DNA of 64,000 bases from Proteromonas lacertae (lineage: Eukaryota; Sar; Bigyra; Opalinata; Proteromonadidae). The stretch lies in NCBI GenBank assembly GCA_002245135.1, contig NGBS01001164.1, positions 1 to 64,000 on the forward strand. The letters run 5' to 3'. The notes below the pieces were generated by a model that ran no database searches, was not told where the DNA came from, and saw only the letters and a list, made by a program, of their open reading frames with translations. Shown here piece after piece: positions 1 through 64,000 of this stretch (the stretch's first letter is position 1; every line of letters begins with the position of its first letter). A program made the position numbers and the translations under genes.

Positions 1-2
1 AA

Positions 3-1089
3 TCAAAGATACAATCATTAGAAGAAATAATTAAAATTCAAGATGCTAACAGAAATAATGAGGAATATATTTTACTAAATAAATGGAGAGAAAAAGTATA
101 TCAATTGTTAATACAAACTAAATTAAATGAGAAAACAAACAACAGAGAATTTATGACTTTAAAAGATGAAAATGAAAAATTGAAGAAAGAAAAAGAAGAA
201 ATGAAAAAAGAAATAAAAAAGCTATGAATATGTTCTACCATGGTTTTTCCGATATATATAGGCAGATTGTATAATAATTTATTTTTATTAATTTGTATAG
301 ATGATGTCATCTGATAGTATTATAACTAAATGCAATACTAAAATACATCAATTAACAGAATTCATCAATTTCAATATAAATCCTATATTTGAAAGGATAT
401 CAACTACAAATGATGGATTTAAAGATACAATAGATCATTTAGTGGAAGAAAATGAAGATTTGAAAGCTCAAATTAATCAATACCAAATAGAGCTAGATAA
501 TTTAACTCAAAAATTCAGTATAAAAGAGAAAGAATTGAACAATCAAATAGACAAAATAAACGAAATTTACAGACTAGAGAAATGTAGTTATCGAGAAACA
601 AGTAAATCAAATGAAGAATTACAAAATAGAATATCTCAATTAGAAAGTGATAATGAAGCTTTAAAAACAAAATAGATAGATTGAATGTAGAAAAACAATC
701 TTTAGAATGTAAGAGAAAAGATGATGAAAAGATAATTCAAAAACTAACCAAAGAGAATAAAAGATCTTTATATAGAGAAGGAATGAGATTAACAAATATG
801 TTTAAGAAGAACACCCTAATGAACAGAATGAAGATAATAAAGATAAAGAGAATGAAGATGATGATGTTGAATCTGAAGATAGTGTAAGTTCAGATTCACT
901 TAGTGATAGTGATAGCGATGATTATTGGTTAAATCGTAAGAAAAAAGTAAATTATAATATCAAAACAACAAAAGAAAAAGAAAAAAAGTAAAGAAAGAAA
1001 AAGCAATGAATGTTAGAAAAGACAAATATTTAAGCAGTGAAGAAGAATTGAAATTGCTTGATAAGATGGTAAAAATTATAAATAAATAA
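3..1089 (+). pseudogene. Decayed or frame-broken coiled-coil protein (5' end outside window)
   Basis: An open frame runs from the window edge to a TGA at 226 and encodes a Glu/Lys/Asn-rich coiled coil. Coding resumes in another frame at ATG 224 and crosses a 32-nt GT-AG intron (269-300). It continues as heptad-rich coiled coil to a TAG at about 675, then in further frames through an acidic Ser/Asp stretch (about 820-930) and a Lys-rich tail ending at TAA 1089. At least four frame changes are needed, and three fall at A-rich runs (about 215-220, 661-673, 980-990). The pieces read as one protein, so this is a pseudogene or a gene with uncorrected indels. No family is recognised. Composition suggests a cytoskeletal or scaffold protein, but that is only inference. 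Confidence 0.55.
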
Positions 1090-1187
1090 TAATTAATAAT
1101 TAATATGTATTTTAATGTTTTTTTGTGAATTGTTAAATTTTGACATTTACACAGTCATTAAGTGGTATTTTTCAGTTTTTTTATAAA

Positions 1188-2349
1188 ATGGGGAATAAAG
1201 AGACTAAGCAGGACGAAATAGCTTCTGAAAATCTAGTCATCAGTGAATTTACAAAAATAACTCCTCTTGAGAATAGACCATGTGGTAGTTTGTTTCTTGC
1301 TGTTCATACTAAACGTAATAATGGTATTAGTAATATATTATAGTGGTAAATATTGTGGACTTAAGAAATACGTGAAAACAGCTTTAATCACAGAGAATAA
1401 AATAAATGTGATATTAAATGAGAGATCGATAATGATACAGCTATATCACCCATTTATAGTTAATTTGTATAGCAGTACATGTAATTATTTAGAATGCACG
1501 CATTTCAAGACGATGATTATTGTTATTTTGTCGAAGATTATTGTCCAGGAGGATCAATGTCTTATCTCATCGATCATACATCTAACGGTAAATTATCAGA
1601 ATCAGAAGCACAGTTCTATATATGCTGTATATTATTTGCACTAGAATATATTCATTCAAAAGGAATTGTTCATAGAACATTAACACTTGATAATTTATTG
1701 ATTGATTATACAGGTTACTGTAAATTAACAAACTTTTATTATGCATGTGAAAATGGTAAACAAGCAGTTTCAATACCAAATGATAATCCCAATGTAAATG
1801 ATTGTTATATTGCACCTGAAGTAAAACAAATCAATAATCTTTCTTCATTTACTTCTGATTTCTATTCAGTTGGAGTTTGTTTGTATATATTATTAACAGG
1901 GAAAATACCAAAATCAAATCCTAAAAATGATCTTACGGTTATAAAATCAAGTTGTTCAACTGATGTGAATGATTTCTTGGAGAATATATTAGTAAGTGAT
2001 CAGTATCAACGATTAGGATGCAAGTATTACTATTTTAATATTATTTAATAGTAGTGGTATAAAACAGATTCTTCAACATCCATGGATAAAGGAATATACA
2101 TGGTCAAATGTGAGAAAGAAAGATCAAACACCAGCTATACATATTGATGTTTCACAAACAAGATATAATTCAGATAAAGTAGTTATTCCTTCAGTAATAA
2201 CTACTTCAAAACCTAATTTAAGCGATATTTTTAAAGATTATAATTACAAAGAAACTGTAAATGTTTCTGAAGAGCAACAATTGTCTGATTTGATAAAGTC
2301 AAGTGATATTACTGCTGAGTTTTATTCAGGTGGAATTAATCAAATTTAA
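1188..2349 (+). pseudogene. Degenerate STK32/YANK-like AGC pseudokinase
   Basis: The start at 1188 gives MGNKETKQ, a possible N-myristoylation signal. The protein follows the STK32/YANK layout and resembles the intact kinase at 50017-51165: same start style, an AFQDDDYCYF hinge region, and a C-lobe ending RLGCN-SGIKQILQHPW. Catalytic residues are lost: the Gly-rich loop reads ENRPCGSL, the HRD motif is HRTLTLDN, and DFG is replaced by TNF. Introns 1467-1492 (26 nt) and 2024-2051 (28 nt) join in frame. The first junction near 1314-1343 is one base short in every GT-AG solution; the intact paralogue has a phase-2 intron at the equivalent place. It is either a dead pseudokinase, possibly scaffolding, or a pseudogene. 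Confidence 0.7.
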
Positions 2350-2376
2350 AAAAAATAGATTATATGTTTTGTTTAA

Positions 2377-3281
2377 TTAATTTCTTTTTATTAAACTCAC
2401 ATCAACATCTTTTACATTAATAATAAATTGAGGTTTAATTTTGACTGAATCTAATAATACATACTCATCCTTTTTAAACCTCCCTACATGTTTATTACAT
2501 TTAGGACAATCAATTTTATTAGCTTTTTCAATGAAGTAATTCTTAATCCTAAATCGAGGAACTATATAATACATATTATTAACCTTTGTTATTAGATTTG
2601 TATTTGCAAAAGGATAAAACCACATTTCTTACATTTATAATTATTTGTTACTTTACTATTATTTTCATATTTTTTACACATATCACAATTGTCTATTAAG
2701 GAAGCATCATAATCAATACTTTCTCTTAAATTTTGTATATTCTGAATAAGAAAAAGATGATACTAAATAAATTAATAAAAAGAAAAATACAATTTCAAAT
2801 CCAATTGATCTTTTTGCTAAAATCCATTCATAAACTAAAAGCTGTCTTTGAAATCCATCATTTACAAATATTTCATGATGTCTTGCTCTTATATATTCTA
2901 CTGCTTGATATGCTCCTAAGTGTTTAGATTGCATTAAATATGATGCAACTATAGTTACACTTCTAGATTGTCCATAAAAACAATGAACTAAAATTCCTTC
3001 ATCATGTTTAACAATTTTTTCTATAAATTCATTAGTTTTACAAAAATAAATAATTATAATGGTTGAATCTAAATCAAGAATGTCAATTAACAATCTATCA
3101 GCTGTCTAATTGAATTATAGAAATAATATACAAAATTATTTGGTAGTTTAGAATCAACAAGAGATACTACTGCTTTTATATTATTTTTCGTTATTAAATC
3201 GCTAAATAGTGAATCAACGCCTCCTACATAAATTTTATCGCATATTAAATCAACTGGATTTGTTTCATTGAAATCAGACAT
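2377..3281 (-). CDS. Dual-specificity protein phosphatase, DUSP12/Yvh1-like, with C-terminal zinc-binding region
   Basis: The model has four exons with introns 3106-3131 (26 nt), 2763-2790 (28 nt) and 2562-2620 (59 nt) and closes in frame at 263 aa. The N-terminal 150 residues are a DUSP domain that opens DKIYVGGVDSL and carries the Cys-phosphatase loop HCFYGQSRS, so the catalytic Cys, Arg and Ser are present. The C-terminal part has three CxxC pairs (CDMC, CKKC, CPKC), then GRFKKDEY and PQFIINVKDVD, as in the Yvh1/DUSP12 zinc domain, although the usual last CxCG pair is not seen. Yvh1 proteins act in ribosome maturation and stress signalling. The 59-nt third intron is longer than its neighbours and is the least certain junction. 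Confidence 0.75.
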
Positions 3282-3662
3282 ATAAATTTTGAGATTTGTC
3301 TATCTGTCTTTGAATTAAATGAAAATTTTCAAAATAGATTATCAAACCTACAACAAATATATAGTCGTTTTTGAATTAATGTTTTATTAAATAATGAGAG
3401 ATAGAGAGAATAATTTGTATATTGATATTCATTTTGTTTAATGCATTGCAGGTATAAAGTAGTTGAGTATTTAATTGTTTGTTTATGTTGTTGATCTGGG
3501 TAGATTATTGGAATTAGCTGTATAACTAGCCAAAATGGATGTAATCATTAATATACTATATAGTAAACATTATATATTATTTAAATGTTGGGAATATGTA
3601 AGAACCATTTGTTCTGCTTCACTGTTCTATAGTACTTTTTTTTCTTCTTTTTTCTTCGCACA
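3282..3662. other. Divergent intergenic region
   Basis: This 381-bp AT-rich gap separates two divergently transcribed genes and should hold both promoters. I see no open frame, RNA gene or clear repeat. A T-rich stretch lies just before the ATG at 3663. Confidence 0.5.
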
Positions 3663-4664
3663 ATGAATTTTTTTATTTTATCAATAATATTTATAATTTC
3701 AGTTATTGCTAGTATATATCTACAACATATTTTACTTATAGATAATAATGAAACTGTTCAATGTATAGTAAGTCCAAGATCTTCAAGTTATTCTGTAGGA
3801 AGTGAAATAAAAATAAATGTAAAGTGTCCTAATAATCAAATGCCCCTTATATACCCACCATTACCAAGTTGGTTAAAGTACAATAAAGAATTCCAAATAA
3901 TCGAAGGAATATCGTCCAATGAGAATAATAGTTTTGACACTAATTTTTTCTATGTTGTAGCTCAAGGAGTTAATACACCATCTAGATTTTCATTGACTAT
4001 ATATGATGAAAAAACGTGTGATGCAGGAAATGTTGAAGAGACTGTTGAAACAAATAAAAATGATAAAAACAAAAAGAAAGTAAAAAAGAACAAAAACAAA
4101 AACAAAAACAAAAAAGAAAAGCATATAAGTTTAACAAAAGGGTTATATATGAATTTAACTGTAATATATTTGTATAATTATTGTCTTTTATAGATTGATG
4201 GATATAATAAGACTGTATTAAGTGACATAGATAATTACGAATTATTTACTTTATTGTCTACTTTAATGAATGTACCAACATCAAAAATAACAGTTGAAGA
4301 GGTCAATTTAATCAATAATAAACTGTCATATAGATTTTATATTAATGAAAATAAGAAAATATGTAAGGAAATTAGAAAATCAATGAAATGGGCATTTCCA
4401 AAAGGTGATTTACATCCTTTTATTCAACATTTTACATTAGGTGAACTAAGTAATACAAAAATCTCTATAAGATATCTTGGTGATGACTCTTCAGGTGGTT
4501 ATAAACTTTTATCATTCCATACATTAGGAGTTTGTCTACTTTATCTACTGTATTTATCAATAGTGCTGATTGTGATATACATGTCTTGTCTTTATATAGT
4601 TGGATGTTATTATATTGGAAAGAAATATATGATACCCTTTGTTAAATACTTAATTAAAACATAA
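3663..4664 (+). CDS. Small membrane protein with one cadherin/dystroglycan-like repeat
   Basis: Two exons are joined by a 33-nt phase-0 intron (4161-4193), giving 322 aa. A hydrophobic N-terminus (MNFFILSIIFIISVIASIY) is a signal peptide or anchor. Residues of about 40-115 contain PPLPSWLKYN...FQIIEGISS, the pattern of CADG/He_PIG repeats. A Lys/Asn-rich low-complexity linker follows (about 130-155). Next comes a module of about 100 residues (VLSDIDNYELFTLLSTLMNV...SKITVEEVN) that resembles the juxtamembrane region of the giant protein at 20367-41650. A long hydrophobic stretch near residues 275-305 and a short basic tail end the protein. It looks like a minimal relative of the giant adhesin. 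The function is unknown; cell-surface contact is an inference. Confidence 0.75.
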
Positions 4665-4858
4665 TTTTTGTTTTTTATATACACTACAACCTTTTTTAGT
4701 GTGATTTGACAATTTATCCAAAAACTGAACAAAAAAATCCCCATAAAATAAAAAAGAATAATTCTATGGAATTGGTATTGTTATTTATTTCTATTTGTAC
4801 AGAATATTAACCATTTCAATGAAATAAAGAAGAAAATAATAGTTGCAATTAGTTTTTC

Positions 4859-5350
4859 ATGTTTATCAGAAGTATTTTTTCTATTTACATTAAAAAAAAG
4901 GTATCTTCAATAGGATTATTCGTTTTAATGATTAGAAGTAACATGCTGTTTTCATTTTATTTGGGAACTGCTGCTATTTTTAGTTTTGTATCACCATGGT
5001 TTGGTTTACTGGTAATAAAATACCGACGTGCGATTATACTATCATGGGTATATAATTAAATTGTATATAAATTAGTTCAAATTTACAAATGTTGCTGTTG
5101 TTGTTCTATTCGTATTAATAATAGCATTATGTTTCTATTATAGATAATATACGCAGTAGTGGTATTTATAATGGAGGTTCAAAAAGATAAGTGGGATTAT
5201 TTAGGATTATACTTGTTACTCACGGCTTTTCCTATCATTTTTTCTGTATATTATAATAAATATGCTTTATTATTATAATAGACAGTTTCATTTTGTGTAA
5301 GTAAGAGTGTAAATATAGAAGAATCATATGTTCCATTAGATGATGATTAA
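4859..5350 (+). CDS. Small four-TM membrane protein, family unknown
   Basis: Four exons with phase-0 introns 5048-5075 (28 nt), 5112-5143 (32 nt) and 5246-5281 (36 nt) give 131 aa. Four hydrophobic segments are visible: GLFVLMI to AAIFSFVSPWFGLLVIKY (one or two), VAVVVLFIIYAVVVFIM, and LGLYLLLTAFPIIFSTVSF. Short charged loops (KYRR, EVQKDKWD) separate them, and the tail is acidic (EESYVPLDDD). Every junction is in phase without frame repair, which supports a real gene. I do not recognise the family. It lies between a surface-protein gene and an acyl-CoA synthetase on the same strand. The start could also be the internal Met near residue 29, which would trim the first segment. Confidence 0.65.
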
Positions 5351-5717
5351 ATTTTGCATATATAATAGTGATATTTGATTTATAACAATTTTATATATGT
5401 TCTTTATTACTTAGAATAAATAATGTAAATAATTACTAAAGTTGTATTTATTTATTATCAATTGTTGTGTATTTTTGGTGATACTTCTATAATAAATTCA
5501 TTTTCCATTGGAACAACTCAATCTTCCAAAGAGTGATTAAATCATAAAAAAACAGCTAAATTTCAATGCTTATCCCAATTTCTTTTCTCTTAAATAAATA
5601 TGCGAAAATTGATTTGTTACGAGATTCAATTCTATAAACAAAATATCTGAAAAAACAAAATTACATTTTGAAAATGATTAATTCAAAATAGATTTGAAAG
5701 AACAATTTTGATTTCTT
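5351..5717. other. Intergenic region upstream of the acyl-CoA synthetase gene
   Basis: This 367-bp AT-rich gap lies between two same-strand genes. I see no coding frame, RNA gene or strong repeat in it. It presumably holds the 3' end of one gene and the promoter of the next. Confidence 0.4.
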
Positions 5718-7919
5718 ATGGGAACATCACCTAGTTTTATTAAAGAGTGCACTTACATCGTCCCAAATTCTGCAGACTATGAGCATGGATACGTATATTG
5801 CTTCATTTGATTTATAGGGACCGATCTACAGACATAGTGGTTGTGAAAATGGTTTGGTAGAAAATAAATGGCCTGACTGTTATACACTCTATGATTTGTT
5901 CAAGTATATAATAGTTGTTTCTTACTTCTTATAGTTATGGAAGTAAACATTATGGTAAAGAACCTTGTTTTGGTAGAAGACGTCTTATAGATGGAAAATT
6001 AGAAAGAGTCTTTACATTCTTTACGTATTGTAACTCATTTACAAATTATTTAGATATTTTGAGGTTGGACAAATGGTTAAAAGTTTTGGAAGTGGTTTAA
6101 AAAACCTAAAATTAGTAAATGCAATAAAAGGAGATGGAGTTCACAAGAAACAAGATGGTAGTGATTTTGAATGTATAGGTATCTACTGTCGTAATTGTTA
6201 TGAATGGTGTGTTTGTGAGTATGGTAGTTTCTATAATAACTATACAATTGTTCCATTATACGATACATTAGGAGCTGATGGTTTAAGTGTAATTTTAGAT
6301 GAAGTTGGTTTTAGTACGATAATGTGTGGTGAAAAGGAATTAACCAATTTAATCAACCTCTTGGAAACTCAAAAACATGATACTTTAAAGAATGTTATTA
6401 CTGTTGATGAATTATCAGAAGAATTAAAGAAAAAAATCAAAGATTTAAACTTGAATTTATTCACTTTCAATGATATAATAGAAAGTGGAAAAGAACATCC
6501 AATTAGTGAAAATGAATTGTCTTTACCAAAGAGAGAAGATACTGCATTAATTATTTATACAAGTGGATCTACTGGAACTCCAAAAGGTGTTGTTATCTAT
6601 CACAGATGTTTAGCTTCATTAGCTCAATCCAGTCAACTACATGATGATAGAACGATGGGTGTAACTGGTGATTTTTATATATCCTACTTACCATTACCAC
6701 ATGTATTTGAACAGTTTATTATTGGAAATATTCTAAGTGCTGGTGGTGCTATTGGTTTTTATAGTGGTGATAAGAGACTATTGATGGAAGATATATTTAT
6801 ACTAAAACCAACTATATTTGCATCTGTTCCAAGAATATTCAGTAGAATGAAAGATCAAATTGAAATGACTGTTAAGAAAACTGGTGGATTTGTAGAGACA
6901 ATGTTTAATAAGGCAATTACTGCAAAACAAGCTGCTTTAGATGATGGATACTTAACTAACAGACTATATGATAAATTGGTATTTTCAAAGATTAAAGCCA
7001 AGCTTGGATTTGACAGAATAAGATGGATAGTAAGTGGTTCAGCTCCATTACCAATTGATACTTGTAGATTCTTACGATGTGTATTTGGTTGTCCATTATT
7101 TGAAGGTTATGGTATGACAGAATCAGGAGGAGGTATTTGCTGTGGTGAATTAGACGATGTTTCACGATTTGGTAGTTGTGGAGGACCAACTCATTGCTGT
7201 GAAATGAGATTAGTATCAGTACCAGAGAAACATTATTCTGTTGAAGATAAAGAACATACTAGTAATACTGGTACAATAGTATGTGATGGAAGGGGTGAGA
7301 TATGTTTAAGAGGTTTTAATGTTACTCCAGGTTATTTTAATAGACCTGATTTAACTAAAGAGACTATAGATGAAGAAGGGTGGTTTCATACTGGAGATAT
7401 TGGTTTGTGGGATGATAAAGGAACAATCCATGTGATTGATAGAAAGAAGAATATATTGAAACTATCTCAAGGTGAATATGTAGCTATAGAATCATTAGAA
7501 AATGTATTTATATTTGTTATATTATTATTATTAATTAGATATATCAATCATCTCAATATGTTGATCAAATATTTGTATATGGTGATAGTTATAAGAGTTG
7601 TTTAGTTGCAATTATTGTTCCTGATTATGGTAGTTTGAAATTATGGTGCAAGGAGAAAGGATATAGAGAAGAAAGCTTTCAATCATTATGTCAGAGTGAT
7701 GCAGTTAAAGAATTAATACAAAATGACTTATTAAGAGTTTGGAAAGAAAAGAAATTGAATGGTATAGAAAGATTAGCTGCTATTAGTATTCATTCTGATG
7801 CTTTTACAGTTGAAGATAACTTATTAACACCTACAATGAAACTTCGAAGAAATGATTTATCATCTAGATATAAAACTGAAATTGATCAATTGTATGAAGA
7901 TGTAAAGAATAAAAAGTGA
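5718..7919 (+). CDS. Long-chain fatty acid-CoA ligase (acyl-CoA synthetase)
   Basis: Five exons, with introns 5793-5817 (25 nt), 5904-5934 (31 nt), 6025-6053 (29 nt) and 7504-7538 (35 nt), give 693 aa in frame, the usual size of the long-chain ACSL family. It activates fatty acids to acyl-CoA using ATP. Visible motifs in order are: the N-terminal FTYFEVGQMVKSFGSGL, the AMP-binding P-loop YTSGSTGTPKGVV, the linker region SYLPLPHVFEQ, GYGMTESGGG, WFHTGDIGLWDD, and the FACS signature DRKKNILKLSQGEYVAIE. The start at 5718 is the first ATG in the joined frame. No transmembrane segment or targeting tail is obvious. The 3' end faces the GPCR gene across 148 bp. Confidence 0.92.
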
Positions 7920-8067
7920 TTTTATTGTTGATATATATTATAAATAACATGTTATAAAAGGCTTTGTCTATGTATATGGATTTTGTTGTTGTTAATCTTA
8001 CCAAATTCAATTCCTTTAACAGTATAATCATATAAAATATGTATATAATAAATATATCTAACAATAA

Positions 8068-11000
8068 CTATTTAACATTTGCATATTCATTGGATGGAGT
8101 AACAATCAACATCTTCTCATGCAAAGCTGTTCTACTTGATTTAACAATCATATTCTTTGTAGATTCTTGACTCTCTTTATTTGATTCTTTTGATCCACCT
8201 GATTTAAAATCTTGAGATGCTGGTGTAAAATCTGATAAAGCCATTTTCAAACTTTGTTTTTCATTTCTACAAACATGGGCACTAGAATTGACTGAGAGAT
8301 TATATGATTCTGCTCTTGAACTACCACTCTTTGGGTATATATGTGAATTCTTCTTTATAAATCCAGATCTATATATATATGAATTAATAACAGTAAATAT
8401 ATATACGAAGAACCATTACTATCTGTTGGTGATATATCATCATTTACTTTCAATGTTCCATCTACGTTTTCTAAAACTGTTTTATCTTTTACATACACAT
8501 TACGATTCAATAATGACTGACAAGTTCCGTTTTCATCACTCTTTATATTCTCTAATCTTATCTTTTTGGATACTGGTATAACATTTCTTGATTCTTCATT
8601 TATCCCATGCAAATCTGTTCTTGGTGAATGCTTAGTCATTGATTTTGGAGGGAAAAATGGACTATATTTAGAAGAATCAGATGTCTTAGATTTAGATTCT
8701 TTAGCATTCTGAGCATTTAAATAATACAAATGTAATTTTTCTCCCATAATTATTACAGATATGAATGTAGAAACTAATGATATTCCCATTCCTATTAATA
8801 TTTTTTTCATACTGAAATCTGAAATAAACAAAGAGGAAGGAGCTATAATTAATACCCCAAATATTACAGAAAAATTAAAGATCTTAAATAATATGTATAG
8901 AAAAAGATATATATAACAATTGCTGAATAAGTTATACTCATCGATTCATTAAACTCTGGATCAGCATTTCTCAATCTAAAACTAGAGTAAAGCAGCATTA
9001 AATAAAATGTTAAAAACACAATTATTGCAATAACTCCAAGTGGAATATTAAATACACAACTCTTAATTATTACTGTTCTTTCTACTGTAGTATCATCTCC
9101 AACAATTTCTGTTTTTATACTATTAAATGAAATAATATATATTGATAATATACCTTGGCTGAACAGCGAAATTCCATATTATTGTGTATATTGTAAATAG
9201 TATAGTAATTATCATTACATTATAGAATAAATCGAACTGAGTCACTTTTACTTTTTTAATTCCTGTATTATTCAACACTTTATGCACTTTAAAAATCTTT
9301 ATAAATAAAGTTGATAGTAACAAAATTGCAGAAAAAAGGAAACAAATAATCTGCCCTATACAATGTGTTTCATTTTCAGGTATGATACTTAAATACATAG
9401 CCGAAAATGATAAAAATACTGAGGAGATTATTACTAAAATACAAAATACAGGAAAAGCTCTTCTTATAATCTTCGATTTTCTTTTCACTATTACAAAGAC
9501 TAAAAATGATAAGTTTAATAATCCATTTATTACATTAGCAGCATATATAATTTCATCAATCCCTTTTCCAGCACTAAATAACAAAATGGGAGGTCCATAA
9601 TATGGTAAATCATTTTGATCTTTTCTGTATGATGTTGGATATGTTGCAATTACTGATAATGTTAAATGATTATTAATTTGACTATAGTAATGATCATGAA
9701 TAATTATATTAGAAGTGGCAATACTTACCTGAACTCCATAATTTAAAAAACTGTTCTTGTACAACAGATACCTAAATATAGTCTTATCTATATTAACATA
9801 TTCCTTTTTATATCCAACACACAAATCTATTCCTTTAGATAACATTTTCATTGCTAATGATGAGTAATATATAAAATCATTCACATGAATTTGATTATAA
9901 GAATTATCTTTAATTAAATTGTTATAACTTTTTGTTACTAAATTGTAAGGCATATAAGAATAAATTACATAATGATGCTTTAATGTATTCTGATAATTAA
10001 GAAATACATCATAATCTGGAAATACGAAATGCATTGTAATAGATGAACTTGTCAACTCTAAATTCTCATATGCACTGATTATATTTCTCAAACATTCTTC
10101 ACCAAAGTGAATTACAATTACTATAACATTTATTATTAATTCATATAGATATTATACCTGCAATCTTTTCATTTGATGTTGAATATTCTCTAAACCTTTC
10201 TTTCACGATTTCTTCAGCATTTATACATTCATCAAGTACTATTACATCCAATAGATTATACTCATTTCTCATTGTTTTGTTCAACATATCCAATCTAAGT
10301 AGAATTAAGAAAAACAATCAAATCATCAAATAGAATAAAGAAAAAAGATATACAGGACATTTTGATAAACCAATCAAAATAACATTCTTCATCATCATCT
10401 TTTTAAATTGATCATCTATAATATCATACGCTACAGTATCAACAAACGAAAATGAAATGATATTACTTTGTAACAAACTCTGTTTTGTTCCACCTGTTAT
10501 GTGGAATAATAAAGTTCTATTAAAATCATATCTTACTTTTTCAAGATTATATGGGAATATAAAACCAACATATGCAAAATATTCATCTTGATTACTTTCA
10601 ACTATTTCTTTTAATTCATCTGTTGTAGTATAACTCTTTGAGAATAATTGAAATCTATAATCATATATTTTTTCTTTATTAATTTCATTCATTTGGTAGT
10701 AAAATGTTAAAAACATATTAATTGATATCATTGGTTCAACAGGAGAAAGAATAAACAATATCTTAAATACATATTGATCTTTAGCAGCAACATCTACATC
10801 TAATAAACATCTTTTGGTATTAGAATAAGGATTATAATTGTAAGGATATATCGGTGTTTCTTGTGAATATTCTAGAATGAATTTTGGTTTTCTATAAGTT
10901 GTTTTTATTTTTGAAACAAACAACAATTGTTCAGGTTTTCTACCTACTGTAATATATACTAAACCATATGGACTTATTGTCTTTAAATTATTGTTAAAAA

Positions 11001-14000
11001 CATACCATAAATGATCATTTATTTCAAGCCCATTTGCATCATTAAACAATCGATTCATCAATTGCATTGTCGTTATTGCTATATGTTGTGGATATTCAAT
11101 TATATAACTATCTGAATATATATGTTCATATGCAATTGATATATCTCGTGATACACTACTATATTTATAGTTCAAATCTGTATTACTAGTATTTGCTAAA
11201 CTATCAAAATATGGACTAATAATATAGAAATTATTTATAAGATATAAGTCTCTAGTTTCAATTTGTAAAGTACATAAATCTGTAACTATCATATTACTAC
11301 TACTATTAAATAATTTTATAAACCATTCAAATGTTTCAGCATCAATATGCAAAACAGGACCAAATAGTAATAGAATAACATCTGTATTATTCTTTAATAG
11401 ATTAATAATTGGCTTTTCTGATAATCTATTATTTAAATCAAACGACAAAGATCTAATATCTTTAAACGGATAGTTTGATAATTGAGGGTATAGAGATGTG
11501 AAATATCCTGAATATTCTTCATTATAAATGATTGTAATATATCTGTTTTTCTTTATCACGAAATTGGTGAAATGATATCCAAGTTCATATGGAAAATAAT
11601 TCATAAATAATATATTCTTTTCGCATACTTCTCCAGGATGAGGCAATAAGTATACAAGTATCTTATTTGTATGATATAATAGTGGCAAAAAATACTGTTG
11701 TACATATTTATAGTTCAAAACAGCAAGGAAAACTGTTGTTTTTATACTTTCAAAAGATGCTATTATATCTTTATAATAGTACATTTGTAAATGTATATAA
11801 TGATCTAAAATTCCACCTTTCATATTCATATCTCCTATATATCTGTTAACAGAAGATACATAAGCTCTTTCATAAGGTGTCATATCCACTAAAGGATTTT
11901 CTAATATTATTCCAAAGAAGAATAATTCCTTTACATATACATACTGCTTGCTAGGATCATCGTTATTATCACCACCTTCATTATAATCAACTACACTTAT
12001 TTTTCCTGATGTAATATTCTTTTTATGACATATTTCATGGAATTGTATTAGTCCATGTCTGATAGTATATTTATCTTCCTTATAATTAATAAAGTAAAGA
12101 TCTCTTTTAACAATATTTGAATGAGATATAGAAATAGTAGAATAAGGTGTTTCAATTGATATATTATACATTGGCAAATCTTTTATTGTGTAACTATTGT
12201 ATGAAAATAGACGCTTTATATATTCTACATATATCAATGCTACAAATGATTCTTCATTTTCTATATCTTTTTGATGTTCTTGTCCTTCTTTTGATTCACT
12301 ATATTTCTCAAAATATTCATAAACTAGATAATCTGTGATGTTATTATCAAATATATATCCTTGTTGTTGAATAGATTTATTAATACCATATTTGTCATAT
12401 GTTACAATTATATAATTACTTATTTCTGCTCTACATGAAGCTAATGCTGTTAATGACAGTCTTTCACTACATGTATAAAACACTTTGTTACGATGAAGGA
12501 ATAAATCATCTTCTTGACAAATACTATCAGCAAAATACTTTAAAACATGTTTGTATAAAAGACTAATAACATTGAAGGATTCTGTTCCAACATAATTAAC
12601 AATGAAATTATCTATATCCTTTTCATAATCTTCTTCATCCACTAAATAATATATCACATCTAAGAAATATAATTCAGCTTTTATTCTTTTAACTAATACT
12701 TCTGACATTTGACTATATATTACAATGATTTTATTATAATAATGATTATTGGTAATATATTCAACAGCAGGAAAAATGGCTTGTAATGCACTTGATGAGC
12801 ATATTAAATTCTTTGATACTATACAATCTATACATGGATATATATTAAAGTAAAGAATTTCAGTACCATCAACGTATTTTTTCACTAATTCAGTTTCATA
12901 TTTTGACATTCCTCCAATAACCACTTTCAATCTTTTCATACTTAAAAGTGATGTAAATGCTCGAAGAAAATCAGAATTTGTATAACAATCATAAGTTACA
13001 ATAAATGTATATAATTCTTCTATAAATAAAATAAATTTATATATAAATATACCATTCATAATATAGTAATTAATTGCGTTTACAATAGTCAATACAACTG
13101 GTCTTGTATAACTAATTAAATCATCATCATTAACACTAAATAACAATCCAATTATATTAAACTGAACTTTTGTTGTTGAAGTCTCTTTTTTATCATAATC
13201 CACTATACACAGCAATCCTGAATAAGTGCCCATATACCAAGGATAAGGATAGATATATGATTCAATTTCACCAGAATAAGCTTTAACAAATTTCAATTTA
13301 TCACTATCATCTACTAAAACTACATACAGATCATTTGTAGATGATAAATATTTATTTATATATTGTTCATGTAATCCAATTCTGTATTTCTTATTCACTA
13401 TCTCCTCTAAATTATACAACAAATTGAATTTTCCAATTGATTTAACAATAGTAAAATACAATTCCATAGCATTATATCCAATATAATTAAAATATGTTGG
13501 AGTTCTATTATACGACCTATAAAATCCATTTTCGAAATCCATAAAATTCAATTCCAATAAATCAGCAAAATATCTATCTATTGAAAAAACATTTCGTGTA
13601 TTATAACTAGCATTACTATAATATCTAAATAAATCTAATGTGCAGAATGAGAAAGTGTCTAATTTACTCTTTGATGATATATAGTTAAAAACTGATGGTG
13701 ATAAATATGGTATTGTATTTAATACTAATACATCACTATCAAATACTCCATCTAAAAAGTTTCTGACGCTGTTTATTGTTGGATTAACCAATATCATACT
13801 ACGAAATCCTAATATCTTGGAATAACTTCTGAATAAATTGGAATAGACATCATTTATATCTACAGCTAATAAGAGAATGTGTTTTACATTTTTTGCATAG
13901 AAATGATTTAACAATGTTGTCATGACATTAGCTTTATTCTTAACAGTAGAGAAAATATGAGTACTACAAGTTCCAACATCATCATTAAATGAAAATAACA

Positions 14001-17000
14001 CTCTATTATTCTTAGTGAGGAATGGCTCCATGAATATTGTACATTCCTTTGTAGTACATCCGAAGAATACTACCATATCAGATAAACTTGAATAATAGTC
14101 CAGATAATAATCTATAAGCGGTGATTCTATAAACGTAGTTGTCATTCCATTCAACATATTGTTATATTTATTCATTGTATAAGACATTCCTCTAAATATT
14201 TGACTTAAATTTTCTGAGCCATCATCTATAAAGACAAATACAACCATTTCTCCAAGATTTGTACCATAATACACATCACATTTTAGTTGATACAAAACAT
14301 TATGATTATAATGATAATAAGGATTTGCTTCAATGATATTACCAGATGTGTAAGCTAATTTAACACCTAACCTATTGGTGTTATTATAAAATCTTCCAAT
14401 TCTGATAGTTCTCGATATATGATTTGAATAATCTAACAATATTAATCCTTCTGGAGCTTCATATTCTAAAATAATTGGATCATTACCTATTGCTGTATGA
14501 GTCAAATAAAAATAAAACTCAAACATATAAGCGGCAGTAAAAGCAACAGAACTAACATTTGAAAGTTTTAAATAACTAAATACTGATTCATCAGTCCAAA
14601 TTGAATAATAAGGTAGATGATATTCAGGATGATAATTACATACAAAGTGATTATTGATTAAATATTCTATTGGATATTGCAAAGATGAGAAATAATCCAT
14701 ATTAATATCAAATATTTCATATTCAAATTCACTATACAATTTTGAATATCTATATAGCTCACCATAGAATTTTAAACTATTCGTTCTATTCAAATCTACT
14801 ATTAAAGCACATTTTGTATTTCTTAATCTAATCTCATCAAATATAACTCTATATTGTTTTTCATTAATATAATAAACCTCAGCATAATCAACATAATGCG
14901 AATTCATTGCACAATCAAAAAACTCAGATGAATACCATCCCTGTAAACTATCATCTTTATCAATGATTAAGTTAGTATTTGTGATTTTTGAAGAATCAAT
15001 AAAATCTCCAATTGTTACTACCTTTTGATGAAGTGGCATTCCTAAAATAATGAAGTTCTTATTATAACATTCCTGATAAGTTGTATCATACACATACAAA
15101 AATAATGTTTCTGTACTTTCCACTGCTTTTGATATAATTTCTCTTGCTCGTAATGATGGATATCCACCAAATATTGCAGTTACTTTATTATCAATTAATT
15201 CCTTTATTATACTATACAATTTCTGCATATCATCACCACAATCATAAGAACTGATGATATACTTTGTGTCATATGACAAAAAATAGGTAAAAAAGTCTGA
15301 AGATAATGTAAAAGCATATGCTACACTTGAATATATATCTTTGTATTTACCAGTAAAAGGATGAACAAAAGCAATACGAGTAGTATATGGAAATAATACC
15401 TTTTCAGCATTTTCATCACAATAATAAAAATTGTCATGATAAGTTATTGAAAAAGGATGTGGATAGTAATTATTAGCTTCTTCATTAAGTTGAACCAATT
15501 TCGTTCCTTCCTTATTGTAATATCTTATAATCACTTTTTGAGAAACATACAAATCATAAGTAATTGAAATAGAACCTAAAACAGTTTCATAATCTCTTAT
15601 TAGTGTTATTTCTTTAATTGAATTAAACGATATTGTATTTTCACTCAAATAATTTGAATATAATATTTGTGTTAATGCAAACAAAATAGCACTATTATCA
15701 TCGTATAACATTTCCATTCCAAAATAACTTTGAAGAAAATGAATATAACTAACAGTAAGAGTAAATGAACTCCTAGGATAAAAGTTTTCTAAATATAACA
15801 CCCTATTGTATACAATTGTATCTCTCAACTGTAAGTAAATAAATTCTGGTGAATTTTTAATCAGCATATAATACAATACATTATCATCACTTAATAAGTA
15901 TTTATATCCTAATCGAATTAATTCTTTATTTAAATTATCATCATCCACTAGTAATACAATTAATCCACCATATGGAATATCTCTTCTAATACCTTCGAAT
16001 AAATGGAAAATCTTTAATGTTGATGTATCAGAGGATGAAATTCTATATATCAACTCAGTGATATTATAATATGATAGTATCTTTATCACCATATCTATAT
16101 AAGTTACAGAATATTCACTATCATCTACAATAAAACAAATTGGTTTATCCCATTTCTGTAAATGTATAAACAAAGACATTATTTCTTGTGATGCTATACT
16201 TCCACCAAATATTCTAATATTATTATATAAACAATATATATTCTATACATATTATGAGGACACATTTCACCTATTGTTTGATATGGATATAAAAAAGGAA
16301 CATCTTTGCCAATTAAGTAAGATTGAAAAAATGTGATACATTCTTCATAATAACAACCTGCAATAGATGAAATAGTATAATTATTCAGATATTCATCTAA
16401 AACACCTTTATAATCATTAAGTTTCAATGGAGAATCATATTGTAACATCAAAATTCTCTATTGCATAATATTATTATGATAAATATATACCATTGTTACA
16501 TTGTGAGTCAATGACATATTATAAGTTGCAGATACATAACCTTGTAATGTAACAAAATCATGTAAATTATCACCATTGTATAAATACAGTAAATAGTAAA
16601 CTTTTGATTCTACTAATTCACCAAATTCACATCTATATACATCATCGTTCATCAATTCATTATTGGGATTTCTTATATCAAAAGGATGAATCATATTTCC
16701 TTTATTATTGAATTTTGTATTAAATAGCGGAGATATTAAGTTAGAATTTGTCCTATGACTTAATTTAAATTCTTTATTTATAATTTGAATTACATAAACA
16801 TTACTAGCTATGCTTTGAGATCTAGTAAACACAATACTATCTTTTGCACTATCTATCAATAGGTTATTTTTATTTCTTATAAACTGTATTGATGAGTATA
16901 AATCAAGAATATAGGTGTGAATATAAAATGAATTATTTACAGCGTATGGAAATGTATGGTTAAAAACTTCAAACTTTCTTCCATAATCTTCAAACGCAGT

Positions 17001-20000
17001 ATGAAGTTTAGTATTACTTTGTATATTTAAATTATTGTGATATGTTGAGATGATATAAACATTATCTAATTTGTCTAAATAGTGCAATACATCTGCTTCA
17101 TCATTCTTCACTATAACGAAAGTAACATCAGATAATAATGGAGATATTTGAGCATTTGTACCTGCTTCTAGTGTAGAAATAAGATATGATCCTTTACATT
17201 CTGCATTAATCTTTGGAATAGTAATAGTCAGAATATCATTATCTGAATAATAAAATAAAATGTTAAATCTAATGTAAAGTACATTTCCTTTTAAATGTTT
17301 GAGTAAATTCTTTGAATAACTATATAATATAAATTGCTACTTAATTATACATATCATCATAACCAATTATACATAAATTCATTTCTTTTCTTTCATACAG
17401 CGCTGTCAAAGATAATGTAACATTATTTATTCCAGCAATTGTCTGTTCTAATGAATCTCCCATCTATTATTAATATAATATTGATATAAATACATTTATG
17501 TAATTAGAATAGCATAATTTTTCAGAATAATACCAATAATTGACAACTAAAGAATCTGTGTCTTTTATATCATCTTTAAATTTATACATAAATTCATCTC
17601 TATAAACATATAACATAAATCGACATGAATATATACGTTAATGGAAGTATAAGGTAGGATATTTCACTTTTAATATGGTTAACTGTATTGAATACATTTT
17701 TCATACAGTTATAATCATCAATTCTACAAGAATAATAAAACAATTTTGGAAGAACTTCATTTATTCCCATTATAAACATGTCTTGAACTAAATTAAATAC
17801 AGAATAATAGAAATAGAGTGAATTCTCTGTTTGATGTGGAAATATTATATGAACATAAGCCATAGGCATAATACTTATCTTAGACTCTAATCCATCACAT
17901 TTTTCAATGGTTTTAGATGTGAAATTATAGTCATAACCATAAGTATTTTGAACAAATGGTGAAGTAACTATTGTTTTAATGTTATAATCATTATTAGTAT
18001 TATCAATTAAATAAAGAGATGTGAAGCCCATTGTATAAAAATTACTACCAATTGCTGTTCCATTTGCTTCTACATCTTCAACAGTAAAACAATGCTTATA
18101 CTCGTTTGAGTAATAGCTTGTACATCTCTTTATTGCATCAATTATCATTTTTACAGCATTTTTACCTATTCTGTAGTCAATTGTATATTTTGGATCGAAT
18201 TTTATATAATATTTGATGGGAATTACAGATTCATCAACGGGATTGTTACTATTCATTGAAATGAAATAGAAGTTATTAATATTAATCTTATAAGCAAAAT
18301 ATTTATAAGGTGATGAATGACTAAATGAAATGAATAAACTCAAATTTGGATTTCCATCATATAGTTTAAAAAACTCATATGAACATTTACCTTGAGCTCC
18401 ATGTAAGATAAGATGAACTATAAACAATATAAATATTATTATTATTATATATATACCTTTACTTTCTGCTTTTAATATATTCACAACTTCTTGAGTATTT
18501 GACAAGTCTTGTTTTAACTGATAGTACCTTACTAGATATATAATCATATAATCACTACTCTCAATCATATTATATAAATAATCACCATATCTTCCTTCAG
18601 AATAAACTACATATAATATTTTATAATCCAGAGTTTTAGGTATTCTATTATAATCAACAGAGATGAAGAAATGAAATTGTGAGTATATTATAGAATTGAG
18701 AAATACTACATGCGAATTACATATATTACCTTCTGTTTCTTCAACATCAAAAAGCAAAATATCCAATCTATCAAGAGTTGGTAGTATTTCAGAAAGTAAA
18801 TCACTTTCTATTGCTGCGAAAACTGTATCTAATTTGTACATAGATGAAAAGTTATTTAACTACATAATATAATAACAAAAACTAATTAAAATACTAATTC
18901 ATTTAATTCATCTACTGAATCTGGAATTGTCTTTTTTATAATCCTCAAAGTATATATGTTTTCACTTTTAGAGAAATATGTAAATTCTGATGCTATTACA
19001 TCCAGTGAAGATGCAATTCCATCAACTTTTTCATTCATATATTCACTGTACAGAATAGCTACATACTTTACATCTAATGTTTCTATATTACATAATTCTT
19101 GATGAGTTATATTCGATATTATTGGTGAATATGATCTATCATCTAAATCAGAATATACATTAAACTTCTGAACCATATCCAATTTATTTGCATTATTTAC
19201 TTTAAACAGATAATAATCAGAATAAAAGAAGTTATTCTCACTAAAATATAATATTGTCTCTGGAGTAGTAACATTCTTTCTATATTCCTTCTTTATAATA
19301 ACACCATCATAAAATACCATTTTATCAATACAATCAAGCCAATGTTTCATCATATAATATGTCATATACAGTGATATTGATATTGTATCTGAATCACCAT
19401 ATTCTGATTGATATAATTGTGTAAATTCTGATGATTCAATATCTTCAACATAATTCATAAATAAATAATTACTTACAGCATTTGCATTGGATGAATATAC
19501 ACTTTTTACTGAATCATCAAGTGAATAAATAACAACTCCATTAACACTTTCACTATTTAGTTTATTGAGTAGATTATCAGTGTCTGTTCCTATTAATGAT
19601 GAAACAATACTTCCTCCATTTGGTAACATTTGCTTGATTTTACTTACAGCATCATCTACAGAAGTGAATGTGATTGATCCACGATATTTAACACTTTTAA
19701 AATTGTAATTATTTGATGGGAGAAACAAATTATCAAAACCATCTGATAAATCACTTTCATAATTCAAAATTACGGTATTTCCATTCAATTGTGACAATAA
19801 CATATGAATTTCATGAATGAATGTACCAGCATATATTGAGTATTTACTACACTGCATGTTTGTATAAATATCTGGAATTATAAGCAGTACTTTACTATCA
19901 AGATTCATGTCATAAATTTGCTCCCGACATAGAGGATTTGAGTATAAAAATAAAAGATGTAGTGCTTTAGAATACACATAATCTGCTACAGTCTTACATT

Positions 20001-20214
20001 CATTAGCATTTGTTATATTCTTGTTTATAAATATAAAATTGTTACTATTTGATTGGTGTGTATGATTTGAAAATGCAAGATTAAAGGATTTATAAATTAA
20101 CTCTGACATCTTAAGATATGAAGGTGTAACATCAAGTACAACACCTACATTGATATTTTGTGTGATTAATGCTGATGAAAAAGTTAGATATATAAAGAAA
20201 ATTAACAAATACAT
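8068..20214 (-). CDS. Giant class C GPCR-like receptor with about nine tandem Venus-flytrap domains
   Basis: The start at 20214 gives a signal peptide (MYLLIFFIYLTFSSA). I find introns at 18860-18894, 18418-18456, 17600-17636, 17464-17493, 17320-17350, 16458-16490, 16214-16248, 13020-13052, 10295-10353, 10121-10157, 9120-9153, 8883-8917 and 8369-8406, all GT-AG; only 10295-10353 fails to keep frame, by one base. The protein is about 3,890 aa. Residues 17 to about 3,420 hold repeated periplasmic-binding-protein-I (ANF receptor) units of about 380 aa, with first strands such as NVGVVLDVT, VKYVAILYS, TRIAFVHPF, FNIIGLLFS and FKILFILSP, most preceded by a Cys. Seven TM segments follow (about 3,430-3,675), with a TM3 Cys (HCIGQIICF), a loop-2 Cys and the class C signature FRLRNADPEFNES before TM6. 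The tail is Ser-rich, about 215 aa. The family senses small ligands. The ligand here is unknown. Confidence 0.85.
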
Positions 20215-20366
20215 AATGATAAAATATAACCGTTTCGTAACTATAAAAATGAGATATATAATGCTAAACCGAATAAAATTTGTTTTAGAGGATAAGACCA
20301 AACAAAAATATTGTAACAAATGTATATAGATTAAAATAATATTTACATAATTTATTAATCGCTATC

Positions 20367-23300
20367 TTACTCTACTTCATCCAAGTCGCTATTAAATAAT
20401 AATAATAATAATAATACTCCATCATATCCTCCTTAATAGCCTTCTTGATCAACAAATGCCTAACCAATAAACCAACACCAACTCCAATCACAAGTAAAAT
20501 AGCAAGCACTATCAAGGCAATATATCCAGGGTGTAGACCTTCATCATCTTTATGATATTGAACATCTGAAAAAGAAACTTGTACTTTTGTTACTGGTTCA
20601 TACAGCACATTACTACGTATTAGTTCATCTACAATATAATGTATAATAATAATATATACTTTGAAATTCTTCACTAATTAAATAACTATATGGATTGTCG
20701 TTTAATACATTACTTACATTATATCTATCATCAATAATAAACCGAATAGATAATGTTAAAGTATCACCATACAAAGATGTACTTGCAATAAGAACTTCCT
20801 CTAATGGCATATGCAAATTATCAGATACTATTTTTCTTATTGCCATTTCAGATTCATGATCATATATTGATCCTGTAATTATTGGAGAAAAAATAACTTT
20901 GAAATTCAAATTAATCTTTCCTTTAGCTGGATTTGAACTTAGTGATACACAATCAGATCTATCTATTTCATTCCATATTGGAGTAATATCATAATCATCA
21001 CCACATTTTCTCTTCTGATAACCAGCATAACCTCCATTACAATGAATTATCGCATAACTTCCTCTTTCAGTGTAATTCCAAACACCTTCAGCTTCACAGA
21101 CTATTAAATCAACTCTCAGTGTAAATGATGTATTGACAGAACCAATTGTATTTTTACCAATCACTGAATAAGTTGTATTTGGGTATGGAATTAATGGAGT
21201 GCCAACTAAAGAACCATATAATGGATCAAATTGAACACCATCTGGAAGATTTGGACTAATATAATACTTCCTAATTGAATTAATTACTGTTGGTTTTGTT
21301 TCATTCATTGTCACATTTCTATACAAGATTATTGGTGATTCATAAGTTAAATTCATTGGAGGTAATGCTTCACATTCTGATCTATCTATATCAGACCATT
21401 CAGGTTTATTATTCATCTCATTACGAATACAATCTCTCTTTTGAAAACCACTATAATCTATTCCACAATGTATTAAAGCTTTATTACCTATCATTGTTCT
21501 TGGCCAATCATCTGATTTTAAACATGCTACATCTTCTATTTGCATATATAAATATGTGAAAACAATTTCTATTCTTCCATTAACTTTATATTTTGAATTA
21601 CCTGCTGTTATATTAAACCATTGCCATCTCATTGAGCTTTTTGGTTTTCCTGTTATTTCTCCTGTTATAGTATTGAAGATTAATCCATCTGGTAAATATG
21701 GCTTTATTGAGAAAGAATCAGCATATCCTTTAATAATTGGAGCTGGAATATTAACCTCTTCATCAACATATAAATCAACATTACTTGGATTATAACTAAT
21801 AGCATAAGTTGATCCAGGAGTACAATCAGTTTCATCAGCTTCTTCCCAATAAGGATTCAATGAATCTTCACAATCTCTATATCTAGTTCCAATATAACCA
21901 GGAGCACATGGAATAACACATTTTGTGCCTCTTTTTGTTTCTATCCAACCATCTTCATCAGGTAAACATATATCCCATAAACTCATAACAAATTGTAATG
22001 AAGTTAAATGAATAATTGGATCACTATTTGTAGTGTCAATCACATCAAATAATATCTCATTGAAATATGTATTTATGCTACTTAATATTATGGTTGAATC
22101 AACTGTTTCATAAACATATCCTTTTTCTTCATTGATTGTTGTATATCTTTTTGCTGTATCATTTTTACCATAAATCACCCAATTATTTGGTGAATCTTCA
22201 TTCAATTTGGCTGTACTAATTATCATTTTATTCATATAAGATGCTCTTCGGAAATGACAATATATTTTCACTTTATTATAACCTTGTAAGTTGAATGTAT
22301 TAGAAGGATTATTATCAACCAAATTATTAGCATTTGTACTATCACTTTCAATTGATGAATTACATTTTACACCTTGAATCAATGAAGATAATCCTTCTGT
22401 CACTGTTACTTGCATATCAAACTGTAAAAATGAATTAATACTCTTCTCTCTGTATAATACAACACTTATACAATTCAAACCATCGTTTATATTATGCGAT
22501 ATTAACAGATCAACACCTGTGAATTTTACACTTCTTTCTCCTATTATTACATCATTATTATTGATTCTATCTCTCCATACTTCTATACCATTCATAAACA
22601 CTTTGATTCCTTCTTCATATTTGAATGATAAATGTAATGAATTATAACTCAATATACCAATAAGTCTAAATTCCTTCTTAAAATACATTTTTCTATTTTG
22701 TAATTGTGGGAATGAATATACAGTTCCTTCTTCCCAATTTGTTTTATCATAATTCAATTCCAGCCAATCATCTTCTGGCTCATTGTCTAAGTTATAATAA
22801 CTGATTTTATCACCAGGTATTACTATATTTGATAAAGTGAATGAATATGTTTCTTTTTCTTTAAACAAGCTAAATGTATGTTCTATTACTCCTCCTTCAT
22901 ATTTTATATATACTGGATTACTCCATCCGTTTGATTCACCTTCTAATGTCAATTCATAATTACCTTCCACTACACAATAATAATCAGTATATAGATGATT
23001 ATTCTCTTTATAATTAGATTCATATACTTCATTTGTATCTTTATTCACTAATTGATATTTCTCATTAATAATGTTTGTTACTCCAGTTTGATGTTCTATT
23101 ACTACATAAAACTTTGGCGATTTACATGTATCAACAGCTAACGCTAATGATTTACTTGAATTACCAATACTATTATACATTGTAAGTGTGTATTCTGATT
23201 TAGGGAAATAAACAGTTGGATTTCCTTTAATAATACCAGTTAAATTATCTAAATACAATCCATCTGGTAATTCTGGTTCAATAGTAAAATGTGATACACT

Positions 23301-26300
23301 GTTCTTATAAACTGGTTCAATTGGAGTAATTTCACTATATAATTCTACTGAGATATAATCAGTTTCATATTTTTCCACTTTAAATCCAATTAGTGAAGGA
23401 TATGGTAATTCTTCAACACCTATTTGAATTGAACTATGAAATTCTCTGTTGAATTTATCATTTCCATAAATCGTATAAGTTTTTAATTCTTGAATCTCTG
23501 TTGGAGTTCCTGTAATAATACCAGTTGTTTCATTTATAGTAAATCCTTTAGGTAATGCTGGAGTTACATAATATTTAATTAATCCATTAGTTCTTTTGAA
23601 TATAGGAGTATTTGGCACTATTTCTTCGTTCAATGTATAATAATTTAACAAATATGTATATGTTAAATCACCTATATCATCTGAAAACAGTGTCTTTGGA
23701 GCAATTTGTGGAGTTGGTTCACATAATTTATTTTGATATGTCAATATAATTCCATGATTACCAATTAATGAAAAATAATCAATTTTCAATTTATAAAATC
23801 CTTTTGCTCTAGCTGTATTGCCATCTTTATATTCATTTGTATGACATCCACTATTATCAACAATCACAGTGTCATCATCGACTATTGTTAATGTTGATCC
23901 ACTTGAACTTTCTAAGCCAAATATCCATTCTCCACTGCATGCTAAGTATATATTTGTATTCCAAACTACCCCAATATATTCATTCAATGATGCAGCAATA
24001 CCTTTCCATGCATTCTTATCGTTCATATTGAAATTGATATTCTCATCTATTCTTATAGTCTTTATTTTATTATCATCATAATGAGGCATTTCATCAATAT
24101 CACATACTGTTGAATGCAACTGATAATAAATTCCAGTCAAACCATAAAAGATATGTTCATGAACAACAATATAAATAACAATACTTGAACTTCCATACTT
24201 ACTTGAACCTGTTAATGTATATTTCTCATAACTTACTTCACTTGATTTTCCACTTATTTTACCAGAATTTTTATCTATTATTAAACCACTAGGTAAACTT
24301 TCAGCTATTTCATATGATGTAATTATTCCTCTTGTTACTGGTAATGAACTTTCACAATCAATTCCAATGAAGCAAATCATATCATCAAACTCTTCAATGA
24401 TTGGATAATTTACACCACATTCACTACTATCTATTATATCCCATTTACCTAATTCAGGTTGATAGATATTATCATTTGTTAAACATCTTCTTTTCTTCAT
24501 TGCAGTATTTCCTATTCCACAATTCACTGAAGCTGTTAAACCAACTTGTGTTTCTGGAAATCCTGAATTAGCTTTACATTTCTGATAATCAGATACAATA
24601 GTCAAATCAAACGTCTTTGTTGTATCTTCAATTGCTTGGATTGTTATTGATGTTTGAGTTTTTGCATTTACAATTCCAGTTATTGTTCCATTTCTATATA
24701 TTTTCAAACCATCTAATAATTTTCCTTTTGTCACTTCAAAGTTTGCTTGAACGATATTTCCTTCATAATATGGTCTTAATTCACAATATATACCAATATA
24801 ACATGATAACTGACTCTTTTCATACTCAAATCTGATTGGATGTTCTTCGTGACAGTTTGATATTTCTTCTGACCATTGTGGTGGTGATTGTAATAAACAT
24901 TCTCTATATCTTACTCCAACTAATGGCGATTTACAATCATTAATGTGCTTATTACCAACTTCAGTTTCTGGATAGTCATTATCAATACCACTACATTTTA
25001 ATTTGATGTATTTAATAGTAATTGGTGATGATTTTATTGATCCACCTGGATAATATCCTGTTACTACATGAGACTGTTGATTGATTATAATATCTTCATT
25101 TGGTATTTTTGATATAACACCATTCAATTCATTGAATTCTAAACCTGGTTGTAATGGTGGATCTATTGATAGATATTGTACTTTACCTCCACTGATTGTT
25201 ATTGCTTCTGATGGTTCATTCTCTATACCAATATTAAAACTAAATTCACTTTTTGAATAACTGATTGAAGTAGCATAACTTGATACTATTGAAATACTCA
25301 AAGTAACAACACTTGAGCCAGCTTCATTAGTTACAGTAATATTCACTTTAACATCATCTACCAAATCAGTTGGCTTTCCACTTATTATACCATTATTTTT
25401 ATCAACTGCTAAACCTGATGGTAGATTATCGCTTAATGATAATGATTTAACAATATTCTCAATTTTTGGGATTATTGGAGTAATTTGTTCGTTCTGTTTT
25501 AACACAATTCTATTATGTTCATATTCAATCGTTGGTCTTAATAAAACACAACCACTCTCATCTTCACTTGTCCATTTTGGTGGAAAACCATAAAGACATA
25601 ACATCCTTCTTTTTCCACTATATCCATAATCACAATCTGCATAACTAAAACTACCAGATTCTACACTATTGAATTGACCTTTCGTTGGACAGAATAATAT
25701 TTGAACAACAATAGTAAATGGGAATGCAACTATTGCATTAGAATGAGTTGAAATTAAATTACATTCAGTTACAATCTGTGAAGCTTCTCTTTGAACATAA
25801 CCAGAAATTGTTCCATTATTAGTAAATAAAACAATACCATTAGGTAATATACAACTAACATCATATTTATCAAATCCACCATCAGTTATTGGCGTATAAC
25901 TAACAACTTCATCATAATAGAAATACAATACATTACTTTCATAACGACTAATTGTACCTGGTAATTCACAATGATTTATAACATTTTCCCAAGTTCCTGT
26001 TTTACTACATTTACGTGTTCTATAACCAGCATATCCTTTTGTACAAGATAGTGTAACTGTATTTGATTGAAATGTTTCAGGCCACTCTTCATTAGCTGGA
26101 CAACCTAATCTATATTGATTCACAGCATGTAATTCAGCAGCTTGAAAACCAGAAGTATCAGCACCTCTCACTGATATTAATTCATATTTGTATGTTTCAA
26201 CTGACCTTTTAGTATAAATATCATAAGAATATTTTGATTTTCTTTCTACTGAATCAGGTATAAATGACTGTAGATGTTCTATTTCAAACCATTCTGGATT

Positions 26301-29300
26301 AGTCTGATCATAAGCACCATACAGTTTAAATGATATTGCATCTCTTTCTTTATTGGATGATGCTATTCCATACACCCAAGTATTAAAACCACATATCTTA
26401 TCAGGCCAAGAAAATGTTAATACTAAAGGATTATTATTAACATTCAAATCTGAAACATAATATTTTGTATTTAAATCATTATCAAATGAATGTGTAAGAA
26501 TATCACTATTACTATCTGAAGAGTGTGTTGATTCAGAAATCATATTATTAGGATTTGTTGATGAATATATATATGTTTGAATTACTGAAGTTGAACCACT
26601 ATTCCAATGAATTGATGTTAATACAACTTTGAATGGATCTTTCATCATTGCTGATTCATCTGTATTGACTATCATACTGATTGTATTTGTTCCTGATATT
26701 AATAAACTACTGATAATTTCAACAACAATTGTTTCAGGATTAAATATACACTGTCGTGTTAGTTTTCCATTCAATGACACATATCTTCTATACACTTCAT
26801 TATCATTAACATATAATATGAATGGACAATCATATCTTATTTCACATTTCAGATATTGCATTTGAGTTAGATCACCTGGAGCTTCAAATGATTTACGATA
26901 ATAATATTTATGAATATCAATCTTTCTTAATGGGAATAAATTAGTAAAATATTTATCCCAATTTGACTCGCCAAAGTTCATATTCCAACCATCTACAGGT
27001 CTATATTGCGAATATTGCCATAAACTTTCTTCACCAATTAATACTTCAGGAACTACCAGTAAATATGTTTTACTTTGGGTATATAAATCAAGTCTTTGAT
27101 GTAACAAAACATCATCGTTATAATAGAGAGTAATAGAACTCATTATATCCCATGCACTATTGATTGTACTACCAATATCTACATAGAATTTCTTTGCATC
27201 AGTACAATATCCTTTCCAATCTTCGTCATTATTATACACACCTTCATAATTGACTAGTTTATTACCAAATGAATCTTGTACTTTTATTATCATCGTATTT
27301 CCACTTTCTCCACTATTTATTCTTACTCTTAACACACCTTCTTTACTACACTTTGTTGTTGTAAATGATAATATCACTGTTTCACTCCATCCATAATCAT
27401 TAACAGCCTTCACATTGATATTTGTTGATATAAAATCAATTAATGATTGTATTGCTATACATCCTGTTTCATTATAGAATGTAAAACCATTTGGAATAAA
27501 TTCTGATTCAAATACAAAATAAGATGCACTATTCTTTATTGTTGGACATATAAATAATGGTATTCTTAATGTGATAATATAAGATTCTTTATCATACACT
27601 ATAATAGGTCTATCATTATGAATTTCATAAGATTCTAAGAAATTCACATTTCCATCTTCATATTTATTATATCGAATCAATTTATGATTTGCTTGAACAA
27701 CGTAATAACCACCATGTAAGGAATGACTTGACAATTTAAATGTAAATATTCCATCATCTTTCAAACATTTCGTTATAGAGAATGATGTAAATGGAGATGG
27801 TAAAGTTAAATGTGAAGTTTTTGATATTGAAGATTCTACTTGAAATTCTAAATCATTATTACCTGGAATTAACGACACTCTCAATAAAGACATTCCTTCA
27901 CTACAATCAGTTATTTCAAATTGAATTGGTATTGATTTTGTACCACTTGGATTAACACATATAACATTATGTTGCTTGGAATAAGATTTATAACCCATTC
28001 CTTCTATATTACCATTATTACTATTAAAAGTAAATGGAATTGGTAAATCTGGTAAAACATAGAAATAATAATTTGAAGAATCAGTATTTGTATTGTAAAT
28101 GATTGTTGGTGAGAATTTGTGATGGATATTTGTTCCTATTTGAATTGATATTGGAGGATATGTAAAATCAGGAGGTAAAATATATTTTTCAATTCCAATT
28201 GTTATTTTAGTTTTAACTAATAAATCAGTATTCATTTTTCTGCTGTATAATATGACTGTATATTCTGCTAATGATTGATAAGTTACAGTTGGAGTTCCTG
28301 TAATTATACCAGTGAATCTATCAATAAATAATCCTTCAGGCAATTCTGGAGTTATTGAGAATATAAGATCATCATATATCTCTAAACTATAACTAATAAT
28401 TGGTTTTATTGGCTTTATTTTAACTTGAGAAACGAATGTAACTATTTCATAATCATAATAAAACTCATTTGGTGGTAAATGATAGAACTTTGTATCAACT
28501 TCAATATCTTCATTATTACATGATATTTCTAAATCAATAAATGGTAATTTATCTTTATTCATATTCTTACTAACTATATCTATCAGATGATAACCACTCT
28601 TTAATGGTAAGGTAATACTGTACTTATTTTCATAACTATTAAGACATAAAACTACTTTACCATCAACTTTAAGTGTAGAATCAATAGTTGAATGTAGATA
28701 GAATACATATTCCCCAAATGCATTTGTATGGATAAAGCAATGCCATTTATAGTAATCTACTTTAGAATATTCTAAATATATTCCTTCTATCTTATTGAAG
28801 TAAAATGGTAATTCTCTATATTGTCTTAATACCACACTATCATTATTGTCTTTATTATTATATATTTCAAATATTAAACCTTCTTTAAAATATTCTCTGT
28901 TCTTATTATTAACTACTTGAATATTAAACTCCACTTTTATTGTTGATAATTGATTCTCAGCAGTAACTGTATATTTCATTGACTTCTTTTCTTCTAATGG
29001 AATACCGCTGATTATACAATTATTATCAATTATCATTCCATAAGGCAAATCAGGAGATATTGTACAACTCTCAGGAGTTCCAATTAATGATAATGGAGTA
29101 ATATTAGATCCAAAACCAACATAAAACACATACTGATATCTTTCATATACTAATTGCTGAATTGGTTCATTGAAATAATAGAATGCTGAATCTGGAATTG
29201 CTACTCCTTCATTTGAATCAGATGATACTATTCCTGCATCTATATTTTCCCATCTTATTCTTATACTATTCTCATGAACATCATCATCATTTTCATCATC

Positions 29301-32300
29301 TCTTCCATTTTCTACATAATATAATATACCAAATTTGTGATAACCTTCTGATAGGTTAATATCAGTTTGATTCTTTATATAATTATTACTATATACTATT
29401 GGTATATCCATATTATCAATGAACAACCACATATCTGAATTAGCAGTAATATACAACAGGTAATATCCAGGAATATCTATTTTTATATATCCTTTCCAAA
29501 CAGCTAAATAGTTTTTAGTTCTTCTAATATTCTCTGGAAATACAAATTCATTTTTGTATGAAAAATCGCATAAATTTGAAGGAGAATATCCTTTTTCATT
29601 TACTATTATTCCTGTTGATAAATCATGCCAATAGGGTGAATAAGATGATATTGTATTTGCATAACTCTCAGATGATGAATAAATGCCTTGTAATCTACTA
29701 ACAACGAAGTTTTTTATAAATATCTTTAGATTAAATGAAACAGTAGAACCAACAGAATTAGTTCCTTCAAAATTGATAGTTGTTCCAATACCATTCAACT
29801 CTGTTGGAATTCCATATATTCTACCTGATTTTTCATCTAATGATATACCTTTTGGTAAATTACCTGATTTTATTGATATTTTCTCAAATTCTGTATTACA
29901 TTTAGGTGGTAATAATTCAATAGGTATATTCAAATTCAATCTTACTTTATTATTATCAAATGGATAACTACAGAATGTTAAAGCTTCAACAACTCTTAGA
30001 GTAAAGTCTTGTTCATTATAACCATCACTTCCTTTCATAAATACAACATGATATATTGTAATTAGATGGATTACTGTTGCTTTTCCTGATATTACACCTG
30101 TATTACTATTATAAACCAAATTTCCAGGTAGTGATGGTGTAATAATCACAGTATCTGGAGCAGTTTTACATTTCGGATTAATTGTTGAATCTTTTCCTTT
30201 TGTAATTGATATTTCTGTAGTATAATAACATTCAGGAGATTCTCCTAATTTACACTGAGAGTTATCCCATTCTGTCCACTTTATTGTATTAGAGATAACT
30301 GTACAAACTCTACTTTGTCTTCCTGAATAACCACTGTCGCAGCTTTTATATTCAATTCCATACAATTCTTTATTAGGGTTAGTACAAGAAGCAGTTGTAA
30401 CGCTTATGGTAATTGTTGCACTTTGTAATTTCACTTTTGATGATGTTTTATATGACGTAATTGTATAACTAATAGCTGATGTGGTTACAGTCAATGGAAT
30501 TCCACTAATAATTCCACTTCTCTTATTAAACACCAATCCTAAAGGTAAAGATTCAGGTGATATAGAATAAGAATCAACAACTCCATTAACAATTGGTTTC
30601 TTTGGTGTAATATGAGCATTCTTATAGAATGTGAATGCAGTTGATTCATAGGATAATGATGATGAATATGATTTTGCAATACAATTTTTTGTTATTGAAC
30701 TCCATGATCCAACTGAATTGCATTTTCTATTTTGACTTCCTGTTGTTCCTTCATCACAGTTTATTGTAACAGTATCACCAACCCTTGTGATTGGCCAATT
30801 ATTGTCTTTTGCACAAACACCAGAGGAATATAAATAATAATTCAATTCTGTCAATTGTAACTTTCCACAACCAGCAGTATCTGGACCTCTAAATCCTTTG
30901 AATTTTATACCAAAACCATTATATAGATATGGATCTTTTGTTATATCAAACTTGATTGATGTTTTTCTATTGGTTGTTGTTGTATATGATGTTTTTGTAT
31001 CTAATACTATAATATCTCCATTATCTTTTATTCCATATACTTCCCATGAAACTGGATCACTAGATGGACAATTACTTCCAGTAACAATCTCATAATTCTC
31101 AATTGGTTTAGCCATTTCATTTGGGAAATTAAATTTCATTTCTATTTCACTATCAGTAGTTGTATAAACTAATTGACTATCTCTATTTCTGTCTATAACT
31201 TTGTATAACTCATCAGGGAAATCATCATCAATACTTGAATATAATTCTTTTGATGAATATTCTGATGGTAATAATAATCCATAATTAAATGTAATAGATG
31301 AATCAATTTCATATTTTAATACAAAGGAGAATGGATCAACGAAACTACTCTTTTCATTCATATGTGTTTCTATACCAATTATGTTTATATCATTTTTAAT
31401 CCAATTACTTGACAAATATAACTTATGTGTAGAAATATCAACTAATTTTGATGAATATGTAGTTGGTGTGATTGGAGCAGATGATACAAAGTTCTTTGAA
31501 TATATAATCTTACCATTTAAACGTATAATTATTCCACTATCATATTTAATATCAACAACAGCATCTATTAAATAACCTAAACTATCATAATCTCTTGTAT
31601 ATATTCTGTAATATCTTGTGATTTCACTTCTACTTGGCAAATTGGCTAATTTATATATCTTCCAACCTGTATTAACATTAGTATACCAATCAGTTTCAAA
31701 TTGATCAGATATTTCCCATCCTGTATTTTCATCAATTGTAGTTGTATCTAAATTCAATATATCAGCAATAATTGTTCTTTCATTTTTTGATATATGATAT
31801 ATTTTTCTTTCTCTTCTTTCACCTTCAATTATGATATAACTATTATCATCCCAACTAGATTGAGATATACTACTCATTACTAAACCATATTCACCTGATT
31901 TAAAACACTTTGTAATTCCATATATTTCATATGAATAAAAACCTTCATAATATACTAACTGATTGCTTTTATTATCTTCAATTTGGAACTTAATTAATGA
32001 TCCGTTATTTCCACCTATTACTCTATATCCAGCTAATGAATAACCTTTTGAACATTGTTCAATAATTGTGATAGTTATTTGCAGATTAGTTGTACCAGCA
32101 CTATTCATACAAGTAATAGTGAATGTATAACTTCCTTTGACAGTAATAACACCAGATATTACACCAGTTCTTGGATTAACATATAAACTATTTGGTAATG
32201 ATGATGATGATGTAACAGTCATTATACTATTAGCAATAATTTGTGGAATAATGTTTATAGTTTCTGTCTTCACAAATGTAAATGAAGTTGAAGAATAGGA

Positions 32301-35300
32301 AATTGATGGTTTATTATGTGATGCTAGGTTAATTGATTTTACTATTGAAGTTTTATCAAATTCTTCATAATCTAATAAATAATCATTAACAGTTCCTATT
32401 CTATAATATCCATGCCTTTGCTTATTATTACTTATTGTTACTTTAATATTTGATGTTGGTGAACATTTACTCACTTTATATTTTCCATCTATTTCATGTT
32501 GATCTTTGTAATAAATAATATTTGAATTAGAATCTTCTATAGCGATAATAAATGATTCTGATGTTCCTCTATATTCTATATCATATAAATAACCACTATT
32601 TCTACATCCATTTATAGTCATTCTTAAATTAGAACTTACAGAACCACCAGCATTTGAACATTTTATAATTATATTCTGATTTGATATTTCTTCCAATGGA
32701 ACTCCACTTATTTCACCTGTTACTGCATTTAATTTTAAACCTAATGGAAGAGGTGATGATGATGAATCAATAGTGAATTTTACATTTCCATCTCCTCCTG
32801 TGTATGTTGGAATGATTATATATTCTTCTCCTAAATAACCAGCTGGAACTGTAGCATAATTCAAATTAGATGGACCAACCATTGTTTTTATTTCTATTGT
32901 TACAGTTGTTACTAGTTTTACTGTTCCAACATTATCAGTAACAGTAATAGTATGAATTATACTTGATGATGATGCTGTTGTTGGAGTTCCAGTGATACAA
33001 CCAGATACATCAATTGATAAACCATTTGGCAATGATGGTTGTACTGTATATCTTGTATATTTATTCTTATCAACTTGATAATAAACTGGACAATTCCTTG
33101 TTATAGCTTGATTTCTAATATATTCCATTTTCTTATAAGTAAATTCAAACGTAGTTGTAGGAATATAATAGATATTATTATCAATAGAATAAGTGATTGT
33201 TGGATTTGATATTTCTATATATTCTATTTCAATATGTGGATGTGTAGAATCGTGTTTCTTAAAGTAAGAAATAACTAAATTGTTATAACCTTTATGAAGA
33301 TTGACAATTCCTGTTGTTGTAGTTTTATAACCACATTGCGATGTATATCTTTGATTCTCAATAATCAATTCACAAAATGTATCTGATTTAATGATGAAAT
33401 AATAATCACTAGTTTTACTATTATACAAATATCCTTCCCATTTTACATAGAATTCATCATCAAAACTATTAGTCAAATCATTCCATATTAATTCATTATT
33501 TTTATGTGTAATAGTTGTGTCTATTTTCTCTACTAATGATGATGTATGACCAGGTATTTTGCATTCACTACCAATACTTACAACATAATAATAACTGTAC
33601 AAACCTTTAATATAAATATCATTACTGTTACTATCACTAATCACTAAACTAACTTGAAATGACAATTGAAGTAATCCTTCTCCTTTAGCTATTACAGTAT
33701 AAGTAGTAAATGGAAGTGCATTTGTTGGTTTTCCACTAATAACTCCATATTTATCTATATCTATACCATTTGGTTTATTGTTCCATTCAAATGATTTGAC
33801 ATAACCATATAACTTCAATCTATAACTTGAATATTTGCTTGTTTGGAATAATAACACAATATTATTATTATCAGTGTTAGTGAATTGAATATATTGAATA
33901 GGAGGTGGATATGTTAATAATGAATTTGGTGTAATTGTATTACTCATTATCATATCATTATCCATTAATAATAAATACTGACTATTGTGCTCATTATAAC
34001 TAATAACCACAATTTGATGTTTTCCTGTAGTTAATTCAATATCTACTGTTGTAGCTTCATTTGGCTTACTTTCTAATTTATATTTACTCATATCATCAAT
34101 ATATAAGAATGCTTTATCATCAGCACTTAATGTGAATGTTCTCCTAACAGTAACTGGTTCATTAATCATTGTATTCCATTTACCTAACACTTGATTGATT
34201 TGATTGTTAGTAAATTCACATACGCTTGAACTTTCACATTTATAATTCACTTCATCGGATATTGTAGTGTAAAAATCATATTTCATATTATTAAACTTCT
34301 CCAATATATCATTTGGATTATTAGTTAATATGTCGCTACTTTCATATGACCATTCTACACTTACACCATTTACATAACTATTTGTTATTTCATAACTTAA
34401 AACAACATCTTTATTACTCTTTACATTACTCAATCTTACAGTAAAACTACCACTTCCTGTAGATATACTACATATTCCTGATATTGATCCTGTTGTATCA
34501 TTAATCTTTAAACCATTAGGTAATGATCCGCTACTTATAGTTGCAGTTGAATAATATGAGTTACATTGAGGAGGTAATACATTGAAATAAACGCTTTCTG
34601 GAATATAAAACTTCGATTGACCATAAGAACAAGATGATAATGTATCATATATAATAAATGAAGCAATAAATGTAATATATCTTTTATCTATAGTTTCAGC
34701 TGTAACACTGTATTGTAAATCCTTTGTTTCAAAGGGAATTGTACCTGATATAACACCATTAGAGTTAATACTCAAAGTTGGTAATAGATTTGGATAAACA
34801 GTAGTTGATACTATTTTCAATGTACAAGTTGGAGTTGCTGTGATTGGACTATTTACTTGATATACTAAAGGATATGTATAAGAACAAGTAGGTAATTCAA
34901 TAAAATTAATAATCTCAAATCTAACCGTTTGTGTTACAGTTTGATCTTTATATTTACAACTAATCTTTATATCTAATGGCGAAGTTGTACCAGTTGGAAT
35001 AACACCATATATTGTACCATTATCTTCATCAATTTTTAATGTTGTTATTGACATACTTTCGAATGAATAAGATTGATATTGAGGTTTAGTAATAACATGT
35101 CTATACACGTTGTGATTATAATAGAGTATTTTTACATCATAATCTAATGCAGTAGGTGTAGTATCATATATACCAATTGAAATAACAAATGGTTCACTCC
35201 AACCATTTCTATTCTTCACTTGAATTCTGAAATCTTGTCTTTCAACTGGAGTAGATGTTTTGCCACTTATAACACCATTTTCAGAGTTAAACAATAAGGG

Positions 35301-38300
35301 TAAATTTGGATATATTTTATATTCCAATATTTCATTAGATGGAGTTACAGTTGGTTGTAATGTTTCTACTTCTGTGTCTTTATAAAATGTTATATATTTC
35401 TTTGGATATTGAATAACTGGTAATGATAATCTACATTTCGATTTCCATTCCCATTTTATGTCGTTATTTACATAGCTACATAACTTTTCATTTCTTCCTT
35501 CATAACCAGCTTCACATGCTTTTGTTACTATTTCATTTGGAGCAGCTCTTCCCATTCCGTCATTCTCATCTTTACATTCATAGAACACCAATTGAATATA
35601 AGCGTTTACTTTAATATTATTATCATTATCACCAGCTTGTATTGTTAAAATAACATCTTTATCTGAATCAAGATCAAGTTTACCTGATAATTCACCTGAA
35701 TCAGAGTTAATACTCATTCCAGAAGGTAAATTATTACTTGTTACTTTATAATTAGTGTAAGGAATAATATCATCTCCAACTGGATGTTCTGGTAAATAAG
35801 AATTATAGATATTTCTAATGAACCTAATATTCTTTGGATATGAAAATGATGATGGGTTATAGTTATATATTCCAATTGATATAGATGTTTCATTACTATA
35901 ACCTCTATCATTCAATACTCTAATCTTAAATGTTTGTCTTTCCATTGTTTCTGTTGGAATTCCTGTAAATTTACATGTATTTGTATTGAATAAAGTAAAA
36001 GAGGGAACAATTTGACATTTAGAAAAAGATTTACTGTAAATTATTGGAGTGATTGTGCCAATGTCTTTATTAACATAAAACGTCTTATAATTAGATGGAT
36101 AAGTGATAGTTGGATATTTCAATACACATTTACTATTCCATCTCCATACAGCATCATTATTTTCAAACACACAAGTCTTATTATTATAACCCTCATAATA
36201 TTCTTTACATTCTTTTGATTTTGTTTCACCAACTGTTGCACTGCCTAAACCATCACCTTTATCAACACATATAACATTACTAATTACTTTATAAAGTATT
36301 GATACTGAATTACTATCAAATCCAATAACTAAATTACCTGTTCTATCATTACCAGTTGCTTTTCCACTGATTTTTCCAGTATATGCATCAATAGTAATTC
36401 CAGGAACAACACTATTTATTGTCCATTTTGAAACATAACCATCCATTTTTGTTGGTTTATATTCAACTGTTTGTTGTGTATAAAATATCAATGTATTTCC
36501 ATTATTATATTCTACAGATGATGCTGAACAACTTGTAGTTGGTTCAAAGGTTGTTGGATCAATACAAATAGTTTCAACAACTTCAATATAAACACTAGTA
36601 GAATAAGTATTTGATGAATAATATGAATTATATAACGATGCAGTTACTGTATAGTATGTTTTACTTTTCAATTCATAGGGAATTCCACTAATCTCACCAG
36701 TTGCTGTATTAAAGAATAAACCTAATGGTAATTCTTTATCAATTGAATAAGATCTTACAGCTTTATCTTGTTCAATACTTGGTTTAGTATTTCCATAATG
36801 ATTCTTAAATAATTTCACACTTAAAGGATTATAAACAAACTCTTGAAATTCAATTTCTTTACATGTATTAATAACATCACTATTCCATCTCGTTTCATCA
36901 TCACAATATTTACCTTTAACTCCTGAAAAACCATTATCACATGGAATATAAGTTACTTTACCTGTTCCACATCTTGGATATACACCAGTACTTGGACAGA
37001 ATGAACCACTCTTGTATTCAGGGAAGAATTCACTTACTGCAGTTGTACCAGGATTATAAGCTTCAGTGATTGTAAATATATACGCTTCAAAGGCTAATTC
37101 TGTGTTTGGATAGAAATCATAACTTATACTACCTACTCCACTTAAACCAGAATCAGTCATTTCATGAATAAGAACTCTATAATTTGTATTGATATTATTA
37201 CCATTATTATCAGTTACACCATATACTTTCCAACTTTTAAAAGGATTATTAGAAGCAGGAGAAGTATATATTTGATAAGAATCAATAAAAGAAGCGACAT
37301 CTTCAGTATAACCAACTATAAATGAAGTAGGAAGTGTAGTTGTTGTAAAATCTGTTCCAATTATAAAATCTGTAATTTCACAAGCTGTAGAAGCTGAATC
37401 ACTTCTTGCACATTGTAATTTACTATAATCTTTAAACACAACACCACCTTCATCAGCATTACCAAATAATAAATCTAATTTAAACTCACCAACTGTAGTA
37501 GATGAACTTTCTGAATGTAATTCAATACCAACATATACATATTTACTATTCAAAGCTCTTGGTGAAATGATGAATGAATATTGTTTAGGAGTAGCAAATG
37601 ATTGATAAGCATCAGTTGATGATGATGTATATGGCATATTCCTTCTATATATTTGTTCACCATTTATATACACAATAATACCACTTTGATAGGTTATTGT
37701 TCCTTTTACAATATGTCTATCAGTTGGAAATGAATCGTAATATAAAAATTTCCTAATATAAAGAACTTTCGTCGAACTAGTTTGAGGTAAACCAGCAACA
37801 TCACTTTTAGTCCAACTATCATCATCTTGAAATTCAATATTCCAATTATTCTCGTAATCAATTGAATATTCATATTCTTCACTATCAGAATATAATATCT
37901 GCGGAAATCTTATATTATCAATTTGTTGTATAGTATTTGATGAAAATGAATAAGTACTAATTACACGATTATCACCTTTTATTTCAATATTTGTACTATC
38001 TGTAGCATCAACTTTTGATCTAATTAAGGTAGATAAAAATAGTCCATGAGGTTTACAGAATGAATAATACTTAGTCTTTGAATTATCTAAAACCATAACA
38101 CTATACACATCTTCATTTTCATATTTCAATTCAAAAGATAAAAATGAATCACTATTTGTAGTTTCAAATTTCAATGTATAAAAAACATCTCTTTTATCTT
38201 TACATTTATCAGTTACTCTTATTATTACAGTTGTTACTTCACTTTCACCATTACCATTCTGTCCAGTTATTTTTAATGTTAAATCACCTAAAGCAGTTAC

Positions 38301-41300
38301 TAATCCACTTATTTCACCTGTAGTAGAATCAAATGATACTGTTGGAGGTAATGAAGCAGGTAATTTAAGATTATAGCCAGTAACTCCATTAACAGCATAT
38401 GGTGAAACGTAGAAATTTGAATTAATAAGTGAATCAATAACTGGATGAATGTATATTATATCTGGTTTATCATTGGTTGGTATTGTAAATGGTATTTCAA
38501 CAAAATCATTACCAAAAAACATTTGACCTTTCGTATATAGAATAGAATTGAAATATATTTCATAATCTGGTCCTTTTAATCCATTATTAGTAATTTGCAT
38601 TACATATTTGGATGTTGGAGGAGCACAAATGACAAAATCATATTTTTTGTTCTGATGATGATCTTCATTCTCATATATTACTTCATTAGTGGATGTAAGA
38701 TCAGAATATTCCATCAATTTCACTTTAAATAAACTATCATAAGATAAATAGCTGATTGTAGTTAATATTTCATTTGATTTACATCCTTCTAAATTAAGTT
38801 TCCAATCTGTTGAATAGGTCTTAGCATAAGTAGTGCATAATATCTTTATAGTACCAGAAATAGATTGTTTTGGAGATCCACTAATAACACCTGTATTATG
38901 ATCAATCTTAAGTCCAACTGGAGCACCACCATCAAAATCAAATGAAAATACAATTGATGGATTTGATACTGTTGGTTTTACTTCGTACAATTCTTCACCC
39001 ATCTTTAAGGATACTTCTGGATATGAGAATGTAAATGGTTCTAAAGCAGGAAGAATTCTCATTTTCACACTAAAAATATAATGTGAATCTGCACCTTTAG
39101 CTGTTATTTTAAACACAACAGGACTAGCTATTACTTCATTTGGAGTACCTTTTATTGATCCAATACTATCAAATGATAATCCAGAAGGTAATGGAGGTTC
39201 TGATGTAAAAGAAGTAAATCTACCAACCCATTCAGGTGGATAAGTAATTATTGCATTCTCTAAGATTTCAATACCTTGTTCATATTCAACAGATGAATAT
39301 GTATAATAAGCTTCAGGTGTAAGATTAATATAAGAATGGATGAAATAGTTTGTTTCAGTGATTGCATTGTTATTACTATATTGTGTTAATGTGAAATTGA
39401 TTGTATCTTGATCTGTACCTTTCCATATATAAAAATCGGTGTTCAAAAACTGCGGTTCTTCAAAAAATGATGATTTTGTTATAGTTTCTTTAGAACACAT
39501 ATTCTTATTCAATATCGCATTACCACCTGCAATAATAGCAGCTCCACCTGATGTTTCTACAACAAACTGTATATTTGTATCACTACAATACAACATAGTT
39601 GTATATTTAACTGCCCATGAACCAAAATACTCTCTTGTCAATTCTTTTGGTAACTTTGCGGTTTTAATTAATTCTGTATTATCCAATGCTATTGCTTTAC
39701 TTATTCTTGGTGTTAATGTGTTAATATAATCTACATTAATATCATCACACTGTTTATTCTCTATGAGATAATAATCTGCAAACATTCTATAACTAGTAGC
39801 ATAACCACCAGCTACAAATGATAAGGCATAACTAGCCGTTACAGTTATAATAGATCCAAGTTTAGCTGTCACTTTAACAGTTAATAATTTTCGATTATCA
39901 ATGTTAATATCTTTACTATTCAAAGCAGTTGTACCAAAATAATGAAAATGAGCCATTTCAGTTATATCATTATCCAATGAAGCAGGTTCATAAGTATATT
40001 CATTTAATGTACCAATAGTAATTGGAGTAATCTTTACTGGAGCATCAAAATTCACTTTAATTACATCACTTTCAAATGTAAAATCTTGTAAGGGTTGAAT
40101 ATCAGCGTAAAACGGACCATTTTTAGATATATAAGCAAAATCAGCATCATTTGGACCTTTATATGTAGCTTCAATACTTTGTTGTCCACTTTGAGCGAAA
40201 CCTAAGATTCTAATAGGGTAAAAACCAGGTTTCAAATTAACTGTGTATGTTTTATACTCATACCACCATTCAGTTATTAACTTTGGTTCTGTCATATCAT
40301 CAAAGAATACTGCACTACTATCATCATAATTAGTTGAAAACATATAAGTACCTTCCGTCGTAGCTTCAAATAATGCTGAGAATAAAACATAATCTTCCGT
40401 ATATCTATATGCAGTTTCAGGCATTTCAGTACCAACATAATACAACTCATCAATAATTCTTACACCTGAATTCCAAGTTCCATCTACAAATAAAGAATAT
40501 GAAGGTTCTACAGCAAATGTATTACCAACATTCTCTGGACCAACTCTCATTGTAATACCTTTAAAATCATGAGGATTAACTACATTGATATTCAATGTAA
40601 TAGTTTCAAATACTGAATTAGATATATCTCCAATAATAAAACTAACTTGACATACTTCAGTTATATATCTTGATACTTTTCCTTTAATAGTACCAATATC
40701 ATTATCTAATGTTAATCCTGGTGGTAAATATCCATCTTTGATAATTATAGTAAACATAGGTGTTGTACAAATTGGTTTTTTAAACGTAATAGGCATTATT
40801 GGACTTATATAGACTGGATCAATAATACTATAATAACAATGCAATTCTTTAATTGCAGAAATTGTTGTTTTGGTAGTGGATTTTGATTGATCATTGAAGG
40901 TGAATGTGAATGTATATTCAAATGGTTGATATTCATATTTCAATCCATTCGTTGTTAAAACTCCATTAGGAAATAGTTTCATTTCAACAGGTAAACTAGG
41001 AGATACTGTAGTACTAATTACTACATTATTACATCGAGGTATGACAGTTTGTGCTAATCCAACACGAAATTGGATGGTTAAATCAAATTTACATGACGGT
41101 GATACAGTATCTGGTGCAACTATTCTAAAGGATATTTTGGTGGTTAATGTAGTTTGATATGTTGCAGATATGGTTGCTTCTAATTTATCATACAATTTAG
41201 TGGGAGTTCCAGAAATAGTACCATTTGTTGATATTACCATACCTTCTGGTAAATTTGATGAAGAGAAAGTATATAAATTGTACGCTGGCTTTATATCTGG

Positions 41301-41650
41301 ATGAAGTGCTTGAAATGGGATATTTAAATATCCTTCAATATTATCATATGAATATTCAAACATAGTAGGATATGGATCATCTAAATAAATAGAAGATACT
41401 TTAATATACGACAATTAGTATCATCAATAACTTCCCAAGTAGCCAAACCATTTACATTTGCGCATAATCTTTGTCTAGTTCCAAACTTTCCATTTTTACA
41501 AGAAATAGATGCTACATGACCTTCTTCAGTAGCAGGCCAATTATCGATAGCGTCACATGATAGTGAGAAAGATTCATGAAAGCTTAATACGATAATGTAT
41601 ATGATATAATAAATTGATCTTCGTTTAAAGAGCATTACCTCAAAAAACAA
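20367..41650 (-). CDS. Giant modular single-pass surface protein (7,064 aa): He_PIG, CCP/HRM-like and PA14 domains
   Basis: Four exons with introns 41381-41409 (29 nt), 20629-20659 (31 nt) and 20389-20417 (29 nt) give 7,064 aa in perfect frame; exon 2 alone is 20,721 nt. A signal peptide (MLFKRRSIYYIIYIIVLSF; its Met at 41635 may be the true start) is followed by a Cys module. About 34 He_PIG/cadherin-like repeats follow, seen as LPxGLxxxxxTGxIsGxP. There are 13 modules of about 50 aa with the pattern C-WPxT-G-C-GYxG-R-C-W-C, six PA14-like domains (near 40.3, 34.1, 33.4, 29.4, 28.7 and 23.9 kb), four jelly-roll modules and four F5/8C-like segments. The C-terminus has a TM helix (IALIVLAILLVIGVGVGLL) and a short acidic tail (DDLDEVE). 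PA14 and F5/8C folds often bind carbohydrate, so an adhesin is likely by inference. Confidence 0.88.
21825..23130 (-). repeat. Super-repeat copy 4 of the giant protein (one C-C module missing)
   Basis: A single C-C module (CKSPKFYVV) precedes a jelly-roll with GIKVFMNGIEVWRDR, an F5/8C-like segment with NWVIYGKNDT, and a CCP-like module starting CLPDEDGWIET. It is about 0.64 kb shorter than the other three copies, about the size of one missing C-C module and its He_PIG spacer. Confidence 0.65.
25965..27910 (-). repeat. Super-repeat copy 3 of the giant protein
   Basis: Two C-C modules (CSEGMSLL, CSKEGVLRV) are followed by a jelly-roll with PFILYVNDNEVYRRY, an F5/8C-like segment with AISFKLYGAYD, and a CCP-like module starting CPANEEWPETF. 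It is about 1.95 kb. Confidence 0.7.
30675..32615 (-). repeat. Super-repeat copy 2 of the giant protein
   Basis: The order is the same as in copy 1: two C-C modules (CRNSGYLYD, CSKGYSLAGY), a jelly-roll with GIIIRLNGKIIYSKN, an F5/8C-like segment with SWEVYGIKDN, and a CCP-like module starting CAKDNNWPITRVGD. The length of about 1.94 kb matches copies 1 and 3. Confidence 0.7.
36860..38790 (-). repeat. Super-repeat copy 1 of the giant protein
   Basis: This segment of the giant gene encodes two C-C modules (starting CKSNEILTT and CKDKRDVFY), a jelly-roll module containing GIIVYINGEQIYRRN, an F5/8C-like segment containing SWKVYGVTDN, and a CCP-like module. It is about 1.93 kb, and the same order recurs three more times. 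Boundaries are approximate. Confidence 0.7.
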
Positions 41651-42259
41651 CTTTACTTGTTTTTATCAAAATAAATTGTCATTTAAATAGGAATTTTATA
41701 TTAAAATGAAAATTCTATTATGACAAGGATGAAATGTAGTTAAAAAGTAAGGTTAGGTGAAGAGAGATGAAATTTATAGAACAATATTCATAAATAGATT
41801 AATGATCTAGGTTTGATGAAAAAAAAAAAGAAGTTTAGAAAGACAAAATAATTTCAAATCTCTTTTTAGAAGGACACTATATTACCCAATTGTGTATATC
41901 ATTCTCAATGAGAATAAACTGATAAATATTATATTAATAACAAAACATGATACTATAACACAAATAAACGACATAATATTTCATCTAAATTCTAACTAAA
42001 TTAAGATAATTAGCAATTTCGAATTTAAATAAGCATAACCTCGCTGAATCTAAAGATATAAGCAGATCCAAAAATTACTAATCAGAAAACCATCAACCGA
42101 CATGATTTTTCATTGTCATTATTTTTTGGAATAGTTTGCTAGAAATCTCGGAATATTGAAGTATGATATAAATTAAATACGGTTCTTGCTTATTTGTGTT
42201 TTTTTCTTGCATTCTGCATTTTTAAATCCTATTTAAATTCTTTATAATCTATTGTTTAG
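41651..42259. other. Divergent intergenic region between the giant adhesin and Bfr1-like genes
   Basis: This 609-bp AT-rich gap separates two divergent starts and should contain both promoters. It has A-runs near 41820 but no coding frame, RNA gene or clear repeat that I can support. Confidence 0.5.
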
Positions 42260-43698
42260 ATGTCTGATACAGTTGAAGAACCAAAAGTTGAAAGTCCAGT
42301 AGACGATGCTGAGGAGAAACCAAAAAGACAGAATAATAAGCAAGAGCTACCAGAGAACTATATGACCTTAGATTGTGAAGCAGAAATTAAAAAATTAGTA
42401 AAAGTTGCTAAACCAGATCGAAACAAGCAAGCTGAGGAAAGCAAATCCATGCAAATGAGAATGGATAACTTGAAAAAAGAAATAGCTAATATTGACAAGG
42501 AAATCAAAGAGTTATTCGAAGGTAATAAAGGTTCTGAAAATGTATGAAATGAATGGAATTAATATTTTGATATAGGATCCAAAATATAAAGCAATCAATA
42601 AAATGAAAGAATTACAAAAGGAAATAGGAGAAATTTTAGAAACCAGAAATCACTTATACGAGCAAAAGGATAAAATGGAAGAACGAAGAGACGCTGAACA
42701 TGATGCTGCAAGAAAACAAAAGAGTTCATCAAAATACTCCACAATCGAACAAATCGATGAAAGAATTGCAGAAATTGAATATATACAAAGTATATACTAT
42801 ATATTTATTATTATTATTATTAGATTCATCTGAGCTATCCAAATTACAAGAAAAGAGTTTAATAAATGAATTAAAGAATTTAAATCAAAGCAAAAGAGAA
42901 TTAGAATTAACAAAGCCAAAGGTAGAAACTCCAGCAGTTACAGGATCTAACGATAAAGAGATCTTTAAGCAACTCCGTGAACAAATAAAGGAATGTAACA
43001 CAAAATTAAGTGAATTACATTCACAACAAGACGAACAACGTAAGATTTTAGACAGCATTCAAGAGAAAAAACAACAATCAAAGATCCCTCAATTGAAAGA
43101 ATTAAAGAAAGAAAAGAAACAACAAATGAGTGATTTGTACCAAGAAATGCAAGATAAGAGAAAGCAACAAAAGGTATTAGCTGATGAATATTATAAATAT
43201 TCAAGACAATTGAAGTATTGGCAACATATCCAATATGAACAAAAGAAGGAGATAGATAGAAAGAAGAAAGAAGAAGAAGAAAGAATAAGAAAAGAAATAG
43301 AATCAAAACTTAAACCATGGACAAAAGAAATCCAACAATGTGATTTATTAATTAAATATTTAAATTCTTATAAACAAAATGAAAACTCTGAAGCTGATGA
43401 AGAAAAACCAACTGAAGTTAAAAAAGAAATAACATTACCTAATGGTCAAGTAGTTCATTTGTTGGAAAAGAAAGAAACTGACTTCGTAAAAGCTGCTCCA
43501 AAGAAGAAGAGGAATCAAAAGAAAACTAGTCAACCAAAGAAATTAAATTTTGACCTTGAAATGATTTCTATTTTTGACAGTTTCCATATTCCCCTTCCTA
43601 AAACTTTTGATGTGATTGACGAGACAATAGCCAAACTTGAAGAGACTAAGAAATATTTTGATACTTTACCAAGAGAAGCAACTCCATTTGCTAAATAA
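42260..43698 (+). CDS. Bfr1-like coiled-coil protein (nuclear segregation protein Bfr1 family)
   Basis: Three exons with introns 42542-42575 (34 nt) and 42790-42823 (34 nt) give 456 aa in frame, close to yeast Bfr1 (about 470 aa). Nearly the whole protein is charged coiled coil. Family-like stretches include DPKYKAINKMKELQKEIGE, IDERIAEIEYIQ, LSKLQEKSLINELKNLNQSK and, near the end, DLEMISIFDSFHIPLPKTFD. In yeast Bfr1 associates with polysomal mRNPs, the ER and secretory or nuclear-segregation processes. The C-terminal half has a Lys-rich segment (KKKRNQKKTSQPKK). The open frame reads through part of the second intron, which could mislead automated gene calling. Confidence 0.8.
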
Positions 43699-43849
43699 GA
43701 ATAGATTTATTATTGAATTCCAGGAAATCTAAGTAATATCTTTCAATACATATTGTATAATGTGTTTATTTTAATAATTCTTAATAAGAAACACAATGAA
43801 TGAAAAAAACTGTAATGAGAGTAAGCATTAAATAAAATATAAAGACTAA

Positions 43850-44701
43850 TTACACTTTACTGTCAAAGTTAACATAATCATATCCTTCGAAAGGGTTATT
43901 TTCCAATATTATTCCAGATCTATCTTGTTCCATTGGTTCTTCATCGTAAGGATCGAAATTAGAAGTATCACCAGCACTTGTTACTTTTGGTATATATATT
44001 GGTTTGACTTGTTTATTATACATATTCTCCCAATCAATTTTTGAATAGAAACTATGGGTTTTAATATCATCCACTCCATTCTTCAAACAACCTAATCTCT
44101 CAGTCAGATCTGATGATAATAACTTCTTTATCAAATCTCTTGTATTATCTTGGATGAATTTTGGCACTATTATTTTGTTTTTAACTATCAATTGATAAAC
44201 TTGCATTGGATCATCTGCATAGAAGGGCGGTTCTCCTACCATTGTTTCATAAATCAATACACCGAGTGTCCACCAATCAACACCAGTGCCATGACCTTTA
44301 TTTAGTATAATCTCTGGAGCTAAATATTCAGGTGTTCCACATAATGTGTAAGTTTTGAAATCTACTTTTTTAGCGAAGCCAAAATCAGTTATTTTGATAA
44401 ATCCATGTTTGTCAATTAATAGATTCTCTGGCTTTAAGTCTCTATATACAATATTCAGTTGATGTAAATAATCAAAAGCTAGGACTATCTGTGATGTAAA
44501 AAATGCTGTTTCATCTGCATCAAGCAATCCCTTGAGATTTAAATATGAAAAAAATTCTCCTCCAGGAACATACTCCATCAAAAGATATAAAGATTTGGCA
44601 TCTTGAAAAGCAGCTTTTGTTAAGACAATGAATGGATGATAAATTTGTACCAGTATATTTTTCTCATCCATGATATGTCTTATTTGCTTTTGTTCACGAT
44701 A
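43850..44701 (-). pseudogene. C-terminal part of a PKA-type kinase gene, separated from its N-lobe
   Basis: The frame from 44701 down to 43850 encodes the kinase from Tyr-Arg-Glu-Gln (helix C start) to the C-tail. It contains MDEKNILVQIYHPFIV, the YRDLKPEN catalytic loop, TDFGFAKKV, the activation segment TLCGTPEYLAPE, RLGCLKNGVDDI, and a C-tail ending NPFEGYDYVNFDSKV. This is the AGC/PKA catalytic-subunit pattern with all C-lobe catalytic residues kept. The Gly-loop and ATP-binding Lys are missing here; they lie at 49639-49882 on the same strand. Joining the two parts across the insertion restores a continuous frame of 341 codons, the usual PKA size. An ATG at 44671 could start a truncated product lacking the N-lobe, which would be inactive. 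Confidence 0.85.
44699..44701. repeat. Insertion-flanking ATA, left copy (possible target-site duplication)
   Basis: ATA here and ATA at 49639-49641 are the two copies of bases that occur once in the rejoined kinase reading frame. On the coding strand they form the Tyr codon TAT, between the His and Arg codons. Confidence 0.6.
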
Positions 44702-45323
44702 AGAATTTTCTAAGTGCTTTTTGTGACTTTAAATAGATTTTTCTCAATAACTATAAGGAATAAAATAGTAAAAATTTGTCAAACGATGTATCATGCTTTG
44801 AGCTTTATCATAGTATACTTAGTTTCATAATTACCTCTTTCATGTCATTCGTCTGTTTTTGATATGTTACATTATAATTGAATAACAACAAACATAAATA
44901 ATAACATTGATATATTTTTATTTGATTTATATCATTTATTAGCTTTAAAAACTATAATACATCTCGAACTGTACTGATTTTAAATACCACGTATTTGGCT
45001 AATAGGGACTGAAATATGTTAATAAATTTTATACGTAATCACTACCTATATACGATATGTATAGTATAGGAGTATTCCAGAAAGGACGATATTAATTTTG
45101 ACTAGGTAATTGAATGTAATCGTGATATTATGTGATTTTTGATGTATGTGTGTGTAGTTAAATAGAGCCATATTGCTATTTTTGACTAATTGCTTCTAAT
45201 TAAGAAGATATCAAAATATTTTTCATACCAGCACTATATGCTGTACTATTATGTTAATCTGAATAGCTAAACCCCATAAATACACTGTATAACATATATT
45301 ATAGATAAATTACTGAATCAATA

Positions 45324-45360
45324 TTCTTCTCCCCTGGAATTCTGTTGCTATTCTAATAAA
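45324..45360. repeat. Degenerate direct repeat, copy 1
   Basis: A TTCTTC-CCTGGAATTCT core with a TGC-ATTC extension recurs at 45593-45628 in the same orientation. The pair lies inside the 4.94-kb insertion and has no recognised function. Confidence 0.45.
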
Positions 45361-45592
45361 ATAACTATTAAAATATAAAAATAACTATAATACTTATATA
45401 ATCATCTATAATATCTATAAACATAATAACAAATTAAAACATACCAGTATAGCTTAACATGCACGTTGCTGATATTCTCTGCCTTTCATCGATTAGTACA
45501 ATGCTAAACAGCTATAATAAAATATAATATACTAAAATAGTTATACTTTTTCTAATTGTAAAATATAATATATAAACTGGATGTTTCTACTG

Positions 45593-45628
45593 TTCTTCAC
45601 CTGGAATTCTAATGCAATTCATCTAATG
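45593..45628. repeat. Degenerate direct repeat, copy 2
   Basis: This is the second copy of the CCTGGAATTCT-core repeat seen at 45324-45360, with several substitutions. Spacing between copies is about 270 bp. Confidence 0.45.
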
Positions 45629-45829
45629 ATAATATATAAATAAGAATATACTTTGAATTATTGAAATTATATTCAATACTCTACTAACAATATATAAATA
45701 AGAATAATATACTAATATACTTGTAAGAATATATTCATTTACCTATTATAAAATAATAAAAATAATACTGGATATACTAACTCAATAATACCACTATATA
45801 CAAATCCACCAAATGTTATTTTCATATAA

Positions 45830-46720
45830 TGGAGTAAAAACTAATAGAGTAAATAATAGATCAAATACTTCTTAAATATAGGATTATCATTAACTTGATT
45901 CAATAAATACAATGATTGAACTGTTTCTAAATCAATTAATCCAGGAATAACATCAGCTAAATACTCTTGAATTGGAGATGGTTTAGAAGCTTCCAAGTTT
46001 TTTAATTACTATGAATAAATAAAATAAAATCAGAATATTCGTATCATCATACTTAATTTTGGTGTTCTCATCGAATGAATTGTTGTAATTACGATATATG
46101 TCTTTTCTACAGTTACTGTTTTGGCAACACCTGAAATCACACCAATTCTTGAATAAACATACCTAATAATTCATCCTAACAAAAATAATTATAAAAAATA
46201 TACTAATTCATCTTAGCTTCTTCATCATCAGACTTTACTATTTTATATTATAATAACAATTATACTTATTTGTATTTGTTGGATTAATCGTTGATGGTAA
46301 ACTTGGTTTATATTCTAATTATCCTAGTCTGACACCTAATTTAGATAATAAAATATATGATAATTGCTATAATACCAATATGCTAAATTAACAGAAATAG
46401 TTGAATTTCCTACTACTTATAACTTCAATAATATGTTGTATATCAAAAGTGCCAAATGTATTAGCAAGGTAAGAGTTTGTATATGTAGTTGATGAGCTTT
46501 AGTAAGACAGACTAAATCAAAGCTGATAGTTGTATTTTTTTCTTCAAATGTTCTTAATTCTTCCCTTAGTTATAATATCTTTGATTTTTAATTATTAAAA
46601 CTTTAATCTAATTAACATATATGATAATATTATACTTCCTTCAACAATTATAATCAATTCCTGCTCTTTGTATTGTTTTGTCTATTATTTATCTGTAATA
46701 ACAACACTTGTGCTACCATT
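45830..46720 (-). pseudogene. Relic of a multi-exon gene inside the insertion
   Basis: Minus-strand coding scraps separated by intron-like GTAT...AG stretches can be read here: SFDLVCLTKAHQLHIQT, TFGTFDIQHIIEVISSR, AKTVTVEKTYIVITTIHS and EYLADVIPGLIDLETVQS. The scraps need several frame changes and contain in-frame stops. One change falls at an A6 run near 46005. Candidate introns such as 46132-46163 have the genome's typical size, so this was probably a normal host-type gene. I do not recognise the protein. Confidence 0.45.
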
Positions 46721-47520
46721 GTTATATTCTATATAAAATTATATACTATATATACTCATAACACAACAGAAGAAAAAAGAATTAAAGTGTATTTCAAAAA
46801 TTATATTCGTTTCAGTTTTTAAGTTTTGAGAAATTAAATGAATGTATAAGTTTAGATTATTTTTATTATAGTGAATAGGTAATAATATATAGTGTACATG
46901 TCAATTTGATGTTTGATTCACATAAAGATGGTTGAAATAAATATCCAAGTAAAAATGTGAAGTGAAAGGTGGTTAAGAGAAAGTAAATATGCAAATTAAT
47001 CTATTGGCTATAAAAGTTATTGTCTAAAAAATCAAATTTCAATAGATTCAAGGAATTATTTTATATGTGATTGTATTTATACTAATGTTACAACAAATTA
47101 CTATCATGTGAGTAGAATGAGTATAGTAAGTAATTTTTCGACTTGATTATGCAAATTGTGAATATAGGAAGTGAAGAGAAGAGAGAATATGATAAACCTA
47201 AGAGAATATTACAATCTTCCACATGTTTATACTATTAATTCAGTAGTAAATGTTCGAATTGGATTTGTTTCTTATTTAGGTTGGATATTACAACAACTAA
47301 GATAACACCGAATATGTTATATGCAAAAGTATCATTAGCTAATGATTATTTGAATTACAATATTTGTGATTAAAAAACTGATGGATTTTGTGAAATAGTG
47401 TTATTATAAACTGATATACAGGTAAAGTGAAAGCTTCCTATGCATTTGATGTATGGTTATTATAATAGAAACAGATAATGGTGACTAATACTCATTATCC
47501 ATTATAAATGTAATAATAGA

Positions 47521-47578
47521 TACCTAAGCCACTGACTATTAGTCAGGATAACGATTTTTCCCCCCTTTGGTTTAGGTA
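47521..47578. repeat. Nested inverted repeat / hairpin with a T-C run
   Basis: An outer inverted repeat (TACCTAAGCC at 47521-47530 and GGTTTAGGTA at 47569-47578, 9 of 10 matching) encloses a perfect 15-bp palindrome CTGACTATTAGTCAG (47532-47546) and a TTTTTCCCCCC run. The structure stands out in plain AT-rich sequence and lies between the two gene relics of the insertion. It could be an internal element end or a transcript-end hairpin. Confidence 0.5.
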
Positions 47579-47719
47579 GTTTTTTATTGATGAATTAATT
47601 AATATATACAATAATAAGAAAGTAAATATATATTTTTAAACAGACAAACCATCCATCATCATTACATTGTTAAGATTTAATGTTATTATAATTAAAATAA
47701 TCAATTCATATCTACAAAA

Positions 47720-48838
47720 GTGGTTCAATATTACTTAAGACAAAATTTAGATAATAAAAATGAAGATTTTCTTTTCTATAATAATGAAAAAGATGTCATA
47801 ATGGATAAAGTAATTGATAACTTTCTATTTCTAGCTTTTATATATTTCAGTAAAGTAATTACTACAAATGTAGAAAGAAATATACCATTGTTTTATAAGT
47901 TAATTGATTGTTATAAAAGAATTAATTATAAATACAGAGGTTATAATAGAGAAATTATATTATCCTCAATTCTATAAAAGTTTTAATGTAATAAAGGGAA
48001 AAACAATCAATTATAATAAAAAAATGGTAAGTAGTATTAATGATATAGATTCTATCAATCCATTTTAATTCAAAAGAAATTATACTAGTAAAAAATCAGT
48101 GGAAGATATGGAATATTTGATTTTCCTTATTATTTAACACAAGTTATAATTGATAGAATATTGTCATATAATTATACAATACAAAGTAAAGGATATGTTA
48201 CAAGAGCAAGTAGAAACAATAAATCATCTGTTATAGAGTTTTTGAAAATTAAAGAAACAATTAATGAAGAATATAGAAAAGGTAACTACATTTTTCAATA
48301 CCTGTAGAAGATAAAGTTCATTATATTTCACTAGATGAAATAAATATTGATAGTGTAATGAATAGAGGAAAAAGAAAAAGAAGAGAAAAAGTAATTAATA
48401 AGAAGATACACACAATAATAAAAGAATAGATGTAGATAATAATAATATAATTACGAATATGATGATATTGCAGCAGATGGTTATGAAGATGAAACAGATA
48501 GTTGTGACAATGATGATAATACTAATGATGAAGATTATAATATTCTTAATATTATAACAAAGAATGACATTTCTAATAGAAATAATAATGTATATGATGA
48601 AGATAGTAATGATGGAGATGAAATTGAATTAGAAATAATGACTGATGATAGAGATAGTGAATATGAAGGTAGAAATGGCGATAGTGATAAAGAAAAATTA
48701 TTTTTATACTTATACTATTTCTTTCTGAAGAATTCTATATCTCAAGATAAAGTAAATAAGTTATTGAAACAATTAAACTCAATAGAAACAATAAAGAATT
48801 TACATTTAAAAGAAACATTCAAGCCTTTACGAGATTAA
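47720..48838 (+). pseudogene. Decayed open frame with acidic region inside the insertion
   Basis: Coding-like text runs through several frames: an opening segment (VIMDKVIDNFLFLAFIYFSK, 47720-47977), a middle piece (DFPYYLTQVIIDRIL, then SKGYVTRASRNNKSSVIEF, about 48115-48300), a basic patch (RGKRKRREKVINKK, about 48360-48410), an Asp/Glu/Asn-rich region (about 48460-48690) and a final ORF ending LHLKETFKPLRD (48838). Stops and frame changes separate the parts, so it is broken. Basic and acidic tracts would suit a nucleic-acid-associated protein, possibly the element's own gene, but I recognise no domain. Confidence 0.45.
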
Positions 48839-49638
48839 TTAGCAAATATAGTCATGTTTAAAGATAATAAAAATGTTAAAATTACAAATTACAATCAAAA
48901 TGGTAATATTTGAAATTATAATTAAATTACATTAAAAGATGACAATTACATGTATTTTTACTTCTTTTACTTTTTTTATTTTCTCACTTTTCTCTTCATA
49001 TACTAATGAATGTGTATTAATCTCTCTATTATAAATCAAATAAATGAATATTCATTCTGAAGTTATTTGTAATATAGGTTGCTTATCACTTTTTCTACAA
49101 TACTACTTAGATGCTGCATACAACACAATATAAATTATATAATTATACGTTTTAACATTAGATATAACTATATAACAACTAATTAGAATAGATCTTCAAA
49201 TTTTGAAATGTCATTTATATACAAGGAGATATTTTCTTAGCTTTACTCACATAGATTTACAATTTATATATTATCTATAAAAATAATTCAAGAACTCTAT
49301 TAAGTCTTCGGTACAAAGTAATTGCCCAGTGTTTGATAGTTTACTAATAGCAAGCGAATTTAGTTATGAAATATTACTTAATTTAGAAATATTGTTGGTT
49401 CTGTCGAGTTGGAATTTCTATTAAAAGTCTATCTAAAAAGCATTAAAATTTGATATTTTTAATTTATAGCTAAATACAAACTTCAACATGTAATTAATAG
49501 ATGTGTAGAGTATTGGCTTTTTATTCAAACTTAAAGACAATTAAAAAACGAAAAGAAAATGGTGTTAAAGTCAAAATTCAACGAGCCCAGCTTGGGTCAA
49601 GTATATAAGTCCTATTTGCAAAATAGATTAGAATTCTT
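48839..49638. other. Right part of the insertion, no gene seen
   Basis: About 800 bp of AT-rich sequence with no supported coding frame. A locally GC-richer patch (GAGCCCAGCTTGGGTC, near 49582) with a small CCCA/TGGG stem lies about 40 bp inside the right end. Confidence 0.4.
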
Positions 49639-49641
49639 ATA
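49639..49641. repeat. Insertion-flanking ATA, right copy
   Basis: This is the second copy of the 3-bp ATA, matching 44699-44701, at the right border of the 4.94-kb insertion. Confidence 0.6.
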
Positions 49642-49882
49642 GTGTTTAATGATTTTTTCTTTCTTCATTGTTTTTAAAGCGAATACTTCACTTGTTTTCT
49701 AAAACAAAAAATATTAATCGTGAAACTATACTTTATGTTCCACAACTCTTACTATTCCAAATGATCCAGTTCCGATTGTAGCGCCAATCTCATAGTCGTC
49801 TAAGTTGCTATATTTCTATAAACAGGTAAATAGAATTAAAAATAAATACAATATCATTGTCGTTTTGATTCTCTTCACTCAT
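49639..49882 (-). pseudogene. N-terminal part of the split PKA-type kinase gene
   Basis: Three short exons, 49882-49850, 49815-49732 and 49698-49639, are joined by 34-nt (49816-49849) and 33-nt (49699-49731) GT-AG introns in phase 0. They encode MSEENQNDNDI, then LDDYEIGATIGTGSFGIV with the Gly-rich loop, then VFALKTMKKEKIIKHY with the ATP-binding Lys. This is the PKA N-lobe, which is absent at 43850-44701. Coding stops abruptly after His-Tyr, where the insertion begins. Together the two parts make a complete catalytic subunit of 340 aa. Confidence 0.85.
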
Positions 49883-50016
49883 TACTAATCTAACGACAGA
49901 TCAAAAGTCAAAGATTCAACAAGCCTCTTCAAGCCTTGTTTTCATACACCCAAAAATGGTAAAAATATATAAAAAAAACACATAATTATATTTAGATTTA
50001 TCTTAATGAATTATTG

Positions 50017-51165
50017 CTACATCTGGTCCTTCATTTTTGGCTCTAAATCATAACCTGCTGTTGATAATAAATCATAAACTGGTTGTCCATTCTCATCTAC
50101 TTCAACCTTAGTATTGTAATTATAGTTTGCAAATAATTCTTGATGTTCTGGTGATAATTTCTCCTTTGGGGCTTCTTCCACATCAAATGCATCACCTAAA
50201 TCATTCTTACCAGTATCACAATTGGCTTTCTTTATATCCGGTTTAAATGGTGCATCCATATCCTTCTTTCTAAACGAAGCCCAATCAAAATGACTAAACC
50301 ATTCATGTTCAATTAAGTCTTTCACTCCATTCTTATGTCCTAATCGTGTATGACAATCACTCTCTAAAGTTCCAACTAAGAAAGAAGAAGCAGCTGGTGA
50401 TAGTTCAACTCCCATTCTTTTAACAGCATCACTAGGATCTAATTGATCATTGGAATGGCCTTGAAACTCGAATGGCCATTTACCACAAAGAAATTCATAG
50501 GTAACTATTCCAACTGAATAGAATTCTGATATTCGGTTATGTTTATGATCACTATGTAAGATCTCTGGTGCCATATAGGCTCTAGTACCACTACCAGCAT
50601 AACAATAACCATCTTCTTTCAATTTCTGAGATATACCAAAATCGGTTAGACGAATATAACCATTTGCATCTAATAACATATTATCTGGCTTTATATCTCT
50701 ATGAATTATATGTTTTGAATGTAAATATTCTAATGCTAATAATAAGCAGGCTATGTAGAATTTGGTAGATTCTTCGTCAAAATGACCTTGTGGATTATGT
50801 CTTAATTGATATCTTAAATCTCCACCTAAACAGAGATCCATTACCATATAACAATTATTATCATCTTGAAATGCATAAAACATATTTACAAGGAAGGGAT
50901 TATGAACATCTACCAATAGATTCCGTTCATTCATGATCATATCTGCATTTTGTGTCTTAATAACCTCTAATTTTTCTAATGTTTTAATTGCATACCATTT
51001 ACCTCTATACATATTATTAAATATGATAATTAAATACGTCGGCTTGTGAACACAGGCATTAACCTTACCAAAACCACCTTGACCAACTACTCTTTCAATG
51101 CTGAAATGTGTTTTATTAACATGTGTTGGATCTATTATTTCTTCAGAACTAGAACCGCATCCCAT
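50017..51165 (-). CDS. STK32/YANK-family AGC serine/threonine kinase
   Basis: Two exons with a 33-nt in-frame intron (51005-51037) give about 371 aa. The N-terminus MGCGSSSEE fits N-myristoylation plus Cys palmitoylation, so membrane attachment is likely. The kinase domain is complete: GQGGFGKV loop, YAIKTLEKL Lys, HRDIKPDN, TDFGIS, and the APE-region text AYMAPEILH. YANK-like text follows (FYSVGIVTYEFLCGKWPFE, RLGHKNGVKDLIEHEWF, FRKKDMDAPFKPDI). The tail ends in an acidic segment without an obvious hydrophobic motif. Because the intron has no stop and a length divisible by three, unspliced RNA would add 11 residues in the N-lobe. A degenerate paralogue lies at 1188-2349. Confidence 0.9.
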   Translation of the reverse strand: MGCGSSSEEIIDPTHVNKTHFSIERVVGQGGFGKVNACVHKPTYLIIIFNNMYRGKWYAIKTLEKLEVIKTQNADMIMNERNLLVDVHNPFLVNMFYAFQDDNNCYMVMDLCLGGDLRYQLRHNPQGHFDEESTKFYIACLLLALEYLHSKHIIHRDIKPDNMLLDANGYIRLTDFGISQKLKEDGYCYAGSGTRAYMAPEILHSDHKHNRISEFYSVGIVTYEFLCGKWPFEFQGHSNDQLDPSDAVKRMGVELSPAASSFLVGTLESDCHTRLGHKNGVKDLIEHEWFSHFDWASFRKKDMDAPFKPDIKKANCDTGKNDLGDAFDVEEAPKEKLSPEHQELFANYNYNTKVEVDENGQPVYDLLSTAGYDLEPKMKDQM

Positions 51166-51536
51166 TATACTTTTTTTTTCTATTAGAAAAATATTAGAAA
51201 AGAAGGAAATAGAAGATTTGAAGTTTTATTAATAAAACATAACAAAATAAATAAACGTAAAAATATATTCATACTGATAAATAGTGAAATATTGAGATAA
51301 ATAAGTTTAAAACGAGAGAAAAAAACAAAAACGATGTTTCTGTTTGTTTGGCTTGATATTTTCAGTTATTCTACTTTTTTATAAACACATGATTATTTTG
51401 ATGGATAGTGTGTGAAAATGGTTTGAATTTTTGAATCTAATTATAAAATTATTCTAATATTTAATTAAAAACACTGTTATATCATTTTATAAAATGAAAA
51501 TATATTCGTTTCATTATTTTTTGATTTTTTATTTTG
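51166..51536. other. Divergent intergenic region
   Basis: This 371-bp AT-rich gap lies between the divergent starts of the STK32-like kinase and the unknown gene at 51537. A T-run precedes the kinase ATG. No other feature is supported. Confidence 0.4.
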
Positions 51537-52569
51537 ATGGAATATCAGATATATTTTGATGAAAATATTATCTGGAAACCTTCATATCATAGAAATTTCA
51601 AAAATAAAACATCAAAGAATATTCTATGCTTTCCAGATCATAGTATTGGAGGACATTTTGTATTTAAAGTCTTAATATTATCTATAGAACACTAGATTTT
51701 GTGGAAGGCCTATAATTGCAAATACATTCTGCCCAACGAATACTAGTGTTTTAATTTGTGGTGCTTTTGGTCGTGCTGATGAATTTGGAAATGTTTATCA
51801 TATTGGTGATGTAGTTGAAGAAGAAAAACTAAAAAATAATAAAAGAAGTGAATATAAAATATTCATTGGTAAAGAAGTGATTCCATATAAGAAATACGAA
51901 ATAAATTCAGAACTTAAAGCATGGTCAATGAATGATCGACTTAGTAAACACTCTCCTCAATATTTATTTGTCATATATTTATTTTTGAAAATGAAGGATA
52001 AATCAAAAAAATATAAATGTGTTAGTGTAGCTAAATCTCCTCCATTTAACATATATTCATCAAGACAAAATAGAATAATTAATAAACTAATAAAATTAGA
52101 GAATAACTGTAATATAATGAGTAATGAAGAATGTGAAGATGAGAATATTTTCTTAGAAAGTTTAGAAAAGCTAAAAAAAACAATAAATCCCAATTCATTT
52201 AAATATAAGAAACTAATGCCTCATATCTATGATAGTTTTAAAGTATTGAACAAAAGTTATAAAAATCATGTAAAAAAAGAAGAAAAAAGTAGTGCATTAT
52301 ATTCAATGGAATCGTTAATAAATTCATTGAAAGAGTTTTCTATATCTGAACCAAATACAGTGTTTAAAGTTAATGCAGATCCTTTTTCATTTGAAGTTAG
52401 GATTGTTGAGAGAATTGATAAGAATAGAGAAGAAATTACATATAACGGAATGACAATGGAAGAAGCAATAGAAGAGTTAAAAAAGGGATTTGAATATCTC
52501 GATAGATGTGGAAATATTCGTAGAATTAAACCATCACCAGATGATATTGGTTTTCCTGTATATGAATGA
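51537..52569 (+). CDS. Unknown protein, 334 aa
   Basis: Two exons with a 28-nt phase-0 intron (51660-51687) give 334 aa; the start at 51537 opens MEYQIYFDENIIWKPS. The N-terminal third has a Cys/Gly-containing stretch (RFCGRPIIANTFCPTNTS, then VLICGAFGRADEFGNVYHIG) that looks like a folded beta-rich domain. The middle is Lys/Ser-rich (SKKYKCVSVAKSPPFNIYSS). The last 70 residues form another possible domain (NADPFSFEVRIVERIDKN to EAIEELKKGFEYLDRCGN). No signal peptide or TM segment is seen. I do not recognise the family. A clean splice and uninterrupted frame support a real gene. Confidence 0.65.
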
Positions 52570-52613
52570 AGTGTGATTTAATTTAATTATATGAAAATAT
52601 TTTATGTAATGAA

Positions 52614-55600
52614 TTATTTGACATTAAACATTTCTTTCTTTTCTTCTTCTGAAATTCCATCTATTTGTATTACTCTAATAAATGAAAATGTAACTAAAAA
52701 TTCTTTTAATACTGATTTATCAATGTTCTCTTTCACTGTTATATCCAATTCAATTGTTTTACTAAAGATATAGTAATTTTCTATTATTAATCTTATTCCA
52801 ATTTCATTTAATACATTTCCTGATAAATTTATATAGTTTAATGGTGTACAGTCTTTTAGATTTTGTATTAATATTTTCAATCCTTTTTCACTCATTCCTA
52901 TATCTATTCATTCATTAATATATACTATATTCATAATATACATGAAAGATTTAAATAATATTTGCAATAAGTTAAATTATCTGCTTCTATAAATTTATAT
53001 AAATTCTTACATATTATCTCTACTCCTTCATCTCCAATTGGATTGTTAAATATGGAGATATTATAAACATCTTCTAATAAAGAATCTGTTAATTCTTTTA
53101 ATCCTTTGTAACTGATTTTATTGTTTGATAAATTAAGATAAAAATTATTTACATGTTTAATTAATGAAATGCGAGAATCATTGATGTTTAAATCTATTTT
53201 ATGAGAATCTAATAGACTATACCTGAAAAATTGTAGCACATTCTTTTCTTTTTTATATAGTAGTTTAAATAATATTCCAATTTTTCATTTGTCCACGATG
53301 AATTATTCATTTGAATAATTGGATATTCTTCTTTTTCTAGTGATTTTGAACATATAGCTTTTAATCCATTCATTCTGATATTATTTCCTTTTAGATTTAT
53401 TTTACAATATTCTTCAACTGAATCTATTTTATCTGCTAATAACATTACACTTTCATCATCTATTAAAATATTACTCAAATTAATTTCACTCCAATTTATT
53501 AACTCTTTTAGCTTATGTAATAAGTTTTTAAATCCATTATTACGAATTGGATTATCTATTACATAAATATAAATTATAAAGTTGAATATACTATGAATTT
53601 TTATACTATAAATATTACGATTTTCTTTCATAAAATTCATCAAGTATTCTATGCCATTAGAATCTATTTCATTATCGCTAATATCAAGCTTGATTCTCAT
53701 ATTAGTATTTTTTAAACCATCTAACAAATATTTCAACCCAATTGAAGACAATCCTATTTCTAGTCAAATATTAACAGAAATTATTATACTAGAACATTTC
53801 AATGTGCTGAATGAATCTTCTAATAAATGTAAATATGGCGATAACATTTTCATTCCTGTGTCTCCTATTTCATTTCCATATAATTGAAGATGTTTAAGAT
53901 TTGAAAATGAAGGTAAACTATCTATTAATATTTCTATATTTTTAAGAGTTAGTCTATTATCTATATAATAGAAAACTATCAGATTATACTACTCAAATCT
54001 AATCTTTTTATTTTTCCTAACTCATTTAATCTAAACAAAATGAATGATTTGATAAAATCATCATCAATTTCAGAATTACTCAAATTTAATCCATTTTCAT
54101 CTAAATAACCTTGGTTAATGTATGCTATTATTTTTGGAATATCTTTATCCACTAATAATTCTTTACTTTTATTAAGATCAAATTCTATTTTTGAAATTGG
54201 AAATTTGGAGAATAATGCTTTTAATCCAATGGAATGAATATAACTGTTTTTTGTTATATCGATTTTGTAAAGACTTTGATATTTATATAATTCTTCTGAT
54301 AATAATATCATTGATTCATCATTTAATCCCATTTCATAAAGATCTAATTCATTTTTTTGTTGATTAATAAATGTAAATATGGAATTAATAATTTGAAGCC
54401 TTTTGAACCAATTGGATTATCTATATCAAATAATAAGAAAATATTAAATACATCTTAGATTTACATATTTTAATTTAATCATGAATGGAATTGATTTAAC
54501 AAATGATTGAATGAAATGAAAAGTAAGATTACAACTATATAAATCTAATTTTTGAAGATATGATAATCGGTTAAAAAATAGTCCAAATAATGATTGGAAT
54601 TGAAATGGGATGTTAACCTCATCTAAATTATAAAAACGGTTAAAATTATACCAAATCTTAGTTTTATTGGATTAATTAGTTTCATTATTCTCAACAAATA
54701 ATTCATTCCTTCTTCACATAAACATACACAACTTGGACTTATTGTGACTCTTTTGTTATCACATTCATTATGTTCTGCATTAAATAGCATGCAATCTAAA
54801 TAATAATCTTTTCTTTCTTTACATGTATGATAAATATGAAATTTCAGCTCATATTTTATATACCAATCATTATTGTATAACTTCATCATTAACAATATTG
54901 AAAATATTCTGTCATTTGGTTTATTATTGTAAGAATCTGTAAATCTGTTTCTAATTTCATGCCTTTTTTTACTTTCAAGATAATATTCTGTTGGATATGT
55001 TATTGGTAATATAACAATAAATTCATCATCATAATGTAACATTTCTTTTCTTTCTTCACACATCATTAAACAATCTTCATCATCTCTCAATATTTCACTC
55101 ATCTTTATCATCTCTTTTTTCAACTCTTTTAAACTCAATTTATCTTCACTTCTTATTTTTAACATTCTATCTACCATTTCTTTCATTCTATCATCACATT
55201 CTACTTCAAAACTGTATTTACATCTCTGGATATTATTCAATGTTTTATTCACATTATTATCTTCATTGAATGGTAATTTCTTACAAATCATCTCATATAA
55301 TATACATCCAATTGACCAAATTACACTTCTCTCATTACATTCTAATCCATTCAACTCTTCTGGACTTTTGAAACACAAATCATAAACTCTCATATCTTCT
55401 TCTTTTCTCAAATTATTTAAGAATAAATCACACAACTTGATACTGTTATCCATTATTATGTTTGAACTTTCAAATTACTTATCACTAAATCATATTCGCT
55501 CAATATCAACAATATATCACATACTGGATATATTACTGTGAAAATTTCAACACTTGATAGAGAGTCACTCTGAATTATCTCTTCTAAATCTACAGAATAA

Positions 55601-55812
55601 TAATTTCTTTCTAATGTTATTATATTATCCCCGGAAAAGTGGATTTGATAAGGTGAAGTAAATGAAGAACAACATTCTAACAACAACGAGTTATTCTCTA
55701 AAAAATTCGTTATTTGTTTTACTCTTATTCCACTAATATTTATAGTTTTCACCTTTCTTGTATGAATCTGATTCTTTTTAACTAAAACATTATTTTCTAC
55801 TTTCTTTTTCAT
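52614..55812 (-). pseudogene. Pseudokinase-LRR fusion gene with frame breaks
   Basis: The N-terminal part (55812 to about 54900) is a kinase-like domain lacking catalytic residues: LVISNLKVQNI takes the place of HRDLKPxN, CDLF the place of DFG, and SPEEL and WSIGCILYEMICKKLPF mark the C-lobe. An RI-type leucine-rich-repeat array follows (LQKLDLYSCNL, GLKYLLDGL, KIDLNINDSRIS). Introns 54623-54651, 54421-54451, 53961-53989, 53760-53789, 53556-53591 and 52904-52941 (28-38 nt) join in phase and often fall at the same point of an LRR. Single-base frame breaks occur near 55460, at a T7 run (54352-54358) and at a T6 run (53249-53254) on the plus strand. It is either decaying or carries uncorrected indels. 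Confidence 0.65.
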
Positions 55813-56057
55813 CTATAAGTGTTAAATACAAAAAATACCTTTGTGTCAGATGGTAATATTAAGCTTAACACTCTATCTATTAAAGATTTTCAGCAAAATA
55901 TATTTCAAACTCGTTTGATGTTTCAAAATATTTACTCGTTTCATTATTTCTGTTTTTCTTAAAATAAACATACACAGAAGTTTAATTATATTTAATAATA
56001 CTCATTTCAAACTCAATAATATCAATAATAATATATTCAATTAAAAAATCTATGTTT

Positions 56058-57432
56058 TTAAGCATAATACATCAAAGAGGCTTTCTTCTTCGAAGCTACT
56101 TGATTTATACCTTCCATAAAATCTTCATGTTCTATTGAATTGGCATTTCGTCTTAAAGCCAACATTCCAGCTTCTACACATACTGCTTTTAATTGAGCTC
56201 CATTATAATCTTCAGTACATCGAGCCAATTCTTCATAATTCACATCTATTTATTATATTATATTATATATACTATCTTGATCTACATTCATCTTTCGACT
56301 GTGAATTCTCAAAATTCGAGCTCGAGCTTCTTCAGTGGGTAAAGGCAATTCAATCTTTCGATCTAATCGACCACTTCTCATCAAAGCAGGATCTAATATA
56401 TCAGGACGATTAGTAGCAGCTATCACTTTGATTTTATTATTAGTTGTAAATCCATCTAATTGACTTAACAACTCTAACATTGTCCTTTGAACTTCTCGAT
56501 CTCCAGATTGATCACTATCAAACCTCTTTGTACCTATTGCATCTAACTCATCTATAAATATTATTGCACCACTTCGACCAGCTTCTATCTTCTCTTTAGC
56601 TAAAGCAAACGCATCTCGAATCATTTTTGGACCATCACCAATAAATTTTTGAACCAATTGAGGACCAGCTAATTTTAAGAATACTGCATCTGTATCTTTA
56701 GCACAAGCTCGAGCTAATAATGTTTTACCTGTTCCTGGAGGTCCATGTAACAACACACCTTTTGGAGGCTTAATTCCTAGTTTTATAAATGCATCTGCTT
56801 GTCTTAATGGTAATACAACTGCTTCTATTAATTCTTGGATTTGTTTATCTAAACCACCTATATCACTGTATTCTTCTTGAGGCTTTTCATCTACTTCCAT
56901 CGCTTTTACACGACTATCATATTCTACTGGTAGTTTATCCAATATTAAATAAGAATCTTTATTCACTCCTACTAAATCATTAGGTTCTAATGTTTTTGGA
57001 TCTACTAAACCGACAGCTGGTAAAAATATTGTTTGTCTGCTCGTAGTTTTGATTACTGCACTTAGATTGTTACCTTTTATTTCTTCATCGATAGCTTGGC
57101 CATCTTCTTCTACATCATCTTTTAAATCAAGAAGCTAGTGATATAATAACATATAGAAGATATAGAAAATATATACTTCAACAACATTTGATACTAAAAA
57201 AGGTAATAGTTTATTGGCTTTGATCTTTGCTTTATTCTCTTCACCTTCTTGCTTGTATTTTCGAATTTTCATAGTGATGGCATGAATATTTGAAGACATG
57301 ATTGAAATTTCACTATCTAAAAGCATATTCTTCTGTCTTATGTCATCGTTAGTCATAGCAGCTAACTCTGTATCGAAATCAACAGATGGTTCTATGCGGA
57401 TATAAAATAAAAATAATTATACCTGTTTCCAT
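56058..57432 (-). CDS. 26S proteasome regulatory ATPase subunit Rpt5 (PSMC3)
   Basis: Four exons, with introns 57392-57422 (31 nt), 57135-57176 (42 nt) and 56246-56272 (27 nt), give 424 aa; human Rpt5 is 439. Exon 1 is only 10 nt (MET plus one base). An N-terminal coiled coil ([20 protein letters not shown]) precedes an OB region and the AAA+ domain with Walker A GPPGTGKT, Walker [12 protein letters not shown], the Arg-finger region [18 protein letters not shown] and sensor [20 protein letters not shown]. The C-terminus MYYA is the HbYX motif that docks into the 20S alpha ring. It unfolds substrates in the 19S particle. The start codon is 86 bp from the divergent nephrocystin-4 start. Confidence 0.95.
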
Positions 57433-57518
57433 TGAATGTAAGAAAGAAGAAAGAAAAAATGCTTATGGTGTTTGAAACAGATTTTTTCACTAAACCAGAA
57501 AATTTAAAAATATAAAAA
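57433..57518. promoter_or_regulatory. 86-bp bidirectional intergenic spacer (Rpt5 / nephrocystin-4)
   Basis: Only 86 bp separate the two divergent start codons, so both promoters and 5' leaders must fit here or overlap coding sequence. The spacer is AT-rich with no obvious TATA-like element that can be told from background. Confidence 0.4.
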
Positions 57519-60500
57519 ATGAACAACATAAGAGAATGGATTGAATACTCCAACATTCATCTATCTCTTAAGTTTCCAAAAGCTACTGAAGAAGGTATCG
57601 TTACTAGAAGAAAAATATACACTTATCAAGTCATCATTGGTATAGCTGATAGTTTAAGACCTATTAATTCATCTGTACCTGCTTCACAAGATGCTCATTA
57701 TAGTTTTAATATTATGTTCTACTCACAAAAGACAAGAATGTTTTATGGAAGGCAATTCTTTAGCAAATCAATCTATTCACCAAATCCAGATAAAGTTATG
57801 TTTGATCAAACAGTGTTTTTTATTTCAAGATACGATGATCCTTCGTGTATGGCAATAATCGAATTTGTAGTAGAAGACGAAGGAAATATAAAGTCATGTG
57901 GTTATAGTGTACTACCTATATTTGATAATCCATCATCAGGTGAAATGAGACCAATTTATGGTGAATCTGTAAGATCCTTATTATCTCCAGACCATACAAC
58001 AGTAGGACATCAATATTCACAGATTAATATATCAGCTAGACGTTATGATTCAAAGGGACATATACTAAAATGGTATATACCTGAGAATTGTCCATTTTCA
58101 AAGTATGATTTTCCACCAGGAATTGAATTTGATGGAAAAGGAAATGAGATTGAAGATATCCATGAAATATCATTATTTTCATTACAATTAGCTACAGTAA
58201 TGGTACAAATCCCATTGCAATTTGATCAAACGATAGTTTCATATATACAAGATGAATATAAAACATTAGATCTACCAACAGTGAAGGAAAGAATAGCCTA
58301 TATATATCTACACAACGGTTGGACAATAGTTGGACCAAGAAAACAGATTATATTAGAAAATAAGAATTCAGATTTGTTGGTAGGATATGGACATGTTGAA
58401 TTACAAAGGTTTAATAAAGATATAAAAACAGCAATCATTTATGAATTGGTATATAATATCCTTATTAATGGAGAAATAAAGTCAATTAGTTGTGGTTGTG
58501 CTATTTCATTACCTAATTTACAGAATCCAAATCCACCAGTTGATACTAGTAAAGACTTGCAAGGTTGTAAACATAAAGCATTCTTTTGTGTAGAGGAATA
58601 TCCACCATTCTATAATCAACACTTCAAATTCTCAGGTCAATTTTTGATAGGTTTTGATATTAGCAGAGGTGACTTAGCAGAAGGAAAAGAAGAAAGTGGT
58701 GGTTCATCGGAAGAAGAAGAGGAAATGAAATTTGAAATATACAAAGACAAAACAGCTGTAAAACCAAGAAGAAGGCCAGTTGATCATTCTCCAATAACAA
58801 GACCTGGTGATAGATATGAACCAACGAAACAAGAGACTAAAACATCAACAGCATCACCAACAAGAGATGATTCAGGCAAAGCATATCCATCCAAACCAAC
58901 AGAAATAATAAAGAAGGAAGAATCAAAACCAGTAGAAGTAATAAAGAAAGAACAAGTAATTGAAGAGAGAAAAAGAGATGAAGATGAAGGAAGAAGGCCA
59001 AGTAGAAGAAGATATGATGATGAAGATGATGATGATTATTATTATAGAAGAGATAGAAAGAGTAGAAGAAGTAGAAGACCAATGTCATCATTATCTCCAT
59101 CAGATTATTCACCATTATCATCACCCTATAAACCATCCAAACATAGAAAAGATGATGATTTTGAAGTAGAATCAGATAGTGGAGATGATTTAGAAGATCA
59201 GATGTTGACTAATCCATTCTTATCCAAAGCAATGAAGACTTTATTACAACCAAAGAACTTAGCTGATACAACACAACCATTTCTATTACAACAAGTTAAA
59301 CATTATACAGCTTATCAACCACCAATTATTGGAACATGGGATAATGGTGCTGATTTGAATATTACTACAAATTATACAAAACCAATGACCAGAGCTGCTA
59401 AAGCTGAATTAGCAAAGTATGGAATAACTGGTACAAGTGGAAATAATCCATTTTATACAAATTCAACAAGAAATATTCAACCAATTACTCCTGAAATAAG
59501 TACTCAGTTTCAATTAGAAGAAAGTGATATAAATGTAAGGAATTTAATAACCATTCATTTCTCAATGATTGAGACAATTGATGATGTAAAATTACCATCT
59601 TCACTCTATTTTCAATTCAAATTTTATACTTTTGACGAATTCACAAGTAAGAACCATTATCTTCAAAGAAAGAATGATAATTTATCAATGTTAGTAAGTG
59701 ATATGTCATCTGTTAATCCACCAGTTTGTTTACCTTACAAATCAATCATTGATTATTCAGAATTACCATCTAATGAATTATCAATGTATTACGACTATAT
59801 GACATCCAAATCATTATATATAAATGTATATGATGGAGAATCAAAACTGTTTATAGGTTATATGTTATTACCATTAAAACAGTTATTAAGACAACAAAAA
59901 CCATACATTTCAACTTCACAATATTATACAATTAATGCAGTTATATCCAATGGCGATTCTCCAATAGAAATCACTAATAATGCAATCACACATCCTGTAC
60001 TTGGTAAAGTTGTAATAACTACATGCTGTACTGGTGAAAAGGGTAGAAATAATGGTAATAATAATGGTGAATCAAAGACAGGATCATCCTTATCATCATC
60101 TGTACCAATTCATTCAATTACAACAAATAAAGAATATTTCACTAAATCATATGGTGTAAAGAGTGATGTAAAAATACCAATTAGAGTAAGATTAATGGAA
60201 GAAGTTGATCCAAACTTAAGAGAAACATTAACACGATATAGAACTGAGAATAATGTTCCAAATCCAACAATACATTCTGATGAATCTGAAGTACCATTTT
60301 CTACATTAGATATAATAATGCAAAGGTATAGAAATCAAGACCAACCACATACAATGAGTGCTCAAAGGTTATACAGAGTAATAATAGCATTAACAACCAC
60401 TAATACTGAAAGTAAAAATGATTTAGAATCTACCTTAGGTATAATGTATAAACAGATGAATAGAGCAAATACAATAGAAGAGATAAGAAATGCATTTTTA

Positions 60501-62508
60501 GAATTTGATAGAAGATTGTTAGGAGAAGTATCAAAATCACAATTTACTAGGGTGTGTGAAAATTTTGGCTTAGAATCTGTTGATTTAGTATATGAATTAG
60601 AACCATATTTAAAGGTATTTGGTAGTAATCAGTGGGATTATGAAGCATTCCTTTGTTTGTTATTAGAACAACATTCTAGAGAACTGCACAATATAATTCA
60701 AAGATTTAAGAATATGAATTTTGGTACTAAACTAATTAAAGAGATATTTGATAGTTGTATTGGTAGATGTAATGATCATTTAACCAAAGATGATCTTATC
60801 TTTTTATTGGCTCAATTTAACTTCAAATTTGTACAGAACTTTGAGAGTGGTACATTAGTTACATTTAAGGAGAATCAAATTAAAAGAATTAAAGAGAGAG
60901 AAATGAGAAATGTATATATTTGTATAATAATTATAATTATTATAGAGTACAAGATCAACACATAAAACATACAGAGAAGAATCACTTCAATTAATAAAAG
61001 AAGCAAGAGAAAGGCAAAAGCAAGAAATCTTAAGATCTTTAATGAGAGAAAGAGAAATTGATATAGTACAAATACATCCATTTATGGGACAATTATTCTT
61101 CTTTGAATGGAGATTTAAGAATCCGTCATCATCAGAAGAATTATTTGAAATTGAAATAGTAAATGATAGAAGTTTGCAATTGATATTGAATAGAGATGAG
61201 TGGAAATATTATAAACAAAACTGCAAACAGAGTGAAAATGAAGTTCCAAGTATAGATAATATTAGCTAAATATAATTATATATCTTTATAGCAACAACTG
61301 TTGAAGATGGATTAATTACATCAGAGAATATATTGTATATGCATTCAAATGAAACAGTTTATATTCCATTCAAATATATAACTTACAATTCACCAAGATT
61401 AACTCCATACAAAACAAAATATGAAGAAGAGAATGATGTTAAAGATATTAAAGTAGTATTTAGAGGCAGAAACAGTGGAATGTCAATCTCATTGACTGTT
61501 AGAGTATATCCAGTCAAAACAGTGATAAATCGACATATTATATTATCATCACCAGAAAATGAAGTGTTAAGACAAAACTTTGTTATTAAAAGTCCTTCTA
61601 CAGTATATTTATATATATATATATTCTTTTTTATTAGAATTTAATGGATGATAATAATATAAATAATATCAAATTTGCATTTAGTCCTTCAGATAATGCA
61701 TTAGTTCAATGGTCAGAACCAATTGTATTTATATATATTATATTTTTATTGATAGGGTCCTCAGCCACAAATTATCCATATGAAATACAGATGTGGTTCA
61801 TTAAAGCAAGGTAAAGATGTGTTTTATATATTCATTTATGATGATGAGTTACACACTCAATTATATGAAATTTGGAAGATTACAATCAATATAGTTGAAG
61901 ATTGTTCATTTATATTGAAATTAGGACAAATACAAACAAGGGAATTACACTTTCAGACAAATGGTTCAAGAGTTGTCCAAGGATTTGCAAATGATAATAA
62001 ATTCATTAAAGTATATATCATAATTATTTAATTTGTTGAATAGTTTTTACCAGATACAAGATTCAGGACTAATACTGGTGATAATATACTAAAAGTAATA
62101 TTGCATCCACTACAATATGAAACATTTGTAAGGAATATCAATATAATTGATGTTGATACTGGAGATAGGATTGGTAGTTGGAAATTAGTAGCTGCAATTC
62201 AACCACCACCTGTAACAAGAGAATATAATATTAGATTAGACTTATATAAACCAGCCAAAAGAATTATCCAGTATCTTAATCCATGGAAACAAAATAGAGC
62301 ATATCATTTATTTTCTAGTGATGAATCTTTGTTGAGAGTAGAAGCTAAAGAGTTTAGAGTGGAAGCTGGCCAATCTGGTGAAATTAGGTTATTTTTCCCT
62401 GCTCAAGATGTTGCAAGAAGTGCTACTGTTTATATATTTGTGAATGGTGAAGCAGAAAAGACTGACGAATGCTTACAAGTAAACATAGTTGTTGGATCTA
62501 TTGTATAA
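57519..62508 (+). CDS. Nephrocystin-4 homologue (ciliary transition-zone protein)
   Basis: Six exons with introns 60912-60945 (34 nt), 61250-61291 (42 nt), 61603-61637 (35 nt), 61725-61755 (31 nt) and 62011-62043 (33 nt) give 1,604 aa in frame; human NPHP4 is 1,426. The N-terminal quarter matches the family (FNIMFYSQKTRMFYGRQFF, ISRYDDPSCMAIIEFVVEDE, SVRSLLSPDHTTVGHQYSQI). A Lys/Glu/Ser-rich disordered linker spans about residues 390-560. The C-terminal third has the Ig-like series expected (IHPFMGQLFFFEWRFKNPSS, and REYNIRLDLYKP near the end). Residues of about 990-1,110 look like a degenerate EF-hand pair, which I do not expect in the family. NPHP4 works with NPHP1 and RPGRIP1L at the ciliary gate, which implies a ciliated or flagellated stage. 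Confidence 0.88.
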
Positions 62509-62667
62509 CTAATAATAATAATATCATGTTTATTTTTCTTCATTTAATCCAAAAATAAAACAAAATAAATCATTGATACAACTGTTAATTAACAAAAACA
62601 CTTTACATTTTAAAACAGCAAGCTTTAGGCTTGAACTTGGTTTGTTATATCATCTCTCTCATTAAGC

Positions 62668-64000
62668 ATGTATCGGATTGATGTAAATGAAGATGAAAAG
62701 TATTGATTTTTTAATTTATTCGATATAGTGCAAATAAAACTGAGGTAGAAAGAACATCGGGGATAAATACAGAAACTCCGTATTTCTACTTTTCATTATT
62801 GCTTTTAGAATAAATACAGAGATAAACCTAAAATTTCCAACGTATATAGCTCAGATTATTTTTTCTTAGAACTTTTCCGACTATTACTTCATCTGGAATA
62901 AATAGTTTCTCTGTGACAAGTATAATATAACCATTTAATTTGAACCAATAGGCAGCAATAGAAAAGATTCCATAGTAACTATAGGAAGTGATACTTGCTG
63001 TATATTATCACCTGAAGATCGAGAAATCTGTGAAAACAATAAGAAATATAAAAATGATCCTTTAAATCACTTAGTAAGTGAAGTCTATAAGAATACATTT
63101 GTAATTGTTGAAGACACAATAACGATACAAGATGCAATATGTTTGTTGTATCAAAAGAAGTATAATTATCTATATTAATGCATGATATAGGTGTGATTCA
63201 CTGTTAATTACACATCAAAAGGCATATGTAAAATCATTGTCACGGACAGATATAGCTTGTTCTGTATTATCGAATGGTTTACTTCATGAAAACAAAACAC
63301 TTGAAGAAATAATTAAATTAGAAGAATCTGATAGTTGTAAAACCATCAGTTCATCAGCTACAATATTAGAATGTATGAGAAGGATGAAAAAAGAAGTATA
63401 AATTACATTATCATTATCTCTATTATAATAGGAAACAAATTATTTATTAGTGGAAGAAGGATCAAGTGGTTTAAGTGGAATAATAACTGAACATTCAATA
63501 TTTAATTATATTGGAGAACAGTTGGCTAAAAGTGTAGTATCCAATGGTGAAAATATGAGTCATTATGGATATAAAATAAAGAAATTTTTAGATTCATTAT
63601 GTATATATATATATTTCATTTTAATTATATATTTTCTATAGATTATCAATTTTTTATTCTTTTATTTCTCTTAGTAAATATCGCAATATTTATATCATCA
63701 TTCACATATATGAATTTCGATTTAGCAGTTATTATGAATTTACCATTCTCTGTAATTTTATTTATTGAATTATTAATAAGAATTAAAATCACTGGTGTAA
63801 AACATATGTGTAAAATAGATCTAACTGCAGGAATATTAACTGTACTCGCACTTCTAACAGGTATAGCATCAATAAAAGTAACAGACACATATGAAAGAGC
63901 AAGAATGGGAGTATATATAGTGAATATAGTGGTAACTACGTTGAGAGCTTTTGTATTAGGAATTATAAAAGCAATTCAATATAAAAAGAAAGTAATAAAA
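62668..64000 (+). CDS. CBS-pair protein with C-terminal membrane domain (3' end outside window)
   Basis: The start at 62668 (MYRIDVNEDE) is followed by introns 62700-62728, 62780-62808, 62842-62869, 62920-62951, 63160-63190, 63396-63431 and 63601-63641 (28-41 nt), all in phase. The first about 95 residues are Thr/Ser/Asn-rich and probably disordered. A CBS pair follows: TFVIVEDTITIQDAI with LLITHQKAYVKSLSRTDI, then CKTISSSATILECMRRM with NYLLVEEGSSGLSGIITEH. CBS pairs bind adenosine nucleotides. After residue of about 255 come hydrophobic segments (YYQFFILLFLLVNIAIF, LPFSVILFIELLIRIKI, LTAGILTVLALLTGIAS, MGVYIVNIVVTTLRAF) and a basic end (QYKKKVIK), suggesting an S1-S4 bundle. It may be a nucleotide-regulated channel or voltage-sensor protein; this is inference. 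The frame is open at the window edge. Confidence 0.7.

Follow-up and report, generated by a model that had tools for sequence, protein, structure and literature searches.

Can a single class C G-protein-coupled receptor (GPCR) carry a chain of about nine Venus-flytrap domains on one seven-transmembrane (7TM) bundle? The question is raised by a gene in the 64,000-nucleotide stretch of Proteromonas lacertae DNA that was analysed here (the window). To our knowledge, each protomer of a class C GPCR has a single flytrap for sensing or lacks one. The excerpts of the two studies used for comparison likewise describe class C receptors with one flytrap domain or none (PMC3727952, PMC12716839), and the titles and abstract starts of the open-licence PMC literature yielded no tandem flytraps on a GPCR, in agreement with an earlier note on this DNA, which knew of no described receptor with such a layout. 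The genome containing the window comprises 50.2 Mb in 1,181 contigs, some of which are duplicates. A proteasome gene in the same window has oomycetes and further stramenopiles (Peronospora, Hyaloperonospora, Phytophthora, Florenciella and Nannochloropsis) as its top named matches, with the cryptophytes Guillardia and Hanusia lower, among the best 120 of 7,418 matches, and two proteins with the source code lgn, which we take to be Logan, match it at 93-94 %. This single gene makes a stramenopile host probable, and the short introns would suit Opalinata.

The receptor gene lies on the minus strand between a Met codon at 20214 and a stop at 8068, and in its model of about 3,890 residues a hydrophobic N terminus is followed by a tandem array of nine PBP-I (Venus-flytrap, VFT) units, a class C 7TM domain and a tail (Table 1). 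The N-terminal hydrophobic stretch is probably a signal peptide, as judged by hydropathy and not by a dedicated predictor, and the flytrap array, which belongs to a protein with 39 N-glycosylation sequons, would be exposed at the cell surface. Thirteen introns were modelled, the number given in the earlier note; 12 of them measure 30-39 nt, 12 start with GTAT and 12 finish with TAG. A strict intron consensus filter was passed by seven of the 13 and by none in 20.7 kb of neighbouring open frame. Two introns, 18456-18418 and 13052-13020, contain no stop if read through, but both pass the strict filter, and splicing them lifts the scores of the two units concerned from 22.5 to 26.9 bits and from 27.0 to 33.0 bits; given these gains and the empty neighbouring frame, they were treated as introns. 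With introns removed, 3,196 codons are free of stops from the start to the junction at 10353-10295. This junction, at 59 nt, exceeds the other introns and is one base out of frame, for which an X was placed in the protein model, and the frame step near 10.3 kb may be an assembly error or a real lesion. Intron 8917-8883 also has unusual ends. A near-identical copy on contig C351 differs by 5 substitutions and 7 gaps over 4.76 kb, in a comparison covering about 11.8-16.5 kb of the window, short of the junction, and a paralogue on contig C250 is 40 % identical to the window gene.

Table 1. Features of the multi-flytrap receptor gene, in window coordinates
Feature	Positions	Strand	Evidence
Start codon and hydrophobic N-terminal stretch (aa 1-21), predicted signal peptide	20152..20214	-	hydropathy
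VFT unit 1 (aa 22-345)	19180..20151	-	leave-window-out HMM, 81 bits
VFT unit 2 (aa 415-688), introns 18894-18860 and 18456-18418	18077..18972	-	HMM, 28 bits
VFT unit 3 (aa 770-1090), introns 17636-17600, 17493-17464 and 17350-17320	16773..17833	-	HMM, 29 bits
VFT unit 4 (aa 1186-1491), intron 16248-16214	15502..16454	-	HMM, 103 bits
VFT unit 5 (aa 1533-1866)	14377..15378	-	
VFT unit 6 (aa 1920-2225)	13300..14217	-	HMM, 28 bits; alpha/beta alternation in structure model
VFT unit 7 (aa 2275-2624), read-through intron 13052-13020	12070..13152	-	HMM, 33 bits; higher when spliced
VFT unit 8 (aa 2690-3013)	10903..11874	-	HMM, 57 bits
VFT unit 9, membrane-proximal (aa 3065-3394), out-of-frame junction 10353-10295 and intron 10157-10121	9666..10749	-	HMM, 40 bits
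Class C seven-transmembrane domain (aa 3433-3680), introns 9153-9120 and 8917-8883	8739..9551	-	7tm_3, 72.5 bits spliced; hydropathy
Ser-rich C-terminal tail, intron 8406-8369, stop at 8068	8068..8738	-	

The number of flytraps was counted with a unit profile built from 144 units, none of them taken from the window protein. It finds exactly nine matches where the earlier note had estimated about nine, the weakest with an i-E of 2.2e-9 in a search of 51 sequences, and it has no match in any of 50 shuffles and none above threshold in the neighbouring giant protein. The units begin at 20.15, 18.97, 17.83, 16.45, 15.38, 14.22, 13.15, 11.87 and 10.75 kb, in agreement with the starts previously read by eye from the sequence, and the profile matches for units 2 and 4 start well inside the profile. 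On the unspliced frames, Pfam recognises only one unit (Peripla_BP_6, 44 bits), which marks the window member as divergent. The structure prediction that the earlier note had proposed as a check shows that the tested units keep whole PBP-I folds, and these fold matches speak against the possibility that the repeats are something other than PBP-I domains. Units inside one protein share a mean identity of 15.6 % (105 pairs, five loci).

The C-terminal part is a class C bundle, as had been claimed. The spliced C-terminal piece matches 7tm_3 with 72.5 bits (cut-off 33.5) over model positions 11-249 of 251, the longest single unspliced frame reaching only 47.2 bits, and the paralogues L009 and L010 score about 131 bits. 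At aa 3433-3680, hydropathy marks nine segments that overlap and reduce to seven when merged; in the rest of the window protein, it picks out no more than the N terminus and a marginal peak at 3061-3079. The structure model of L009 has seven long helices, with C876 at the start of the third and C966 just before the fifth, and both cysteines are invariant in 18 of 18 rows of the 7TM alignment. Their equivalents in the window protein lie in ETHCIGQ (aa 3493 on) and IIKSCVFN (aa 3582 on), so that the class C Cys pair at the start of TM3 and in extracellular loop 2 is kept, with a putative disulfide, and the FRLRNADPEFNES signature, which had been named together with this pair, is found within the 7TM domain at aa 3612. 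No NCD3G match was found at E 0.01 in L009, L010, the proteins P0001-P0003 or the window C-terminal piece. The predicted protein thus combines the 7tm_3 domain, the Cys pair and the N-terminal VFT that characterise class C GPCRs. The genome holds 12 matches to G-alpha genes, five of them strong, two of which have identical scores and so probably come from duplicate contigs.

A search of the genome that contains the window gave 132 matches to 7tm_3, 123 of which exceed the curated cut-off. Their open frames reach at least 1,000 aa in 57 of the 132 cases, at least 2,000 aa in 36 and at least 3,000 aa in seven. Besides the window gene, 19 loci picked for long frames and three with shorter frames were read, and upstream DNA was sufficient at ten loci (window, L009, L010, L015, L018, L021, L023, L034, L036 and L038). 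Nine of these ten carry nine units, with intron-split pieces merged by eye and several first units weak (8-25 bits), and L038 has eight units and a weak trace of a ninth; in the nine-unit loci, the 1.9-3.6 kb upstream of the first unit contain no additional unit. In each of the other 13 loci, the longest frame contains six or more units; one of these loci, L011, is nearly identical to L009. Seven complete units and the 7TM domain lie in one frame in both L009 and L010 (3,223 and 3,181 aa). The protein P0001, from another data set with the source code lgn, goes further, as one frame of 3,886 aa contains in succession a Met, a hydrophobic N terminus, nine Peripla_BP_5 stretches and the 7TM domain. 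Over the last 581 residues it shares 90 % identity with a gene of the window's genome (C830:144080-145822), the next best match being 63 %. P0001 therefore comes from a close relative, which excludes a distant, independent lineage and is by itself no proof of great age. On sequence grounds, the nine-flytrap receptors are a large lineage-specific class C family, and the window gene is not a lone oddity.

The relative age of the array was judged from a tree of 138 units, in which position labels change 19 times, versus a mean of 92.7 in shuffles (85 being the minimum of 200), and protein labels change 126 times, versus 115 when shuffled. Groups made up of one position to at least 90 % were found for positions 3 to 9, each including P0001; two position groups are poorly supported, and some units fall outside their own group. 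The units of the window protein are placed poorly, unit 1 with units of position 5 and unit 8 with those of position 7, at low support. Since units group by position and not by protein, the nine-unit array is older than the expansion of the receptor family in this lineage. This grouping and the low identity within proteins rule out a recent within-gene duplication or an assembly collapse. Identity climbs from 29 % at position 3 to 45 % at positions 8 and 9 in the five loci where a single frame covers units 3-9. When all loci are taken, the gradient is faint, with means of 24.2 % at position 3 (6 loci) and 19.2, 19.6, 22.7, 20.1, 23.6 and 23.9 % at positions 4 to 9 (16-18 loci). Better-kept units 8-9 and more variable distal units would be in keeping with a base that transduces and an arm that has diversified.

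The two halves of the receptor resemble different known systems. The 7TM domain is nearest to GABA-B receptors by sequence, with E 4e-16 against PDB 7ca3_B for one paralogue and 1e-38 against 7c7q_B for the 18-row 7TM profile, and the model of unit 9 and the 7TM domain matches 7c7s_A (Foldseek E 2e-25), with an rmsd of about 25 A over the full match that makes the VFT-to-7TM orientation in the model unreliable. In both receptors the VFT joins the 7TM domain without a Pfam cysteine-rich domain, but GABA-B has one VFT and the window receptor nine, and these are nearer in sequence to bacterial UrtA/AmiC than to GABA-B. A profile of units 5-6 finds UrtA at the top of the PDB (8tg1, E 4e-59; 7s6e, 1e-53), then AmiC (6e-27), and no class C receptor among 34 PDB sequences at E 0.01; with a profile of units 8-9, UrtA leads across the VFT part and the GABA-B1 match starts inside unit 9. 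The family would accordingly fall outside a GABA-B subfamily defined by a VFT closest to the GABA-B VFT. In a large database, Peripla_BP_5 is present in 53 of the 54 matches listed, and of the 16 that have a source name, 15 are annotated as urea transport binding proteins. The units thus share the fold and overall sequence family of UrtA/AmiC (Peripla_BP_5), but occur as nine repeats on a eukaryotic 7TM domain and have replaced most UrtA-conserved residues: over 78 columns, positions 3-9 keep a mean of 20-32 %, and the window units 13-24 %. With these residues largely lost, many units may have no ligand, or one of an unrelated kind.

Tandem flytraps on a signalling protein have a precedent in bacterial BvgS-type sensor kinases, which carry two of them; these are prokaryotic, lack a 7TM domain and use a PBP fold of another type. 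Among stramenopiles, diatom class C GPCRs of 300 to over 1000 aa have been reported, and seven candidates share with the window receptor a PBP-like N-terminal domain on a class C 7TM domain, but they are shorter, and the words tandem and Venus are absent from that report (PMC3727952). Choanoflagellate and other non-metazoan glutamate-family GPCRs carry varied ectodomains on a class C 7TM domain, ANF in some of them, and in contrast to the window receptor no tandem flytrap array is described in the excerpts of that study, and neither "tandem" nor "Venus" occurs in it (PMC12716839). The nine-flytrap layout is a new variation on class C GPCRs and not a new kind of system.

We consider it likely that the window gene encodes a divergent member of this lineage-specific family, in which about nine urea/amide-type VFTs stand on a GABA-B-like 7TM domain and a switch in unit 9 is biased by the distal arm. 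The membrane-proximal flytrap, the unit most likely to drive the 7TM domain, would close as in GABA-B, and its closure, probably in a receptor dimer, would be relayed to the 7TM domain and then to a heterotrimeric G protein. The units farther from the membrane would form a long arm of diversified flytraps, and their binding of further small molecules or partners would bias the unit-9 switch.

Other readings of the locus were weighed against this one. Only unit 9, or no unit, might bind a ligand, the other flytraps being structural beads of a spacer or adhesive arm that keeps the receptor tip well away from the membrane, where it would contact prey, a host or adjacent cells. A unit number held near nine suggests selection on length, and the loss of most UrtA-conserved residues, the low conservation of distal units in the five loci and the giant He_PIG/PA14 protein encoded by the adjacent gene point in the same direction; however, the tested units retain whole PBP folds and each position remains recognisable by its sequence from one paralogue to another, beyond what a passive spacer would need, and we hold a mere arm to be rather unlikely.

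Doubts of another kind concern the gene itself. It could be a decaying pseudogene within a real family, as suggested by the frame step at 10353-10295 together with window units outside the clean position groups, by the odd splice ends at 8917-8883, and by 7tm_3 and unit scores below those of most paralogues read. Decay is nevertheless unlikely, considering the long stop-free reading from start to junction, the retained Cys pair and TM pattern, and the C351 copy, whose differences are mostly small gaps, possibly assembly noise. The model could also have wrongly joined genes for secreted multi-VFT proteins to an ordinary class C 7TM gene beside them, as the window gene requires 13 introns and one junction off frame. 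Here the paralogues decide, since L009 and L010 join seven complete units to the 7TM domain without a stop and P0001 joins nine in a single frame; a wrong join is so improbable that we reject it, and the single gene joining the array to the bundle, as first proposed for the window, stands.

A bolder reading, possible though doubtful, is that these are chemoreceptors of a combinatorial class: in a stramenopile lineage, a GABA-B-like receptor would have captured a bacterial urea/amide-binding protein, which was multiplied to nine, and the whole receptor would then have expanded to about a hundred genes. Each receptor would integrate as many as nine different small-molecule signals, received along a rod whose length is tens of nanometres, and feed them into a single G-protein switch. 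A unit number near nine, with the identity of each position kept, makes the family a natural experiment on a class C switch gated by a chain of domains. Two questions become testable: the distance over which ligand information can pass along flytraps in series, and the frequency with which GPCRs have acquired their ectodomains from bacterial binding proteins. Should the units prove to differ in the molecules they bind, a single polypeptide would serve as a chemosensor with several inputs, also useful for sensor building.

The receptor gene and its copy on the next-numbered contig (C351, C352) are 99.66 % identical over 4.76 kb of alignment with 7 gaps, and the unspliced 7tm_3 match scores 62 bits in the contig copy versus 37 bits in the window gene. 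This near-identical copy is possibly the other haplotype.

Directly upstream of the receptor gene, and on the same strand, lies a giant gene (see the table for this and the other features of the window). A domain scan of two parts of its protein found 11 He_PIG (putative Ig) stretches in one part and 6 in the other, as well as a PA14 match, and a hydrophobic segment is visible by eye on the C-terminal side, after these stretches; by appearance, the product looks like a giant surface protein. By eye, the short gene-like frame begins with hydrophobic residues, contains a region rich in Lys and Asn, and has another hydrophobic segment at its C terminus, a layout resembling the end of the giant protein. 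The AMP-binding gene and the receptor gene are convergently oriented.

Other genes in the window
Feature	Position	Strand	Basis
Short gene-like frame	3633-4664	+	by eye
AMP-binding (acyl-CoA synthetase-like) gene	5915-7919	+	domain match
Giant gene, 6,929-aa uninterrupted frame	20372-41414	-	open frame, domain scan
Protein kinase domain, first of two	43850-44728	-	domain match
Protein kinase domain, second of two	50017-51225	-	domain match

A flytrap domain resembling the bacterial urea-binding protein UrtA, as in the receptor units, is also fused to the histidine kinase domains PF02518 and PF00512 in two proteins from the large-database search (P0055 and P0058). Judged from their domain composition, these fusions are a further predicted signalling role for the UrtA-like binding protein.
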